Positions 1 through 64,000 of a DNA stretch of 64,000 bases are shown here, piece after piece. Positions within the stretch are counted from its first letter, which is position 1. The number at the start of each line of letters is the position of its first letter. A program made the position numbers and the translations under genes. The DNA comes from Halobellus captivus (GTDB lineage: Archaea; Halobacteriota; Halobacteria; Halobacteriales; Haloferacaceae). Below the pieces are notes generated by a model that made no database searches, was not told the DNA's origin, and saw only the letters and a program-made list of their open reading frames with translations. The DNA lies in assembly GCF_003697845.1 (NCBI RefSeq), contig NZ_RDQE01000008.1, positions 1 to 64,000 of the forward strand, read 5' to 3'.

Positions 1-1
1 T

Positions 2-88
2 CACGCTCACCAGCGCTTCGAAGACGATCCACGACCAATTCGATCTGATTCACCGGCATCAGACGAGATTACGCGGCTGTCGATGTGA
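2..88 (+). other. possible 3' end of a gene cut by the window edge
   Basis: The second plus frame is open from the window start for 28 codons and ends at TGA (86-88). The residues are mixed charged and polar, compatible with a haloarchaeal protein tail, but nothing identifies a family. From 89 to the first gene at 305 I see no coding or RNA feature. Confidence 0.2.
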
Positions 89-304
89 TCGACTGATACT
101 TGCTTGCTCTGAACGGACCGATTCCCGAGGAGCAACACAAGTGTGCTAACCGTTCCATGAGACACTAAAAGCGTTTTAGCGGAGCCTGTGCGGAGTGCGC
201 TCAGTACAGGCGGCTACGATCGAATTACGTACGCACTCACACACTAATCTGCTGTAGAGTTCTACCACCAGTACAGCTATCGTCTTGCTATGTGGATAGG
301 TGAC

Positions 305-976
305 ATGGTAACTGCTGAATCGGTCACACTTTGGGCACACATTCTTTCGGGGGTCGCTGCGCTGCTGGCAGGAGTTGGTGCTCTCGTCACCACAAAAGGG
401 GGCCATCGTCACCGGCTTGCCGGACGTGTATACGTTGGCGCAATGGCTGTAGTCGTCGGAACGGTCTTTCCGTTACTCGCTTTCGACCCTACCCCGAATC
501 GAATCTTTCTCACGCTGGTCGCCATCTTCAGCGGCTACTTTGCGTTTTCCGGGTATCGAGTGCTCTCCCGAAAGCGATCCTCCGATACCGTTGGACGAAT
601 CGATTGGATAGCAGCACTTCTCGTCGTCGGCGCGTGTCTGTTCCTTGGCGGATGGGGCGTTGGATCTCTTCTCGGTGGGGACTCGTTTGGAACGGTGATG
701 ATCGTCTTCGGTGCTATCGGCATTCTCGTTGGAGTCTCGGACATCCGAGAGTTCCGTAGCTCGGCTCAACGAGGTCCATGGATGATAGAGCATCTCGGGC
801 GAATGATGGGTGCGTATATTGCCACGGTGACCGCGGTGTCAGTCGTCAATTTCAGTAACGTCTCTCCGGTCGTGAGCTGGCTTTGGCCGACCGTTCTCGG
901 AGTTCCACTCATCTGGTACTGGTTCCGTAAGTACGGGAATATTGGTCCATTTGCCCGTCTCTATCCGGCGAAATGA
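305..976 (+). CDS. DUF2306-like integral membrane protein
   Basis: About 223 residues with roughly six to seven hydrophobic segments spread over the whole length, so it is an integral membrane protein. The N-terminal third (helix, then a GGHRHRLAGRVY loop, then another helix) is what DUF2306 proteins look like; their function is unknown. An in-frame ATG at 290 would add five residues, but starting at 305 (MVTAESVTLW) places the first helix in the usual position. No operon partner: the next gene on the same strand begins at 1796. The codons are less GC-rich than those after 9.7 kb. Confidence 0.65.
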   Translation: MVTAESVTLWAHILSGVAALLAGVGALVTTKGGHRHRLAGRVYVGAMAVVVGTVFPLLAFDPTPNRIFLTLVAIFSGYFAFSGYRVLSRKRSSDTVGRIDWIAALLVVGACLFLGGWGVGSLLGGDSFGTVMIVFGAIGILVGVSDIREFRSSAQRGPWMIEHLGRMMGAYIATVTAVSVVNFSNVSPVVSWLWPTVLGVPLIWYWFRKYGNIGPFARLYPAK

Positions 977-1053
977 TGAGAGTCCTCTGTGTCTTACCTA
1001 TCCGAATCACATCGCAGAACGAACCTGCTAATAGAACGAATTGTGGGACGAAC

Positions 1054-1345
1054 CTACTCCTCCGTGAGTTTCGGATACGCAACTTCCCACAGGTGGCCGT
1101 CGGGGTCAGCAAAGTACCCGGAATACCCGCCCCAAAATACGTCTTGTGCTTGCTTCACTATCTGACCCCCTGCGGCTTCAGCTTCTGCGAGAATCGATGT
1201 AACCTCGTCTTTGCTTGCAACGTTGTGCGCTAACGTCACTCCCGAGAAACCGTCTCCTTCGTCAGGAACGTTCGCGTCCTTGGCGAGGCGGTCTCTTGGT
1301 AGAGTGAAAGCCACGTACCCTCAAGTTCGAAGAACGCCACCTCAC
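1054..1345 (-). pseudogene. VOC (glyoxalase/bleomycin-resistance) family fragment, truncated and frameshifted
   Basis: Reading leftward, frame one gives VAFFELEGTWLSLY (about 1296-1342) and then frame two continues PRDRLAKDANVPDEGDGFSG through FADPDGHLWEVAYP to a stop at 1054. Together these form the second half of a vicinal-oxygen-chelate protein, including the FxDPDGHxWE strand with the metal-ligand Glu. Restoring one C in the run near 1294-1297 joins the two frames, so a one-base deletion is likely. The N-terminal half is missing; upstream DNA instead encodes a membrane protein. The gene is dead, or at best a residual fragment. Confidence 0.75.
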
Positions 1346-1684
1346 TATAACAAGGAGTGCGAACGATCCGATTCCGACAACAGCGAGAGACACCGACAAC
1401 ACGAGATCTGACCACGCGTTCCACGGGTCCTCAAGTGCCGGTTCGACCCGTGCGAGCCACCAGTCTGTCTCCCCCATTTCGTCTTCGGTCGTTTCCGCAC
1501 GTCCGGTCAGTCGTCGGATAGCTGGCCGCCCGCCAGCCGCGAACAGGGCGACGATCGTGACACTCCCCATCGCCAGTAGAACTGGTAGTGAAACGATCCC
1601 CGTCTGTGCAAACAAGAAGATCAGTACGAACCCGAGCCCCGCCAGCCCGGAAACGAACCCCCGAACAACACCCCAGAGTTCCAT
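1262..1684 (-). CDS. small membrane protein whose C-terminus runs into the VOC fragment
   Basis: 140 residues. Two hydrophobic helices near the N-terminus (about 8-28 and 33-50), a polar acidic middle, and a third helix at about 93-112. The last 25 or so residues are read out of frame from the VOC remnant and are basic and low in acidic residues, unlike a haloarchaeal tail. The original C-terminus was therefore probably lost when the VOC fragment was joined here. I do not recognise the family. Confidence 0.5.
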   Translation of the reverse strand: MELWGVVRGFVSGLAGLGFVLIFLFAQTGIVSLPVLLAMGSVTIVALFAAGGRPAIRRLTGRAETTEDEMGETDWWLARVEPALEDPWNAWSDLVLSVSLAVVGIGSFALLVIVRWRSSNLRVRGFHSTKRPPRQGRERS

Positions 1685-1795
1685 CTCAGTTCGGAGATAG
1701 CGCCGTTCAACGCGTTAATCTGGCGGTCACTGGGGAACAGCGGGATCGAATCTGACACCACCACTTCTAACTCGATCTCCCGTGAGTGAGTCGAT

Positions 1796-2659
1796 ATGCC
1801 CTCCACGAGCACGGTACGAACAGATCCCGGTCTCAGCTGGAAGACGATCCTACACGGTATTCGTCGGCTTCCGCACCGGATGGCGGCGTTTATCGTCACG
1901 ATGCACCCTGTGATCTGGGGCGGCTTTTTCGTCGCACTCCCGCTTGCGGTCCTCGGTTCGGTGACTGTCGTTGGCTCTCGGGCAGCCGTCGCGTACGTGA
2001 TCGTCTGTGCGTGCCTGTGGCTGATGGTGTGGTTTTCGAGTGCGGGATTCAAAACGAATCACTACCGGCTTGGTCCCGAGAAGCGCACGTTGACGATCAA
2101 ACCTGAATTCGACGATCCCGAGACTGAACAGTTCGCAGCGGCGACCGGCACTGACGAACGGACGGTTGACCTCGACACGGTAGACGCCATTCAATTCATC
2201 CCACTCGGTCCGATCGTAGCTGCTCGACTTCACTACCACTCCTTCACAGTCACGAAGCCAGAGGGAGTCCTCGTACCGCGCGGACGGCTGCACGAAGTCG
2301 CTGCCAGCTTTCGATCGTGTGACGTGTCAGTTCCCGAATTGACGCCTGACGACCGTCCGACGCCTCAACGCCGACCGCTCCGTGCTGCGATCCGGATCGC
2401 CGCAACGCCGGTGTTGATCGGCGTACTCCCGGTCTACCTCGTGCAGTTTCGACTCGGCATCGACGTGTGGCCGTTTCTGTTCGGGTTCGTCCTCGTCACG
2501 TGGGTCGTGATCGTTCGATACCTCTCCGTCCGGTTCGGTATCCGCCCTGAGGGGACACGGGCACGTGACTGGCTCCTTCGATGGGGGATCGATATCTTCG
2601 TCGCGGGACTTGGGTTAGTGGTTGCGCTCGGACTGTTCTCCCTCATCGGAGCACTATGA
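1796..2659 (+). CDS. hypothetical membrane protein, PH-like middle region
   Basis: 287 residues. Two adjacent helices (about 40-60 and 62-80), a soluble stretch of about 110 residues with short beta-like segments (residues 84-175), then three helices near 197-215, 223-242 and 262-285. A helix pair followed by a beta-rich domain starting NHYRLGPEKRTLTIKP resembles membrane PH-type proteins (bPH), but I cannot be sure of homology. ATG at 1796 is the first start after an in-frame stop. No neighbour within an operon distance on this strand. Confidence 0.55.
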   Translation: MPSTSTVRTDPGLSWKTILHGIRRLPHRMAAFIVTMHPVIWGGFFVALPLAVLGSVTVVGSRAAVAYVIVCACLWLMVWFSSAGFKTNHYRLGPEKRTLTIKPEFDDPETEQFAAATGTDERTVDLDTVDAIQFIPLGPIVAARLHYHSFTVTKPEGVLVPRGRLHEVAASFRSCDVSVPELTPDDRPTPQRRPLRAAIRIAATPVLIGVLPVYLVQFRLGIDVWPFLFGFVLVTWVVIVRYLSVRFGIRPEGTRARDWLLRWGIDIFVAGLGLVVALGLFSLIGAL

Positions 2660-2958
2660 GGACCGATTTGGGATGACAATATTCATTAATTTCCTTGCAA
2701 CGTACCTGCCGTGATGTGAACACGCACGAGAGCCACGCGTCGCTAACACGACACTGGCTCTCGCCGCAACGAGGCATCTCTAAAGACAGACTCACACGTA
2801 TTTCCGAGCGTTCCAGATCCCGCGTGAAGTGTTCCGAAAACCGGGGGAAGAAGCGCTCAAAACCATCCCGAAACTACGCTATGACTCACTAACAATCTCC
2901 GGTACAAGAGCGTACTGGGGAATCAAACTTCTTTACCCGTCATTCGAATCGTTCTGGT
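2660..2958. other. intergenic, nothing recognised
   Basis: About 300 bp between the membrane protein and the M48 protease. Short ORFs here lack haloarchaeal codon bias or recognisable motifs. It presumably holds the protease promoter; an AT-rich stretch near 2926-2937 is a weak candidate. Confidence 0.3.
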
Positions 2959-3966
2959 ATGCCCTCCAAGTCGCTGTCACTTACAGTGAAGATGGTTTCT
3001 GCAGTGATTGGATTAACAGTAGTTGCCGTGGGATTTCTCGTTGGTGTCTGGGTTGTCCTCTATGGGGTACTCTCTTTCTTTGACGTGGCCTCGGCATCAT
3101 CCCTCGCAGCGGGGATCACTGTGCTGACGATCGTGACTGTCGGATATCTCGAATACAGGCAAATCGATACGATCGAACGAGTTGCTGACGCCCAGCGTGT
3201 CGATAGAGAGGCCGAACCAGCGTTGTACGAGCTAGTCACACGCATCGCAACACAACTCGATATTCCGGTCCCGACGATCGCGCTCTCGGAACGGCGGGCA
3301 CCCGAAGCCCTTGTCGTCGGATTTCGACCGGGGAACATTCACTTGGTCCTGTCCCGCGGGACAGTCAACACGCTTGATGGAACCGCGGAACTGGAAGCCG
3401 TAATCGCCCACGAACTCGCACACGTGAAAAATCGGGACGCAATGGTAATGACGATCCTCTCGCTTCCCGTGATTCTCGCTAATGGACTCGGTTCCAGACT
3501 CGCAGACGTTGAAAATCCGGGGTGGGCTGCAATCGTTATTGTCCCGCTCGCATTCATCTCGACGATTGTCTGGGTAATCGGGAAAGCAATCACCGCTCGC
3601 TTGTCCCGAGTGAGAGAACGTGTCGCGGACCAAGTTGCAGCACAAATCACTGGGTCACCTGCAGCCCTTGCTACTGCACTCAAACAGCTTGATCAAGGCA
3701 TTTCGGAAACACCCAACCGAGATTTACGTGAAGCGTCCGGAATCTCGTCGCTCTCGATCCTTCCTCTTGAACCGGAGGAGTTGGAAAAGGTGATGCTCGG
3801 TCCAGAGGGCAACACAGAACCGTCGTACTGGTGGCTCCGCACACGACTGCACCAACTCGAACGGTGGCTGTTCCGAACCCACCCGCCAACAGACGACCGT
3901 ATTGAACAACTCGCTGCATACGAACGCAACCAAGAACGACGCCCAGCGTCAAACATACAATCGTGA
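2959..3966 (+). CDS. HtpX-like M48 family metalloprotease
   Basis: 335 residues. HtpX-type enzymes are membrane-anchored zinc endopeptidases of protein quality control. Two N-terminal helices (about 10-32 and 40-58), the zinc motif HELAH at residues 151-155, further helices at about 165-210, and the downstream SRVRERVADQVAAQ segment, which matches the M48 SRxxExxAD pattern supplying the third ligand. A TH-PPTDDRIEQL segment near the C-terminus is also typical of HtpX. It is monocistronic here. Haloarchaea often carry several HtpX paralogs, so I give no specific symbol. Confidence 0.9.
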   Translation: MPSKSLSLTVKMVSAVIGLTVVAVGFLVGVWVVLYGVLSFFDVASASSLAAGITVLTIVTVGYLEYRQIDTIERVADAQRVDREAEPALYELVTRIATQLDIPVPTIALSERRAPEALVVGFRPGNIHLVLSRGTVNTLDGTAELEAVIAHELAHVKNRDAMVMTILSLPVILANGLGSRLADVENPGWAAIVIVPLAFISTIVWVIGKAITARLSRVRERVADQVAAQITGSPAALATALKQLDQGISETPNRDLREASGISSLSILPLEPEELEKVMLGPEGNTEPSYWWLRTRLHQLERWLFRTHPPTDDRIEQLAAYERNQERRPASNIQS

Positions 3967-4067
3967 GTGGAAACAACTAGAAGCGCTCGAACGATCTTGG
4001 GAATTACTGAAGAACTCAGACCAAAAGGAAACGGCGTATTTCTTCAGTTGATCCGTAAGTCCAAGGG

Positions 4068-4391
4068 CTAGGTGCGTTGCGGCGTCCACAGCCCATAGAG
4101 AATCGCTACGAGTCCTGCGAGTTCACTGACTTGGCCGACGCTATTGACGATCGGGACTGGTACATTAAGTCCAAATCCTAAGATCACGAGTGCGGCACCT
4201 GGAACACCGAGGATAAGCGCAAATCCGAGTGCGATGAACAGCATCGGTCGGCTTTGGTTCCGTCGATAGCCGAGATACGCAAGATAGCTGATGGTTAAGC
4301 CGAGTGCGACGGAGATGAGTTCACTGGCGGTTCGAATACGGCTGAGCGTATCGAGATCGATCGACTGGAGGAGTAGTTCAAATGTGGTCAT
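4068..4391 (-). CDS. DUF7521-type small membrane protein
   Basis: 107 residues with three hydrophobic helices and the segment GLTISYLAYLGYRRNQSRPMLFIALGF (split: helix, then YRRNQSRPM loop), which I associate with the DUF7521 family. Its ATG overlaps the TGA of the upstream winged-helix gene (4388-4391), so the two are cotranslated. This HTH plus DUF7521 pairing recurs in haloarchaea and suggests a membrane partner of the regulator; function unknown. Confidence 0.7.
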   Translation of the reverse strand: MTTFELLLQSIDLDTLSRIRTASELISVALGLTISYLAYLGYRRNQSRPMLFIALGFALILGVPGAALVILGFGLNVPVPIVNSVGQVSELAGLVAILYGLWTPQRT

Positions 4392-4798
4392 CTGTTTTCA
4401 ACGAAGCAAGTGAACCGGTCGGCCATCCGTTCACGACGCGAGACAGTGATCTCGAAGCCCTCATCGGTGAGTGTCAGCGTAAGGCTGTGAAGTTGTGCCT
4501 GGTACACTTTGTAGTTCTTCCCGTCCGTAACTGGCTGGATCTCTTCGGATATGAGGTCGTACTTTCGGAGTCGTTCGAGTCGACGGTAAACCGTCGGTTC
4601 CGACGTGTCGAGTCGCTTACTGAGTTCGGACGCCGAACAGGGACCGTTTTTCGTTTCGATGAGGATACGTCGGGCACAGTCATCTGCGAGGAGATCTGCG
4701 AGTCCCGCCGCATCCGTTCCGTCCGACACAACAACTCCCACATCTATGTGGTTCTCAATAACAGTTCGGTGGATCGTGTCGGTTGTGGTTGGCTTCAA
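4388..4798 (-). CDS. winged-helix transcription regulator (ArsR-like)
   Basis: 136 residues. A helix-turn-helix lies at about residues 40-85: LLADDCARRILIETKNGPCS, then SELSKRLDTSEPTVYRRLERL, followed by a wing (EEIQPVTDGKNYKVY). The C-terminal 40 residues form a short beta/helix extension. It is translationally coupled to the DUF7521 gene. The divergent CPBP gene starts only about 57 bp away, so the regulator may control both directions from a shared intergenic region. Confidence 0.8.
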   Translation of the reverse strand: MKPTTTDTIHRTVIENHIDVGVVVSDGTDAAGLADLLADDCARRILIETKNGPCSASELSKRLDTSEPTVYRRLERLRKYDLISEEIQPVTDGKNYKVYQAQLHSLTLTLTDEGFEITVSRRERMADRFTCFVENR

Positions 4799-4854
4799 CC
4801 GCTGAAACCAGGCAAAGGCGCTCTTTGATATCGCATGTGTTGGAGTCGGTATCG

Positions 4855-5856
4855 ATGTCGAAGTCGAATATGCCCCGTGATGTAGATAGCCCCTCCAAAC
4901 AAGCTAAACGGACACTCCTCGCTCCGTTTTGGAATCGTACTGAGAATCGCCTCCGTGCCCTTTGGCGGATTCTCGGTGCGTTCATACTCGTCGCAACCGG
5001 TTCACAGGTACTCCCATCCGTACTGTTCAGTAATAGCGATCTCCCGCCATCTCTGCTGGGATTAACGCAGAATATCTTCACCGTTGTCACTGTACTCCTG
5101 GTGATCGTAATCTGGGCTCGATACGTCGATCGACGCCGACTCACCGAGTATGGTCTTCACGTCGGACCGGAATGGGTGCGGGACGCAGGTGCCGGTGTCG
5201 TCATCGCGTTCGTCGCGTGGGGGCTAGCGCTTGCAGTACATCTCACTGTCGGGTGGACACACATCTCGGCTGTCCTGTCGCCAGGGAACGCTGCGAACGC
5301 ACTCCCCTTCGCAGTAGCTCTAATCGCGTTCGTCGCCCAGTTCCTGCTCGTCGGAATCTGGGAAGAACTCCTGTTTCGAGGGCTCGTGCTCAAAAACGCC
5401 GCTGAAGGATTCCATACGCAGTGGTTCTCGGAACGCGGTGCAGTGCTGGCTGGCCTCGTTGCGTCCTCACTGCTGTTCGGCGTCGTCCACGTCGATCAAG
5501 CGACGTCACTGCCCGCGCTTGGGTTCTGGGTGTTGATGGGTCTGGTTCTTGGCAGCGTGTACGTCATCACTGACTCGCTGGCAATACCGATCGGCATTCA
5601 TTTTGCAACGAATCTCGCGTTCAACAACGTCTACGGGTTGAGTAATGTTCGACCGGAGACTGCGGAGGTCGCTGCCGCGCTGCTCCGCCCGGAATTCACC
5701 GGTCCGACCAGGTTCGTCGGCGTTTCGGGACTTGTTAACGTCGGTGTGGTCGTACTCATCGCCGTACTCTCAATAGGGTACGTTGCCGTCCAGTACGACT
5801 CCATCAGGGTGAGAGTATCACCTGTGTATACTGTATATTCCCGTTCACATAACTGA
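4855..5856 (+). CDS. CPBP family intramembrane metalloprotease
   Basis: 333 residues from the chosen ATG at 4855; the longer reading from 4783 would overlap the start of the divergent regulator gene. About eight membrane helices. The CPBP (Abi/CAAX protease-like) motifs are present: EELLFRG with the Glu pair at residues 170-171 and Arg at 175, FGVVHVD about 40 residues later, and IPIGIHFATNLAFN near 250. Such enzymes process prenylated or peptide substrates in the membrane, or serve bacteriocin immunity; the substrate here is unknown. Confidence 0.85.
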   Translation: MSKSNMPRDVDSPSKQAKRTLLAPFWNRTENRLRALWRILGAFILVATGSQVLPSVLFSNSDLPPSLLGLTQNIFTVVTVLLVIVIWARYVDRRRLTEYGLHVGPEWVRDAGAGVVIAFVAWGLALAVHLTVGWTHISAVLSPGNAANALPFAVALIAFVAQFLLVGIWEELLFRGLVLKNAAEGFHTQWFSERGAVLAGLVASSLLFGVVHVDQATSLPALGFWVLMGLVLGSVYVITDSLAIPIGIHFATNLAFNNVYGLSNVRPETAEVAAALLRPEFTGPTRFVGVSGLVNVGVVVLIAVLSIGYVAVQYDSIRVRVSPVYTVYSRSHN

Positions 5857-5913
5857 GTTTGAAAGCGAAGGGCTATAGTGACGGATTGACGAATCGTATT
5901 CTTTGTCTGCGTG

Positions 5914-6116
5914 CTACGCGGTTTCTGCCGGCAGATTCGTTCGTACGAGACCACAGTCGGGTCAAGCGACTGGCTCGATATCAACGGTCTCTGTCATGTC
6001 GAGTGTCCCGAGTACGCCTTCTCGTGTGTTTTCTGTGTCGCCCGTAAGGTATGGCCTCCAGCTCGAACCGTTATGTGTTCCATCGTGACGCCACAATCCG
6101 GACACCGTCGTTCCAT
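5914..6116 (-). pseudogene. small zinc-ribbon protein, frameshifted and with in-frame TGA
   Basis: Starts with ATG at 6116 as MERRCPDCGVTMEHITV, the first CPxCG knuckle of a widespread small haloarchaeal zinc-ribbon protein. The start frame stops at 5994 after 40 codons. Shifting frame near 6028-6033 restores EGVLGTLDMTETVDIEPVA, then TGA (5962-5964), then PDCGLVR. The TGA sits where the first Cys of the second knuckle should be (xPDCG, expected CPDCG). Two independent lesions mean the gene is inactive. It lies 50 bp downstream of an HTH gene on the same strand. Confidence 0.75.
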
Positions 6117-6165
6117 GTATCCAGTTACCTCTCTCACCCCAAAAGGTATTGGACGAGAGTGGGGC

Positions 6166-6510
6166 TCACTCGACGTCGTCGTGGAATTGGACGACGAGTT
6201 GTTCGATCGCGAGGGCATACACCGTCATTTCTCGGCCCTTCTCGGAGTACCACGTCTCGATCGGTGTGATGAGTTCCGCATCGCAGAGCCGATCAAGGTG
6301 GTATGAGACGTTCTGTACGGATTGGTCGAGTGACTTGGCGATCTCGGATGCCGTTTTCGGCTCCGATTCGAGTGTGCTCAAGATCTTCTGTGCAGTCTCG
6401 GATGAAAGGACTTGGAGCACCTCAGTTTGCTCGTTTCGGTCGATGACGATGTTCGTTTGTTCACGGGGGGCGTGGGTGACGGGAGGCTGGTGTGGGAAGG
6501 CGCTTGCCAT
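6166..6510 (-). CDS. winged-helix regulator (ArsR-type)
   Basis: 114 residues. The DNA-binding domain covers about 28-105: a first helix with LSSETAQKILSTLES, HTH with ASEIAKSLDQSVQNVSYHLD, and a wing containing YSEKGREMTVYAL. The leftward promoter looks leaderless, with an AT-rich TATA-like element about 27 bp before the ATG (around 6533-6541). An inverted repeat at 6544-6565 sits directly upstream, shared with the divergent GbsR-type gene. Confidence 0.8.
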   Translation of the reverse strand: MASAFPHQPPVTHAPREQTNIVIDRNEQTEVLQVLSSETAQKILSTLESEPKTASEIAKSLDQSVQNVSYHLDRLCDAELITPIETWYSEKGREMTVYALAIEQLVVQFHDDVE

Positions 6511-6543
6511 AGGTTTGATCAGGGCGTGACCGGCTTATTCTGT

Positions 6544-6565
6544 TTGTTCGGTTCACTCCGAACAA
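6544..6565. promoter_or_regulatory. operator candidate: inverted repeat TTGTTCGG-N6-CCGAACAA
   Basis: A perfect 8-bp inverted repeat with a 6-bp spacer, located between the divergent HTH gene (start 6510) and GbsR-type gene (start 6655). It lies just upstream of the leftward TATA-like element and about 15 bp upstream of a rightward one (gatttaatactt, near 6577-6588). Either neighbouring regulator could bind it. Confidence 0.55.
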
Positions 6566-6608
6566 CCGAATCAAACGATTTAATACTTACGGAATTCATA
6601 ACCGAAGT

Positions 6609-6662
6609 ATGACTCAACAGAGTACCCATCACGGAGTATGGACAATATCCATCTATGAGTGA
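6609..6662 (+). other. possible 17-codon leader ORF upstream of the GbsR-type gene
   Basis: ATG at 6609 lies about 27 bp after a TATA-like sequence (6577-6588), which is leaderless spacing. It opens 17 codons (MTQQSTHHGVWTISIYE) ending at TGA 6660-6662, overlapping the ATG of the GbsR-type gene at 6655 in a different frame. It may couple translation, or may simply be a chance ORF in the 5' region. Confidence 0.3.
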
Positions 6663-7161
6663 GGATGATCGCGCCGTCGCCCGCGAGCGGATCATCGAGT
6701 CGATGGAGCAGTCGGCAGAAGTCTACGGTCTCAGCCGGAGTGCAGGCCGCATTTATGGTGTGTTATACTTCTCTGACGAACCCCTTTCAATCCCGGAACT
6801 CGTCGACGAGACCGGCTACGCGAAATCAACGATTAGCAACGTCACCCGTACCTTGACGCGGATCGGACTTATTCACCGTCGATCATCGGCAGGCGGCGGC
6901 CGACGCGTTCAGTATACCGCCGAGCGGGAGATCTGGTTCATTCTACAGGACGTGTTTCAACAGTACGTCCAACGAGAGATTCAGACGACACTCCGGACGA
7001 TTCAGCGCGCGCAAGCACAACTCCCGGACGAGAGCGAAACCGAGGGTGAACGGATCGAGGAGCTTCGAGACACCTACGAAGATCTACAAGAGATCGTCAC
7101 ACTCGCGTCAAACTTCACCGCCGCAGAACTCCGCGACGCGCTCGAATCCTACGATCGATAG
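6655..7161 (+). CDS. GbsR/MarR family transcription regulator
   Basis: 168 residues. A winged HTH at about 25-85 contains GLSRSAGRIYGVLYFSDEPL, SIPELVDETGYAKSTISNVT recognition region, and a wing with SSAGGGRRVQYTAER. A long C-terminal coiled-coil-like helix region (about 95-165) is suitable for dimerisation. This architecture and length match GbsR-type regulators, some of which respond to osmolyte or choline supply in bacteria; the ligand here is unknown. The stop codon directly abuts the stop of the convergent gene. Confidence 0.85.
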   Translation: MSEDDRAVARERIIESMEQSAEVYGLSRSAGRIYGVLYFSDEPLSIPELVDETGYAKSTISNVTRTLTRIGLIHRRSSAGGGRRVQYTAEREIWFILQDVFQQYVQREIQTTLRTIQRAQAQLPDESETEGERIEELRDTYEDLQEIVTLASNFTAAELRDALESYDR

Positions 7162-7713
7162 TCACCAGTACACGGTGTACGTACAGGCATCGTCTCCGTC
7201 ACGACGACATGTCTCTCCCGTTTCCTCGATGAAGACGAACGCATCGACAGACGCGTACTGTCTGGCGACACCACGGATGAGTCCACGATCGAACGGACAA
7301 GGGTATGGATTGTAACACGTGAGTTCGCCGGTTCGATCCTCGGTCTGTTCGAACTCATAGTAGCCGATGTCGCCACCACGATGATTCTGCTGGTAGGCCT
7401 CATCGATCGACTGGAGGCCCTCGGGAACGGTATCGAAGTCTTTCGGCCACGTGGCGACTTCCGGAAGTTGTTCACCCAGCCGATCGAGAACGTGCGGCTG
7501 TAACTCCTCAGCGATCGTCTCAAAGGTATCCAGCCAGGTTTGTTGTGGATACCACTCTTCGGGGTCCGGATCAGTGATTCCTTCCGCAGCAAGTGCTTGG
7601 AGCGCCCGTTCCTGATAGGCTTCAGAAAACCGTCCCATTGCCGTTTCGACGATCGTGAGGACCGTTTGACCGTTCACCTCTACGCCTTGGTCAAACGCTT
7701 CATAGGTGGCCAT
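7162..7713 (-). CDS. V4R-like cysteine-containing sensory protein (unassigned)
   Basis: 183 residues from ATG 7713; a GTG at 7725 would add four. Mixed alpha/beta. The C-terminal third has PYPCPFDRGLIRGVARQY and ends ETCRRDGDDACTYTVYW, a C-x-R-x-x-G-x-x-x-C-x-Y-x-V pattern like the end of V4R/XylR-N small-molecule domains. No DNA-binding or catalytic domain is attached. It ends at the base after the GbsR-type stop, in convergent orientation. The family assignment is tentative. Confidence 0.55.
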   Translation of the reverse strand: MATYEAFDQGVEVNGQTVLTIVETAMGRFSEAYQERALQALAAEGITDPDPEEWYPQQTWLDTFETIAEELQPHVLDRLGEQLPEVATWPKDFDTVPEGLQSIDEAYQQNHRGGDIGYYEFEQTEDRTGELTCYNPYPCPFDRGLIRGVARQYASVDAFVFIEETGETCRRDGDDACTYTVYW

Positions 7714-7904
7714 TATGTGTACCACCGATCGGATCAGGAAAGTAACTTCGGTATGAAAGCGCTACACGACAATTGAGGACTCTTTCAGGTCGTTGCAAGC
7801 CGATTATACACTCGACCTCAGAGCGCTGCATCGATTCCGTACCAGTGAACTTTCGGTCCTAAACTCCGAAACTGTGAAAGTTCACAGATTCAGAGGTAGT
7901 GAAT

Positions 7905-8918
7905 CTATTGGTTTGTTAAGGGTACAGATTCGAGTGGCCATCGTGGAGTGTGCGTTCGCTCTTCTTCGACATACCCCAGACGGAACAGATGTTGGGGTAT
8001 CTCCTCTCCAGTGCCAGCTCTGGTAGCGAGTTTCGTTCGCATTTCTGGCCGTTCCAAGATCTGACTCAGTGGATGGACGGCGAAATCTTCAGCACTCGCG
8101 AGAAGGGCGAGTCGTTCGAAGACTTGACCGGTTTTGACCTGGGCCGTTGCAGTGTCTTCCTGGGTTGCCAGCAATGCGACGACTGGCGCGCATTCGATAA
8201 GTTTCGAGTTCTTTCGGCCTTCCCGTTCTCCGAGATCGAAGTGAGAAACGACCGCCTGCCCGAGACGGGCCATGAGCCACGAACTGCCGAGCGCGCCCGT
8301 CCCGACCCAGTAGCCCAGTTCTTGCCGATATGTTGGGTCAGCCATCTGTGCCTCATCCGCCTCGGCTTGGAGTTCGCCGATAGAACGCTTTTGCTCGGGG
8401 TCATCGATCAGGGACAATGTCACGCTGTCCCATTCGATTACTCGACGGAACTGATCTCTCGTTTCCCGAGGGAGTGCTTGGTCTTCGAACAACTGGTGGC
8501 TCGTATACCGCTCTGTGAGCTCGTCGAACAACTCCGATGGTCGACTGGACGATGGGTCGCTATCAGGTTCGAGTGTGACCGTCGAGACGAGGTTGTCGTC
8601 CTCGTCGGTATGATACGTGATTTCGTAACCGACCTCGAAGTGTTCGGCCGCAGTACAGAGATTTTCGAGCGCACAGCCGATACTGATGAATAGCTCTCGC
8701 TTGTCTTGGTCAGCGACTTCGAGCCATCGTGTCTTGTCGAAGGCGATTTCGATCGTTTCGTCCCGAATCGTGAACTGCCACGGTTGAGAGTTGTGACTTG
8801 ACGGGGCTAAAATCGCATAGCGGAGCAGGAACTTCGCCTGTTCTCCGAGAGGGGATCCATCGGGAAACTCGCCCTCGGTGATGTCCCAGACTGATTGGGT
8901 CAATTCGTCTGCGTCCAT
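7905..8918 (-). CDS. nitroreductase-like (Acg family) flavin oxidoreductase
   Basis: 337 residues. The N-terminus has LRYAILAPSSHNSQPWQF, the FMN-binding signature of nitroreductases. The size, with two nitroreductase-like halves, fits the Acg family, whose bacterial members are tied to redox stress and may sequester FMN. The C-terminal half has GTGALGSSWLMARLGQAVVSHFDLGE. It reads away from the IS remnant; its start is about 50 bp from the left end of that element, so its promoter may have been altered. Confidence 0.8.
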   Translation of the reverse strand: MDADELTQSVWDITEGEFPDGSPLGEQAKFLLRYAILAPSSHNSQPWQFTIRDETIEIAFDKTRWLEVADQDKRELFISIGCALENLCTAAEHFEVGYEITYHTDEDDNLVSTVTLEPDSDPSSSRPSELFDELTERYTSHQLFEDQALPRETRDQFRRVIEWDSVTLSLIDDPEQKRSIGELQAEADEAQMADPTYRQELGYWVGTGALGSSWLMARLGQAVVSHFDLGEREGRKNSKLIECAPVVALLATQEDTATAQVKTGQVFERLALLASAEDFAVHPLSQILERPEMRTKLATRAGTGEEIPQHLFRLGYVEEERTHTPRWPLESVPLTNQ

Positions 8919-8969
8919 AACGGAGATACGCGCTCCACTATGCTAAATATGGCTCCACCAGCCCATCTC

Positions 8970-9659
8970 GGTCGCGTAAAGTTAGAGAATGAGGCGTTCG
9001 ACTTCAGAGTGTCTATGACCGAAATCGAACGCCTCAGCCAACGTATCGCGTGGATCGACTTGTCGTTTGTGGAGCGAGATCGAACTCCGCGATGGGCGAT
9101 TGAAATAGGGATCCGCTGTCACTTGGCCGGCATATCACTACGTGAGGTAAGTAAATTTCTCGATGAATACGGGATCGATCGGAGTCACGTCGCTATCCAT
9201 AACTGGGTTCATAAAGCCGATCTACAGCCGATCTCGACCGTGTCTGCGGATCAACTCGCGGTTGACGAAAAGATGATCCGCCTCCACGGCTAGAAGTTCT
9301 GGCTGTACGGTGCGGTTGATCCGTTTACGAACGAGATCCTTCACGTGAGCCTCTATCCGACCGCAAATAAACAGACGACGCGATGGTTTCTCACCGAGCT
9401 ACACCGGCGCTATCAGCTCGATAATGTGGAACTTCTCGTCGATGACGCAGACTATCTCGGATCTGTCCTCGCTGAAGACGGCTATCGATTTCAATCATTC
9501 AACATGGAAATCGGAATGCCATCGAACGTGTTTTTTGGGAAATAGAACGACGAACATCATCGTTTGCGAATAGTTTCAGCAATGTCGCGCTAGAGACAGC
9601 TCAAAATTGGCTTGAAGCCGTCGCAGTCTACCACAATTCACGCCAAAGTTAACGCGACC
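8970..9659 (+). mobile_element. remnant IS6-family insertion sequence
   Basis: About 690 bp bounded by imperfect inverted ends: GGTCGCGTAAAGTT at 8970-8983 and the reverse complement of GGTCGCGTTAACTT at 9646-9659. It encloses a broken IS6-type transposase gene. The bases flanking the ends (8 bp each side) do not match, so no target duplication is visible, as expected for an old or rearranged copy. The right end stops one base before the TGA of the RAD55-like gene. Confidence 0.7.
9015..9652 (+). pseudogene. IS6-family DDE transposase, nonsense plus frameshift
   Basis: Begins MTEIERLSQRIAWIDLSF, then WAIEIGIRCHLAGISL and VDEKMIRLHG, the usual haloarchaeal IS6 N-terminus with the first catalytic Asp in AVDEK. 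A TAG at 9291-9293 interrupts the frame, after which KFWLYGAVDPFTNEILHV resumes in frame. Near 9500 a frameshift occurs; the other frame gives HGNRNAIERVFWEIERRTSS and NWLEAVAVYHNSRQ to TAA at 9650-9652. Both lesions inactivate the gene. Confidence 0.85.
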
Positions 9660-9660
9660 C

Positions 9661-10260
9661 TCAGGCCAACCGGACCTCGACTTCGTCGTCCTCCGAAACC
9701 GTCACGATCCCGTCGAACAGCTGTTTGAGGGTGTTCAGGCTCTGGTCGTCGTGTGCAGTCGAATCGATGCTGAACAGCCCGAGCCCGTTGACGCTCTGGA
9801 CGCGACCGGTGAACACGTGGAGGAACCGGAAGACCGTCTGGAGGTCCGAGTACATCAGAAGCGTCGAAAGCGAGTGGACCATGACCCGGTTCCGGTCGAT
9901 CCCGCGGTCGCCGAACGCCTGGAGGAACTCCGAGAGCTTGATCCCGATCCCGGTCATGTCGACCGGAGACGAGGCGTACTTGATCCGGTCGGAGTCGCGG
10001 ACGTCGGACCCCTGCTGGCGGGTGACGCAGTCGACGACCGCCACGGGTTTCCCCTCGTAAGGCGTCCGCTTCTCGTAGTCCTTCAACACCCGATCGGCAC
10101 CGTCCTTCGTCGTGACGACGATCGCGCCGTCACCCCGGTCGGTCCCGTCCGCGAGGACGTCCATAGCGAGGGAGCGCTTCCCGGTAAGGGGGGGGCCGGT
10201 GAGAAGCAGGTTCGTTCCCGGTTCCACCTCCGCGTCGAGGTGGGGAGCTAAATCATACAT
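9661..10260 (-). CDS. RAD55-like RecA-superfamily ATPase (HTR-like protein)
   Basis: 199 residues from ATG 10260. A RecA/KaiC-type fold with a P-loop GPPLTGKRS near residue 24, where Lys-Arg replaces the more common Lys-Thr/Ser, and a Walker B-like strand VMVHSLSTLL. Haloarchaeal genomes hold several such single-domain RAD55-like ATPases, often linked to signalling rather than recombination. The IS remnant ends one base past the stop codon, so the C-terminus seems intact. The more upstream in-frame ATG (10467) would add a low-complexity basic stretch and overlap the tRNA promoter region. Confidence 0.75.
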   Translation of the reverse strand: MYDLAPHLDAEVEPGTNLLLTGPPLTGKRSLAMDVLADGTDRGDGAIVVTTKDGADRVLKDYEKRTPYEGKPVAVVDCVTRQQGSDVRDSDRIKYASSPVDMTGIGIKLSEFLQAFGDRGIDRNRVMVHSLSTLLMYSDLQTVFRFLHVFTGRVQSVNGLGLFSIDSTAHDDQSLNTLKQLFDGIVTVSEDDEVEVRLA

Positions 10261-10500
10261 GAGTGTACCTCGATCGCGGGGGGATGGACGCGGACCACTC
10301 GTTCGACGACCGTCTCCGACCGGGATACATCGACTACGGAAAACATCTCCAGTCCCGATAATATTCTTTTTGATCGGCCGTCGCTCCGATGAGGACGCGG
10401 ATCGAGTCGTCCGAGACGGTGGCGAATCCGTCGCAGTCCACGGATCGACGACGTTCGAGACCGGCAACCGACCGTCGGCGATCGATCCGGATCGCGGGAC

Positions 10501-10506
10501 TTAAAA
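10501..10506 (+). promoter_or_regulatory. TATA box of tRNA-Arg
   Basis: TTAAAA ends 26 bp before the first base of the tRNA, the standard archaeal TATA position. Confidence 0.6.
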
Positions 10507-10531
10507 CCGTCAGCGCGATACCGATGGGTAC

Positions 10532-10606
10532 GGGCGCTTAGCTCAGTCTGGATAGAGTGCTTGGCTTCGGACCAAGTTGTCGCGGGTTCAAATCCTGCAG
10601 CGCCCA
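10532..10606 (+). tRNA. tRNA-Arg (anticodon TCG)
   Basis: Folds as a full cloverleaf: acceptor GGGCGCT with AGCGCCC plus discriminator A, anticodon stem CTTGG/CCAAG closing loop CTTCGGA (anticodon TCG), T stem GCGGG/CCTGC with TTCAAAT. No intron; CCA is not encoded. It sits at the junction between the RAD55-like gene and an AT-rich pocket holding a decayed AbiEi gene, a place where integrations are common, though I find no repeat of its 3' end in the window. Confidence 0.95.
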
Positions 10607-11115
10607 TTCGTTTTCCGAACGGTCCACATTCGCACGACAGGGTAGCGTCCCTTTTAAAGAAGACGCTATCTCCGTCGAACATTTCATTCGGATTCCGAAT
10701 GGAGGTCGCCGCAATCAGGCGATTCGCTAGGATTTAGATGACAATCACGGGGCTAAAACCTCGGTCGACCGCGCGCGAAGCCTTCCTTCGACCACGTGTT
10801 CGATCGAACCACTCTTAATAAGGTGTAGGTGGAGGACGAATTGATCGGAACCCACGCAACACGACTTCTCCGATACAGGTGCGACCACTATTGTATTCTC
10901 CTGGGTCTGAAATTCGTCTCTTCGTGAGTCAACTTCTCCAGTGGCGCTTTTGCGTACCAATTAGTCTCCAGACTACTGTAGTAAATAAAATATTTCTGAC
11001 TGCTTTTAGAGTCTAAGTACTCTAAGCGGCTGTGTAGTCGACTTTAGAACCAAGAACACTCAACGAATACCGTTATTTTCCGAGCGGATTTAGACTCTAT
11101 GTATACTGAGCGGCT
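10607..11115. other. AT-rich intergenic region upstream of AbiEi gene
   Basis: About 500 bp with no convincing gene; the longest ORF (minus strand, 10745-10960) has no domain and poor haloarchaeal composition. The right end contains two operator-like repeats, listed separately. Confidence 0.4.
11005..11039 (+). promoter_or_regulatory. operator-like repeat A upstream of AbiEi gene
   Basis: Contains the perfect inverted repeat TAGAGT-N6-ACTCTA (11007-11024) followed by AAGCGGCTGTG. A diverged copy begins 84 bp downstream (26 of 35 positions identical). AbiEi antitoxins are known to repress their own promoters through repeated inverted elements, so these are autoregulation candidates. Confidence 0.5.
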
Positions 11116-11123
11116 ATGGGATC
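11089..11123 (+). promoter_or_regulatory. operator-like repeat B overlapping the AbiEi start
   Basis: Imperfect copy of repeat A (TTTAGACTCTATGTA, then GAGCGGCTATG) whose end includes the ATG at 11116. Occupancy here would block transcription or translation initiation. The inverted symmetry present in copy A is largely lost. Confidence 0.45.
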
Positions 11124-11994
11124 GATAAACGAGTCAGAGACTCAAAGAAAGAGTCTATCGACGCGTGAATCTCAAGCTCTCTCGCGGCTCGCGAGCGAGG
11201 GGCGACAAGTCATCACTGTCGGCGACGTCGAGGATACGCTAGAGATCTCTCGAAAATCAGCCAAGGACATGGCGTATTCCCTCAAGGAGAAAGGCTGGCT
11301 AGAGCGTCTCTCTCAAGGAAAATATCTCATCCTACCACTTTCGGCTGGAGACAGTGCGGTTTACGCGGGACACGAGTTCGTCATCGCTTCGGCACTCGTG
11401 GAACCGATGTACATCGGCTACTGGAGCGCGATGAATCATCGCGGTCTCACGGAGCAGATGTCGCGGACGGTATACCTCGTAACGACGAAGCGCGCAGAAT
11501 CACTCGAGATCCATGGCGTCGAGTACCGACCGGTGTCGGTCACTGAGCAGAAATTCTTTGGATATCAGCCGACAGCAGTCGGATCGACACAGGTGAACAT
11601 CGCCAGTATCGAAAAGACGCTGGTCGACTGTGCTGATCATCCCGAGTTCTGCGGGGGAGTCGGTGAACCCGCCAAGGCGATGTAAAACGCGACAGAGAAG
11701 CGGTGTTCGTGGGAAACGGTCGTAGAACATCTCCGTCGGGTCGGGAACGGTGCTGCAACGAAACGCATTGTATACCTCGCAGACCAGCTCGACATTGATC
11801 TCCCGGAGTATTGGGATCTCGTCGAGGATTTCACGACCGGATATCCACTTCTCGACCCAACTCGAGAAGCGACGGGCACCCGGGACAGTAAGTACCAGTT
11901 GCGTCTGAACGTGGAACCCGAAGTATTCCTTCCAATGACAGCGGCCTCTCCGACTGTCTCTGCTGTAATTGATTGGAGTTTAGCTGGAAAGTAG
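11116..11994 (+). pseudogene. AbiEi-type (type IV toxin-antitoxin) antitoxin gene interrupted by TAA
   Basis: The first 189 codons carry an N-terminal winged HTH (VITVGDVEDTLEIS, then AKDMAYSLKEKGWLERL, GKYLILP) and the AbiEi core (PMYIGYWSAMNHRGLTEQ, EQKFFGY, IASIEKTLVDCADHPEFCGG). TAA at 11683-11685 follows VGEPAKAM. The same frame then stays open and homologous-looking (VGNGAATKRIVYLADQLDI, GYPLLDP, YQLRLNVEPE) until TAG at 11992, inside a hairpin element. A single AAA-to-TAA-type change explains the break. No AbiEii toxin gene follows, so the module is decayed. Confidence 0.75.
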
Positions 11995-12081
11995 GGTGCT
12001 AAGCCCCCTTCCTCAAGGAGTGAACAGAACGGAGTGAAGTGAACGAGTAGGGAGGGGATACAGCACCCTACTTTCCAGCTA
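11981..12081. repeat. 101-bp hairpin element with 20-bp perfect terminal inverted repeats
   Basis: 11981-12000 and 12062-12081 are perfect reverse complements (ends TAGCTGGAAAG and CTTTCCAGCTA). Inside, the pairing continues imperfectly (CCCCCTTCCT against AGGGAGGGG), leaving a loop rich in GAGTGAA/GAACGAG. It replaces the tail of the AbiEi gene. The inner sequence resembles the palindromic right ends of haloarchaeal IS200/IS605 TnpB elements, from memory only. It could be a MITE or an element end. Confidence 0.6.
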
Positions 12082-12584
12082 ATAAATCGATGAAACTTAA
12101 GTGTACGTACGCGATGCTCCTCGCTCGGCGGGGTCGACGGTTCCGGCTCAAACAACGCTAGATCCGCGCCTTCCCTCAATGTGAAACGGACTCCGTAACG
12201 GTCGACGCTCTTTGGCGTTGCTCGGTGCTGACTACGCACGTCGCATTCGGCACGCCTTCTGAAGTTTTTTCATGCCATCAAATACGCCCGTACTCGGCCA
12301 TCTCACACTCGAGAAGTCGATTCGCTCGACGGATCGATCACACAGTCGGTCCACCTCGACGAACTCCGCCTCCTCGAGTTTCACGACCGGTGCTTCGTGT
12401 GATCCACCCCGGATGGGCAACGCGATGCGGTTGGTGGCGTTTCACGGACCCGGGAACGTGGGGACGACGGTGGGGTGGGGGCGACGGTGGGGTGGGGGCG
12501 ACGGTGGGGTGAGGACGACGAACCGAAGGGATCGTCCCCGTCGTCAGCCGAAGGTTGACGGCGTAGCCACGGGATCGGAGCCGG
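11995..12584. other. non-coding stretch between AbiEi remnant and msrB
   Basis: After the hairpin element I recognise no gene. The right part holds a G-rich tandem repeat. Short ORFs on both strands do not show domains. Confidence 0.35.
12466..12514 (+). repeat. 17-bp G-rich tandem repeat, 2.9 copies
   Basis: Unit GACGGTGGGGTGGGGGC at 12466-12482, 12483-12499 and a partial third at 12500-12514. Each unit has two runs of at least four G, so the plus strand could form a G-quadruplex. It lies downstream of the leftward msrB gene. Confidence 0.8.
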
Positions 12585-13010
12585 TCACTCCCCGTCGAAC
12601 TCCATCGCGACGGAGTTGATACAGAAGCGCTTGCCGGTCGGCTCCGGTCCGTCGTCGAAGACGTGGCCGAGATGCGAGTCGCAGGACGCACACCGGACCT
12701 CGGTGCGGCGCATTCCGTGGCTGGTGTCGAGCGTCGTCGTCACCGAGTCCTCCTCGGCGGCGTAGAAGGCGGGCCAGCCGCAGCCGGACTCGTACTTCGT
12801 CTCGGCGGCGAACAACCGTTCGCCGCAGGCCGCACAGCGATACTCCCCGTCCTCGGGCAGGTGGTCGACGTACTCGCCCGAGAACCGCGCCTCGGTTCCG
12901 CTCTCTCTGAGCACGCGGTACTCCTCCTCGGAGAGCCGCTCGCGCCACTCCTCGTCGGTCAGGTCCTCGAGGTCGTCCGCGCCGGTCGACGCCGCGTCGG
13001 TGTCGCTCAT
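12585..13010 (-). CDS. msrB: peptide-methionine (R)-S-oxide reductase MsrB
   Basis: 141 residues. Reduces the R-epimer of methionine sulfoxide in proteins using thioredoxin. Zinc-binding cysteines are Cys59, Cys62, Cys107 and Cys110; GCGWPAF lies at 77-83; the catalytic Cys130 is in RFCINS. The highly acidic N-terminal 30 residues are the usual haloarchaeal extension. Full length. It is divergent from pyrB, with starts about 145 bp apart. Confidence 0.95.
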
Positions 13011-13155
13011 GGGAACCGATACGGGCCGCGTCGGTAAGGCGGTTGTGGCGGCGGAGGGGCGGGGACGATCGACCGGGTCGGAGTTACTACCCGCGTCGAC
13101 CGAGACCGTCGGCGACCCGAGGGATTCAAGATACTGCCGGACCCCTACTCCGACG

Positions 13156-14097
13156 ATGCGTCAGGACCACCTCATCACCGCGACCCAGCTCTCGCGGGAT
13201 GACATCGAGGCGGTACTCGATCGGGCCCGCGAGGTCGCCGCCGACCCCGAAGCGTACGCGGGCCGACACGGGGGGACGATGCTCGCGCTCTGCTTCTTCG
13301 AACCGAGCACGCGCACGCGGATGAGCTTCGACGCCGCCGCGAAACGCCTCGGGATCGACACGATCGACATGGGCGACGTGGACTCCTCGTCGGTCTCGAA
13401 GGGCGAATCGCTCGCGGACACCGTCCGCGTCATCGAGGGATACGCCGACTCGATCGTGTTGCGACACCCCAGCGAGGGCGCGGCGACGCTGGCCGCGGAG
13501 TTCGTCGACGTCCCCGTGATAAACGCGGGTGACGGGGCGGGTCAACACCCGTCCCAGACCCTGCTCGACCTCCACACGATCCGGGAGAACCACGGCCTCG
13601 ACGACCTCACGGTCGGTATCATGGGTGATCTGAAGTACGGTCGAACGGTCCACTCGCTCGCGACCGCGCTAACCAACTTCGACGCCCGCCAGCACTTCAT
13701 CAGTCCCGAGTCGCTTCGACTGCCCCGATCGGTCCGGTTCGACCTCCACGAGACGGGCGCGCAGATACGCGAACACGAGGACTTGGAGGGAGTCCTTCCG
13801 GAGCTCGACGTGCTGTACGTCACCCGCATCCAGAAGGAGCGGTTCCCCGACGAGAACGAGTACCACCGCGTCGCGGGACAGTACCGGATCGACGCCGACA
13901 CGCTCGAGGCCGCGCCCGACGACCTCACCGTGATGCACCCGCTTCCCCGCGTCGACGAGATCGCCGCCGACGTCGACGACACCGATCACGCTCGCTACTT
14001 CGAACAGGCACACAACGGGATCCCGGTCCGGATGGCGCTTCTCGATACCCTACTGGAGAACGCCGAGGCGGCCGAGGGGATGGAGGTGGACCGATGA
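13156..14097 (+). CDS. pyrB: aspartate carbamoyltransferase catalytic subunit
   Basis: 313 residues from ATG 13156. Joins carbamoyl phosphate and aspartate in pyrimidine synthesis. The carbamoyl-phosphate site STRT is at residues 51-54 ([11 protein letters not shown]); [14 protein letters not shown] and HPLPR are all present. The in-frame ATG at 13000 would overlap msrB and encode a non-conserved basic stretch, so it is rejected. The TGA overlaps the pyrI ATG by four bases, giving a translationally coupled holoenzyme operon. Confidence 0.97.
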
Positions 14098-14552
14098 GCG
14101 AACACGAGCTCCGCGTCTCGAAGATCCGCGACGGGACCGTGATCGACCACGTCGAGGGCGGGCAGGCGCTCAACGTGCTCGCGATCCTCGGGATCGACGG
14201 CTCCGAGGGACTCGGCGTCTCCGTCGGAATGAACGTCCCCTCCGACCGTCTCGGCCGGAAGGACCTCGTGAAGGTGGAGGGCCGTGAGCTCTCCCAATCG
14301 GAGGTCGACGTCCTCTCGCTCATCGCTCCGGAGGCGACGATCAACATCGTCCGCGAGTTCGAGGTGGTCGAGAAGAACCGCGTGACACGGCCCGACCGCG
14401 TCGCGGGCGTGCTCTCGTGTCCGAACCGGAACTGCATCACCAACGCCGACGAGCCGGTCGAGACGCGGTTCGAGGTGGTCGCCGACGGAGTCCGCTGTGA
14501 CTACTGTTCGACGGTCCTCCGGTCGGACATCGCCGAACACATCGACGTGTGA
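14094..14552 (+). CDS. pyrI: aspartate carbamoyltransferase regulatory subunit
   Basis: 152 residues. The N-terminal allosteric domain opens with [19 protein letters not shown], the nucleotide-binding start of PyrI. The C-terminal zinc domain has CPNRNC and CDYC, the four ligands that hold the subunit to PyrB. ATGA overlap with pyrB. Full length with a short TGA-terminated end at 14552. Confidence 0.97.
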
Positions 14553-14690
14553 ACTCCGATCGACGCGTCAGTGACCCACGACTGACGTCGTGGGCTTCCG
14601 CCTCGTCCCTCTGCGACCTCGATGTGATCGCCCGTCCACGTGCGGGCGAACGTCGGTAGTTTTTAGCGGCCGCCGGTCGACGATGCGTGT

Positions 14691-14786
14691 ATGGGAACGA
14701 AAGCGAAACTCGTCGTCGTACTGTCGCTCGTGGTCCTCGCGTACTTCCTCCTCGCCGGCGACAAACAGCCGGTCGAAGTGGAGTAA
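14691..14786 (+). CDS. 31-residue single-helix membrane microprotein
   Basis: ATG at 14691, TAA at 14784. The product starts MGTKAKLVVVLSLVVLAYF: a short basic N-terminus, one hydrophobic helix, and a polar acidic end (PVEVE). I recall similar tiny proteins in other haloarchaea. An AT-rich TATA-like stretch (gtagttttta, about 14656-14666) lies about 30 bp upstream, consistent with leaderless expression. Confidence 0.55.
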   Translation: MGTKAKLVVVLSLVVLAYFLLAGDKQPVEVE

Positions 14787-14887
14787 CGGACGCCAGGGAA
14801 CCGACCGTCGACGGAGCGTAACCGTTCGACCGAGACTACCCGGGCGCAAGCCCGCCGTTTTTACCCGTCAGCCGCGTAGCGACTCTC

Positions 14888-15748
14888 ATGTACGGGGTCG
14901 TCACGCGGAACGCCGACGAGGTCGACATGGAGCCGTTCGACCTGGGATGTTACGAGGTCAAGGACGTCACCGGACGGGCGGCCGCGCCCCTCCCGAACGC
15001 CGTGAACATGGTGTCGTGTTTCGGCGACAACGCGGCCGCCGGCGAGAACCCGGATCTCGTACCGGTCGACGACCGCGGCGAGCCGGCGACCCGCGACCGC
15101 GAGTACTTCGACTGGGCGTACGTCTGTCCGACCCATCCGGAGTACCGCGAGGGACTCCTCGAGATAATCGAGGACTGCGCCGCCGAGAACGACGACGTTC
15201 GCCTCGACGACGTGGGGTTCCCACGAGAGGGTTTCTGTCGCTGTGACCGCTGTGAGCGGCTGTTCGCCGGGAGCGACCGCGACGAGCGGGCCGACTGGCG
15301 TGCCGACGTGATCACGGGGTTCGTCGCCGAGGCGGCCGAACGCGTCCCGGGCCGGACGCTCCTCACTCTCTACCCCGACCCGTATCCGGGACACCTCCGT
15401 GCGCGTTCCGGGCTCGACCTCGACGCCCTGACCGAACACGTCGACGAGTTCGTCGTCCCGCTGTACGACACGGAGTACGCGACCACCTACTGGCTGGAGT
15501 CGATCCTCCGCGGCTTCCGCTCGCGACTCGGTGGCGACTACGACGTCCACGGCGCGCCGCCGGAGACGCCCTTCTCCGCCGAGCTCTACGCCGTCGACGT
15601 CGACGTCGACGACCTGATCCACGCGACGGAGGTGGCGGAGACGTACGTCAAGGACGTGTTCTTCGGGTACGACGCCAACAACGCGGCGGCGGCGCTCCGC
15701 CGAAAGGACGCCGACACCCGGGAAGGGAAGGTCCACCGACCGGAGTGA
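14888..15748 (+). CDS. conserved haloarchaeal protein, TIM-barrel glycosidase-like
   Basis: 286 residues, soluble, not assigned to a family. It has DWAYVCPTHPEYREGLLEIIED and later LDDVGFPREGFCRCDRCERLF, the strand-then-acid arrangement seen in TIM-barrel glycoside-hydrolase-like domains, plus a CxCDRC cysteine cluster at about 117-122. LLTLYPDPYPGH and EFVVPLYDTEYA add further barrel-like strands. A metal or carbohydrate role is possible but unproven. It stands alone between the microprotein and the convergent thrC-like gene. Confidence 0.5.
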   Translation: MYGVVTRNADEVDMEPFDLGCYEVKDVTGRAAAPLPNAVNMVSCFGDNAAAGENPDLVPVDDRGEPATRDREYFDWAYVCPTHPEYREGLLEIIEDCAAENDDVRLDDVGFPREGFCRCDRCERLFAGSDRDERADWRADVITGFVAEAAERVPGRTLLTLYPDPYPGHLRARSGLDLDALTEHVDEFVVPLYDTEYATTYWLESILRGFRSRLGGDYDVHGAPPETPFSAELYAVDVDVDDLIHATEVAETYVKDVFFGYDANNAAAALRRKDADTREGKVHRPE

Positions 15749-15817
15749 ATCGATCCGGTACGGACGCGGCGCCAGCGATCGAACGGGACGGGTGGCCGAC
15801 CGTGCGGCGGCCGACGG

Positions 15818-17029
15818 TCACTCCCGCCGTGGCGAGAGCATCGATTCGAGCCGGTCGGACAGGTCCGCTCCGTGGACCGTTTCGGTCGTGACGTCCGTCT
15901 CGCCGGTCCCCAACTCCTTGAAGCCCGTCCCGGTCGGAACGAGAACGATCGAGTCCTCGGCGGCAACGCCACCGCGATCCGCGAGGCGCGATACGCCGGC
16001 CAGCGTCGTCGCGGACGCCGGTTCGACGCAGAAGCCGCCATCGACGGCGAATCGACGCCGTGCGGCGCGTATCTCGTCGTCGGTGACAGACACGACGACG
16101 CCGTCCGTGTCGCGAACCGCGGCGAGCGCACGGGCACCGCTCGGGGGGTCCGGATTTCCGATCGAGTGGGCGATCGTCTCGCCGGTCTCCTCGGGTGACA
16201 TGGGCGTCGGGTCCGCCGACCCATCCTCGAACGCGCGCGTTATCGGGTCGGCGGCGGCGGTCTGGACGAGGCACAGGCGTGGGGGTTCGTCGATCGCTCC
16301 CGCACGCTCGAGCTCCCGAATGCCGAGCCAGACCCCCGAAGCGAAGCCACCGGAACTCGCCGGGAGCGCGATCACGTCGGGTGTCTCGGGGGCGAACGAT
16401 TCGTAGATCTCGAACAGTGCCGTCTTGTACCCGCTGATACGGGTCGGCGCATCGCTCACGAGGACGCTGATCGGCAGCCGTTCGGACAGCTCAAGCGCGT
16501 CCTCGTACAGCGCGCCGTACTCGCCGCGGACCCGTATGATGGTCGGCTCGTACTGGGCGATGAGCTCCAGTCGGACCGGCGATATCCCCTCCGGGACGAA
16601 CACGATACACTCCCGGTCGAGACTCGCCGCGTGGGCGGCGGTGCTGATCGCCATGTTCCCGTACGAGACCGTGCCGATCACGTCGTCACCCGCGGCGACC
16701 GCGTGGGGAATCGCCACGGAACTCCCGCGGTCCTTGTACGAGCCCGTCGGGTTCTCACTCTCGTCTTTGACGAATACCCGGCCGCCGGCGACGTCGTCGA
16801 GTCCGGGGGTTCTGACGAGCGGCGTGCCACCCGCCGCCCGTGCGACGCCCTCCGGCCGATCGATCGGTAGCCGGTCCTCGTACCGCCAGATACCGGACGG
16901 GATCCGACGATCGTCCCACGTGAACGTCGTCGGTTCCGCGTCGATCCAGAGCGGTTCTCCACAGGCACACCGGACACGGACCTCGTCGTATCGCGTTCCA
17001 CACCGGTGACAGCTCAACGAGACGGACAT
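15818..17029 (-). CDS. thrC: threonine synthase (PLP-dependent)
   Basis: 403 residues from ATG 17029. Converts O-phosphohomoserine to threonine. An N-terminal zinc-ribbon-like CHRCG...CACG (about residues 7-24) is typical of archaeal ThrC. The PLP lysine is in ENPTGSYKDRG near residue 95; a phosphate loop-like LPASSGGFASG follows near 225 and GTGFKELG near 375. The upstream in-frame ATG (17101) is non-conserved. Haloarchaea have several ThrC-like paralogs, so the exact substrate is likely but not certain. Confidence 0.85.
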   Translation of the reverse strand: MSVSLSCHRCGTRYDEVRVRCACGEPLWIDAEPTTFTWDDRRIPSGIWRYEDRLPIDRPEGVARAAGGTPLVRTPGLDDVAGGRVFVKDESENPTGSYKDRGSSVAIPHAVAAGDDVIGTVSYGNMAISTAAHAASLDRECIVFVPEGISPVRLELIAQYEPTIIRVRGEYGALYEDALELSERLPISVLVSDAPTRISGYKTALFEIYESFAPETPDVIALPASSGGFASGVWLGIRELERAGAIDEPPRLCLVQTAAADPITRAFEDGSADPTPMSPEETGETIAHSIGNPDPPSGARALAAVRDTDGVVVSVTDDEIRAARRRFAVDGGFCVEPASATTLAGVSRLADRGGVAAEDSIVLVPTGTGFKELGTGETDVTTETVHGADLSDRLESMLSPRRE

Positions 17030-17336
17030 GGCGGCTCTGTGACTGCCAGTGAGGTATGCGTTTTCGTTCCGCTCCTGCGTGTTCGAAGCGAGCGAATCCA
17101 CACAGGGGTGAGGGCTCCGGCGACGTGAACGAGGGTTTATCCCTGGGCGCGGCCGAGACCCACGTGACCGGCCGCCGGTGTGTGATACCGCTGGTCGTCC
17201 CGCGTTCGCGTGGGGCGGTCACCTTTCAACGTCCACACCGTAGCGGCGGTCGCTCTACAGCCACCAGCCGACGGCTCGTCGAAGGCATCCCGTCACCTCA
17301 TCGAGCGGGCTCCCTCAGTCACCCGGCCTCTCTCAG
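17030..17336. other. intergenic between nuoCD and thrC-like genes
   Basis: About 307 bp. I see no gene, structured RNA or repeat; short ORFs look like noise. It likely carries the thrC promoter. Confidence 0.35.
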
Positions 17337-18989
17337 TCACCGATCGACCTCCCCCATGATCGTGTCCAGGCTCCCCAGCGAGGCGATCAAGTCCGGGATC
17401 GACTCCCCGTTCGCGATCTCGGGGAGCGCTTGGAGGTTCGAGAACGAGGGGCCACGGATCTTGAAGCGGGCGGGTTTGTCGGTGCCGTCGGCGCGCATGT
17501 AGATGCCGAGTTCTCCCTTGGCGGCCTCGACGGCGCGGTAGATCTCGGTGTCGTCGTCGGGACGGAGCGTCCGCGGGACGTTGGCCTGGACGTTCCGCTC
17601 CTCCTCGGGCCAGTCCTCGAGCAGGTCGACACACTGCTCGATGATCTTCGCGGACTCCTCGACCTCGCGCATCCGGACGAGCAGCCGGGAGTAGTTGTCA
17701 CAGCCGTCCTCGGTCACGACGTCCCAGTCCAGCTCGTCGTAGTAGCCGTACGGGTCGTCCCGACGCAGGTCGTAGTCCACGCCCGACCCGCGAAGTACGG
17801 GGCCGGTCGCGCCGTACTCCTTGGCGACCTCCGACGGCAGGATCCCCGTGTCGATGGTCCGCATCTGGAGGATCTCGTTTCGAGTCAGGAGGTCGTGGTA
17901 CTCCTCGAGGCGACGCGGGAGTCCGTCGAGATACGCACGGACGGCCGAGAAGAACTCCTCGCGGGACTCGGGCAGGTCCCAGACGACGCCGCCGAGCCGG
18001 AAGTAGTTGAACATCAGCCGCTGGCCCGTCAGGTCCTCCAGCAGGTCCTGAACGCGCTCCCGCTCCTGGATGGCGTACATGAACGTCGCGGTGAAGTCGC
18101 CGATCACGTCGAGGGCGTACGCTCCCATCGCCAGCATGTGCGAGAGGATCCGGCTGAACTCGGCGGCCATCGTCCGGACCACCTGCGCGTACTCGGGGAC
18201 CTCGACGTCGGCGAGGTCCTCCGCCGCGCGCGCGTACGCCCACTCGTTGAGCAGCCCCCCGCCGACCCAGTCCCAGCGGTCGGGGTAGGGCATGATCTGG
18301 TGGCGGTAGGTGCCCGACTGGGCCATCTGCTCCTCACACCGATGGATGTAGCCGATGTCCGGCTCCACGTCGATCACGTCCTCCCCGTCGAGGGTGACTT
18401 GGAGGTGGAGGACGCCGTGGGTCGCCGGGTGGTGCGGCCCGATGTTGAGCAACATCGTGTCGCTGCCGGTCGCCGTCGTCGATCCCGGCTCCACGGGCTC
18501 GTTTTCGGAGAGCGCGACGATCTGCGGCTGGTCCTCGTCGTAGTCCATCGAGAGCGGGTGACCCTGCCACGTCTCGGGAAGGAGGATCCGCCGGAGGTCG
18601 GGATGGTCGTCGTACTCGATCCCGATCAGGTCGTACGCCTCCCGCTCGTGCCAGTCGGCCGTGCGGAACACCGCCTCGCCCGACTCCGAGACTGGACGGT
18701 CCTTGTCCGCGGGGACGACGACGCTGACCTCCCGGGTCGGGTCGTCGAACGAGCGAAGGTGGTAGATCGACTCGTACCGGTCCTCGTACTCCTGGGCCGT
18801 GACACATGCCAAATGGTCGTAGCCCGCCTCCGACTTGAGCGTCGAGAGTGCCTCCCGGACCGCGTCCGGCCGGATCCGAGCTGCGGGGGCGTTCAGATGT
18901 GTCTCTCGTGTCGTGACTAGTCCTCGGATCGACGAGAACGGGCCCTCCACGTCGGCTGCTTTCCGTTCGATCGGCGCCTCCGTCGACAT
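17337..18989 (-). CDS. nuoCD: NADH-quinone oxidoreductase-type subunit CD fusion, stand-alone
   Basis: 550 residues. The C part (about 30-165) has HLNAPAARIRPD, TADWHEREAYDLIGIEYDDH and PETWQGHPLSMDY; the D part has NIGPHHPATHGVLH, IHRCEEQMAQSGTYRHQIM, and DWVTEDGCDNYSR-like and FSNLQALPEI segments. Both are complete, with a C-terminal GEVDR end as in canonical complex I 49-kDa subunits. No nuoA, B, H, I or membrane subunit lies nearby, unlike the usual haloarchaeal cluster. It could be a second paralog serving a variant complex or a hydrogenase-like module. Confidence 0.9.
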   Translation of the reverse strand: MSTEAPIERKAADVEGPFSSIRGLVTTRETHLNAPAARIRPDAVREALSTLKSEAGYDHLACVTAQEYEDRYESIYHLRSFDDPTREVSVVVPADKDRPVSESGEAVFRTADWHEREAYDLIGIEYDDHPDLRRILLPETWQGHPLSMDYDEDQPQIVALSENEPVEPGSTTATGSDTMLLNIGPHHPATHGVLHLQVTLDGEDVIDVEPDIGYIHRCEEQMAQSGTYRHQIMPYPDRWDWVGGGLLNEWAYARAAEDLADVEVPEYAQVVRTMAAEFSRILSHMLAMGAYALDVIGDFTATFMYAIQERERVQDLLEDLTGQRLMFNYFRLGGVVWDLPESREEFFSAVRAYLDGLPRRLEEYHDLLTRNEILQMRTIDTGILPSEVAKEYGATGPVLRGSGVDYDLRRDDPYGYYDELDWDVVTEDGCDNYSRLLVRMREVEESAKIIEQCVDLLEDWPEEERNVQANVPRTLRPDDDTEIYRAVEAAKGELGIYMRADGTDKPARFKIRGPSFSNLQALPEIANGESIPDLIASLGSLDTIMGEVDR

Positions 18990-19073
18990 GTTCGGACGAA
19001 CGCGACCCGACGACCCGACGCTTCTGCCGGATCAGGACGGGTGTTTATGCGATGCCCGTCGGCACTGGCCGAC

Positions 19074-19742
19074 ATGAAGTACCTCCGAGTCGAACTCCGA
19101 TACCCTCCGGATCTCAGACATCCCATGCACCGGCTCATCGACGAGTCGGACGCGGTGGATCGGGACGTCCTCCTCCACGGAACGGTCCTCGGCGAGCCGG
19201 ACGACACGTTCCTGTTCTACGTCGAAGGCGACATCGACGTGTACACCGACGCGCTCCGATCGATCGACCGTATCCGGGAGTTCGGAGTCACCCGGATCGA
19301 CGAGACGGCCCACTACGTCCTCCTCACACAGCGACGTGACACGGTCGATGACGCGATGTTCGGCCCCCTTCAGCGAACCGGAATCGTCGTCGTCCCGCCG
19401 ATCGATTTCCGTCCGAACGGGGTCGCCCATCTGACGATCATCGGAACCGGCGGCCCGCTGCGCGACGCGCTCGCGGAACTTCCGGATCGGATCGAGACGA
19501 CGGTACTCCGGATCGGCGAATACGACTGGCGACAGGACCTCTTCGATCCGGGGCTGACCGACCGACAGTTCGACGCCCTTGCCGCCGCCGTCGAGCTCGG
19601 GTACTACGAGTCCCCGCGGGAGACGACCGTCGAGACGGTCGCCGAACGGATCGACGCCGCTCCGAGCACCGCCTCGGAACACCTCCGAAAGGCCGAGTCG
19701 GCAGTGATGTCCGCGTTCATCGGGTTGCGCGAGGTGTCGTGA
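19074..19742 (+). CDS. HTH_10 (Bat-like) transcription regulator
   Basis: 222 residues from ATG 19074. The N-terminal 150 residues form a ligand- or partner-sensing domain without a recognisable catalytic motif; the C-terminal HTH_10 domain starts LTDRQFDALAAAVELGYYESPR and continues TVETVAERIDAAPSTASEHLRKAE. This is the bacterio-opsin-activator-type regulator common in haloarchaea. It is divergent from nuoCD (starts 85 bp apart), so it may regulate that orphan gene; this is inference. Confidence 0.85.
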   Translation: MKYLRVELRYPPDLRHPMHRLIDESDAVDRDVLLHGTVLGEPDDTFLFYVEGDIDVYTDALRSIDRIREFGVTRIDETAHYVLLTQRRDTVDDAMFGPLQRTGIVVVPPIDFRPNGVAHLTIIGTGGPLRDALAELPDRIETTVLRIGEYDWRQDLFDPGLTDRQFDALAAAVELGYYESPRETTVETVAERIDAAPSTASEHLRKAESAVMSAFIGLREVS

Positions 19743-19795
19743 GCGGCCGCGGAGTCGTGCGGTTCGGGCGGCGGGGGCCGACGAGGACGCCGTCG

Positions 19796-20539
19796 CTAGT
19801 GGACCGTTCGATCGTCGCTCGTGTCGACGTCCTCGATCGGGTCGGCGTTGCCGAAGTCGGGGATCGGTCCGTCGCCCGGCGCCGCCCACTCGACGGCGTT
19901 CCGGAGCACCTGCCGGACGTCGTCGTCGTAGTAGATCGGGTAGGTCTCGTGTCCCGGCCGGAAGTAGAACACCCGGCCGCTCCCCCGCCGGTAACAGCAG
20001 CCGGAGCGGAAGACCTCGCCGCCCGCGAACCAGGAGGTGAACACGAGCGAATCGGGCTGTGGAACGTCGAACCGCTCGCCGTACATCTCGGTCTCCTCGA
20101 GCTCGACGTACTCTCCGATCCCGTCCGCGATCGGGTGGCCGGGCTCGACCGTCCACAGCCGCTCGGTCTCGGCGGCCTCGCGCCACTTGAGCGAGCAGCT
20201 GGTGCCCATGAGCCGTTTGAACACCTTCGAGTAGTGCGCCGAGTGGAGGACGAGAAGTCCCATCCCATCGAGGACGCGCTCGTGGACGCGCTCCGCGATC
20301 TCGTCTCGGACCTCGTCGTGGGCGGCGTGGCCCCACCACGTGAGCACGTCGGTGTCCTCGAGAACTTCCTCCGAGAGGCCGTGCTCCGGACCCTCGTCGA
20401 GGGTGGCGGTTCGCACCTCGTGGCCGGCCGCTTCGAACACTTCGGCGAGGACCGCGTGGATCCCGTCGGGGTAGACCTCCGCGACGTCGTCGTTCTCGCG
20501 TTCGTGACGGAACTCGTTCCAGACCGTGACGCGTACCAT
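19796..20539 (-). CDS. ThuA domain-containing protein
   Basis: 247 residues. ThuA domains are class I glutamine amidotransferase-like folds linked to trehalose or other sugar use. The first strand is VRVTVWNEF, then [44 protein letters not shown] and [11 protein letters not shown]. These match the ThuA family pattern. Single gene, convergent with the HTH_10 gene. Substrate unknown. Confidence 0.8.
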
Positions 20540-20559
20540 ACGAGCGATCCCGGCCGGAC

Positions 20560-20700
20560 GGACTTGTAGGCTCGTATGTCCGGACAGCCGACGAGGTGGC
20601 CGTACTCGGTCCCGTCGCTCCGGCTTCGAGTACAGCGAGCCCCCACAGATCTCACACCAGAACTCTCCGGGTCCGTCGGCAGTGAAGGAGCGAGTAACTG
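20560..20700 (-). pseudogene. possible remnant of a small CxxC protein
   Basis: In one minus frame, [14 protein letters not shown]; in another, directly after, [18 protein letters not shown]. Joined by a frameshift they look like a short zinc-finger protein. No start codon is visible in the first frame (TGA 15 codons upstream of the CxxC), so it would be truncated as well. It sits between ThuA and tRNA-Trp. Weak evidence. Confidence 0.25.
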
Positions 20701-20711
20701 AGGCTCACGCG

Positions 20712-20739
20712 AAAACACCTCCTGAAGCGGAGGTGTTTT
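20712..20739 (-). terminator. hairpin after tRNA-Trp, with flanking A/T runs
   Basis: AAAACACCTCC (20712-20722), loop TGAAGC, then GGAGGTGTTTT (20729-20739): a perfect 11-bp stem with A and T runs at its base on both strands. It lies about 50 bp downstream of tRNA-Trp. It has the shape of a bidirectional intrinsic terminator, though archaea mainly use T-runs alone. Confidence 0.45.
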
Positions 20740-20789
20740 TAGTCAAATAGATACCTGTCGGAAGTGATAAGATAGAGTGAAGACCGCTA

Positions 20790-20963
20790 TGGGGCCGGAG
20801 GGATTTGAACCCCCGATCGACTGATATCTCCGGTACGCCTCGGAACTCCAGAGGGTCGTCAACGCGAGCGATGATCAGTCGCCCGCTCGGTATATCAGTC
20901 TGGAGTGTCGTCCCGGGCGTGGCCTCTGGAGTCAGTCGCCATGCCTGGCTTGGCCACAGCCCC
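20790..20963 (-). tRNA. tRNA-Trp (CCA) with 100-nt archaeal intron
   Basis: Exon 1 is 20963-20926 (38 nt) and exon 2 is 20825-20790 (36 nt), giving a 74-nt tRNA with acceptor GGGGCTG/CGGCCCC, discriminator A and anticodon loop CTCCAGA. The intron (20826-20925) lies after position 37, the canonical haloarchaeal tRNA-Trp site. Within it, ACTGATAT (20892-20899 on the complement) is complementary to the 3' exon, and CTCTGGAGT (20845-20853) is complementary to the anticodon loop, the two guide segments of the known intronic box C/D RNA that directs 2'-O-methylation of C34 and U39. Confidence 0.95.
20826..20925 (-). ncRNA. intronic box C/D guide RNA within tRNA-Trp
   Basis: Two guide stretches complementary to the parent tRNA are visible (to the anticodon loop and to exon 2), next to CTGA box-D-like motifs. 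In Haloferax the excised or unspliced intron guides methylation of C34 and U39; I infer the same here. Confidence 0.75.
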
Positions 20964-20994
20964 GCGCTTCTGCGAGTGAGGGTTGCCGAAACGC

Positions 20995-21002
20995 GGATAA
21001 AG
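20995..21002 (-). promoter_or_regulatory. TATA box of tRNA-Trp
   Basis: CCTTTATC on the minus strand lies about 32-39 bp upstream of the tRNA 5' end, a position consistent with a short leader. Confidence 0.4.
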
Positions 21003-21045
21003 GGGTTTCGATCCGGAGCGATCGAGGGACGCGACCGTCGTCGAA

Positions 21046-21270
21046 CTACTCCCGGTCGTCGTCGGACCAATCGCACTCCTGGCACTTGTACCCGGTCACG
21101 AACTCCGTGACGCTCGGCATGTACCCGACGCTGATGACGTCGCCGCCGCAGTCGGGACACTCGCGGTCGGCGTCGGCGATGTCCTCGGCTTCGAGGATCG
21201 ACTCTCCTTCGACCAGTTCTGCAAGCGTTTCCGGCGTCACCATCCGACCCTGCACGACGCGATTTGACAT
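21046..21270 (-). CDS. DUF5795 family zinc-ribbon protein
   Basis: 74 residues. A C-terminal zinc ribbon with CPDCGGDVISVGYMPS and GYKCQECDW gives four Cys ligands; the N-terminus is VVQGRMVTPETLAELVEGE. I associate this with the haloarchaeal DUF5795 family, function unknown. It is divided by only 127 bp from the DUF5794 gene on the same strand, a recurrent pairing. Confidence 0.75.
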   Translation of the reverse strand: MSNRVVQGRMVTPETLAELVEGESILEAEDIADADRECPDCGGDVISVGYMPSVTEFVTGYKCQECDWSDDDRE

Positions 21271-21397
21271 ACCCGACGTACGCGACGGAGCTACCTAAAA
21301 CCCGTCAAGCCGGTCCGGCGATCGTGAGGACGATCCGTCGACTCGGGAGGATGGACGAGGTGGGTAACGACGGGTTTTCGGGACGACCGGAACCGCG

Positions 21398-22408
21398 CTA
21401 CAGCCACGGCGCGCGGGAGTCGTCCTCGGTGAACGGGCTCGAGGGCTCCTCCCCGTCCCCGTCGTCTCCCGTTGCCGCCACGGCCACGTCGTCATCGACG
21501 AAACCGCCGGAGTCGGTCGGCGCGTCCACCGGCCGATCGGTCGGGTCCGGGGTCGCCGGACCGTCGACGTCCGCCCTCGAACCGTCGTCGTCCGTGTCGT
21601 CCGGGTCGTCGGCGTCGATCGAGCCGTCTCCGTCGTCGTCTCCGTGGTCGCTCTCGGAGGCTCCGATGCCGTCGGCGTTCGGGTCGTACGCGAACAGCGC
21701 GGTGACGCCGAGCACCGCCAACGCGATGGGAGCCTCCGTCTGCATCAGGCCGAACGGCCGCAACAGGATGGGAAGTGCGAGCACGCCGAGCGCGACCGCC
21801 GATCCGAACCGGAACCGGTCGATGTCGACGCGACCGCGCAGATGCGGGGACAACAGCGCGACCGAGAGCGCGAAGCCCACCCCGATCGCGGCGGCCGCGG
21901 TGCCGTTCACGACGTACTCCATGGACGTCTCGACCGCGAACCCGGCCGGATCGAAGCTCGCGACGAGCCCCAGTCCGATGATGACGGCCGGACTCGGCAG
22001 GTACTCGCCGAACTCCGCGCTGGCGGTCTTCGCGGCGATGGACAGGATGACGAGACCGGCGAACCGCTCGAAGATGGCGAGTTCCAGGAACCCGCGGAGA
22101 GTCGGCGCGAACGCCGCCTCGATGGCGGCGACCGGCACGATGACCGCACCGATGAGCAGGACCGAGATCACCATCTCCCTGCGAGTTCCGTCCATCTCCG
22201 CGAGGATCACGGCGATGGTCGCTGAGCCGCCGAAGATGAGGATCCCGGTTTCGACGACCCCCGCCGCCGATCCGAGCACGCCGGCGACCACGAGCGCCGG
22301 AAATATGCCGTCGACGAGCGGCAGCGCCATCACCGTCGCGAGCAGCTTCGTCGCGCCGCCCACCTGCTGCTCCAGGCGGAGCGCGACGGGGTGACGTGAG
22401 ACGCTCAT
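21398..22408 (-). CDS. DUF5794 family membrane protein
   Basis: 336 residues. About eight hydrophobic helices in the first 235 residues (starting LLATVMALPLVDGIFPAL), then a soluble tail of about 100 residues rich in Asp, Gly and Ser. It resembles the haloarchaeal DUF5794 family. Function unknown; an ion or small-molecule carrier is only a guess. The upstream region holds a perfect hairpin (22458-22484). Confidence 0.75.
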   Translation of the reverse strand: MSVSRHPVALRLEQQVGGATKLLATVMALPLVDGIFPALVVAGVLGSAAGVVETGILIFGGSATIAVILAEMDGTRREMVISVLLIGAVIVPVAAIEAAFAPTLRGFLELAIFERFAGLVILSIAAKTASAEFGEYLPSPAVIIGLGLVASFDPAGFAVETSMEYVVNGTAAAAIGVGFALSVALLSPHLRGRVDIDRFRFGSAVALGVLALPILLRPFGLMQTEAPIALAVLGVTALFAYDPNADGIGASESDHGDDDGDGSIDADDPDDTDDDGSRADVDGPATPDPTDRPVDAPTDSGGFVDDDVAVAATGDDGDGEEPSSPFTEDDSRAPWL

Positions 22409-22953
22409 TCAGGGATGATGCCCGTGACCGTGGGGCACACGGCGGGAAGCGGACGACCTCCGATGACCGATCCGGTCATCGGAGTCGGAGCCGACCGGGG
22501 TCCGACGAGTCCGTGTAAAGGTGGTGTGCGTATTGCCGGGTGTAAAGGGGGCGCCGAGTTCGATCGTCGGCTGACCGGCGATACGCACGTTCACGGGACT
22601 GTCGGAGTCCATACCCGTATTACGTGTTGCGCGTGGGTTAAACGTTGTGTGAGGAGTGATCGCACGACTCGGCCGTTTCGAAATCCGCATTTATATATAA
22701 TGGTGAAGATGTTCAGGTTCTATCGCGTATCTTCCGAGGATCCATCGGTAAACGAATATCACGAGAAACGATCCAGATATCGATGGTTTCCGGGCGTCGA
22801 CCCCGCCGTGTCCGGAGCAGTCGGACGTGCGCATCACGACCCGCCGATCCGATTCATCCATGATCCTGATCAACCGGGCGGGGTCGGATGTGAATTCCCG
22901 GCACATCCGTGCTGACTCGCAACGTTTTTGATTCCGCTCTCACGACGGTTTAC
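22409..22953. other. long intergenic region between DUF5794 and guaB
   Basis: About 545 bp, no gene seen. It contains the hairpin at 22458-22484, a short direct repeat GGTGTAAAGG-like (around 22505 and 22539), and a symmetrical TATA-like tract TTTATATATAA near 22690. A long guaB leader or an unannotated small RNA is possible. Confidence 0.4.
22458..22484. promoter_or_regulatory. perfect 11-bp inverted repeat, operator or hairpin
   Basis: CTCCGATGACC, loop GATCC, GGTCATCGGAG. It lies 50 bp upstream of the leftward DUF5794 gene start, so it may be an operator overlapping that promoter or an RNA stem. Confidence 0.5.
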
Positions 22954-24441
22954 ATGGCGACAGATTCCGACCGGTTCTCGGCGAAACTCGACGTCCCGGA
23001 AGCGCTGACGTTCGATGACGTACTGCTCCGTCCGATGGAGAGTCGCGTCGAACCCGACGACGCGGACCTCTCCTCCCGCGTCTCGAGAAACGTCGAACTC
23101 AACGTTCCCGTCCTCTCGGCGGCGATGGACACGGTCACCGAGAGCGACCTCGCCATCGCGATGGCCCGCGAGGGCGGTCTCGGCGTCCTCCACCGTAACA
23201 TGACCGTCGAGGAGACCGCCGCGGAGGTCGAGCGGATCAAACGCGCCCACGAGCTCGTCATCCGTCGCGAGAACGTGGTCACGGTCTCGCCGGACGACAC
23301 GGTCCGTGAGGCCGACCGGCTGATGGAACGCGAGGGAGTCTCCGGCGCGCCGGTCGTCGACGACGACGACGTCGTCCTCGGCATCATCTCCGGAACCGAC
23401 ATCCGCCCGTACCTCGAGGTCGGCGAGGAGGACGCGGTTCGCGAGGCGATGACCGACGAGGTGATCACCGCCCCCGAGTCGGTCGACGCCCGGGAGGCGC
23501 TCGAGCTGATGTACGACCACAAGATCGAGCGGGTCCCGGTCGTCGACGACGACGACCACCTTGTGGGGCTCGTGACGATGCAGGGCGTGCTACAGCGGCG
23601 CGAGCACGAACAGGCCGCCCGCGACGAGGACGGTCGCCTGCTCGCCGGCGTGGCCGTGGGCCCCTTCGAGGAGGAGCGCGCCGTCGCCGCCGACGAGGCG
23701 GACGCCGACGTGCTCTTCATCGACTGTGCGCACGCGCACAACCTCAACGTCCTCGAGTCCGCCGAGGCGATAAAGGAGACCGTCGACGCCGACGTCGTCG
23801 TCGGAAACGTCGGCACGCGGGAGGCCGCCGAGGCGGCCGTCGGCTTCGCGGACGGGCTCAAGGTCGGGATCGGGCCGGGGTCGATCTGTACCACTCGGGT
23901 CGTCAGCGGCGCGGGAATGCCGCAGATCACCGCGGTCTCCGAGGTCGCGGACGTCGCCGCCGAACGCGACGTTCCGGTCATCGCCGACGGCGGGATCCGC
24001 TACTCCGGCGACGCGATCAAGGCGATCGCCGCCGGAGCCGACGCGGTCATGCTCGGCTCGTACTTCGCCGGCACCGAGGAGGCGCCCGGCCGCGTCATCA
24101 CGATGCAGGGGAAGAAGTACAAACAGTACCGCGGGATGGGATCCGTGGGCGCGATGAAGTCCGGCGGCGGCGACCGCTACCTCAAGGACGACGACGGCGA
24201 CGAGGAGTTCGTCCCCGAGGGCGTCGAGGCCGCGACCCCGTACAAGGGCACGCTCGCCTCCGAGCTCCACCAGCTCACCGGCGGCATGCGCTCCGGGATG
24301 GGGTACGTCGGGGCGAACACGATCCCGGAAGTCCACGAGACCGCCCGGTTCGTCCGCGTCTCCAGTGCGGGCCAGACCGAGGGCCACCCGCACGACGTGA
24401 TGATCACCGACGAGGCGCCGAACTACAGTCCCCAGGAGTGA
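22954..24441 (+). CDS. guaB: inosine-5'-monophosphate dehydrogenase
   Basis: 495 residues from ATG 22954. Oxidises IMP to XMP, the first committed step to GMP. TIM barrel start [11 protein letters not shown], two CBS domains (about 95-210), the catalytic loop [17 protein letters not shown] with Cys312, [11 protein letters not shown], and the flap segment [16 protein letters not shown]. Complete. A weak TATA-like AACGTTTTTGAT lies about 27 bp upstream, so the mRNA may be leaderless. The ATG at 22909 is rejected because it adds non-conserved residues. Confidence 0.97.
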
Positions 24442-24499
24442 TCGCTCCGCGGAGCGTGTGGTCTCCACTCGTACGCGTGTGATCGTCTCTCACGCGTTG

Positions 24500-24507
24500 G
24501 ACTTAAT
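24500..24507 (+). promoter_or_regulatory. TATA box of the TrmB-type gene
   Basis: GACTTAAT ends 24 bp before the ATG at 24532, leaderless spacing. An inverted repeat CGTAC-CTGT-GTACG (24513-24526) lies between TATA and start codon and may be the autoregulatory site. Confidence 0.5.
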
Positions 24508-24531
24508 GCGTGCGTACCTGTGTACGGAGAC

Positions 24532-25632
24532 ATGGACGCATCCGAGCTGTGCCGGGTGTTGCGCGACGCCGGCCTCTCGAAATACCAATCGCAGGCGTAC
24601 ACCGCGCTGCTCCGGCTCGGTACGGCGAGCGCGACCGAGCTCGCGGACGAGAGCGGCGTCCCCGCCGCGCGGATCTACGACGTCCTCCGGGACCTCGAGG
24701 AGAAGGGATACGTCGAGACGTACGACGGCGACACGCTACGGGCCCGCGCGTCGGAGCCGGACACCGTCCTCTCGGAGCTGAGACGTCGTTCGGAGGAACT
24801 CTCGGAGGCGGCCGACGAGATCGAGACGCGGTGGGAGGCCCCCTCCTTGGAGCACCACCGCGTCGACATCGTCACTCGGTTCGACACGGTGTTCGAACAC
24901 GCACGCGAGGTCATCGCCGAGGCCGAAACGGAGGTACAGGTCGCGGTGACCCCGGAGAATTTCGACGACCTTCGGGAGTCGTTGTCGACCGCTCACGACA
25001 ACGGAGCGATAGTGAAAGCGTCGATCCACACCGCGGACGGGAACGAGGCGGTCCCGACGGAGTACGAGGGGGTCGCGACCGAGGTCCGCCATCGAACGCT
25101 TCCGACGCCGTTCGTCGCCATCGTGGACCGGACCGTCACGTGTTTCGCGCCGCACCGACGGTCGGTGAACGAGTACGGCGTGCTCGTCCGCGACTTCTCT
25201 CTGACGTACGTCTTCCGTTGGTACTTCGACACCAGCCTCTGGGAGGTGTGGGACCTCGTCTACGACGGACGACCCGAGGATCCGCCCCTCGTGTACGCCA
25301 ACCTCCGTCGGTTCGTCCGCGACATCGAGCCGCTCTTCGCGGAGGGTGCCGACGTTCACGTCACCGTCGAGGGATCGAAGATCGATTCGGGCGATCCCGT
25401 CACCGTCTCCGGGACGGTCACCGACGTCGTGTACGCCGGCGAGCCGCGGGAGGACGGCGAGATCCCGATCGGACAGCTCGCCGGGCAGGTGACCGTCGAG
25501 GTGGCAGCCGACGATCGGCGATGGACCGTCGGCGGCTGGGGAGCGGTCGTCGAGGACATCGAGGCGAGACGCATCACCGTGACGGGATACGACGGTCCGG
25601 AGGAGGCGATACCGGGAGGCGTCGACGCGTGA
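24532..25632 (+). CDS. TrmB family transcription regulator
   Basis: 366 residues. N-terminal winged HTH (about 1-75): GLSKYQSQAYTALLRLGTAS, ATELADESGVPAARIYDVLRDL, then a coiled linker with SELRRRSEELSEAADEIE, and a C-terminal sugar-binding-like domain with RWYFDTSLWEVWDLVYDG and a beta-rich end. This is the TrmB layout, which in Halobacterium controls gluconeogenesis and other central metabolism according to sugar supply. Whether this is the trmB ortholog or a paralog cannot be told from sequence alone. Confidence 0.85.
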   Translation: MDASELCRVLRDAGLSKYQSQAYTALLRLGTASATELADESGVPAARIYDVLRDLEEKGYVETYDGDTLRARASEPDTVLSELRRRSEELSEAADEIETRWEAPSLEHHRVDIVTRFDTVFEHAREVIAEAETEVQVAVTPENFDDLRESLSTAHDNGAIVKASIHTADGNEAVPTEYEGVATEVRHRTLPTPFVAIVDRTVTCFAPHRRSVNEYGVLVRDFSLTYVFRWYFDTSLWEVWDLVYDGRPEDPPLVYANLRRFVRDIEPLFAEGADVHVTVEGSKIDSGDPVTVSGTVTDVVYAGEPREDGEIPIGQLAGQVTVEVAADDRRWTVGGWGAVVEDIEARRITVTGYDGPEEAIPGGVDA

Positions 25633-25782
25633 CCGTGACGGCACGTCCGGACGCCTCGATCCGTCGCTCGACCTCCCACGCCCGCGGCACTCGCGTCCCT
25701 CGGTCGGGATCGAAGAGGTATTTTAATATAGTCCGCGCAGAGACGAAACGTGTGAGCGAACTCGTCGTCGCTCGGGTGACCC

Positions 25783-26367
25783 ATGAGTGAACAACCGCCG
25801 CTCGTCCTCGTCGTCGAGGACGAACCCGACCTGGCAGACTTGTACGCCGCCTGGCTCGGCGACGAGTACCGGGTTCGGACGGCGTACGGCGGCCACGAGG
25901 CACTCGAAACCATCGACGAACTCGATGACGACGTCGACGCGATCCTGCTCGACCGGCGAATGCCCGGACTCTCCGGCGACGAGGTCCTCGCCGCGGTCCG
26001 GGAACGCGGGATCGACTGTCGCGTCGCGATGGTGACCGCCGTCGAGCCCGACTTCGACATCCTCGAGATGGGCTTCGACGACTACCTCGTCAAACCCGTC
26101 GCCAGCGACACCCTCCGGGACACCGTCGAGGGACTCCTCCGGCGTGGGGAGTACGACGCCGGCGTCCAGGACCTCTTCGCGTTGACCTCGAAGAAGGCGA
26201 TGCTCGAGGCCGAAAAGAGCGCCAGCGAACTCGCCGATAACGAGGAGTACCAGGAGCTGGCGGCTCGGATCGAGGAGATCCGCGAGGACGTCGACCGCTC
26301 GCTCGAGGCGATCACGGAGAAGGACGACTTCGAGGGCCTATTCAGGGAGTTCGACACCGAGGACTGA
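25783..26367 (+). CDS. HalX-type response regulator
   Basis: 194 residues. Receiver domain at about 7-120 with phospho-acceptor Asp57 (ILLDRRMPG) and Lys104 (DDYLVKPV). A C-terminal HalX coiled-coil domain (about 130-190) holds ALTSKKAMLEAEKSASEL and later EEIREDVDRSLEAI. No DNA-binding domain and no adjacent histidine kinase, so its partner is elsewhere. A TATA-like TTTTAATATA at 25722-25731 gives a leader of some 25-30 nt. Confidence 0.9.
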   Translation: MSEQPPLVLVVEDEPDLADLYAAWLGDEYRVRTAYGGHEALETIDELDDDVDAILLDRRMPGLSGDEVLAAVRERGIDCRVAMVTAVEPDFDILEMGFDDYLVKPVASDTLRDTVEGLLRRGEYDAGVQDLFALTSKKAMLEAEKSASELADNEEYQELAARIEEIREDVDRSLEAITEKDDFEGLFREFDTED

Positions 26368-26402
26368 GCCATCCGAACGCTTCACTACCGGTCTCCGGAC
26401 AC

Positions 26403-26413
26403 TATTTAAATAC
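26403..26413 (+). promoter_or_regulatory. TATA box of the Ski2-like helicase gene
   Basis: CTATTTAAATA is centred about 29 bp before the ATG at 26437, predicting a leaderless or nearly leaderless transcript. Confidence 0.6.
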
Positions 26414-26436
26414 GATCGCGGCGAACCCACGTTCGG

Positions 26437-28428
26437 ATGCGCGTCCGTTCCCTGCCGCTTCCCGAGCGGTTCGTCGATCACTTCGCAGGCCGGGGGATCC
26501 GTGAGTTGTACCCGCCACAGGTCGCCGCGGTCGAGGCCGGCGTCTGTGACGGCGCGAACGTCGTCGCGGCGGTCCCCACCGCGTCGGGGAAGACCTTCAT
26601 CGCCCAGTCGGCACTCCTGACCGCCGGCGGACCGGGACTGTACGTCTGTCCGCTCCGCGCGCTCGCCCGCGAGAAGTACGAGACGTTCGCGGCGTTGCCC
26701 GGCGTCGACGTGGCGATATCGACGGGCGACTTCGACGCGACGGGCGAGGACCTCGCGGGCCACGACGTGGTGGTCGCGACGAGCGAGAAGGTCGACTCCG
26801 CGATCCGCAACGGCGCGGAGTGGGTCGACGACCTGGCGTGCGTCGTCGTCGACGAGGTCCACCTGCTCGGCGCGGAGCGGCGCGGCCCGACCCTAGAGGT
26901 GACGCTCGCGACGCTTCGACGGCGAAATCCGGCGATCCAGGTCGTCGCGCTCTCGGCGACCGTCGCCAACCCCGAGGAGATCGCCGACTGGCTCGACGCG
27001 ACCCTCGTGGAGTCTGAGTGGCGGCCGGTCGACCTCCGCACTGGCGTCTGCGTCGACGGCGAGATACGGTTCGACGACGGTACCGAACGCCACGTCGAGG
27101 TCGGCGGCTCGGCCGCCGAATCCGTCGCTGATGGAGGCGATGGGGTCGTCGAGGACACGACCCCGGAGGACGGCCCCGACGCGACGGACCTCACGGCCGC
27201 GCTCGTCGCGGACGCGGTCGCGGAGGGCGGCCAGTGTCTGGCGTTCGTCCGCTCGCGGGCGGAGGCCGCGACGCTCGCCGAGCGGCTCGCCGAGGACGAC
27301 CTCGCGGAGCGGATGGGGATCGGTCCCGATGCGGCCGCCGTCGGCGACGACGTGGCCGACATCGACGGAACGGTGACGGGACGGGAGCTCGCGGCGTGTC
27401 TCCGGGCGGGCGTCGCGTTCCACCACGCGGGGCTCCGCGCGGATCACCGCGCCGCCGTCGAGGCGGCGTTTCGCGACCGCGAGATCGCGTGTATCTGTGC
27501 GACGCCGACGCTCGCGGCGGGCGTGAACGTTCCGGCGCGCCGCGTGGTCGTGCGCGACCAGAAGCGATACACCGGGTCGTCGATGGAGTGGCTGCCGACG
27601 CTCGAGGTCCACCAGATGTGTGGCCGGGCGGGTCGGCCGGGACTCGACCCGCACGGCGAGGCGGTCCTCGTCGGCGAGGCGTCGACCCGCGAGGAGCTGG
27701 TGGAGCGATACGTGGAGGGAGATCCCGAGGCCGTCGAGTCGAAGCTCGCCGACCCGGCGTCGCTCCGGACCCACGTGCTCTCGGCGATCGCGACCGGCTT
27801 CGCGGAGACGGAAGCGGAGATCCTCGACGTGTTCGACGGGACGTTCTACGCCCGTGAGACGGGCGCGGGCGGGCTGGCCGACGCGGTCGCCGTCGCGGTC
27901 GACGACCTCGTCGACGCGGGGATGGTCCGGCGGCGAGGGGACGCGGAGACCTACCGGATCGACGCCACGCCCGTCGGCGAGACGACCTCGAAACAGTACG
28001 TTCGTCCGGAGACCGGCGCACGGATCGTCAAGGGGCTCCGGACCGCGGCCGGGATGGAGCACGCCACGACGCTCACCGTCTTCGAGACCATCTGTGACAC
28101 GCCGGACATGCAGGACACGTACCTCGGGAACCGCGAGCGCGCGGAGATGTACCGGTTCGCCCGGGCGAACGCCGCGCGGTTGACGACCGGAATGAACGAG
28201 CCGGAGGACTTCGAGGGATGGCTTGAGTCGGTGAAGACCGCGCGGATCCTCGAGGAGTGGATCCGCGGTGCGACCGTCGAGGAACTGGTGGAAGCGTATC
28301 GGATCGGCCCCGGGGACCTCGATTCGCGAGTCGAGCGCGCGGAGTGGCTGTTGAGCGCGGCGGAGGCGCTCGCGGACACGGTCGGGATCTCCGTGGCAGC
28401 GGTGACGCGGGCGCGAAGCCGGGTCTGA
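26437..28428 (+). CDS. Ski2-family DNA helicase, Hel308-like
   Basis: 663 residues. Walker A AAVPTASGKT at about 44-53, CPLRALAREKYE (motif Ia), DEVHLL at 140-145, ALSATVAN (motif III), GVAFHHAGL, TPTLAAGVNVPA and QMCGRAGRPGLD (motif VI). A winged-helix and ratchet domain follow (from about 440). This is the Hel308/Ski2 layout used for fork repair and unwinding, but it is shorter than typical haloarchaeal Hel308 (700-800 residues) by lack of extended insertions. It may be the second Hel308-like paralog. Confidence 0.85.
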   Translation: MRVRSLPLPERFVDHFAGRGIRELYPPQVAAVEAGVCDGANVVAAVPTASGKTFIAQSALLTAGGPGLYVCPLRALAREKYETFAALPGVDVAISTGDFDATGEDLAGHDVVVATSEKVDSAIRNGAEWVDDLACVVVDEVHLLGAERRGPTLEVTLATLRRRNPAIQVVALSATVANPEEIADWLDATLVESEWRPVDLRTGVCVDGEIRFDDGTERHVEVGGSAAESVADGGDGVVEDTTPEDGPDATDLTAALVADAVAEGGQCLAFVRSRAEAATLAERLAEDDLAERMGIGPDAAAVGDDVADIDGTVTGRELAACLRAGVAFHHAGLRADHRAAVEAAFRDREIACICATPTLAAGVNVPARRVVVRDQKRYTGSSMEWLPTLEVHQMCGRAGRPGLDPHGEAVLVGEASTREELVERYVEGDPEAVESKLADPASLRTHVLSAIATGFAETEAEILDVFDGTFYARETGAGGLADAVAVAVDDLVDAGMVRRRGDAETYRIDATPVGETTSKQYVRPETGARIVKGLRTAAGMEHATTLTVFETICDTPDMQDTYLGNRERAEMYRFARANAARLTTGMNEPEDFEGWLESVKTARILEEWIRGATVEELVEAYRIGPGDLDSRVERAEWLLSAAEALADTVGISVAAVTRARSRV

Positions 28429-28456
28429 ACGGGAGAACGGTGAACGACCGAACGGG

Positions 28457-29524
28457 TCAGTCGGCGGGCTCGACGGCTCGGTGGTACGGGGTGTTCGCGA
28501 TCGTCTCTCTGAGGTCCGCGAGCGAGTCGCGGCCGGCCTCGCCGGCGACGGCCATCACCGCGAACACCTCCTGTCTGGACACCTTCACGCCGGTCTCGGT
28601 CAGCGCGTCCTCCGGACGGGATCGGAGCTCCCGGAGCGTTCCGACCGCGAGCAGGTACGGGACGGTCCACGCCTCCATCGTGTTACCGTGTGAAAGCGGC
28701 ATGGTCTCGAGGTACGCCTGCGCGTCGTCGAGGAACGACCGGGCGTATTCGGCGGTGCGGTCGACGACGCGGGCGGACGACTCGCGGTTCTCGGGGTCGA
28801 TCACCGCCTCCTGGTCGACGCCCTCGTCCTCGAGCCACTGCGCGGGGAGGTAGACGTTGTTCTCCTCGGTGAAGTCGTCGTAGACGTCCTTCGAGACGTT
28901 CACGAGCTGTAAGAGGAGCCCGAACTCCTCGGCGGTCTCCCGGAGCCGTCGTGCGCGCGCCTCGCCGACCTCGCCGCGCGTGAGGAGGTTCGTGATGAGG
29001 TTTCCGACCGTGCCGGCGGCGTAGTAGCAGTACTGTTCGAGCTCGTCGCGGTCGTCGATCCGGAGCCCTCCCTCCTCGGCGTGGCGGTCGACGAACATCG
29101 CCATCCCGTCGACCATCTCCAGGACGGGCGGGACGATCGCCGCGCGCGCCTCGGGTTCCAAGTCCTCGAAGGTCGCCACGATCGTCGGCGACTCGGCGAC
29201 GACCTCCCAGTCCTCGTTTCGATCCTCGGGGGCCGGGAGCCACTCGTCGACCGCCAACCGGAAGTCCCCGATCTCCGTCTCCTCGTCCGGGTCGATCGCC
29301 TCCCGGTAGGTCTCGAGGACCGCGGTCTGTCTCTCCGGCGGGATGTGGCCCGCGTCCTCGACGGTGTCGGCGACCCGACAGAGGAGGTAGCCGAGACAGA
29401 TCTGTGAGGCCATCGGCTCCTCCAACACGTCCACGGTCAACGCGAAGGTACGGGACACGCCTTGAACCGCCTCGTGACACCACTCGAGGTCGGGATCCGC
29501 CGTGTCGTGTTCTCGTCCGCTCAT
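28457..29524 (-). CDS. squalene/phytoene synthase family protein (squalene synthase)
   Basis: 355 residues. Condenses two farnesyl diphosphates to squalene (or two geranylgeranyl units to phytoene). The first Asp-rich motif is DTVED at 53-57, like the DTxED of squalene synthases rather than the DDxxD of phytoene synthases; next QYCYYAAGTVGNLITNLL and LLQLVNVSKDVYDDF follow. Squalenes are abundant haloarchaeal membrane lipids. It is convergent with the helicase gene. Assignment to squalene over phytoene rests on these motifs. Confidence 0.85.
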   Translation of the reverse strand: MSGREHDTADPDLEWCHEAVQGVSRTFALTVDVLEEPMASQICLGYLLCRVADTVEDAGHIPPERQTAVLETYREAIDPDEETEIGDFRLAVDEWLPAPEDRNEDWEVVAESPTIVATFEDLEPEARAAIVPPVLEMVDGMAMFVDRHAEEGGLRIDDRDELEQYCYYAAGTVGNLITNLLTRGEVGEARARRLRETAEEFGLLLQLVNVSKDVYDDFTEENNVYLPAQWLEDEGVDQEAVIDPENRESSARVVDRTAEYARSFLDDAQAYLETMPLSHGNTMEAWTVPYLLAVGTLRELRSRPEDALTETGVKVSRQEVFAVMAVAGEAGRDSLADLRETIANTPYHRAVEPAD

Positions 29525-29655
29525 TCAGTTACCCGATCTTACGGCACGACCCATAAAAAAGCCTCGCGGGACACGTCTCGAGAAGCGGACGGAGCGGAGT
29601 CGCGGTCGACGGCCGAGGCGGAGAACGCCTTCAGCCGCCGAAGTCGGCGTTCCTC

Positions 29656-31572
29656 TCAGTACTTCGAGTTGTCGGTCACGTCGTCCCGGGGGGGATCGTT
29701 CGGGTCGCCGCCGCTCTTCTCCGGATCTCCGTTGTTGTCGTCCCTGTCGCCACCGGCGTCCGGGTCGTCGCTGGCGTCCCTCTCCGTCTCGGGTCGGTGG
29801 GCCACGTCCGCGTCCGAGGGGAACCGGTCGACGGCGTACTCGCCGGTGTCGACGCGCTCGGCGGGTTCGGAGTAATCGCGCTCCGACGTCGAGAAGTCGG
29901 GGCGGACGACGCCGTCGTCGGGGACATCGAGGTCCTCGTCGAGGTCCTGATGGTCGTCGGGTTCGGGATCCCCGTCGGGTTCGGGATCCTCGTCAGGTTC
30001 GAGATTCCCGGAGGCGTCGGGTCCATCGGCGACGCGATCCGAGCCGTCGGGAGCGGCGTCGCCGTCGGGCTTCGCGTCCGTCTCGCCTCCCGCGGCGGGT
30101 TTCCCCTCGACCCACTCGAAGGACGCCGCCGGCTCTCGACGGTCGCGAAGCGCCCGCTGGAGCCGCTCGCCGAGTTCCGCCCGGAGATCGGCAGCCTCGT
30201 CGATGTCGAAGTCGACCGCCGCGGCGTCGCTTCCGACGAGCGAACTGGTCCCGGCGGTGTCGGCGACCACGGTCGCCACGCCCCACCGTCGCTGGAAGAC
30301 GGACCGGCTGTCGATCACGTTCTGGATCCGGTAGTACGGAACCACCCGCACGCTGCGGCTCCAGAACCCGTTTCGAGTCACGAGGTGGTTCTCGCCGAGC
30401 CAGTAGCCGCGGTGTTTCCACTTCAGGTGTGCCGCCGCCGGGACCGCGAGAAGCAGCGCAGCCGGCGCGTACCACGGAACGTCGGCCGCGACGTACCAGT
30501 CGACCGCGAAGGCGACGCCGACCAGGAGGGCGACGACGAGGGCGTACCGGACCGCGTACCGCCAGCGGATCCGTCGCGGCGGCCGCCGGAACGACGGCGT
30601 GCCGAACGACTCGATCTCGTGTGCGAGCTCGTACACGCGACCGGCCTTCGCGATGGGGATAGCCGCCTCGCTTCCGTACTCGCCGCCCTGTCCGGGCGCG
30701 TAGCCGGCGGTCTCGATCGAGAGGGTCGCGTACCCGAGCGCGCGCTTCGCGGGGTTGTCCGAGACGGTCAACGTCTGGACCTTCTCGGTCGGGATCGAGC
30801 CGCTGTACCGGCGGAACAGCCCGCGTTCGTACCGGAGCTCGTCGCCGGCACGGGAGAGCCGGAAGCCGTAGTAGTTCGAAAAGGACACCGCCGCGCCGAT
30901 CGCCCAGGAGACGAGGAACAGCGCCCCGGCGGCGACGACCGCCGCCGCGCTGAGCGCCAGCGCCGAGGTCTCCGGGAGGTATCCGGACAACACGGGAACG
31001 GACCCCGATCCCGCGAACGCGAGGAGCCCGATGAGCCGGCCGTCGAACGATAACGCCCCGACCAGGGCGAGTTCGCGCGGCGAGATGGCGAACAGGTCCT
31101 CCTCGACGGGTCCCGTCGGGTCGCCGGCCGAGTCGCTTTCGTCCGAGTCCGCGGACTTCCGCCGCTGGACCTCGCGCTGGAGTCGCGTGGCCTCCTCGGG
31201 AGTCACGAACCGGATCGACCCCTCGGTGCTCGATCCGCCCGCGGTCTCCAGGTCGACGGCGGCGACGCCGATCGCTCGCTGGATCACGCTTCGGCTCACG
31301 TCGACGTTCTGTATCCGGCGGTAGGGGATCTCCCGCTCGCGTCGCGAGATCACGCCCGACCGGATGTCGAGGGTGTCCTCGGTGAGTTCGTACTCGAACC
31401 GTCGGTAGTACGCGATCTCGTACCCGCCGGCGACGAGGAGGACCGCGCCCACGGCGCCGGCGGCCGCCGGGAACCCCCATCCGCTATCGTTCACGACGAA
31501 GAAGAGGACGACGACGACCCCGGCCACCTTCTGGAGCGCGCGGTACGGGACCGACTGGGGCGCGAGTTTCAC
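29656..31572 (-). CDS. large PH-domain (bPH2/YdbT-like) membrane protein with acidic tail
   Basis: 638 residues from GTG 31572, which overlaps the stop of the upstream gene by GTGA. Several helix pairs are each followed by a beta-rich PH-like unit with the recurring pattern IPYRRIQNVDVSRSVIQRAIGVA, IPTEKVQTLTVSDNPAKRALGYA and VPYYRIQNVIDSRSVFQRRWGVA, so three bPH2-type repeats. The last about 130 residues are disordered and acidic, with EPDxDPEPD-like repeats (29950-30000). Such proteins occur widely with a small partner (next gene); their function in bacteria and archaea is not established. Confidence 0.8.
   Translation of the reverse strand: MKLAPQSVPYRALQKVAGVVVVLFFVVNDSGWGFPAAAGAVGAVLLVAGGYEIAYYRRFEYELTEDTLDIRSGVISRREREIPYRRIQNVDVSRSVIQRAIGVAAVDLETAGGSSTEGSIRFVTPEEATRLQREVQRRKSADSDESDSAGDPTGPVEEDLFAISPRELALVGALSFDGRLIGLLAFAGSGSVPVLSGYLPETSALALSAAAVVAAGALFLVSWAIGAAVSFSNYYGFRLSRAGDELRYERGLFRRYSGSIPTEKVQTLTVSDNPAKRALGYATLSIETAGYAPGQGGEYGSEAAIPIAKAGRVYELAHEIESFGTPSFRRPPRRIRWRYAVRYALVVALLVGVAFAVDWYVAADVPWYAPAALLLAVPAAAHLKWKHRGYWLGENHLVTRNGFWSRSVRVVPYYRIQNVIDSRSVFQRRWGVATVVADTAGTSSLVGSDAAAVDFDIDEAADLRAELGERLQRALRDRREPAASFEWVEGKPAAGGETDAKPDGDAAPDGSDRVADGPDASGNLEPDEDPEPDGDPEPDDHQDLDEDLDVPDDGVVRPDFSTSERDYSEPAERVDTGEYAVDRFPSDADVAHRPETERDASDDPDAGGDRDDNNGDPEKSGGDPNDPPRDDVTDNSKY
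29940..30005 (-). repeat. tandem 18-bp coding repeat in the acidic tail of the PH-domain gene
   Basis: Plus-strand copies of GGGTTCGGGATCCCCGTC, with one to three mismatches each, repeat two to three times and encode PDxDPEPD-type residues. Length changes would stay in frame. Confidence 0.6.
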
Positions 31573-32033
31573 ACCGCGTCCTCCCCGTCGGCGCGGATCG
31601 CCAGTCGCTTCAACTCCTCGCGGAGGTCGCTCGCCCCGTCGGGCGTCAGCCCGGGGATGCGGACGTCGGCCCCACGGGAACCGGCGGTGTACACCACACA
31701 CGAGGCCAGCCCGACGCCCCGCTCGACGGGGCCGCGTCGGGAGTCCACGTGCTGGATGCGGACGAGCGGGACCGTCGTCCTGACCTGCGTGATCACGCCG
31801 CGGTCGAGGTAGAGCGCGTCCTCGCGGATCTCGTAGCTCCACCGTCGGTAGCGGAGGACCGCGTGGACGACGCCGAGAGCGACGAGGACTCCCCCTGCGG
31901 CGACCGGAGCCCACTCCGGGAGGTAGCCGAAGTAGTACCCGCCGGCGACGGGGGCGGTGAGTATCGCGGCGGCGAGGACGGCGCGAAGGATCCAGACGAT
32001 CCGTACGCGCGGATGGAGTCGCTGGGTCGTCAT
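31569..32033 (-). CDS. small PH-domain (YdbS-like) membrane protein
   Basis: 154 residues from ATG 32033 (an ATG at 32072 would add 13). Two N-terminal helices (about 12-32 and 36-55) followed by one bPH2-like unit with VPLVRIQHVDSRRGPVERGVGLASCVV. Its stop codon overlaps the start of the large PH-domain gene, so the pair is coexpressed and probably forms one membrane assembly. Confidence 0.8.
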   Translation of the reverse strand: MTTQRLHPRVRIVWILRAVLAAAILTAPVAGGYYFGYLPEWAPVAAGGVLVALGVVHAVLRYRRWSYEIREDALYLDRGVITQVRTTVPLVRIQHVDSRRGPVERGVGLASCVVYTAGSRGADVRIPGLTPDGASDLREELKRLAIRADGEDAV

Positions 32034-32170
32034 CGGCCGTCCTCCGTCGCGTGTCGAGGGCTCATGGCCCACCGTTGTCGACGGCCACTTATAAGATCCG
32101 GCGGAACGGGCGACCCGCCGTGTCGCCCCGGCCGTGTTCGTTCGGCCCCTCGTCTCGATCCCGTCCCATG

Positions 32171-32202
32171 CGTGTTATTTACACGCCCTCGCAATATTTG
32201 CG
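32171..32202. promoter_or_regulatory. two adjacent palindromes at the gdh promoter
   Basis: CGTGT-TATTT-ACACG (32171-32185) and CGCAA-TAT-TTGCG (32190-32202). The second overlaps the likely TATA element, whose centre is about 27 bp before the ATG at 32221. They look like operators for two different or one dimeric regulator. Confidence 0.5.
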
Positions 32203-32220
32203 AAAGGAATATAATCGATC

Positions 32221-33528
32221 ATGGAGGACTCCTCGATGATGGCCGACGATCCGTTCGAGAACATGCTTGCACAGATGGACCGCGCCGAGGAGTACGCGGA
32301 CGTCGACCACGGCGTCTTCGAGCGGCTCAAACACCCCGAGCGGACGCTGAAGGTCACGCTCCCCGTTGAGTTGGAGTCGGGCGAGGTGGAGGTGTTCGAG
32401 GGGTTCCGGTGTCAGTTCGACGGCGCGCGCGGGCCGTTCAAGGGCGGCGTCCGGTATCACCCGACGGTCTCCCAGCGCGAGGTCGAGGCGCTCGCGGGAT
32501 GGATGACCTGGAAGGCCGCACTCGTCGACCTCCCGTACGGCGGCGCGAAGGGCGGCGTCATCTGCGAGCCGAAGGACCTCACGGAGCGTGACCTCGAACG
32601 GCTCACCCGGCGCTACACGGAGGGCATCCGCCGCATGATCGGCCCCGACATCGACGTGCCCGCGCCGGACATGAACACGAACCCGCAGACGATGGCGTGG
32701 ATGATGGACACCTACTCGATGTACGAGGGGTACACGGTCCCCAAGGTCGTCACCGGGAAGCCGCTGGAGATCGGCGGGACGCCGGGGCGCGTCGAGGCGA
32801 CGGGCCGCGGCGTCTCGATCATCACCGAGAAGCTCTTCGAGTACCTCGAGCGGGACCTGACCGACGCGAGCATCGCCATCCAGGGCTTCGGGAACGTCGG
32901 CTCGAACGCGGCCCGCCTGCTGGACGACGCGGGCGCGCGGATCGTCGCGACCTCCGACGTGACCGGCGCCGCCTACGACCCCGACGGGCTCGACGTGGGC
33001 GCGCTGGGCGCACACGTGGAGGCCGGCGGCATGATCGAGGAGTACACCGCCGGCGACGTCCGCGGAACGGGGGCCGGTTCCGCCGGGGACGACGCCGACC
33101 TCGTCTCGAACGCGGAGCTGCTGGCGCTCGACGTCGACGTGCTCATTCCCGCGGCCATCGAGGGCGTGATCACCGCCGACAACGTCGACGACCTCTGCGC
33201 GAGCGCGATCGTCGAGGCCGCCAACGGCCCGACGACCGTTGCGGCCGACGAGACGCTCACCCAGCGTGACGTTCCCGTGGTACCGGACATCCTCGCGAAC
33301 GCCGGCGGGATCATCGTCTCGTATCTCGAGTGGGTCCAGAACTCCCAGGAGTTCTCCTGGCCGCTCGAGACCGTAAACGTCGAGCTCGAGCGCCGCATCG
33401 GCTCCGCGTTCGACGAGACCATCGAGCGCTACGACGAGGGGGAAGTCCCCGACCTCCGGACCGCCGCGTACACCCTCGCGCTCGAGCGCACCGCCAGCGC
33501 CCACGAGTACCGCGGACTGTTCCCGTAG
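32221..33528 (+). CDS. glutamate dehydrogenase (Glu/Leu/Phe/Val family)
   Basis: 435 residues. Interconverts glutamate and 2-oxoglutarate with ammonia. The substrate domain has GPFKGGVRYHP, LPYGGAKGGV and MTWKAALVDLPY; the Rossmann domain has IQGFGNVGSNAA, and LIPAAIEGVI/VEAANGPTT and SWVQNSQEF-like ends are present. Complete. Haloarchaea have several GDH isozymes (gdhA, gdhB); I cannot tell which. An ATG further in (MADD, 32239) is also possible. Confidence 0.95.
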   Translation: MEDSSMMADDPFENMLAQMDRAEEYADVDHGVFERLKHPERTLKVTLPVELESGEVEVFEGFRCQFDGARGPFKGGVRYHPTVSQREVEALAGWMTWKAALVDLPYGGAKGGVICEPKDLTERDLERLTRRYTEGIRRMIGPDIDVPAPDMNTNPQTMAWMMDTYSMYEGYTVPKVVTGKPLEIGGTPGRVEATGRGVSIITEKLFEYLERDLTDASIAIQGFGNVGSNAARLLDDAGARIVATSDVTGAAYDPDGLDVGALGAHVEAGGMIEEYTAGDVRGTGAGSAGDDADLVSNAELLALDVDVLIPAAIEGVITADNVDDLCASAIVEAANGPTTVAADETLTQRDVPVVPDILANAGGIIVSYLEWVQNSQEFSWPLETVNVELERRIGSAFDETIERYDEGEVPDLRTAAYTLALERTASAHEYRGLFP

Positions 33529-33567
33529 CGGTCGGCCCTACTCTCCGGCCCGAACCGCGTCCCGTTC

Positions 33568-34521
33568 TCACTCGCTCCCGACCGGACCTGCGGCGTCCTG
33601 GTCGGTGTCCGAGCCGCCGTCGTCCGCGTCCTTCCACTCGCCGACGCCGGAGGGGTCGAGGTGGACGTGGACGTCCCCGACGTCCGCCAGCCCGCGAAGC
33701 CGCGTGACGAGTTCCGTCTCGATGTCGTGCGCCCGCCGGAGCGTCATCTCGCCGTCGACCTCGACGTGGACCTCCACCTCCAGGTCGGTCCCGTCGTAGA
33801 ACACGCGGAGGTCGTGAACCCCGACGACTTCGGGATGCTCGCGGAGTGCCTCGGTGATCCGCTCGCGGTCGCCCGACGGCGGGGCCGCGCCGACGAGATA
33901 CGTGACGTTCTCGCGGCCGATGTCGACGCCCTGGTAGACGACGAGCAGGCTCACGACCGCGCCCGCGATCGGGTCCAGGATCGGAACGTCGAGGAACACG
34001 CCGAACACGCCGATCACCGCGGCGACGGTGGTGTAGATGTCGTTGAGACAGTCGACCGCGAGCGCCGAGAGCGCTGTCGACCCCAGGTCCGCGTTCACCC
34101 GCATCGTGTACCAGTAGAGGACGTACATGTCGACCAGCGCGAACGCCAGGGCGGCGAGCAGCAGCCGGCTGAACCGCACGTCGGTCCCGAACCGGATCCC
34201 CTCGATCGAACTCCACAGCAGGTTGAGCCCGAGGAGGGCGACCACCGCGCCGACGAAGAGCGCGGTTAGCGGCTCGATCCGCTGGTGGCCGTGCGGGTGT
34301 TCCGCGTCGGCGGCGTCGTAGCGGGCCCCGCCCCAGACGAACACCACGCCGCTCGCGACGAGGTCGGCGACGGAGTGGGCCGCGTCGGCGACGAGCGCGA
34401 CGCTGCCGAACGCGAACCCCGCAGCCCCCTCGACGAGGATCTTCGCGGCGTTGCCGAGGACGTTCACCCCGGCGGCCCGCCTGAATCGTCGCTTCTCGTC
34501 GCCGACCGGGGGAGCCGTCAT
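33568..34521 (-). CDS. cation diffusion facilitator (CDF) metal efflux protein
   Basis: 317 residues. Six helices in the first 215 residues; the second and fifth carry the metal-site motifs ADAAHSVADL and DCLNDIY. A cytoplasmic ferredoxin-like domain follows (about 220-300) with HDLRVFYDGTDLEVEVHVEVDG. It likely exports Zn, Fe, Mn or Co by proton exchange; motif alone does not fix the metal. Convergent with the gdh gene, 39 bp apart. Confidence 0.9.
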   Translation of the reverse strand: MTAPPVGDEKRRFRRAAGVNVLGNAAKILVEGAAGFAFGSVALVADAAHSVADLVASGVVFVWGGARYDAADAEHPHGHQRIEPLTALFVGAVVALLGLNLLWSSIEGIRFGTDVRFSRLLLAALAFALVDMYVLYWYTMRVNADLGSTALSALAVDCLNDIYTTVAAVIGVFGVFLDVPILDPIAGAVVSLLVVYQGVDIGRENVTYLVGAAPPSGDRERITEALREHPEVVGVHDLRVFYDGTDLEVEVHVEVDGEMTLRRAHDIETELVTRLRGLADVGDVHVHLDPSGVGEWKDADDGGSDTDQDAAGPVGSE

Positions 34522-34660
34522 ATCGGTGTCTCGCTCGCCATCGGTGTTAAGTGGTGCGCCCCGGCGCGAAGCCGACGGCGTGCCGGGATCCGAGTCGATC
34601 CGCTATCAGATCCGATATCCGGGGGTCGACGTTTAACCGTCCGGGGCGCCGAGGGCCGGC

Positions 34661-36073
34661 ATGTACCGCAGCGAGCGCGCCCAGAGCGAGGTCCTCGGGA
34701 CCGTGCTCCTTCTGGGGATCACCATCGCCGCCGTGACGGTCACGGTGGCGACGGGGAGCGCGGCGCTCGCGGCCGTCACCGACGAGGCGCAGACGGCGGG
34801 CGTCGAGAACGGGATGTCCCAGTTCACCTCCCAAGCCAGCCTCGTCGCCCTCGGCGAGACGGACGCCAAGCGGTTCGACCTGGGCTCGGTCGACGGCGGC
34901 GACCTCCGGCTGGACGAGGACGCCGGGCACGTCGAGGTCCGGATCGAGGGTGAGAACGGAACCGTGGCCAGAAACAGGTCCAGTCTCGGGACGCTGGTGT
35001 ACGCCGGCGAGAACCGAGAGATCGCGGTCCAGGGCGGCGGCGTCTGGACGACCGACGGCACCCGCGGGCGGATGGTGTCGCCGCCGGAGTACCACTACCG
35101 CGACTCGACGCTCACGTTCCCGATCGTTCAGTTGACCGGCGACGAGACCGCCCCGTCCCGCGGAACCGGCGTCGTTACGAACGCCACCAGCGAGGAGGTC
35201 TTCCCGACCGTGTCGAACCCGCTCGAGAACGGGACCGTGGTCGTCGAGGTTCAAAGCGACTACTACGAGGGGTGGTACGACTTCTTCAGTCAGCGGGCGG
35301 AGGGCGAGGTCACGAAGGACGACGCGAACCGGACGGCCACCGCGCGGCTCGTCGTCCCGGGTGAGGTCGAGTTGGACAAGCCGCTGTCTCTCGGCAGTTC
35401 AGACACGGACACCGACATCCCGCTTCACGAGGACGACTACGAACTCGGCGCGTCCCACCCGTCGCCGTCGCCGATCATCGACGAACGGATCGAGAACGCC
35501 TCGACGAACGGCCAGTCGGTCGAGGACTGTTTCGACGGCGGGTCGTGTTCGTCCGGACTCTACTACGCTGACGGCGACACCGCGTTGAACGGGGACGTCG
35601 ACTTCGACACCACCGGTGGTAACGTGACGATCGCGATCGACGGCGACTTCGACATCGGCGGCAACGACCTCCAGATCACCGACGGAACGGATAACGTGGT
35701 CAAATACTACGTCAACGGGAGCGTCGATCTCAACAACCCCACGATCGGAACCGAGGCGTCGACGGTGGACGCGAGGCGAACCCAGTTCTACGTGAACGGC
35801 GGGATCGCGGAGAACACCAACGGGATGGGGAACGCGGAGATCGATGCGATCATCTACGCCCCGAACGCGAACGTGGAGGCGAACGGAAACCCGACGCTCA
35901 GAGGGGCGTTCGTGTTCGAACGGCTCGACCTCGGCGGCGCGGCCGCAATGGAATACGACGACGAAGACGATAGCCTGAACGACCTCACGCTGACGATCAC
36001 CGGCGGACCGGGACAGAACCCGATCACCTATCTCCACGTGAGCCGGAACAGGGTCAAGCTACGGTTCGACTGA
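34661..36073 (+). CDS. pilin-like secreted protein, DUF7289-type
   Basis: 470 residues. The N-terminus reads SERAQSEVLGTVLLLGITIAAVTVTVATG: a likely prepilin-peptidase site after ERAQ with a hydrophobic helix (about 9-30). A beta-rich ectodomain follows; its C-terminal third (about 305-440) has GDVDFDTTGGNVTIAIDGDF, YYVNGSVDLN and IYAPNANVEANGNPTLRGAFVF, a repetitive beta-helix-like domain like that of PilX-type or DUF7305 proteins. It is convergent with the pilus operon and ends 75 bp before it, so it probably joins that machinery. Confidence 0.7.
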   Translation: MYRSERAQSEVLGTVLLLGITIAAVTVTVATGSAALAAVTDEAQTAGVENGMSQFTSQASLVALGETDAKRFDLGSVDGGDLRLDEDAGHVEVRIEGENGTVARNRSSLGTLVYAGENREIAVQGGGVWTTDGTRGRMVSPPEYHYRDSTLTFPIVQLTGDETAPSRGTGVVTNATSEEVFPTVSNPLENGTVVVEVQSDYYEGWYDFFSQRAEGEVTKDDANRTATARLVVPGEVELDKPLSLGSSDTDTDIPLHEDDYELGASHPSPSPIIDERIENASTNGQSVEDCFDGGSCSSGLYYADGDTALNGDVDFDTTGGNVTIAIDGDFDIGGNDLQITDGTDNVVKYYVNGSVDLNNPTIGTEASTVDARRTQFYVNGGIAENTNGMGNAEIDAIIYAPNANVEANGNPTLRGAFVFERLDLGGAAAMEYDDEDDSLNDLTLTITGGPGQNPITYLHVSRNRVKLRFD

Positions 36074-36146
36074 GAACGGGATCTCGCGGTTCAGTGAGAT
36101 GACGCCGACCGCGCTCCCCACTCCGGCCGACTCCTCTCTCAACCGT

Positions 36147-37001
36147 TCATCGACGGTACGACACGTTCACGACGATCACCCGCACGTACACCGCCTCGTC
36201 GCGGTCGACCGTCGCGACTACTTCGTTCTCGTCTGCCGACACGTTGCTGAATACCTCCTCGGTGTCGTCCAGGTACCGTTCCCACGCGTCGGCCCGCGGC
36301 GATTCGATCCGGATCCGGATCCGGATTTCGCCGATCTCGTCGATCTCGTCGATTTCGTCCGGATCAATGCCGTCCTCCGGGTACTCGAATCGCTTCACTT
36401 CGCCCACGGAGGCGGATATCTGTACCGTCCCGTCGCCGGTCGCCGTCTCCGGGCCGTCGCCGGGTCGGGTCCGCACGATGGGGATAACCGTCCGGTTCGG
36501 TTCGCCTTCGGCCGAGACGAACCGGGGTTCCGAACGGAACAGCGTCGTGTCCCCGTCCGTCCGGAACCGCGCGCCCATGTCGTAGCCGATCGTCGTCTCC
36601 CCGCGAGTGTACGTCACCGCGCTGGAGTTCACCTCGGTTACGTTCTCGCTGATACGCGTCCCGTTGTCGTCGACTTGCTCGATCGTGACATTCGTTTTCG
36701 ACGACAGCGAGAGCTCGCCGCCGCTGAGTCGGACTTCGGTCGCGCGGCTCGGGTCACCGTACCGTTCGAGGTCCCGGAGGTTGTCGTCGAGGACGTCGAA
36801 CGCCCGCTCGACGTTCTCGACGCGTTCGGCGTCCCGCCGGTCCTCGATCCCACCCATTCCGATGGCGAACACCGATGTGATAGTCGCCGTGACCAGCGCG
36901 AACACGAGTACGTACCCGACCACGTCGCTGACGCCCCGGTCATCGAGGATGGACAGCCACCCACGGATCTTGCTTGGCCCAGTATAGCGGTCTGGACTCA
37001 C
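36147..37001 (-). CDS. DUF7289-type pilin-like protein
   Basis: 284 residues from GTG 37001, which overlaps the upstream stop by GTGA. The N-terminus has DDRGVSDVVGYVLVFALVTATITS: cleavage motif DRGV then a helix (about 22-47). The ectodomain begins with IEDRRDAERVENVERAFDVLDDN and ends in SPRADAWERYLDDTEE, the DUF7289 pattern. The last gene of the pilB operon. Codes for a dipeptide/tripeptide repeat near residues 210-235 (DEIDEIDEIGEIRIRIRIES). Confidence 0.75.
   Translation of the reverse strand: MSPDRYTGPSKIRGWLSILDDRGVSDVVGYVLVFALVTATITSVFAIGMGGIEDRRDAERVENVERAFDVLDDNLRDLERYGDPSRATEVRLSGGELSLSSKTNVTIEQVDDNGTRISENVTEVNSSAVTYTRGETTIGYDMGARFRTDGDTTLFRSEPRFVSAEGEPNRTVIPIVRTRPGDGPETATGDGTVQISASVGEVKRFEYPEDGIDPDEIDEIDEIGEIRIRIRIESPRADAWERYLDDTEEVFSNVSADENEVVATVDRDEAVYVRVIVVNVSYRR
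36306..36359 (-). repeat. in-frame microsatellites (6-bp and 9-bp) in the DUF7289 gene
   Basis: Three copies of GATCCG (36306-36323) and three near-identical copies of GATCTCGTC (36333-36359). They encode RIRIRI and DEIDEIDEI. Changes in copy number would keep the frame and vary a charged beta segment. Confidence 0.8.
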
Positions 37002-37582
37002 CGCTCCGTCACCTCCAGAGTACCGTCACTCGGGTCGGTTTCGTTGGCGACGTACGTGATCCGGACCGGACCACCTCGGAGCGTCGTGTTCTCGACCGTC
37101 GTGTCCGACCGGTACGGAATCCGAAGGATCACGTCAGGTCGGGTCGTTCGGAGGATCACCTCAGAATCCGGGTCATCCACGATCTCGACGGTGTAAGGTA
37201 TTCCCGCCACCCGCCCCGGAAGGTCGACGTCGACGGTGGCGGTCGCGTTCGCGTCGTCGAGATCGATATCGGGGTCGGTCCGCCCCGCCTCCGCGAGCCT
37301 GGCGAGTCGGTCCGCACCCTCGAGTTCGGCCGCGAGCTTCTCGCCGACGACCGTCAAGTCGCCGCGGACCGCACGGTCGGTCTGGGAGTCGACCACGCCG
37401 CCGACGCCGATGACGACCCCCGAGAGTAACACGGCCCCGATCGCGAGCGTCAACACGTAGCCGACGGTCGTGCTCACCGCCCGGTCGTCGCCACGGAGCG
37501 ATCCGTTCGGATCGCTCGGATCGTCCGGATCGTTCGGCCCGCTCGGATCGGCGAGTTCGTTCGAGTTACGCACGCGGCTCAC
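36998..37582 (-). CDS. DUF7266-type pilin-like protein
   Basis: 194 residues from GTG 37582. An Asn/Asp/Pro-rich N-terminus, then GDDRAVSTTVGYVLTLAIGAVLLSGVVIG: motif DRAV before a helix (about 34-55). A beta ectodomain follows. Its start overlaps the stop of the previous gene by 17 bp. The first 30 residues come from a GATCG-TCGGATCG-type repeat and vary in low-complexity fashion. Confidence 0.7.
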   Translation of the reverse strand: MSRVRNSNELADPSGPNDPDDPSDPNGSLRGDDRAVSTTVGYVLTLAIGAVLLSGVVIGVGGVVDSQTDRAVRGDLTVVGEKLAAELEGADRLARLAEAGRTDPDIDLDDANATATVDVDLPGRVAGIPYTVEIVDDPDSEVILRTTRPDVILRIPYRSDTTVENTTLRGGPVRITYVANETDPSDGTLEVTER

Positions 37583-38549
37583 CCGGGGCGACCCGGACCG
37601 TCGTCTCGAACCGGAAGTTCGCCGTTCGGTAGCGGAGGTCGATCGTCGCGTCGTAGACGGCGGGGGAGACGCCCGCGTGGTCGGCGTCGACGTCCGTCCC
37701 CGTCGGTCGCGGCCTGACCGTCGCGGTCGCGGTTCCCTCGGCCGCGTCCGCGTTCCCGAAGTCGATCGTGTACGTGGCGGACGGGGCGAAAAGCGCCGAG
37801 GGCCAGACGCCGAAACAGGGCGTATCGTCGAGGCGTTCGTCGGTGAGGTCGACAGTCACCTCCCCGTCAGTTCCGGGATCGATCTCACAGCGAACCGTCG
37901 GATCGCCGCCGCCGGTCGCGTTCGCCACGATCACGCGATCGGTCGTCGTGTTCCGATAGACGTACACTTCCTGGCTCTCCGAGAGATCGGAGCCGTTGAA
38001 CGCGACGTGAAACGCCTCGTCGGTCGCGTTCGATCTGGTAGTATTCGCGAGTGATTCGAGTTCGATCTCGAGGGTGAACCGTCTCGTCCGGTCGACGCCG
38101 CCCGCGAACGTGTATGTGGTCGCGTTCGTTGCGTTCGCCAGCTTCGTGGCGTTGCCGTCGGTTGTGACGTACTTCCCCCGCGTGATCCGTGACTCGTTGG
38201 TGGTGAGGTGGACCACCCCGCCACGTTCCGCGTAGCTCCGCGCCATCCGTTGGTCGAGTGCTTCGACCCCTTTGACGACGGTTTCGTTCGGGGCCGGTCC
38301 TGCCCGGTTCGTCGCGTCGATCAGTTCCCCGACCCCCCCGACCGCGGTCGCCCTGACGTCCGCCGCCTCACGGTCGGCCCCTTCGACGCCGCGCGTGGCG
38401 AGGTTCTCGCTGTAGATGGTGGCGTTCAACAGGACGACGAGCGCCACGAGCGAGACCGCCATCACGAGTCCGGCGACGACCAACATCTGCCCACGGTCGG
38501 CCTCACGGAACCGTCGGCCGTCCGGGCGATGGGGGATCACATCCGCCAT
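37566..38549 (-). CDS. DUF7261-type pilin-like protein
   Basis: 327 residues. N-terminus EADRGQMLVVAGLVMAVSLVALVVLLN: DRGQ then a helix (about 21-44). The ectodomain has many NAT/NTT sequons (for example TNESR, GNATK, ANATN, NTTRS), candidates for S-layer-style N-glycosylation, and a single-strand-rich fold. Its stop overlaps the next start by 17 bp. Minor pilin or pilus-associated role inferred. Confidence 0.7.
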   Translation of the reverse strand: MADVIPHRPDGRRFREADRGQMLVVAGLVMAVSLVALVVLLNATIYSENLATRGVEGADREAADVRATAVGGVGELIDATNRAGPAPNETVVKGVEALDQRMARSYAERGGVVHLTTNESRITRGKYVTTDGNATKLANATNATTYTFAGGVDRTRRFTLEIELESLANTTRSNATDEAFHVAFNGSDLSESQEVYVYRNTTTDRVIVANATGGGDPTVRCEIDPGTDGEVTVDLTDERLDDTPCFGVWPSALFAPSATYTIDFGNADAAEGTATATVRPRPTGTDVDADHAGVSPAVYDATIDLRYRTANFRFETTVRVAPGEPRA

Positions 38550-39199
38550 ACGACGATGCGCACCTCCAGATGATTGTAGATCGGGCCGTCGTCGACGGGC
38601 GGAGCGTAGAACCCCTTATCGGAGTCAGAGTCGGGCGGGACTTCGGCGAGCGTCTCGTTTTCGGAGGCGGTCAGCGTAGTGTCGTTCGACACGGTGATCG
38701 TTCGGCTCGCCATCACGGCGTTGTCGCTCGGCGTTCCCATGTACACCATCTGCTGTCGTTTCATCGGCGTCTCGTCGTACGACGCCGGGTCGACGTGATA
38801 GCGGACGTGGACGTTGAACGCGATCCGCCGATCGAGGAACGTTCGATCGAGGGCGTCCCCGAAGGCGTTCGGCGGTCCGCCGGCCGCGTAGTAGTCGCGA
38901 TCCTCGCTCCCCGAATTGAACCCGAGAGAGTCGGTAGTGGCGTTTCCGGGATGCCAGTCGAGGACGGCTTCGCGGAGGTCTCCGTTGGCGGCGCTCGTCT
39001 CGAGAAGGTCGGTCGCGGCCGCCCGCTGTTGGTTCTCGACGTGCTGGTTCGACGTGCTGGCGGACAAAGGCGTCACGGCCGTCGCCTGGAGCGCGAAGGT
39101 GAGACCCGCGACGAGCAACATCGCCGCCACGAACGCCTCCAGCGTGTGCGCCTGTCCGCGGTCGTCGGGGCCGATCGGGACGGAACGGGGGTGAGACAT
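38537..39199 (-). CDS. DUF7288-type pilin-like protein
   Basis: 220 residues from ATG 39199 (an ATG at 39208 would overlap the previous stop). N-terminus DDRGQAHTLEAFVAAMLLVAGLTFAL: DRGQ then a helix. The ectodomain carries VENQQRAAATDLLETSAANGDLREAVLDW and FNVHVRYHVDP; two NxT/S sequons are present. Its stop overlaps the DUF7261 start by 13 bp. Confidence 0.7.
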   Translation of the reverse strand: MSHPRSVPIGPDDRGQAHTLEAFVAAMLLVAGLTFALQATAVTPLSASTSNQHVENQQRAAATDLLETSAANGDLREAVLDWHPGNATTDSLGFNSGSEDRDYYAAGGPPNAFGDALDRTFLDRRIAFNVHVRYHVDPASYDETPMKRQQMVYMGTPSDNAVMASRTITVSNDTTLTASENETLAEVPPDSDSDKGFYAPPVDDGPIYNHLEVRIVVWRM

Positions 39200-39201
39200 C
39201 G

Positions 39202-39813
39202 TCACCACACCCGCACCGTCAGCCGGTACTGGGCCCCGTTCAGCGAGACGATCCGGCGGGAGACGGTGACGTCGTCGACGGCGGACCCGGGATCGGCGGT
39301 CGACCGATGGAGGCTGACGTTCTCGACGGTTCCGGCCCGCGTCTCGACGTCGAGTCCGTCGGCGCCTTCCGTCGGCGCGGTCTCGTTGAGGTCGTGGACG
39401 ACGATCTGGACGTCGTCGTCGGTCCCGAACAGCACGGCGAGGTCGGTGTCGGCGTCGAACGGGCAGCCGGTGTCGTTCGCGAACGGTGCGTCAGGTGCGA
39501 AGAACGCGACGGTACACGCCGGCGAGAGGACGCCCGGTCGGGTCGGCGCGTGGACCGCGGTGGCCTCGCCGGAGACGTTCGTGGAAGCGCCGAGCAGGTC
39601 GAGGGTCCCGTCGGCGATCCGGTCCGAAACGAGCGGCGAGGCGGTATCGGCGACGGCGAACGGCTCGAAGAGCGTCGGAACGAACGCGATCACGAACGCG
39701 AGCGTCACCAGGAACACGCCGGCACCGACCGCGAAGTCGATCTGGGTCTGGCCGCGGTCGTCCCGGCGGCCCCCGTCGGCGACTGTGCTCCCGTCGGGCC
39801 TCTCACCCGACAT
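39202..39813 (-). CDS. DUF7287-type pilin-like protein
   Basis: 203 residues. N-terminus RDDRGQTQIDFAVGAGVFLVTLAFVIAFV: DRGQ then a helix (about 22-47). The ectodomain ends RIVSLNGAQYRLTVRVW. ATG 39813 overlaps the PilC stop by 11 bp. It is the first of five consecutive pilin-like genes downstream of pilC. Confidence 0.7.
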   Translation of the reverse strand: MSGERPDGSTVADGGRRDDRGQTQIDFAVGAGVFLVTLAFVIAFVPTLFEPFAVADTASPLVSDRIADGTLDLLGASTNVSGEATAVHAPTRPGVLSPACTVAFFAPDAPFANDTGCPFDADTDLAVLFGTDDDVQIVVHDLNETAPTEGADGLDVETRAGTVENVSLHRSTADPGSAVDDVTVSRRIVSLNGAQYRLTVRVW

Positions 39814-41854
39814 AGATCCACACCCCCAGCGCGAGCGTCATCAGGGCGACGGCGAACTTCACTCCGGAGAGGAGCTCCGCGTTCCGGATGTATCCGGCGA
39901 TGAACCCCGAGAGCACGGCCTGGATCGTCACCGCGTGGAAGAACAGCATCGAGAGGGTGTCGGGATCGACGCCGCCGCCGCCGAACCCGCCCCCGCCGCC
40001 GGCGACGGCCCCGGCACCGCCGGAGGCTCCCTCCGCACCCTGTGCGAGCCCGCCCATCACGTCGATGAACTGCGTCTGGAGGATGGCCATCACGCCGAGC
40101 AGCGTGACGTACGTCATGATGATGATCGCCACCTGCATCCGGGTCCGCGACCGCCGCTCCCGCTCGATGTCGTCCTGGTTCTCGGAGGCCTGTGCCGCGG
40201 TGGTCAACACGTCCGTGATCTGTGAGGAGGCCTCCTGTGCCTCGGCGATCAGCTTCACCGTCCGCGCGAGCCGCGGGACCGCGTACTTGTTGTTGAACTC
40301 GACGAGCGCGTCGCGCAGGCTCATCCCGTAGTTCACCTTGGCGTGGATCACCTCGAACTCCTCCGCGAGCGTTCCCGAGGAGGTGTCCGCGACGGTCCGG
40401 ACGGACTCGAGGAGCGTCTGTCCCGTGTCGTTGGCCGACGACAGCTTCCGGAGGTTCTCCGAGAGCTTCCCCGTGACCGACCGCTTGGCGCGCTGGTCCC
40501 ACTCGTAGAACGTCGCGAGCGGGATCAGCGTCAGGTACGCCGGGACGTATACCCAGAGGAACGCCGACCAGACCGGGGCACCGACCCAGCCGTCGAAGGT
40601 CGTCGGGGCCGCCTCCGCCCCGAGCGCGATCGCCAGGAGCGCCAGCGTGGCCGGGACGGTCAACGCGAGGGTGTAAAGCGGGTTGTCCCGGAGGAAGTGG
40701 TGGGGTGCCGCGAGGATCTGCTTGGTCTTGTGGGTCCCCTCGCGGTCGCGGATCCGGTCGAAGACGCTACCGCGGCCGACGAACGCCTCGATCAGCCCGA
40801 AGTGGAGCAGTCCCTCGCGGCTCGTCTGTCGGAGCCGGTCGCTGCCGCCGTCCGGCCGGAGGAAGCCGTCGCCCGGCTCGTCCTGTTTCACGGTCGAGAC
40901 CAGCACGAGAAAACCGATCCCGGTCAACGGGATGAGGACGTACACCGTCGCGTACAGCAGTCGATCGTCGGACTCGCCCATCATCCCCATGATCACGAGG
41001 ATGATGATGAGAAGCAACGGGAAGAGCGAGAGCGTCATGTACATCTCCCCGAACAGCTCCAGCGTCTCGAGGGTCATCTCGCGCTCCTGTTTGGACGTCC
41101 GGAGGTGTTTCTCCTTTTTGTCCTTCAGGAACGGCTCCATCTCGCCGCCGGAGTTGACGATCGAGAGCATGTCGGCGAGGAACTGTGACAGTTCCTCGGA
41201 GGGCGTCTCCATCGACTGTTTTCGAAGCGCGTTCCGGTAGTCGGTCCCGAAGTACTCCGTCTCGTTGATGATGCTCTGGAACTCCCGTGACACCTCCCCG
41301 TAGGTGTCCTCAGCGGTCGCCATCGCCCGCAGGATCTCGAGCTGGTTGAGCCCGCCGACCGACAGCGCGTACATGAATGAGACGGAGTCGGCGAGCAGCA
41401 TGTTGATCTCCCGCTCCCGGCTCGCCGACCGCGAGTACGGAACCGCGAGCAGTCCGCCGAAGCCCGTGGCGAACCCGATCGATCCGAAGACGCCGCCGCT
41501 GACGAGGACCGCCGTCGGGACCACGAGCGACCGCATCAGCTCCCGAGTGCCCGGGTTGGGTGCGGGGATCCCGAGCGACAGCGCCTCCGGCGAGAGCGCT
41601 CCGAGCGCGAACACGCCGTACCCCAGAAGCGTTCCGACGACGGCGAGGGCGACGCCCACCAGCACGCCCACGCCGAGCGCCCGCGAGACGTACATCTCGA
41701 CGGGGTCGGGCATCCGCGCCTCCGCGAGTTTGCGCTCGACGTCGCCGACGAGGTCGCCGTCCGGATCGAAGAGCAGGCCGAAGACCGGATAGAAGAGCTG
41801 TCCGAGGAGGTCGCCGTCGACCGAATCGGCTCCGACGCCTGCGTCGAGGCTCAT
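39803..41854 (-). CDS. type IV pilus inner-membrane platform protein PilC-like (type II secretion system F family)
   Basis: 683 residues. Two T2SF-type four-helix halves, each beginning LSVGGLNQLEILRAMA-like and TGQTLLESVRTVADTSSGTLAE (about residues 185 and 475), with membrane helices between and at the C-terminus. This double-F architecture is the archaeal PilC/ArlJ-type platform protein. It starts 27 bp after pilB ends, and its stop overlaps the next gene. It anchors pilus assembly and passes force from PilB. Confidence 0.9.
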   Translation of the reverse strand: MSLDAGVGADSVDGDLLGQLFYPVFGLLFDPDGDLVGDVERKLAEARMPDPVEMYVSRALGVGVLVGVALAVVGTLLGYGVFALGALSPEALSLGIPAPNPGTRELMRSLVVPTAVLVSGGVFGSIGFATGFGGLLAVPYSRSASREREINMLLADSVSFMYALSVGGLNQLEILRAMATAEDTYGEVSREFQSIINETEYFGTDYRNALRKQSMETPSEELSQFLADMLSIVNSGGEMEPFLKDKKEKHLRTSKQEREMTLETLELFGEMYMTLSLFPLLLIIILVIMGMMGESDDRLLYATVYVLIPLTGIGFLVLVSTVKQDEPGDGFLRPDGGSDRLRQTSREGLLHFGLIEAFVGRGSVFDRIRDREGTHKTKQILAAPHHFLRDNPLYTLALTVPATLALLAIALGAEAAPTTFDGWVGAPVWSAFLWVYVPAYLTLIPLATFYEWDQRAKRSVTGKLSENLRKLSSANDTGQTLLESVRTVADTSSGTLAEEFEVIHAKVNYGMSLRDALVEFNNKYAVPRLARTVKLIAEAQEASSQITDVLTTAAQASENQDDIERERRSRTRMQVAIIIMTYVTLLGVMAILQTQFIDVMGGLAQGAEGASGGAGAVAGGGGGFGGGGVDPDTLSMLFFHAVTIQAVLSGFIAGYIRNAELLSGVKFAVALMTLALGVWIYVG

Positions 41855-41881
41855 CGATGCCCTCGGCGGGATCTCACGGCG

Positions 41882-44800
41882 CTATCCCCCCTCCTCGGCC
41901 GGCTCGACGGCCTCGAATCCCCACCCGTCGTCGACGGGCTCGGCATCGTCGTCGGCCGCGTCTCCCTCGTCCTCGCCTTCATCCTCGGTCGCGTCCTCCT
42001 CGTCCTCGACGTTATGGTCGGCCATGCCTTCCTCGTCCGAACCCTCATCCTCTACCACGGCTCTCCCGTCCTCACCCTCATCGTGAGTCGCCTCCTCGCC
42101 GTTTCGCCCGCCCACTTCCCCGTCGCCGGCTTCTCGCGCGTCGCTCTCCTCCCGCGTGGACTCGTTTTCGTCCCACTCGCGATCGATCGCCTCCGTCGGA
42201 GGATTCTCGGACGACCCGACGTCTCCGAGGAGGCCGTCCGTCTCGGTTTCCGGGTCAGACACGGGTCCGACCACGTCGATCCCGTCGTCGAAGGATCGTC
42301 CGAAGTCGATCCCGCCGCTGGCATCTGCGTTCGACCCCTCCCGGTCCACCGTGAAACCGTCACTGGGGCCGTCCACGCGGTCGTCACCCCCGGCCGACGG
42401 CTCGGCTGCGTCCGCCTCGAACTCGGCTGCATTCGCCTCGAACGCGGCCGCGTCCTCCGCTATCTCCGCGAGGACCTCACGCTCGTCGTCGGGGTGGGCC
42501 TCGACGCCGGGGGCGGGGTCGACCGCGAGCAGCGCGCCGGCGACCGAGTCGGGGACCGAGCCGCGGTAGGTCTCGAACACCTCCTCGGCGTCCGCGAGGA
42601 TCGCCGCCGCCTCCTCGCGACCCGCCTCGTCGGGGTCCGGTCGCGGGACCATCGCCTCCTTGTCGCGGTCGACGTCGATCAGGACCGACTCCATCTCCCG
42701 GAGGTCCTCCAGGGACCGCTCCAGTTCGTCGTTGGCCATCAGCGCGAGGACCGTCTCCGGGTCGTTGATGAACGCCTGGAACGTCGCGGCCACCTGCGCG
42801 TAGCTGTTGAGCCCGCGGTCGATGAGGTACGCCAACACGATCCGGCGCTTTCGGAGCTCGTCGTCCAGCGTCGCCCGGCTCCATCCGCGGTCGAACATGA
42901 TCTCCTCGAGGACGTTCGAGTCGCCCATCCGGAGGAACTCGTCGGTCTCGGCCTGCCACTGGAAGACGTCTTGGACGTTGATCTCGTCGTTCTCGGCGTC
43001 GTAGTGGTTGATCTCGGTGATCGACTTGTTCCGGCGGACCTTCCGCCCCTGGACCCGCGTCGACGTCTGGATGGAGACCAGATCGAGGGCGGTGAACATC
43101 GTCTTCGAGACGTTGATCGGGTCGGTGGTGAAGCGCTTGAGCACCTCGCCGACGGAGTCGGCGTGGAACGTGGTGTAGGTGGTGTGGCCCGTCGACATCA
43201 CCTGGAACGCGGTCCGGCCCTCCTCCCCGCGGATCTCGCCCATCACGATGTAGTCCGGGCGCTGGCGGAGCGCGGCCTCGAGCAGGTCGAACTCGTCGAC
43301 GTCTCCCTTGTCGTCGTCCGAGAAGGAGGGCCGCGTCACCGACGCGATCCAGTTGCGCTGGGGCAGCTCGACCTCGCGGGTGTCCTCGATAGAGACGATC
43401 TTCGCGTTCGAGGGGATGAAGAGCGACACCGCGTTCAGGCTCGTCGTCTTCCCGGAGGCGGTCCCGCCGGCGAAGATCAGGTTCTTGTTGTTCTCGATAC
43501 AGAGCCAGAGGAACGCCATCTGGTCGAGCGAGAACGTCTTCCAGTTGATCAGGTCGATCGGCGTGAACGGGATGTCGTTGAACTGCCGGATGGTGTAGTT
43601 GGTTCCGTGGTCCGAGACCTCCCGGCCGAGCGTGAGCTGTGCCCGCGAACCGTCGGGGAGGGTCGCGTCCACCTGCGGACGGCGCTTCGAGATCCCCTTG
43701 CCGGACCGCTGGGCGAGCTTCACCACGAAGTCGTCGAGCTCGTCCGTGCCGTGGTAGACGTTGGTGATGATCTGCTCGTAGTCGGCGTGGTAGACGAAGA
43801 CCGGCGACTCGTACCCGTCACAGGAGATGTCCTCCACGTTGATGTCGTGTTTGATCGGGTCGATCCGCTCGTACCCGATGAAGTCGCGTTTGAGGTAGTA
43901 CAACAGCTTCTCCACCTGATACGCCGAGAGGGTCCGTGCGTCGTCCTCGAGTATCGCCGGCTCCGGACGCACGCTGATCCTTACGGGAGCGTCCCCGTCG
44001 CTCGCGGGGTCCCCGTCGTCCGCCGGACGGTATCCGATCGCCTCGGCGAGTCGGCCCGGGAGACCCTCGGTCGGGTCGATCCCGAGCCGGTCGAAGTCGA
44101 TCCCGAACCGGTCGAGTCGGTCGAGGAGGTCCGTCACGAACTCGTCGGCTCCTCCCGTCTCCTCGTAGAGGCCGTATCGGTCGAGCAGCGCTCTGGTCTC
44201 CTCGGCGATGACGTCCTCGCGGAACGCCTCGTCGCCGCCCGCGATTGACTCGTCCGCGTACTTGATCGAGGTGCGGAGCTTTCCCGTGAGGAACTCGGTC
44301 AGGTCCGTCTCGATCCGCGTCAGGTACGGCTGGACCGCGTAGTACTTCCGCTCGTTCTCCTTCGTCGAGCGGAACACGATCACGAACGCGTACGGCTCGT
44401 TCACCCAGTAGCGCTCCTCCTCGCGGAAGTGGGTCTTCTTCGGCATCGGGACCGCCTTCTCGAGGTCGTAGCGGTTCACGAGGGTGGTCGACCCGTCCGC
44501 CGTCGAGAAGAACGCGTCCTCGTCGATCTCGGGGTCGACGTCGACCGTCCGCTCGTCGACCAGCTCGGCGAGGTCCTCGGCCGCGTCCCCGCCCGAGGAG
44601 AGCGCCTCGTCGATCCGGTCCGGATCGAACCCCAGCGCGTCGGCCTTGTCCCGCTGGGTAAACGACAGCGGCTCGCCCTCCTCGTCCGTGGGCGGGTTCC
44701 CCTCCTCGTCGTAGAAGTACTCGTCGGCGTAGTCGTCCCAGGTGTAGTACCCCTTGAGCACCGGTACTTCGTAGAGGTTATACCGGGCGTGACACCGGTC

Positions 44801-45388
44801 CCACAGGAGATCGCCGACCGCGACCGCCCCCCGGACCCGATCGTCCGTCTCCGTCGGGTCGAAGCCGAGGAACTCCGTCGGGTCGAACGCGACGCGCTCC
44901 CAGTCGAGCTCGGTCGGCGGGCCGGCCGGCGCGGGTTCGACGTCCGTTCCCGAGACGACGACGGAGCCCGGGACGCCGTTCGTGTCATCCACCTCGTCGG
45001 AGCCGCCGTAGCCGTCGTCGAAGACGGCTCGACCGTCGACGACCACGTCGCGGTCCCCGACGACGAGCGCCCCCTTCTCGGGGGTGCCGTGACCGTCGAC
45101 GGCGGTCGAGCCGTCCGCCAGGAAGGGCTCCACGACGCCGACCGCACGGACGACGGGCCCGTCGAATCCGTCGAACCTCCCCTTGATCGCGCTCGCCGGC
45201 ACCGAGGGGACGTTGGGGACCCACTCGTACAGCACGGACGCGACGTCGTCCCTACCTCGTCCCACGAGGAAGTCGTGCCAGGTGTACCGGCCGACCCTGG
45301 CGACGTCGGCGGACGGAGGCGTCGCTCCCGCCCTCCCGTCGTCGTCCTCCGGGGGAACTGGCGAACGCTCCGTGCCGCCTCCGTTCAT
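41882..45388 (-). CDS. type II/IV secretion ATPase PilB-like, with long N- and C-terminal extensions
   Basis: 1,168 residues from ATG 45388; an upstream in-frame ATG (45484) is non-conserved. The ATPase core (about 440-830) has Walker A AGGTASGKTTSLN near residue 640, VSIEDTREVELP (Asp box), YIVMGEIRGEEGRTAFQVMSTGH and the HTTYTTFHADS His box. About 600 residues precede the Walker A and include the PilB/TadA N1 domain plus acidic haloarchaeal insertions; the final 300 are low complexity and acidic. An SD-like GGAGG lies a few bases before the ATG. It heads a seven-gene pilus operon. Confidence 0.92.
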   Translation of the reverse strand: MNGGGTERSPVPPEDDDGRAGATPPSADVARVGRYTWHDFLVGRGRDDVASVLYEWVPNVPSVPASAIKGRFDGFDGPVVRAVGVVEPFLADGSTAVDGHGTPEKGALVVGDRDVVVDGRAVFDDGYGGSDEVDDTNGVPGSVVVSGTDVEPAPAGPPTELDWERVAFDPTEFLGFDPTETDDRVRGAVAVGDLLWDRCHARYNLYEVPVLKGYYTWDDYADEYFYDEEGNPPTDEEGEPLSFTQRDKADALGFDPDRIDEALSSGGDAAEDLAELVDERTVDVDPEIDEDAFFSTADGSTTLVNRYDLEKAVPMPKKTHFREEERYWVNEPYAFVIVFRSTKENERKYYAVQPYLTRIETDLTEFLTGKLRTSIKYADESIAGGDEAFREDVIAEETRALLDRYGLYEETGGADEFVTDLLDRLDRFGIDFDRLGIDPTEGLPGRLAEAIGYRPADDGDPASDGDAPVRISVRPEPAILEDDARTLSAYQVEKLLYYLKRDFIGYERIDPIKHDINVEDISCDGYESPVFVYHADYEQIITNVYHGTDELDDFVVKLAQRSGKGISKRRPQVDATLPDGSRAQLTLGREVSDHGTNYTIRQFNDIPFTPIDLINWKTFSLDQMAFLWLCIENNKNLIFAGGTASGKTTSLNAVSLFIPSNAKIVSIEDTREVELPQRNWIASVTRPSFSDDDKGDVDEFDLLEAALRQRPDYIVMGEIRGEEGRTAFQVMSTGHTTYTTFHADSVGEVLKRFTTDPINVSKTMFTALDLVSIQTSTRVQGRKVRRNKSITEINHYDAENDEINVQDVFQWQAETDEFLRMGDSNVLEEIMFDRGWSRATLDDELRKRRIVLAYLIDRGLNSYAQVAATFQAFINDPETVLALMANDELERSLEDLREMESVLIDVDRDKEAMVPRPDPDEAGREEAAAILADAEEVFETYRGSVPDSVAGALLAVDPAPGVEAHPDDEREVLAEIAEDAAAFEANAAEFEADAAEPSAGGDDRVDGPSDGFTVDREGSNADASGGIDFGRSFDDGIDVVGPVSDPETETDGLLGDVGSSENPPTEAIDREWDENESTREESDAREAGDGEVGGRNGEEATHDEGEDGRAVVEDEGSDEEGMADHNVEDEEDATEDEGEDEGDAADDDAEPVDDGWGFEAVEPAEEGG

Positions 45389-45499
45389 GAGTCGGAACAC
45401 TCCTCGCCCGTTGAAAAAGGTGTCTGGCAAATACCCGTGATTGATAACCACGGTGTCGGGAGCGTGAGGTTTTAGCCGTCTCACCGCTCACACGGGGAC

Positions 45500-46183
45500 G
45501 TGACTCGTCTCCGTCGGCTCCGCGATCCGACGGTTCGTCGGCGAGTTCGTGACGCGGTCGCCGGGGAGCTGCTCGGGGACGCTCGCAGCCTCGGCGTCGT
45601 GTTCGGACTGACGGCGTTCATGTTCCTCATCGGCGTCGACTACTACGCCGGCACTCTCGGGGAGGTTCCGACGGTCCTGTGGCCGCTGTACGCCGACTCC
45701 GCGGTGGCGGTCGCGCTCGGTACCCTCTCGCTCGCGACGCTGCTGCCGACCGTCGGCTCCGGGGATCCGGTGACTGAGACCCCGACGAACCGTCCGCTCG
45801 CGTACCTCCACACCGTCTCGTTCGTCTGGCTCGTCCAGTTCGGACTCTGGCCGGTCGTCTCGCTCAACCTCGCGTTCCGGTCGTACGTGACCGCGCCCGA
45901 CGCGTGGATCTACTACTGGGGGGTGTTGGGGACGCACCTGTGTTTCGTCGGGCTCGCGCTCTCGTTCCCGGCGTTCGGGCGGACCACCCGCGGGGCGCTG
46001 GGGCTCGCCGCCGTGCTCGGCGTCGCGAACGTCGTCGTCGACTACTGGGCCGGCTACCATCCGCCGCTTCTGTACGAACCCGGCGGCGGGTTGGCGCTCG
46101 CCACGCTCGGGATCGCCGGAGCGTCGGTGTGGCTCGCCGGTCGGTCCTTCCGGCGGCTGGACGCCGGTCCCGACGAGGGCTGA
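45500..46183 (+). CDS. DUF1405 family integral membrane protein
   Basis: 227 residues. A 40-residue polar N-terminus and five to six helices. LIGVDYYAGTLGE, PLAYLHTVSFVWLVQFGLWPVVSLNL and DAWIYYWGVLGTHLCFVG fit the DUF1405 (YpjA-type) pattern. Function unknown. Divergent from pilB, 110 bp apart, so the two promoters share a region. ATG at 45500 follows TGA in frame. Confidence 0.75.
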   Translation: MTRLRRLRDPTVRRRVRDAVAGELLGDARSLGVVFGLTAFMFLIGVDYYAGTLGEVPTVLWPLYADSAVAVALGTLSLATLLPTVGSGDPVTETPTNRPLAYLHTVSFVWLVQFGLWPVVSLNLAFRSYVTAPDAWIYYWGVLGTHLCFVGLALSFPAFGRTTRGALGLAAVLGVANVVVDYWAGYHPPLLYEPGGGLALATLGIAGASVWLAGRSFRRLDAGPDEG

Positions 46184-46367
46184 TCGGCCGCAGTGGGAGC
46201 CCATCGATCCGTGGGGAGGTGAGAGCGATCGATCCGGGAGGATCGGCGTGAAACACGCGTACGATCTCCACGAACCTCCCCTCAGATCGCCTCGAGCCAC
46301 ACCGGTGGCCAGGGAGGCGAACGTGTTCGGGTCGTCGTTTACCCGGATGGCGAACGCATCCTCCGGC

Positions 46368-46808
46368 ATGAGCACGACCGCCGAGGAACGCCCGGACGAA
46401 CGGGTGACCGAGGACGACGCCGCGACCGCCGAGGAGCCGCCGGAGACGACCGTGACGGTCAGGTGTACCGGCCACGTTCGCACGGAACTGGACGGGACCT
46501 ACGAGTTCGAGTACACCTTCGCGGGGGACACGCTCCGGGACTTCCTCGACGCGCTCTTCGAGGACTATCCGGAGCTCCAGGACCTGCTCATCGCGGAGAC
46601 CGAGGCGGACGCCACCCACAGCGGCTGGGCCCCGACGCCCGAGGAGCTTCCCGGGACGTGGACGAAGAACCCGGTGGGCGAACAGACGATCGCGTACGCC
46701 CGGATCCTCGTCAACGGCCGGTTCAACGAGAACGAACGCGGGTTCGACACCGAACTGGAGGCGGGCGACCGGGTCGCGCTCGTCTACCCGTTCATGTTCT
46801 GCTGTTGA
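46368..46808 (+). CDS. MoaD/ThiS-like beta-grasp protein ending in FCC
   Basis: 146 residues from ATG 46368; longer starts (46248) are non-conserved. An acidic 30-residue N-terminus precedes TVTVRCTGHVRTELDGTYEFEYTFAGDTLRDFLDALFEDYPEL, a ubiquitin-like sulfur carrier opening. The chain ends GDRVALVYPFMFCC. MoaD, ThiS and SAMP proteins end in GG, which is adenylated; CC cannot be activated that way, so this is probably a divergent member or a separate role such as metal or persulfide handling. Function unproven. Confidence 0.65.
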   Translation: MSTTAEERPDERVTEDDAATAEEPPETTVTVRCTGHVRTELDGTYEFEYTFAGDTLRDFLDALFEDYPELQDLLIAETEADATHSGWAPTPEELPGTWTKNPVGEQTIAYARILVNGRFNENERGFDTELEAGDRVALVYPFMFCC

Positions 46809-46938
46809 GTCGGTCCGGACCTCCGACGCTCCGTTGGACACGCCCGTACGTCGACACGGTCGGACACGTTTATACGCCGACGGCTCCGACCGTCGGTCGT
46901 TCGACCGCCCGCGACGCCGGGCGGCTCGGGTGATCACC

Positions 46939-47616
46939 ATGGCACAGATACGCCTCCTCGTCGACCTCCCGGACGGCCCGTGGATAGCCGACGTCTCCCG
47001 GGAGTTTCCCGACGCCGTCTTCCGCGTGTTGACCGCGACGCCCGGGGACGAGGCGGGGTTCGCGCTCGTCCGGATCACGACCGACGAGGTCGAGGACGTG
47101 CTCGCCGCGATGGAGGCCCACTCCGGGCTCGCCGAGACGTCGGTGATGACGCGCTCGGCCGACGAGACGACGGTCCAGATCGAGGCGACCTCCCCGCTCC
47201 TCCTCCTCGCCGCTCAGGGTGCCGGCGTCCCGATCGAGATGCCCGTCGAGATAACGAACGGGATCGCCACGCTCGACGCGACCGGCGCGCACGACCGCCT
47301 CTCGACGTTCGGCGACCATCTCGCCGGAATGGGGCTGTCCTACGAGGTCGAGTTCGTCCAACAGCGCGTGAATCCGAGCCAGCTGCTCACCGACAACCAG
47401 TTGGAACTCCTCCTGATCGCCGTCGAGGCCGGCTACTACGACGTCCCCCGCGAGAGCACGCTCACCGAGGTCGCCGAGGCGGCCGGGATCGCGAAATCGA
47501 CGTGTAGCGAGACGATCCAGCGCGTCGAGCGGACGATCGTCCGCGAGTTCGTCGAGGACCTCCCGACCGTGAGCGGCGAGCTGAAACGGAGGCTGACGGG
47601 CGAGGGAGCGGACTGA
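46939..47616 (+). CDS. HTH_10 (Bat-like) transcription regulator
   Basis: 225 residues from ATG 46939. An N-terminal domain (about 1-150) with two alpha/beta repeats, no catalytic motif; the C-terminal HTH_10 domain begins LTDNQLELLLIAVEAGYYDVPR and has TLTEVAEAAGIAKSTCSETIQRVE. It runs convergently with the multicopper oxidase gene (8 bp between stops), so it may be functionally linked to copper or oxidant metabolism; inference only. Confidence 0.85.
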   Translation: MAQIRLLVDLPDGPWIADVSREFPDAVFRVLTATPGDEAGFALVRITTDEVEDVLAAMEAHSGLAETSVMTRSADETTVQIEATSPLLLLAAQGAGVPIEMPVEITNGIATLDATGAHDRLSTFGDHLAGMGLSYEVEFVQQRVNPSQLLTDNQLELLLIAVEAGYYDVPRESTLTEVAEAAGIAKSTCSETIQRVERTIVREFVEDLPTVSGELKRRLTGEGAD

Positions 47617-47623
47617 CCCGCGG

Positions 47624-48838
47624 TCAGTTACCCTCGTACCCGGCCATCTCCATCACCGAGGCGAACTGCTCCGTGTCCGTGACGCTCTCGTAGACCATCC
47701 CGCCGATCATGCCGCCGGGGTAGGTGTCGCCGTTCATCGCGTGGTTCACCTTGTGACAGTGGAGCGCGTAGACGCCGGGGTCGGCGTCGGCGGTGAACTC
47801 GATCGTCTTCCGCTCCGCGGGCGCGATGGGGATCACGTCCTCGCGGTGCCGGGCGGACTCGGGGATCACGCCGCCGTCCTTCTCGACGACGGTGAAGCCG
47901 TGGTTGTGGGTGTGCATCGCGTGCGACTCGTAGCCGGCGTTGACGAAATGGACCCGTACCGTATCGCCCTCCTCGACGATGAGGGGAGATCCCTGCTCGG
48001 GGTGGAAGGTGTACGGCGCACAGCGACCGTTCACGGTGAAGACATCGGGGTTTCGATTCCGGTGACTGAAGTCGACGTCGCCGCCCGCGGTCGACGCCGA
48101 CAGCCGGCTGTCCCAGTCCTTGATCGTCATGAACGCCTCCTTGTCCGGGGCCTCGTACCCTTCGGGGTCGACGCGGAGGATCCCGAACATCCCCATGTCG
48201 AGGTGGTTCTGCGTCTGATAGTGGCAGTGGTAGAGGTGCGTTCCCGGCTGGTTCGCGCTGATCTCGTAGGTGTACTCCTCGCCCGGCGCGACCTGCCGTC
48301 CCGTCGTTGTCGGGACCCCGTCGTCCATCCAGTCCTTGGAGAGCCCGTGGACGTGGAACGTGTGCGGCCGGTTGTGCTCGGTGTTGTCGTAGGTGATCTC
48401 CAGGTCGGTCCCCTCCGTGACCCGGAGCAACGGTCCGGGGACGCTCGGGTCGGTGTCCGGCGTCTCCCACGCCCAGACCTCCGGGAGCTCCCACGGGCCA
48501 CCGCGTGCGTCGTCTCCGAGCAACTGGTGACGGCACGCCCGCGTGGACATCGTGATCGCGCCGTCCGTCTCGTCGAGGTCGATCGTCGTCCGTGGTGCCG
48601 TGTAGGGATGGTCCGTCTCGACCGCCGTCGAGTCGCTCCCGGACCACTCGCTCCGCTCGGCCTGCTCGACCGGCTCCGACGCACCTCCCTCGTCCGTGGT
48701 CGCCGCGCTCGCCGTGCTGGCGTCCGACCGCGGAGCCCCACACCCCGCGATCGCCGCGGTTCCGAGGGCTGCCCCCACTGAGAGGAAGCCGCGTCTGGAA
48801 GCCATGCGCCGACCGGTGGCGTCGTCGTCGTTCATCAC
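47624..48838 (-). CDS. Tat-exported multicopper oxidase, two-domain type
   Basis: 404 residues. Tat signal ASRRGFLSVGAALGTAAIAGC: twin-arginine plus a lipobox Cys at about 33, so a lipid-anchored extracellular protein. The first cupredoxin has FHVHG, YHCHYQTQNHLDMGM (Cys, His, His, Met); the second HAMHTHNHGF and LHCHKVNHAMNG. Four His-x-His/His-Cys-His groups equal a complete multicopper oxidase, with type 1 ligands seen in both domains, rather than a NirK nitrite reductase. The MMN start (48838) and MAS (about 48806) are both possible; the latter starts right at the signal peptide. Confidence 0.85.
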   Translation of the reverse strand: MMNDDDATGRRMASRRGFLSVGAALGTAAIAGCGAPRSDASTASAATTDEGGASEPVEQAERSEWSGSDSTAVETDHPYTAPRTTIDLDETDGAITMSTRACRHQLLGDDARGGPWELPEVWAWETPDTDPSVPGPLLRVTEGTDLEITYDNTEHNRPHTFHVHGLSKDWMDDGVPTTTGRQVAPGEEYTYEISANQPGTHLYHCHYQTQNHLDMGMFGILRVDPEGYEAPDKEAFMTIKDWDSRLSASTAGGDVDFSHRNRNPDVFTVNGRCAPYTFHPEQGSPLIVEEGDTVRVHFVNAGYESHAMHTHNHGFTVVEKDGGVIPESARHREDVIPIAPAERKTIEFTADADPGVYALHCHKVNHAMNGDTYPGGMIGGMVYESVTDTEQFASVMEMAGYEGN

Positions 48839-48976
48839 GAATCGGCCTCGGCCCCGCTTTCGGTTAAGGGGCGATCGGAATCTCGAGGTTCGGAAACACG
48901 TCCGAACACGTTCGGGTCTACTCCCGTCCGCATCGTCTCCGTCGGGTATTAACGCCCCCGTCGCCTACGACGTCGC

Positions 48977-50557
48977 GTGTTACGGAAGGACCTCCTGCGC
49001 GTCTCCCGGGCCGGCGGCGGCTACCGACCCGAGTTCGTCGACCGGGAGCACCGCCCGCTCGCCGCGAAGGTCCTCGGAACGTTCGCGGACGGCGTCGGCG
49101 ACCGACGGGAGGTCCTGACGGACGCGCTCGACGCGCTGGAGGCCGGATCGGACGACTTCAAGCTCGTCCGGGGGCTCGCGGCGCTGGTCGAGCGCGAGTG
49201 TACCTTCGAGACGCGTGCGACCGTCCCGCCGCCGCGGGTCCGTCGTGCCGCCTTCGAGGCGGCCGAGGCCGTCGGGGTCGCCGGCGAAAGCGACCGCGAC
49301 CGGGCGGTCGGCCGCGCGGCCGACCGCCTCGGCGTCGAGTCCGAAACGGTCGACGCCGACCTGTACGCCGACCGCGACGTCAACGAGGTGCTCGTCGACG
49401 CCGACGTCCGTTTCGCCCCCGACACCCTGCTCGAACAGTATAACCTCTCGCTCGCCCAGACCGCGCTGTTCGACGCCACGGAGGTCCGAGTCCGGTCCGT
49501 CGACCCAAAGGCGCTCGTGAGCGTGGTCAAGCGGCTGCGGCTGATGTACGAGCTCCGACGGACCGACGACGGGCGGGAGCTCGTCGTCACCGGCCCCGAC
49601 GCGCTCTTCCGGCGAACCCGGCGCTATGGAACCGCGTTCGCCCGGCTCCTCCGGACCGCCGCGGGCACCGCCGAGTGGCGGTTCGAGGCGACGATCGACG
49701 ACCGGGGCACCGAACGGACGATGACGCTCTCCGAGGCCGACGTGACCGTCCCCGGCGTCGAGCCCGTCGTCGAGCCGGAGTTCGACAGCGGCGTCGAGGC
49801 CGACTTCGCCGGACGGTTCCGCGGGCTCGACCTCGACTGGACGCTGGTTCGGGAGCCCGATCCCCTCGCGACCGGAACGCGGGTGATGATCCCCGACTTC
49901 GCGTTCGAGTACGACCACGCGGACTTCCGGCTCTACTTCGAGGTGATGGGATTCTGGACGCCGGAGTACGTCGCAAAGAAGCTCGACCAGCTCGCGGGCG
50001 TCGAGGACGTGGACCTGCTCGTCGCCGCCGACGAGAGCCTCGGCGTCGGCGAGGAGATCGCCGCGCGCGACCACCGCGTGCTCACCTACACGGGAACCGT
50101 CCGGGTTAAGGACGTCGTCGACGTCCTCCGCGAGTACGAGGCCGACCTCGTCGCCGAGGCGAGTGCGGGGCTCCCGGACTCGTTCGCGCCCGACGACGAC
50201 GTCATCCGGATCGACGCGCTGGCGGATCGCCACGGCGTGAGCGAGTCGGCGATCGAGGACGGCCCGTTCCCCGACCACGAGCTCGTTGGACGGACGCTGG
50301 TTCGGCCGGCCGTCCTCGAGCGGCTCCGCGGCGAGATCGAGCCGGGGATGTCGCTGTCGGCGGTCGAGGAACGCCTCGACGCGTACGGGATCGACGACGC
50401 GAGCGCGACGCTCTCGGCGCTGGGTTACCGCGTCGCATGGGAGGGACTGGGTGGCGGCACCGTCCGTCGGAAGGCCGAGAACGAAACCGACGACGATGGC
50501 GGTGACGACGACGGTGACGATGACGATCACGACGGTCGCGGGGATGACAACGCCTGA
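48977..50557 (+). CDS. DUF790 family protein (Bax1-like nuclease)
   Basis: 526 residues from GTG 48977. N-terminus MLRKDLLRVSRAGGGYRPEF, then EQYNLSLAQTALFDAT, ATEVRVRSVDPKALVSVVKRLRLMYEL, and a nuclease-like centre (VMIPDFAFEYDHADFRLYFEVMGFWTPEYVAKKLDQL) with the PDFxF..E.M.FWTP motif. DUF790 includes Bax1, the structure-specific nuclease that partners archaeal XPB helicase. No XPB gene is adjacent here. The Asp/Gly-rich last 20 residues derive from a GAC repeat. Confidence 0.85.
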   Translation: MLRKDLLRVSRAGGGYRPEFVDREHRPLAAKVLGTFADGVGDRREVLTDALDALEAGSDDFKLVRGLAALVERECTFETRATVPPPRVRRAAFEAAEAVGVAGESDRDRAVGRAADRLGVESETVDADLYADRDVNEVLVDADVRFAPDTLLEQYNLSLAQTALFDATEVRVRSVDPKALVSVVKRLRLMYELRRTDDGRELVVTGPDALFRRTRRYGTAFARLLRTAAGTAEWRFEATIDDRGTERTMTLSEADVTVPGVEPVVEPEFDSGVEADFAGRFRGLDLDWTLVREPDPLATGTRVMIPDFAFEYDHADFRLYFEVMGFWTPEYVAKKLDQLAGVEDVDLLVAADESLGVGEEIAARDHRVLTYTGTVRVKDVVDVLREYEADLVAEASAGLPDSFAPDDDVIRIDALADRHGVSESAIEDGPFPDHELVGRTLVRPAVLERLRGEIEPGMSLSAVEERLDAYGIDDASATLSALGYRVAWEGLGGGTVRRKAENETDDDGGDDDGDDDDHDGRGDDNA

Positions 50558-50614
50558 AACCCGTCGAACGGAGCCATGCTCCGGAATTGGCGTTCCTGCA
50601 TGGTGGTAATCCAG

Positions 50615-50626
50615 AAATAAATATAT
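50615..50626 (+). promoter_or_regulatory. TATA box of the DoxX-type gene
   Basis: AAATAAATATAT lies 35-46 bp before the ATG at 50661, predicting a short leader of about 10-15 nt. Confidence 0.6.
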
Positions 50627-50660
50627 GTAGCTGGTGGTCGCAGTGTAATCTGGGATACAT

Positions 50661-51194
50661 ATGGTTACAGACATCCGAACGCGGTTGCTCGGCCAGGACG
50701 TGTCGTTCCCGGTCGACGAGTCGCGACTGGCCTACTGGCTGGTCGTGATGCGGCTGATCGTCGGCTGGTGGTTCCTCCATGCGGGACTGGACAAGTTCCT
50801 TGCGTGGCCCTTCGACGCGAGTTGGTTCGTCGGCGGCGCGGCCGCACAGACGACGCTGGGACCGATACTCGTCCTGTTCTCCGACGGGATCCTGCTCTCG
50901 TTCACCAACGTGATGGTGCCGCTCGGGCAGACGCTGATCGGGCTCGGGCTGATCGTCGGCGCGATGACCAGACTCGCCGCCTTCTTCGGCGCGTTCCTCA
51001 TGACGTTCTTCTACTTCGTCAACGGCGAGACGGGCGGCTGGTCACACGGCGTGATCACCGGCGACCTGCTCGGGCTGTTGATCTTCGCGATGATCGCGAC
51101 GCTCGGGGCCGGCCGCGTGCTCGGGATCGACGCCTACCTCGCCCGGACGGACCTCGTGAGGGACCACCCGCGGCTGCGGCACTTCATCGGCTAA
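50661..51194 (+). CDS. DoxX family membrane protein
   Basis: 177 residues with four helices (about 25-45, 60-80, 87-107 and 120-142). VDESRLAYWLVVMRLIVGWWFLHAGLDKF is the DoxX start, and LGLIVGAMTRLAAFFGAFLM the third helix. DoxX proteins are thought to be quinol or thiosulfate oxidase subunits. The next gene begins 14 bp downstream. Its neighbours include a copper oxidase and a sulfite-oxidase-like enzyme, suggesting a redox role. Confidence 0.85.
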   Translation: MVTDIRTRLLGQDVSFPVDESRLAYWLVVMRLIVGWWFLHAGLDKFLAWPFDASWFVGGAAAQTTLGPILVLFSDGILLSFTNVMVPLGQTLIGLGLIVGAMTRLAAFFGAFLMTFFYFVNGETGGWSHGVITGDLLGLLIFAMIATLGAGRVLGIDAYLARTDLVRDHPRLRHFIG

Positions 51195-51208
51195 CGGAGG
51201 AACCAGAC

Positions 51209-51466
51209 ATGACTCAACTCACCACGGCGGAACGGATCGCGTTGTACGGCGGCGGCGGCCTGCTCCTGATCGGAACGCTCGGGATCGGGCTGCTCGAGAT
51301 ACTCGCGGGGGCACCGCATCCGGTGTCGGGGGAGGGCCAGATCGTCCACGAGACGCTGGTCCCGCTCACGGTCCGGTCGTCGATCATGCTCCTCGGCCTG
51401 CTGCTCTGGGGGGCGTACGCGGCCACCAGCGTGGCCCGCGAACCGCCTACCGACACGTCGGTCTGA
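51209..51466 (+). CDS. 85-residue two-helix membrane protein, DoxX partner
   Basis: 85 residues from ATG 51209, preceded by GGAGG at 51197-51201. Two helices (about 12-32 and 56-74). It directly follows the DoxX gene and is probably cotranscribed; it may be a small partner of the DoxX-type complex. Not assigned to a family. Confidence 0.65.
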   Translation: MTQLTTAERIALYGGGGLLLIGTLGIGLLEILAGAPHPVSGEGQIVHETLVPLTVRSSIMLLGLLLWGAYAATSVAREPPTDTSV

Positions 51467-51523
51467 TCGGGACGGTCGCCCCGGTCGAGCACCCGCCTTT
51501 TCCGTATGTACGCCGCCTCCGAC

Positions 51524-52087
51524 TCATCGATCGACGACCGGCAGGTCCGCACGGCTCCCCTTCGGCACCACGGAGCGCAGCTCGTCGTAGAGGTAGAGAC
51601 CGACGCCGATCGGGGCGGTCCCGCCCGCGATCCGGTGGGCCACGATCAGGTAGCCCCAGTCGCCGTCCCAGTCGGGGAGGTCCTGATCCTCGCCGGCCGC
51701 GAACCGGCTCGCACGCTCGGGGTCGAGTTCGACGACGTTCCGGGTCGCGTGCCCGCCGAACCGCTGGACTGCACGGGTCGTCGGCTTCCAGTGTTCCTGG
51801 CGGGTCCGGAGGAACGTCATGCCGATCGCCTCCACCCGGCTCGGGTCGTCCGCCTCCCCGTTGAAGACCCACACCTTCCCGGCCCCCTTCTCCCAGAAGC
51901 TGTATCCGTCGAGGAAGTCGCGGCCGATCCCGAACCGCTCCTCCCACCAGTCGAGGACCTCCTCGCGGCTGGCGCGTCCCGCGACCTCGCGGTCCGCGGG
52001 GGTGGCCGGGAGCCGGTCGAACCGCTGGCCGTCGTTGGCGGGTTCGTGGTCGGCGTCGGGCTCGAGGTCGTGGTCGGGATCGCTCAT
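51524..52087 (-). CDS. DUF7122-type protein, likely PUA-like partner of the RNA methyltransferase
   Basis: 187 residues. Begins with an acidic tail, then REEVLDWWEERFGIGRDFLDGYSFWEKGAGKVWVF and VEAIGMTFLRTRQEHWKPTTRAVQRFGG, ending GVGLYLYDELRSVVPKGSRADL. The PUA-like fold and the RsmF-type bacterial counterpart with fused PUA domain suggest RNA binding. Its start ATG overlaps the stop of the methyltransferase gene, so they are translationally coupled. Confidence 0.7.
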   Translation of the reverse strand: MSDPDHDLEPDADHEPANDGQRFDRLPATPADREVAGRASREEVLDWWEERFGIGRDFLDGYSFWEKGAGKVWVFNGEADDPSRVEAIGMTFLRTRQEHWKPTTRAVQRFGGHATRNVVELDPERASRFAAGEDQDLPDWDGDWGYLIVAHRIAGGTAPIGVGLYLYDELRSVVPKGSRADLPVVDR

Positions 52088-53028
52088 CGCGCCACCTCCG
52101 TTTCGCCGGCGTGGTCGTCCGGCCCCCCGACGCGCAGCTTCGCACAGAAGAACCCCCCCGTGTCGTTGTGGTGGGGGTAGACCCGGCGGGCGCGAGTCAC
52201 GCTCTCGTCGTACTCCTCTCCCTCCCACTCGGTCACGCCGGGCGCGGTCTCGAGGGGGAGGTCGAACGGGACGACCTCGCACGCCTCGTTGGCGAGGGCG
52301 TGGTCGAGGACCGCCTCGTTCTCCTCGGGCGCGAAGGTACAGGTCGAGTAGACCACGGTTCCGCCGGCGCGGGTCGCCTGGATCGCCCGCGTCAGGATCC
52401 CCTTCTGGATCCCGGCGACGCCGTGGACGTGGTCGAGGGTCCACTCGTCGAGCACGTCGGGGTTCTTCCGACAGGTCCCCTCACACGAACAGGGGGCGTC
52501 GACCAGCGCGCGGTCGAACTCGTCGAACGCGAGCGGCTTCGTCGAGAAGTTTCGCGCGTCCTGGTTCGTGACGATCGCGTTCGTCACGCCGAGGCGCTCG
52601 GCGTTGTGTCTGAGCGCCGAGAGCCGGCCGAGGTTGTTGTCGTTGGCGACGACCGTCCCCGTGTCGTCCATCGCGTCGGCGATCTGGGTCGTCTTGCTGC
52701 CCGGGGCCGCACAGGCGTCCCAGACGCGTTCGCCGGGCTGCGGGTCGAGCGCCAGCGCCGGGAGCACGGAGACCTCCTCCTGGCCGTGCGTCCAGCCGTG
52801 GAGATGTGGCCAGTTCCCGCCGGGGTTCCCGTCCGGCAGCCGGAACAGGCCGTCGTGCCAGTCGACCGGGTCGTATGCGACGCCCGCCTCGTCGAACGCG
52901 TCGCGGACGCGGACGGGCGAGGCCTTGATCCGGTTCGTGCGGACGACCGAGGGGAGGGGTCGGTCGCAGGCCGCCCGGAACGCGTCGACGTCGTCGACGA
53001 GCGTCTCGTACCGGTCGAGCGGGTTCAT
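52084..53028 (-). CDS. NSUN/RsmB-type RNA (cytosine-C5) methyltransferase
   Basis: 314 residues from ATG 53028. SAM-binding WDACAAPGSKTTQIADAM (about 117-135), DAPCSCEGTCRKNPD (catalytic Cys motif IV) and VYSTCTFAPEENEAVLDH (motif VI Cys). The N-terminal 80 residues (PLDRYETLVDDVDAFRAAC) correspond to a PUA/N1-like cap. Likely a tRNA or rRNA m5C enzyme. ATGA overlap with the DUF7122 gene. Confidence 0.9.
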   Translation of the reverse strand: MNPLDRYETLVDDVDAFRAACDRPLPSVVRTNRIKASPVRVRDAFDEAGVAYDPVDWHDGLFRLPDGNPGGNWPHLHGWTHGQEEVSVLPALALDPQPGERVWDACAAPGSKTTQIADAMDDTGTVVANDNNLGRLSALRHNAERLGVTNAIVTNQDARNFSTKPLAFDEFDRALVDAPCSCEGTCRKNPDVLDEWTLDHVHGVAGIQKGILTRAIQATRAGGTVVYSTCTFAPEENEAVLDHALANEACEVVPFDLPLETAPGVTEWEGEEYDESVTRARRVYPHHNDTGGFFCAKLRVGGPDDHAGETEVAR

Positions 53029-53257
53029 GCGCGCTCTTTCGTGTCGGTCGGTTAGTCGGTTTCGGGACACGATCGATGGTCTGCAGTCGGCAGTCGGCGG
53101 TCTCCCGGCCGGACGTGGTCGCGATCGGGAACGCCGGCGACCTCGCCGCCTCCTCCCGCCCTGCGGGGCGCGAGGAGGCGCGCCACGGCCCGATCCATCG
53201 ACAGTCCGATCCGTCCACGGCCCTACCTTTAGGTCCGCCGCCGTCGTACGCCCGCGT

Positions 53258-53998
53258 ATGGCCCGAATATCCGTTCTCGACGGCGACGTGACGCTCGAGG
53301 AGCCGACGCTCGTGGAGGGGTTCCCGGGCGTCGGGCTCGTCGGCAAGATCGCGACCGATCACATGATCGACGCGCACGAGATGACCCACTACGCCAACGT
53401 CCACTGCGACGGGCTCCCGCCGGTGGCCGTCTATCGGGAGGACGACCCGGCGGTGACGACGCCGGTTCGGCTCTACGCCGATCCCGACCGCGACCTGGTC
53501 GCCCTTCGCAGCGACGTGCCGGTTCACCCGAACGCGGCGGCTGAGGTCGCCGGCTGTCTCGACTCCTGGTTCGACGATACCGGTACGTTCCCGGTGTTCC
53601 TCTCGGGACTCGGCCGGGAGAAGGACGAGGAGCCGCCCGAGCTGTACGGGATCGCGACGGGGGAGGGCGGCGAGGCGCTGTCGCGCGCGGAGCTGTCGAG
53701 CCCGCCCGAGGCCGGCCTCGTCTCCGGCCCGACCGGCGCGATGCTCGCCGAGGCGTTGGAGCGCGGTCGCGACGCGGTCGGCCTCGTCGTCGAGTCGGAC
53801 CCGCAGTTCCCCGACCCGGAGGCCGCACGGCGGCTCATCCTCGACGGGATCGATCCGATCGCGGGCACGGAGACGCCGACGGACGGCCTCGTGGACCAGG
53901 CGACGGAGATCCGGGACGCGAAGCAGAAGCTCGCCGAGCGGATGCAACAGGCCACGGAGGAGAGCTCGCAGGCGGAGCCGCTGAAGATGTTCCAGTAG
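53258..53998 (+). CDS. proteasome assembly chaperone (PAC2) family protein
   Basis: 246 residues from ATG 53258. Opens with LEEPTLVEGFPGVGLVGKIA, the PAC2 family signature, and has GIATGEGGEALSRAE and VVESDPQFPDPEAA, with a helical C-terminus (AKQKLAERMQQATEES). Related archaeal proteins may help proteasome assembly. Full length, single gene, stops five bases before the convergent menF stop. Confidence 0.85.
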   Translation: MARISVLDGDVTLEEPTLVEGFPGVGLVGKIATDHMIDAHEMTHYANVHCDGLPPVAVYREDDPAVTTPVRLYADPDRDLVALRSDVPVHPNAAAEVAGCLDSWFDDTGTFPVFLSGLGREKDEEPPELYGIATGEGGEALSRAELSSPPEAGLVSGPTGAMLAEALERGRDAVGLVVESDPQFPDPEAARRLILDGIDPIAGTETPTDGLVDQATEIRDAKQKLAERMQQATEESSQAEPLKMFQ

Positions 53999-54003
53999 CC
54001 CGA

Positions 54004-55347
54004 TCAGTCCTCGCCGTCCGCCTCCAGCTCGTCGAGGATCGGCCGGTACTTGAGCTGGATCTCGTCCCACTCGCGGTCGGGGTCGGAGTCGCCGACGAGG
54101 CCGACGCCGGCGAAGAGCGTGGCTCGAGTGGGCGTCGCGACCGCGGAACGGATCGCGACCGCGAACGCGCCGTTGCCGGCGGCGTCGATCCAGCCGACCG
54201 GGGCCGCGTACCAGCCGCGATCGAACGGCTCGGTCTCGTGGATCGTCTCCAGGGCTTGGTCCGGGGGGAGCCCGCCCACCGCCGGGGTCGGGTGGAGCGC
54301 CTCGACCAGCTCGAGCACGTGTCGATCCGCGTCCAACTCGGCCGTGATCGGGGTGTGGAGGTGCTGTACCGTCGCGAGCCGGCGGACGCGACGGTCGCCG
54401 GCCGAGACGGACGCGGCGTACGGCTCCAACTGGTCGCGCACGGTCTCGGCGACGAGCTCGTGTTCGTGGACGTTCTTGGCGTCGGCGAGCAGCTCCTCGG
54501 CGAGCCACTCGTCCTCCGCCGGCGTCTCTCCCCGACCGGTCGTCCCGGCGAGCGCGTCCGTCTCGACGGTCCGCCCGCGAAGCGAGACGAGTCGCTCGGG
54601 CGTCGCGCCGAAGAAGACGCTCCCGCCGTCGTCGGGTTCGAAACAGTAGCGGTGACAGTCGGGGTACTTCCCGGCGAGGCGCTCGAGGGTCGCCGCGCGC
54701 GGGAACTCCCGCTCGAGGTCCGCCTCGAGCGCCTGCGCGAGCACGACCTTGCGGAGTTCGCCGTCGCCGATCCGGTCGAGCGCGGCGGTGACGCTCCCGC
54801 GCCAGGCGTCCCGACTCGTCGTCCGTCGCTGCTCGCGGATCCCGGGCCGCGCGGGACGGGGGCCGGCGACCGAGCGTCCCGCCAGCCGCTCGGTCTCGTG
54901 TTCCAATCGTCGTTCGACCGCCTCCGGCGACGCGTCCGACCCGGCGTCCGTGGCCGTGAGCCAGGTCCCGTTGTCGGCGAAGGTGACCTGGACGCGGGGC
55001 AGGACGAACCGCGCCTCCGGAAACGGCTTCCAGGGATCGCCGGCACAGGCCCCCTCGTGGAAGGCGAACCCGCCGAACACGCGCGGCCTGGCCGCCTCCG
55101 TTCCGGCGTGGACGTCGCCGGAGTCGAACAGCTCGTCGGTCGCCCGACGGACGGCGGCGAATCGGTCGGCCCCGCTCGCGGTTAGCGTCGCGGCCGCGCC
55201 GCCCGCCACCACGACCGCGTCGTCGGGGGCGCTCCAGACCGTCCTGGGCGTCGGGAGCGCGTCGAACGCCGCGGCGAACGCGGGCGGGTCGATCGCGGTC
55301 GTGCGGCTGACCAGCGTCGGCGACGACGTCGAACGCGCCGGTTCCAT
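54004..55347 (-). CDS. menF: isochorismate synthase
   Basis: 447 residues from ATG 55347 (an upstream in-frame ATG at 55386 is non-conserved). Converts chorismate to isochorismate, the first menaquinone step. The chorismate-binding core has RKVVLAQALEADLE, PDCHRYCFEPDDGGSVFFGATPERLVSL, TDALAGTTGRGETPAEDEWL, TPAVGGLPPDQAL and FAGVGLVGDSDPDREWDE. Full length. The partial acyl-adenylate ligase at the window end resembles MenE, fitting menaquinone synthesis. Confidence 0.92.
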   Translation of the reverse strand: MEPARSTSSPTLVSRTTAIDPPAFAAAFDALPTPRTVWSAPDDAVVVAGGAAATLTASGADRFAAVRRATDELFDSGDVHAGTEAARPRVFGGFAFHEGACAGDPWKPFPEARFVLPRVQVTFADNGTWLTATDAGSDASPEAVERRLEHETERLAGRSVAGPRPARPGIREQRRTTSRDAWRGSVTAALDRIGDGELRKVVLAQALEADLEREFPRAATLERLAGKYPDCHRYCFEPDDGGSVFFGATPERLVSLRGRTVETDALAGTTGRGETPAEDEWLAEELLADAKNVHEHELVAETVRDQLEPYAASVSAGDRRVRRLATVQHLHTPITAELDADRHVLELVEALHPTPAVGGLPPDQALETIHETEPFDRGWYAAPVGWIDAAGNGAFAVAIRSAVATPTRATLFAGVGLVGDSDPDREWDEIQLKYRPILDELEADGED

Positions 55348-55425
55348 TGAAAAGGATTCGGGACCGGAGGCTCTTAAGCGTGTCAACTCATCCGACCGGC
55401 ACGGACGACCGGCGCCGTCCGCGAG

Positions 55426-56061
55426 CTAGCTGTACCGCTCCTCGTTCCACGGGTTCGCCGTGTCGCTGTAGCCGCGCTTCTCCCAGTACCCGAGCTCCCG
55501 ATCCGTCAGGAACTCGACGCCGGAGACCCACTTCGCGCCCTTGTAGGCGTACTTGTGGGGCGTGACGACGCGGAGCGGACCGCCGTGGTCGGACGGGAGG
55601 TCCTCGCCGTCGTAGCCGTAGGCGAAGAGGACGCCCTCGCGGGTACACTCCTCGAGCGGGAGGTCGGTCGTGTAGCCGTCGAGGGCGTGGAACATCACGT
55701 GCTCGGCGTCGTCGTGAACGCCCGCGTGCTCCGCGATCTCGGCGAACTCGACGCCGGTGAACGCACAGTCGAGCTTACTCCAGCCGGTGACACAGTGGAA
55801 GTCCTGTCGCTGGGTGACGGCGGGGAAGTCCCTGAACTCCTCGAGCGACAACGAGAGTCGGTCGTCGACGGCCCCCCAGACCTCGAAGGCGTCGTCGGGC
55901 CCCCACGATGGCGTACCGCTCTTCGAGAGCACCGGAAACCGGTCCGTCTCACGCTGTCCCGGGGGAAGCCGGTCGTCGCCGTATTCGTGGTATAGCCCGG
56001 TGAGATCCTCGATCTCCCCGGTTTCGGGATCCTCGATCCCGTCCGTCCGTGTCTCGGTCAT
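55426..56061 (-). CDS. sulfite oxidase-like molybdenum oxidoreductase
   Basis: 211 residues from ATG 56061. One oxidoreductase molybdopterin-binding domain. The cofactor loop has QDFHCVTGWSKLDCAFTGVEF, with the Mo-ligand Cys in HCVTGWS; later DLPSDHGGPLRVVTPHKYAYKGAKWV and VEFLTDRELGYWEKRGYSDTANPW follow, as in YedY/SUOX-type proteins. No signal peptide. Substrate unknown. Near a MoaD-like gene 9 kb away, but that link is speculative. Confidence 0.85.
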   Translation of the reverse strand: MTETRTDGIEDPETGEIEDLTGLYHEYGDDRLPPGQRETDRFPVLSKSGTPSWGPDDAFEVWGAVDDRLSLSLEEFRDFPAVTQRQDFHCVTGWSKLDCAFTGVEFAEIAEHAGVHDDAEHVMFHALDGYTTDLPLEECTREGVLFAYGYDGEDLPSDHGGPLRVVTPHKYAYKGAKWVSGVEFLTDRELGYWEKRGYSDTANPWNEERYS

Positions 56062-56234
56062 ACCGGTGATACGACCTCGGGGAACGTATGGGTACCGTTC
56101 GGACGCGTATGGGTACGTCTCGGCCGCCGCGAACGAGTGTTTTGGAGAACCGCGTACTGAGGATATCAAATTCGAAAGTATTGTTTCGAAAGCAAATAGA
56201 TCGAGTTTCGAATCACCCGACACCCGACGCTACA

Positions 56235-56242
56235 TTTATATA
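56235..56242 (+). promoter_or_regulatory. TATA box of the RHH gene
   Basis: TTTATATA, 29-36 bp before the ATG at 56271, giving a leader of only a few nucleotides. Confidence 0.6.
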
Positions 56243-56270
56243 CACTATCCTGTTAGACGCGGCCAAGAGA

Positions 56271-56486
56271 ATGCCACGGGTGAAGATAACCGTCCCGGAA
56301 CACCTGGAGATGCAGATCACGCAGATGGTAGAGCAGGGCGAGTTCCTCAACCGCGAGGAAGCCGTCGAGGAGCTCCTCTCGACCGGGATCAAGGCGTACA
56401 AGACGAGCGGACCCATGGAGGACGACGACTCCGGCGGGTTCGAGGACGAGGGAATGATGGGCCACGAAGACGAGTACGTCTTCTGA
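56271..56486 (+). CDS. ribbon-helix-helix (CopG-like) DNA-binding protein
   Basis: 71 residues. The first 45 form a ribbon-helix-helix: RVKITVPEHLEMQITQMV, then EFLNREEAVEELLSTG. The tail is acidic with Met-rich ends. I recall DUF7120-type proteins of this length in haloarchaea. The longer reading from 56088 is rejected as a non-conserved AT-rich extension. Confidence 0.75.
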   Translation: MPRVKITVPEHLEMQITQMVEQGEFLNREEAVEELLSTGIKAYKTSGPMEDDDSGGFEDEGMMGHEDEYVF

Positions 56487-56580
56487 ACGACGGCCGGGAC
56501 GTGACCCGTCCGTTTCGTGGTCGATCCGTGCGTCTCATCCTCAACAACGCTTAAACCGGCTCCGACCCGTATTTGGGTCC

Positions 56581-56859
56581 ATGCACAAGGACGAACTGCT
56601 CGAGCTTCACGAACAGATGGTGACGATCATGGAACACTTCCGGGAGCAGGAGACGGTCGACGCGGGACTGTTCGACCCGTACGACGAGCTCGAGGTCGAC
56701 CCCTCACACGTCCACAAATCCAAAAGTGAGCACAAACACGCCGTGTTCGTGCTCGGGAATGCGTTGGCGAACGCGATGAGCGAGGACGAGTTCTCGCCCG
56801 CCGGCCGGGTCGGCAAGCGGATGAAGGAGCTCGCCGACGACGCCGAAAACAAGATCTGA
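56581..56859 (+). CDS. UPF0058 family protein
   Basis: 92 residues. Entire sequence matches UPF0058: MHKDELLELHEQMVTIMEHF, then VHKSKSEHKHAVFVLGNALA and RVGKRMKELAD. Helical, His/Lys patterned in the centre; function unknown. Follows the RHH gene by 94 bp in the same direction. Confidence 0.9.
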   Translation: MHKDELLELHEQMVTIMEHFREQETVDAGLFDPYDELEVDPSHVHKSKSEHKHAVFVLGNALANAMSEDEFSPAGRVGKRMKELADDAENKI

Positions 56860-56939
56860 GGCCGCCGCCCACGTTCGGGACGGTCCGTCGTCCACGTCGA
56901 CCCGCGAATTGATATGCGATCGGTCGCTGTAGTGGGGAT

Positions 56940-58691
56940 ATGGCTCTCGAGGCGCTTCCGATCGACGCCGTTCACCTGCTGGTCGCGGGTGCGGCGTCGA
57001 TCGTCGCGCTCGCGGCGGTGGTCGCCACGGACCGGCCCGCCGGGAGATGGGGACGGCGGCTCCGCTCGCGGCTGCTCCTGGGCGTCCCCTGGGGAACGCT
57101 CGTCGCCGTCGGCTTCGTGATCGGCGTCTACCTGTTCGTCCAGAGCGGGTTCGAGAACCCGAACCGCCCGGTCGTGATCCCGTTTCGCGCGTGGTCGTAC
57201 TTCTACCCGGAGGGGATGCTCTGGGCGGGGTTCTCCCACGCGAGCCGCGGGCACGTCACGGGCAACCTGCTGTCGACGCTCGTCGCGGGGTCGCTCGCGG
57301 AGTACGCCTATGGGCACTTCCCGCGCGAGCGCGGGAGCGAGACGTTCGGGTCGCTCCGCCGGAACCCGTACGTTCGAGCGTTCTGTGTGGTCCCCGGCGT
57401 GGTCCTGTCGTTCGGGATCGTCTCCTCGCTTTTCGCTTTGGGACCGGTGATCGGTTTCTCTGGCGTCGTCTTCGCGCTGTGGGGGTTCGCGCTCGTTCAC
57501 TATCCGGTCGGAACGATCGCGTCGTTGACGGCGGCGACGCTCGTCAGCGTCGTCTACGAGACGGTCCGAACGCCGGTGGAGATCGCCGAGGCGACCCCCT
57601 CGTTCGGGCCGCCGAGCTGGGCGAACATCGCGGTCCAGGGCCACGCGCTCGGACTGATCGCCGGCGCGCTCGTCGGTGCGTGGCTTCTCCGGCGGCGACG
57701 AGCGCGGGCAACGGGTCCGACGAGCGGACGCGCGTTCGGGATCGATGCCGGTCCGTCGCGCACGTCGGCGTTCGTCGTCTTCGCCGGCGTACTGTTGTTC
57801 GGTGCGTCACGCCGACTGTGGGCGGTCTACTGGTATCTCGGGAACGATCGGTACGAGCTGTACCGCGCGCTGGGGCTCGCCGGCGTCCTCGCGCTCGCCG
57901 CGATCGTCGCGGTCGCGGTCGCGGGTCGTGACGACCCGATCCGGCCGTCGCTCGCGGTCCCGGAACCGCGGACGATCCGCGAGAGCGCCGCCTCCGTGAC
58001 GCCCGCGGCGGTTGGCCTTCTGTGTCTCCTCGCCGCGTTCGCGGCGGTCGCCGGCCCCGCGGTCGTCCCCAACCTCGTCGCGGTCGACGAGGGTGACCTC
58101 CCGGGCGACTCGATCGAGGTGGAGGGGTACCAGGTGACCTACGCCGAGGACGTCGAGGATCGGACGGTGAGCGCCGTCGACGTCGAGGCGTTCGGTCGCT
58201 CCACGTCGGTGCGGACCTCGGGGGTGATCGTCGCGAACCCCGACCGGGAGATCTGGACCAGGGCGGTCTCGACGGGGAACCTCGCGTTCTGGGGATACCG
58301 CGCCGTCGACGTGGGCGGGACGGGCTGGCGCGAGACGGTCTGGGTACAGCGCACCGGGTGGGTCGCCGTCGGCGGCAACGCGACCTACCGCGTCGACGCG
58401 GTTCGCGAGGGGAACCGATCGACGCTGTTCGTGAGCGATGCGGCCCACGCGGAGCCACGCCTCGATGGCCGGAACGTCACGGTCGCGGCCGTCGAGGAGG
58501 GATTCGAACTCCGGGTCGCCCACGAGGGGACGAACGCGACGGCGCCGATCCCGCCGGAGAACGAGTCGGTGACGCTTCGCGGCGTCGCGTTCGTCCGCGA
58601 GGAGGAGGCGATCTTCGCCGAGCGTGGCGACTCGCGGGTCCGGGTCGCCGAGCGGGAGCGGTACGAGGGGCGCGAACGGAGCCGAAACTGA
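56940..58691 (+). CDS. rhomboid family intramembrane serine protease
   Basis: 583 residues. About nine membrane helices in the first 400 residues, including HASRGHVTGNLLSTLVAG, the catalytic GFSGVVFALWGFAL with Ser174 and QGHALGLIAGALVGA with His235. After residue 400 a beta-rich extracellular domain of about 170 residues (VEGYQVTYAEDVEDRTV and others) is unusual compared with simple rhomboids. It cleaves membrane substrates; the substrate is unknown. Confidence 0.88.
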   Translation: MALEALPIDAVHLLVAGAASIVALAAVVATDRPAGRWGRRLRSRLLLGVPWGTLVAVGFVIGVYLFVQSGFENPNRPVVIPFRAWSYFYPEGMLWAGFSHASRGHVTGNLLSTLVAGSLAEYAYGHFPRERGSETFGSLRRNPYVRAFCVVPGVVLSFGIVSSLFALGPVIGFSGVVFALWGFALVHYPVGTIASLTAATLVSVVYETVRTPVEIAEATPSFGPPSWANIAVQGHALGLIAGALVGAWLLRRRRARATGPTSGRAFGIDAGPSRTSAFVVFAGVLLFGASRRLWAVYWYLGNDRYELYRALGLAGVLALAAIVAVAVAGRDDPIRPSLAVPEPRTIRESAASVTPAAVGLLCLLAAFAAVAGPAVVPNLVAVDEGDLPGDSIEVEGYQVTYAEDVEDRTVSAVDVEAFGRSTSVRTSGVIVANPDREIWTRAVSTGNLAFWGYRAVDVGGTGWRETVWVQRTGWVAVGGNATYRVDAVREGNRSTLFVSDAAHAEPRLDGRNVTVAAVEEGFELRVAHEGTNATAPIPPENESVTLRGVAFVREEEAIFAERGDSRVRVAERERYEGRERSRN

Positions 58692-58766
58692 CGTCCTCGC
58701 CCGAGCGATGCCTGCGAACGGCGATGCTTCCGGCCGACCCGGTTGAGTTCGTGCGAATTCCGGACC

Positions 58767-58775
58767 ATTTATACC
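58767..58775 (+). promoter_or_regulatory. TATA box of the DUF7847-like membrane gene
   Basis: ATTTATACC centred 29 bp before ATG 58800, leaderless spacing. Confidence 0.55.
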
Positions 58776-58799
58776 ATAGATGTGAGGACGTGAACCAGT

Positions 58800-59567
58800 A
58801 TGGCCCTCCACCTCAGCCATGCGGTTAGCGACGGGCTTCGACGAACCCTCACTCGAACTGGCGGGACCCTCCTCGCCGGATTCCTCCTCATCCAGTTCGC
58901 AACGCAAGCGGCCGTCAACACGGCAGTCCTCGGATACCTCCCCTCCGACGTGGCCGGTCAGTTCAGCGCGAACGTCGGGATCACCCTGCCGGTCTCGGGG
59001 CCGGTCGCGCTCGCGCTGTTCTGTGCCCTGCTTCCCCTGTCCGCGGCGTTCTTCGCGGTCGTCGCCCGCGCGCTCGTCCAGCCGTTCGAGGAGCTGTCGG
59101 CGTTGCCCGCGGACGCGACGCGACGGCTCGGCCGCACCACGGTACGGCTTTTGGTCGGCGGGATAGTCGTGACGGTCCTGATCTTCCTCGGGACGGCGTT
59201 TCTCGTCGTTCCGGGGCTGTTCTTCGCCGTGTCGTTCCTGTTCTTCGTCTTCACGATCGCCGTCGAGGAGCGCGGGCTCGTGGACGGTCTCAAACGGAGC
59301 TGGGCGCTCGCCCGTGGCTCGCGACTCAAGCTGTTCGGCATCGTCGTGCTGGCTGGCGTGTTCGGCGGCTTCATCGGCGTCATCGCGCCGCTTTTCGATC
59401 TCGCCGGCGCTCCGGTCGCCGGCGACGCCGTGACGATCGCCGCCTCGGCCGTGTTCTTCACGCCGTACTACGCGATCATCGCGTCGGCGTATCTCCAACT
59501 GCGTGACGACCCGACGGGTCACGACTCGCCCGAGCCGGTCGACGCCTCGGGGACGCCCCGGCTCTGA
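58800..59567 (+). CDS. DUF7847-like multi-helix membrane protein
   Basis: 255 residues with about six helices. A central FLGTAFLVVPGLFFAVSFLFFVFTIAVEERGLVDGLKRSWAL segment resembles the membrane domain seen in DUF7847 and glycerophosphodiester-phosphodiesterase-type proteins. Function unknown. Single gene with its own promoter. Confidence 0.65.
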   Translation: MALHLSHAVSDGLRRTLTRTGGTLLAGFLLIQFATQAAVNTAVLGYLPSDVAGQFSANVGITLPVSGPVALALFCALLPLSAAFFAVVARALVQPFEELSALPADATRRLGRTTVRLLVGGIVVTVLIFLGTAFLVVPGLFFAVSFLFFVFTIAVEERGLVDGLKRSWALARGSRLKLFGIVVLAGVFGGFIGVIAPLFDLAGAPVAGDAVTIAASAVFFTPYYAIIASAYLQLRDDPTGHDSPEPVDASGTPRL

Positions 59568-59718
59568 CCGGGTCGGTCGTTTCGGATTCCGATAATCGTC
59601 GACGGGCGTCGTGTCGTCGAACCGTCTCGGGCCTTGGTGACACGACCTCACACGGTTCTAAGTAACTTGGAACAGGTCCACATTTTTGTATGGCGTACGG
59701 ACGAATCCCGACACGCAT

Positions 59719-60558
59719 ATGCCCTCCACCAACCGACGAGCGTTCCTCGGAGCGAGCACGGTCCTCGGCCTCGGTACCCTGGCCGGTTTCAAGAACCTTC
59801 GGACGGCGGACGCCCGAACGGAGACTTCGGCGATCGAGAACGACGACTCGTTGGACGACTGGCTCGCGACCGCTAACGACCCACGGACTCCCCGGATCCG
59901 TGACTTCCGGTTCGACGACCCCCCGACGGTGTACCTCGACGTGTCGAACTCGAAGTCCTTCTCGCCGCCCGCGATCAAGGTCGCACCCGACACGACCGTG
60001 ACGTGGGAGTGGACCGGAACCGACCGCGAGCACAACGTCGTTGCCGCCGACGGGACGTTCGACAGCGGCGCGCCCGACGGCGAGGCGGGGACGACGTTCG
60101 AGTACACCTTCGAGACGGAGGGGACGTATCGGTACGTCAGCGAACCGCAGGCCGAGGCGGGGATGAAAGGCGTCGTGGTGGTCGAGTCCGCGCCGTCGAG
60201 CGGCTATCCCACCGTCGACGAGTGGTTGGTCGATACGAACGAGTACGACGGGAGTATCACCGACCGGACGGACGAGGACCTCGTCGAGATCACGACCGGG
60301 GCGGACGGCAACGGCGGGAACCTCGCGTTCGACCCGCACGCGGTGACGGTCTCGACCGAAACGACGATCCGGTGGTCGTGGACCGGCAGCGGGGGCGGAC
60401 ACGACGTCGCTTTCGAGGACGCCGACGTCGGAAGCGAGACGATCTACGCCGAGCCCGGCGTCCACTTCGAGCACACGTTCAACGAGACCGGCGTCTTCCG
60501 GTACGCCTGTCGACCCCATCGCGGGCTCGGCCACCGCGGCGCGATCGTCGTCGAGTAA
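59719..60558 (+). CDS. Tat-exported double-domain halocyanin-like protein with altered copper ligands
   Basis: 279 residues. The N-terminus NRRAFLGASTVLGLGTLAG is a Tat signal. Two halocyanin (cupredoxin) domains, about 45-155 and 160-279. The second has GHDV, YACRPHRGLGHRG: Cys and both His ligands, but the axial Met of plastocyanins is replaced by His. The first has REHNVVA and YRYVSEPQAEAGMKG: the Cys is Ser and the second His is Gln, so it should not bind type 1 copper. Electron-transfer role likely only for domain two. Single gene. Confidence 0.85.
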   Translation: MPSTNRRAFLGASTVLGLGTLAGFKNLRTADARTETSAIENDDSLDDWLATANDPRTPRIRDFRFDDPPTVYLDVSNSKSFSPPAIKVAPDTTVTWEWTGTDREHNVVAADGTFDSGAPDGEAGTTFEYTFETEGTYRYVSEPQAEAGMKGVVVVESAPSSGYPTVDEWLVDTNEYDGSITDRTDEDLVEITTGADGNGGNLAFDPHAVTVSTETTIRWSWTGSGGGHDVAFEDADVGSETIYAEPGVHFEHTFNETGVFRYACRPHRGLGHRGAIVVE

Positions 60559-60570
60559 ACCGACGACGGT

Positions 60571-61209
60571 TCACGCCGGGGAGGCCGACTCCCATTCGAT
60601 CCGGTACACCTCGACGTCGAGCTCGCGGGACCCCTCAGTGTGGTGTTCGAACTGGGCGTCCACCGCGAAGTCGGCCGCGAACGCGTGGGTCACCTCGCCG
60701 CCGTTGTCGGCGGCGAACGCCTCGAGGAACTCCCGGCTTCCGGCGTTGTGGACGGAGTAGGAGACGGTCGCGAGCTCGCTCGCGGTCGCGAGGAACGACC
60801 GGTCCGCGTTGCGGTTGCCGTCCTGCGCGCCGAACGGCGGGTTCATGACGACGGTGACCGGTTCCGAGAACGTCACCGGAGGTCGCGTCGCGTCTCCCTG
60901 TATCCAGTGAACGGGGGCGCTCGCGGCGATGCGGCGCTCGTTTCTGCGAGCGGTGGTCAAGGCGGTGCGGTCGAGCTCGACGCCGACCACGCGTGCGGGC
61001 CCGCGAAGCGCGGCCGCGAGCGCGAACATGCCCGTCCCGGCACCGAGGTCGAGGACCGTTCGGCCGTCGACGTCGCCCTGGAGGTCGGCGAGATGGACGA
61101 CGTGCGCGGCGAGATCGGGGGGAGTGGGGTACTGTTCGAGGGTCGCACGTGGGTTCTCGAACCCGGCGACGACGCCGAGTTTCGTCGCGAGCGAACGCTT
61201 CGTCGCCAT
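60571..61209 (-). CDS. METTL5-family methyltransferase
   Basis: 212 residues from ATG 61209. Class I SAM fold with VLDLGAGTGMFALAAAL (about 50-66) and the amino-methylating NPPF motif in VVMNPPFGAQ. METTL5 relatives are rRNA m6A enzymes in eukaryotes. It lies 4 bp after the stop of the next gene upstream and is coexpressed with it. Confidence 0.85.
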   Translation of the reverse strand: MATKRSLATKLGVVAGFENPRATLEQYPTPPDLAAHVVHLADLQGDVDGRTVLDLGAGTGMFALAAALRGPARVVGVELDRTALTTARRNERRIAASAPVHWIQGDATRPPVTFSEPVTVVMNPPFGAQDGNRNADRSFLATASELATVSYSVHNAGSREFLEAFAADNGGEVTHAFAADFAVDAQFEHHTEGSRELDVEVYRIEWESASPA

Positions 61210-61213
61210 GCGT

Positions 61214-61642
61214 TCAGGCGGTCGTGTGGTCGGCATCGCTCCCGTCCGTCACGACGCCGTCGTCGATCCGAACGAGTTCGACTCCCTCGCGGCGGGCGCG
61301 CTCGGCGAGCGCCGAGAGCGTCGAGTCGACGGCGTCGGCGTCGGCGACCTCACCGAGACGGACCTCGATCCGGCCGGCCCCGAGGAACGCGGCCGCGCGC
61401 ACGAACCCGCGCAGCCTGTCGGCCTCCTCGCCGGTGGCGAGCGGACAGTCGTCGGCGAAACGGGCGTCGACGACCAGCGTCGCCGGCTGGTAGTCGCGGG
61501 CGGAGAGGCCGGCTTTGAGATCCCGGAGGTACTCGGGAGCGGTACTCTCGAGGTCGGCCGCGTCGACGACGATCGGGTCTATCTCGGCGGGACGACACCC
61601 GTCTATCGCCGCGTCGATCCCGCGTGGTTCCGTGGTGCTCAT
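61214..61642 (-). CDS. conserved haloarchaeal protein, partner of the METTL5 gene
   Basis: 142 residues from ATG 61642. Contains IDPIVVDAADLESTAPEYLRDLKAGLSARDY and DDCPLATGEEADRLRGFVRAAAFLGAGRIEVRLG, a compact alpha/beta fold. I do not know its family or function. TATA-like TTTTGTATAA lies at 61661-61670, so ATG 61642 rather than 61651 would be the leaderless start. Cotranscribed with METTL5, so an RNA modification accessory role is a guess. Confidence 0.6.
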   Translation of the reverse strand: MSTTEPRGIDAAIDGCRPAEIDPIVVDAADLESTAPEYLRDLKAGLSARDYQPATLVVDARFADDCPLATGEEADRLRGFVRAAAFLGAGRIEVRLGEVADADAVDSTLSALAERARREGVELVRIDDGVVTDGSDADHTTA

Positions 61643-61660
61643 ACTCGTCATAGTTTCTAG

Positions 61661-61670
61661 TTATACAAAA
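61661..61670 (-). promoter_or_regulatory. TATA box of the METTL5 operon
   Basis: TTTTGTATAA on the minus strand, centred about 24 bp before the ATG at 61642. Confidence 0.5.
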
Positions 61671-61890
61671 GCTTTTTTGAATGTTCAGTAGTAATACCTC
61701 TTGCGTCGGACGGAGTCGGTCACGTTTCGTGTTCGGACGCGATCGACGAAGGGCGGTTTCCCCCGGCCGACTCCCCTTCGACCCCCGCAGTGATCGACAC
61801 CGAACGCGTCGTAGGAGCCGTTAGGGGCGGGTATTCGATATTTCACCCCGTCGATCGTTCGTGTTTCCTCTCCAACATCTGTGAAAAAGT

Positions 61891-61898
61891 CTTAAATA
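61891..61898 (+). promoter_or_regulatory. TATA box of the tfb gene
   Basis: CTTAAATA centred 27 bp before ATG 61922, preceded by the purine-rich AAAAAG that resembles a BRE. This predicts leaderless mRNA. Confidence 0.65.
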
Positions 61899-61921
61899 CG
61901 GCACTGACCAGAAACCTTATA

Positions 61922-62875
61922 ATGGAACGTCCGAGCCGCCAGCGCCAGAGGGAGCGGGACACCGAGCGAGAATCGGACGAGGAGGCGATCACCTGCCCCG
62001 AGTGTGACTCCGACGAGATCGTCACCGACGCGGACCAGGAGCTCGTCTGTGAGGACTGCGGGCTGGTCTTGGACGAACAGACGATCGATCGCGGTCCGGA
62101 GTGGCGGGCGTTCAACCACTCCGAGCGGCAGTCGAAGTCCCGCGTCGGCGCGCCGATCACGGAGACGATGCACGACAAGGGGCTGACGACGACGATCGAC
62201 TGGAAGGACAAGGACGCGTACGGGCGGTCGCTCTCCTCGGAGAAGCGCTCGCAGATGCATCGGCTCCGCAAGTGGCAGGAGCGGATCCGGACGAAGGACG
62301 CGGGCGAGCGCAACCTCCAGTTCGCGCTCTCGGAGATCGACCGCATGGCGAGCGCGCTGGGCGTCCCCCGGTCGGTTCGGGAGGTCGCCTCGGTCATCTA
62401 TCGACGCGCGCTCTCGGAGGACCTCATCCGCGGCCGCTCGATCGAGGGCGTCTCCACCGCCGCCCTCTACGCCGCCTGCCGACAGGAGGGGATCCCCCGA
62501 TCGCTCGACGAGGTCGCGGAGGTGTCCCGGGTACCGCAAAAGGAGATCGGCCGGACGTATCGCTACATCTCCCAGGAGCTCGGATTGGAGCTCAAGCCAG
62601 TCGATCCCAAACAGTTCGTCCCGCGGTTCGCCTCCTCGCTCGAACTCAGCGAGGAGGTCCAGTCGAAGGCGACCGAGATCATCGACGTCTCCGCCGAGCA
62701 GGGGCTGCTCTCGGGGAAGTCCCCGACGGGGTTCGCCGCCGCCGCCATCTACGCCGCGTCGCTGCTCTGTAACGAGAAGAAGACCCAACGCGAGGTCGCC
62801 GACGTCGCCCAGGTCACCGAAGTCACCATCCGTAACCGGTATCAGGAGCAGATCGAGGCCATGGGTTTCCGCTGA
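61922..62875 (+). CDS. tfb: transcription initiation factor TFB
   Basis: 317 residues from ATG 61922; the ATG at 61790 is non-conserved. A basic N-terminus, zinc ribbon [23 protein letters not shown] (about 23-45), B-reader and linker with [12 protein letters not shown], then two cyclin repeats (about 110-205 and 210-310) with [20 protein letters not shown] and [34 protein letters not shown]. Haloarchaea carry several TFB paralogs; which one this is cannot be settled here. Confidence 0.97.
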
Positions 62876-62949
62876 TTCGTCATCGGGCTCGACCACCGAC
62901 GACCGGAGGATCGGGTTTTTAATCGCCACCCGGCGTATCGACCGACGAG

Positions 62950-63384
62950 ATGTACGACGAGATTCTGGTGCCGACCGACGGAAGCCCCGCCTCCGACGCC
63001 GCGATCGAACACGCGATCGACCTCGCGGACCGATACGGAGCCCGCCTCCACGCGCTCTACGTCGTCGACGGCTCCGCGTACTCGACGCTGGAGGCCGGGT
63101 CCGAGATCGTCGTCGACGCGCTGCAGTCGGAGGGCGAGGAGGCGACGAAGCGCGTCGCCGACGCCGCGGCCGACGCGGGCGTCGAGACGACGACGACGGT
63201 GGCGTCGGGAACCGCCTACCGCTCGATCCGCGAGTACGTCGACGAACACGGGATCGACATGATCGTGATGGGCACGCACGGACGGAAGGGGCTCGATCGG
63301 TACCTGCTCGGCAGCGTGACCGAGCGGGTGGTCCGGACCGCGGACGTGCCGGTGTTGACCGTCCGACAGCCGAGCGATGAGTGA
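62950..63384 (+). CDS. universal stress protein (UspA family)
   Basis: 144 residues. Starts MYDEILVPTDGSPASDAAIEHAIDLA, with the ATP-binding segment MGTHGRKGLDRYLLGSVTERVVRTADVPVLTVR at the C-terminus (G-x2-G-x9-GS). An ATP-type Usp. It runs in the same direction as tfb, 74 bp downstream, with its own probable promoter (AT-rich GGTTTTTAATCG near 62912-62924). Confidence 0.92.
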   Translation: MYDEILVPTDGSPASDAAIEHAIDLADRYGARLHALYVVDGSAYSTLEAGSEIVVDALQSEGEEATKRVADAAADAGVETTTTVASGTAYRSIREYVDEHGIDMIVMGTHGRKGLDRYLLGSVTERVVRTADVPVLTVRQPSDE

Positions 63385-63414
63385 ACCGTCTCCCCGGGTC
63401 TCACACGCCTGACT

Positions 63415-64000
63415 ATGCGCGACTGGCTCACACACCGCGTCGTCTCCTCCCCGGACGAGATCGGACTGATCCGCGCGGAGGACGGGGAGGCCTGGACGTA
63501 CGCCGACCTCGATCGACTCGTCTCGGAGACCGCGGGCCGGCTCGTCGCACACGGGATCCGCGAGGGCGACCGACTCGGGGTGCTCACCCCGCCGTACGTC
63601 GGGACGGTCGGGCTCGTCCACGCGACGATGCGCGTCGGCGCGACCTTCGTCCCGCTGGGTGAGGAACTCACCCCGCGCGAGTTGGGCGAGCGGGTCGAGC
63701 GGGCCGACCTCGACGCGGTCGTCTGTTCGGAGTCGACGGAGTCCGACGCGCTCGCGGCGGTCGAGGACGTTCCCGTGCTCTCCGTCGACGAGCCGACCGA
63801 CGCGGCGGTCACGGCCGTCCACGACGCCGATCCCGACCCGGTCGATCCGGGCGAGTGGACGTTCGACGACCCGCTCTGTATCCTCTTCACGTCGGGGACG
63901 ACCGGCGTGCCGAAGCCCGTCCCGCTCACCGCGGGCAACGTCTACTCCTCCGCCGTCGCCTCCGCGTTCCGGCTCGGCGTCGACCCGGACGACCGCTGGC
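63415..64000 (+). CDS. acyl-adenylate ligase, partial, resembling o-succinylbenzoate-CoA ligase
   Basis: Open from ATG 63415 to the window edge (195 codons). N-terminal domain of the ANL family: EAWTYADLDRLVSETAGRLVAHGI, GATFVPLGEELT and the P-loop CILFTSGTTGVPKPVPLT. With menF 8 kb away, menE is a reasonable guess, but the C-terminal half is outside the window. Confidence 0.75.
   Translation, partial: MRDWLTHRVVSSPDEIGLIRAEDGEAWTYADLDRLVSETAGRLVAHGIREGDRLGVLTPPYVGTVGLVHATMRVGATFVPLGEELTPRELGERVERADLDAVVCSESTESDALAAVEDVPVLSVDEPTDAAVTAVHDADPDPVDPGEWTFDDPLCILFTSGTTGVPKPVPLTAGNVYSSAVASAFRLGVDPDDRW

Follow-up and report, generated by a model that had tools for sequence, protein, structure and literature searches.

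A double-domain halocyanin with serine at the first-domain copper-ligand cysteine position and histidine at the second-domain axial position

The gene, its product and its surroundings

The window, by which we mean the whole 64,000-nucleotide stretch of DNA analysed, carries a gene for a halocyanin with two tandem domains, here termed D1 and D2 (Table 1). The halocyanin-domain model TIGR03102 matches the open reading frame in two stretches, scoring 211.7 bits where the cut-off is 93.8, and the score of the plastocyanin model TIGR02656 stays under its curated cut-off (69.8 versus 87.85 bits). The source genome holds a single copy of the gene, together with seven weaker halocyanin-type matches elsewhere.

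Table 1. Coordinates of the halocyanin gene, its domains and its ligand positions in the window
Feature	Position	Strand	Remark
Double-domain halocyanin ORF, 279 amino acids, ATG to stop	59719..60558	+	
Putative Tat-type signal region, N-R-R-A-F-L-G, without lipobox Cys	59719..59814	+	TIGR01409 weak, below cut-off
D1, residues 45–156, halocyanin fold without type 1 copper ligand set	59851..60186	+	
D1 His105, first-His position	60031..60033	+	Tyr, Gln, Ala etc. in relatives
D1 Ser141 (codon AGC) at copper-ligand Cys position	60139..60141	+	
D1 Gln144 at second ligand His position	60148..60150	+	
D1 Met149, former axial Met	60163..60165	+	Kept in 73/75 subfamily members
D2, residues 166–279, halocyanin domain with Cys-His-His and axial His	60214..60555	+	
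D2 His207, clade-specific	60337..60339	+	
D2 His228, equatorial ligand position	60400..60402	+	
D2 Cys264, thiolate ligand position	60508..60510	+	
D2 His267, equatorial ligand position	60517..60519	+	Invariant, 79/79
D2 His272 (CAC), axial Met position	60532..60534	+	

The N-terminal signal region scores 13.1 with TIGR01409, against a cut-off of 16.7, and its NRRAFLG motif is conserved across the orthologs. Most members of the subfamily described below have a lipobox cysteine after the signal (55 of the 79 rows of the tree), which is found in none of the 16 Halorubrum-clade proteins. This points to Halorubrum-clade halocyanins that are probably released instead of being lipid-anchored to the membrane.

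An AlphaFold model was built using 74 window and locus sequences; its mean pLDDT is 86, with most of both domains above 90. The solved plastocyanin structure 1bxu superposes on one of the domains with 1.7 Å over 90 columns and a TM score of 0.87 by target length. Among the best 50 matches, two-domain copper enzymes give local matches only (TM ≤0.33 by query length), and because they match just locally, the modelled D1–D2 pair does not have the arrangement of a nitrite reductase or an oxidase.

In the window, the gene is flanked upstream by a DUF7847-like membrane protein and downstream, on the other strand, by a methyltransferase, with no sign of an operon at this locus. We considered a conserved Halorubrum operon and rejected it, since only near relatives have neighbours in common. 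At 7 loci from five other genera (L131, L164–L167, L169 and L175), a regulator of the HTH_20 type and a DUF7521 membrane protein are encoded divergently next to the gene, and a second halocyanin is often situated beyond these. An obligate partnership with copper nitrite reductase is rejected for the source genome, from which NirK is absent; the enzyme is also not associated with the gene, being present in 4/15 Halorubrum genomes that have the gene and in 11/37 that do not.

Copper-ligand positions of the two domains

We identified 14 further full-length Halorubrum orthologs with 69–84% identity and one more, L035, from a neighbouring genus. D2 of the window protein has the sequence G-H228-D ... 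C264-R-P-H267-R-G-L-G-H272. The equatorial set of His, Cys and His is present, with H228, C264 and H267 aligning one to one with plastocyanin, and H272 falls exactly on the axial Met of 1bxu. The canonical axial Met is absent from D2, and position 272 is occupied by His in 11 and by Gln in 4 (L012, L017, L020 and L035) of the 15 orthologs. The original prediction, made from the window alone, had read D2 as keeping its Cys and both His with a His in place of the axial Met, and it was right at every residue.

D1 has the sequence E-H105-N ... V-S141-E-P-Q144-A-E-A-G-M149. Here, the full type 1 ligand set is absent: Ser141 replaces the Cys and Gln144 replaces the second His, as had been predicted. 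The prediction did not mention that D1 retains its first His and its axial Met. The first His is a Tyr in seven orthologs, and the position of the second is taken by Gln, Glu, His or Tyr. With the thiolate gone, D1 is predicted to be unable to form a type 1 site.

The original prediction also proposed that the ligand positions be aligned in homologs. In 15/15 orthologs, D1 Ser141 and D2 H228, C264 and H267 are invariant. Because the orthologs share these residues and have either His or Gln at position 272, a sequencing error at the ligand codons is ruled out.

To what extent D1 can be called dead, as it had been, depends on what is meant. The label holds for the copper site, since a domain without a thiolate would have no type 1 site, but it is incomplete with regard to the domain as a whole. 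Median pairwise dN/dS values among 16 proteins are 0.165 for D1, 0.167 for D2 and 0.437 for the signal and linker regions. D1 is thus without copper ligands yet not decaying, because its dN/dS matches that of D2, and across genera it retains the strict motif V-S-E-P-x4-G-M. A pseudogene or a gene in decay is ruled out by the dN/dS of ∼0.17, and no frameshifts were seen in 16 Halorubrum orthologs. These observations raise the question of why a copper-free cupredoxin domain remains under full selection.

Evolution of the axial position

When genome contigs were scanned with the single protein as query, only five loci were returned, all of them in Halorubrum. Searching with profiles instead, in 170 genomes from the family and 392 from the order, we collected 75 distinct two-domain members of the subfamily, which is separate on the tree from the double halocyanins with two intact sites. 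The tree comprises 79 rows, including the outgroup, and was calculated with the ligand columns excluded. All counts of changes given here are parsimony minima on this one tree, with 18 of 76 branches open owing to unresolved forks.

The axial residue of D2 is Met in 40 of the 75 members, Gln in 13, His in 12, Ala in 7 and Gly in 3. The equatorial ligands of D2 are almost invariant, with a minimum of 2 changes at H228, 1 at C264 and 0 at H267, against no fewer than 10 at axial position 272. In D1, the minima are 11 at position 105, 3 at S141, 21 at position 144 and 1 at M149. The replacement of the D1 Cys by Ser is a near-fixed signature, found in 72/75 subfamily members. Read for independent Cys-to-Ser losses, the serine codon families (AGY versus TCN) give 5 changes, which a two-step Ser-to-Ser route may also account for. 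Judged by these alignments, the ligand changes are a trait of a subfamily with repeated axial swaps and not the oddity of one protein.

Two positions of D2 vary along with the axial residue. Position 207 is His in 12/12 axial-His members and in 3/13 axial-Gln members, and Pro in 38/40 axial-Met members. Position 229 (60403–60405), next to the first His, is usually Asn and is Asp in 8/12 axial-His members. It is possible that both represent second-sphere co-changes with the axial state, an association that is confounded by shared ancestry.

In a sister clade (L023, L024, L025, L038 and L039), the Cys is absent from both domains and the first His of D2 is lost; its members retain both Met residues and full-length open reading frames. 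Two paralogs that differ in the axial residue, Gln in one and Ala in the other, are present in each of three genomes from a single genus (G123, G125 and G127; L040–L042; L052, L053 and L056). A Halorubrum-type copy with axial His, broken by an in-frame stop, is situated in a genome of another family (L163; G285:C1:69400-73000) and looks like a past transfer.

To place the axial residue among haloarchaeal cupredoxins, we scanned the 392 genomes of the order for the motif C-x-P-H-x3-G-[H/Q]-x-G. This procedure gave 72 matches; with the one in G195 set aside, 53 are in cupredoxin-like frames (25 His and 28 Gln) and 18 outside such frames. The Met version of the motif matches 408 times in 60 family genomes, or 6.8 per genome. 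Axial His or Gln is found at ∼2% of such sites, a rough estimate that combines two different samples.

The axial His/Gln matches belong to several unrelated groups, among them single-domain halocyanins (CEPHVNMGQKG), multi-domain proteins and non-halocyanin cupredoxins (CIPHEAAGHVG and CAPHEIFGHVG). The multi-domain proteins L093 and L095 have three or four tandem halocyanin domains with axial Gln (ECQPHAAxGQLG). Axial-His non-halocyanin cupredoxins occur in several haloarchaeal families (CxPHExFGHxG and CIPHEAAGHVG; L064, L065, L073–L075, L087, L106–L108 and L116), and their Met-to-His changes are apparently independent.

Proposed roles of the domains and comparison with known systems

On balance, we think it probable that D1 serves, without copper, as a scaffold or docking domain and that D2 is the sole copper site for electron transfer, tuned by axial swaps. 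The protein would be a Tat-exported two-domain halocyanin with copper roles divided between its domains. D1, having lost the Cys thiolate and with it type 1 copper, would remain as a folded unit that acts as scaffold or docking surface, and it is its conservation that suggests a docking role. The only copper would be bound by D2, in plane by His228, Cys264 and His267 and axially by His272, and the protein would act as a secreted single-copper carrier, with electron transfer via D2. We infer copper binding by D2, coordination by His272, the shift in potential and the roles as docking domain and electron carrier.

The axial residue would serve as the tuning point, at which Met, Gln, His, Ala and Gly are exchanged over a fixed equatorial set, and each exchange would set potential and geometry to suit local electron partners. 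The change of position 207 to His and of position 229 from Asn to Asp together with axial His is as a second-sphere adjustment would predict. That the axial His may shift the redox potential or the spectrum, as put forward in the original prediction, is plausible. The size of the shift in potential is not inferable, because in an engineered laccase the exchange of Met for His changes E0 by +14 mV, as against −99 mV for the exchange of Met for Gln (PMC6487685).

His272 might also point away from the copper or bind at high pH only, and the clades with axial Ala and axial Gly could indicate that the slot is tolerant rather than tuned. It is unlikely, in our estimate, that His272 is non-coordinating altogether, which would make D2 a normal blue site whose axial position is open or weak, and where the residue drifts because it is nearly unimportant. 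The presence of Ala and Gly at position 272 in other clades is in line with such a site, and so is the laccase Met-to-His variant, in which the modelled N is 4.7 Å from copper and E0 barely moves (PMC6487685). However, only five residue types are found among the 75 members, and the non-Met set consists mainly of Gln and His. The axial states are also stable within clades, and positions 207 and 229 shift with them, though here shared ancestry confounds the comparison.

We regard it as improbable that the His3Cys set of D2 no longer serves electron transfer and instead forms a type 2-like copper site, a zinc site or part of a copper-sequestering protein. Cys-His-His-His is a common zinc set, azurin M121H mixes type 1 and type 2-like character in a manner that depends on pH, and a protein that has no lipobox and is probably released would suit a role of this kind. 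Nevertheless, within the clade His and Gln replace one another (in the four axial-Gln orthologs named above), and Gln is a natural axial ligand of blue copper, having replaced Met in stellacyanin and in the T1CuN of Thermus scotoductus NirK (PMC6400189). The D2 site should therefore function with either residue. That the whole protein is decaying, D1 first and D2 next, is very improbable: although the Cys and the first His are also gone from D2 in the sister clade, that clade retains full-length reading frames and the axial Met, and in the 16 orthologs both domains have the low dN/dS given above and the D2 equatorial ligands are invariant.

The reading that we prefer, a copper-free D1 beside a tuned D2, can be compared with several known proteins. 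The halocyanin of Natronomonas pharaonis has His/Cys/His/Met as copper ligands. It is like the protein described here in its fold and the H / C-x2-H-x4-axial spacing, and Tat-type export is putatively shared; unlike it, our protein has two domains, a D1 without Cys, an axial His in D2 and no lipobox. The Natronomonas protein is a lipid-anchored blue-copper protein, and halocyanin is the haloarchaeal one-electron carrier that replaces cytochrome c (PMC8305020). The double halocyanins L026–L029, from the same genus as our protein, also have two tandem TIGR03102-type domains, but they carry His-Cys-His-Met in both and form a deep, separate branch.

Among named proteins, the closest relative is a halocyanin encoded on plasmid pHME505 of Haloferax mediterranei (WP_231512968.1; locus L179:4025-4876), which is probably HcpA of PMC9240420. 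It is 54% identical over the full length and has the D1 Ser and the D2 Cys with both His, but it has Gly as axial residue, with Tyr and His at the two D1 His positions. Haloferax mediterranei is genetically workable.

The fold, the family, the idea of axial tuning and natural axial Gln are already known. In the literature searched, in which subscription journals are thinly covered, we found no natural axial-His type 1 site and no description of the subfamily, its D1 Ser signature or its axial series. What may be new, and we put this forward tentatively, is a natural Met/Gln/His/Ala/Gly series in one orthologous secreted halocyanin with a selected, copper-free partner domain and native His3Cys sites.

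Stellacyanin and the Thermus scotoductus T1CuN differ from our protein in that they have Gln rather than His, and they are not halocyanins. Putative native His3Cys sites appear to have counterparts described only in azurin M121H and laccase M460H, which also place an axial His in a Cys-His-His site but are engineered; the laccase has E0 values of 357 mV with Met, 371 mV with His, 258 mV with Gln and 409 mV with Ala (PMC6487685). Most of what is known of axial tuning in blue copper comes from such engineered mutants. If our interpretation is correct, the subfamily would be the natural counterpart of the classic mutagenesis series, with scaffold and equatorial ligands held fixed, and tuning could be tested with functional, selected proteins that include native axial-His, axial-Ala and axial-Gly sites.
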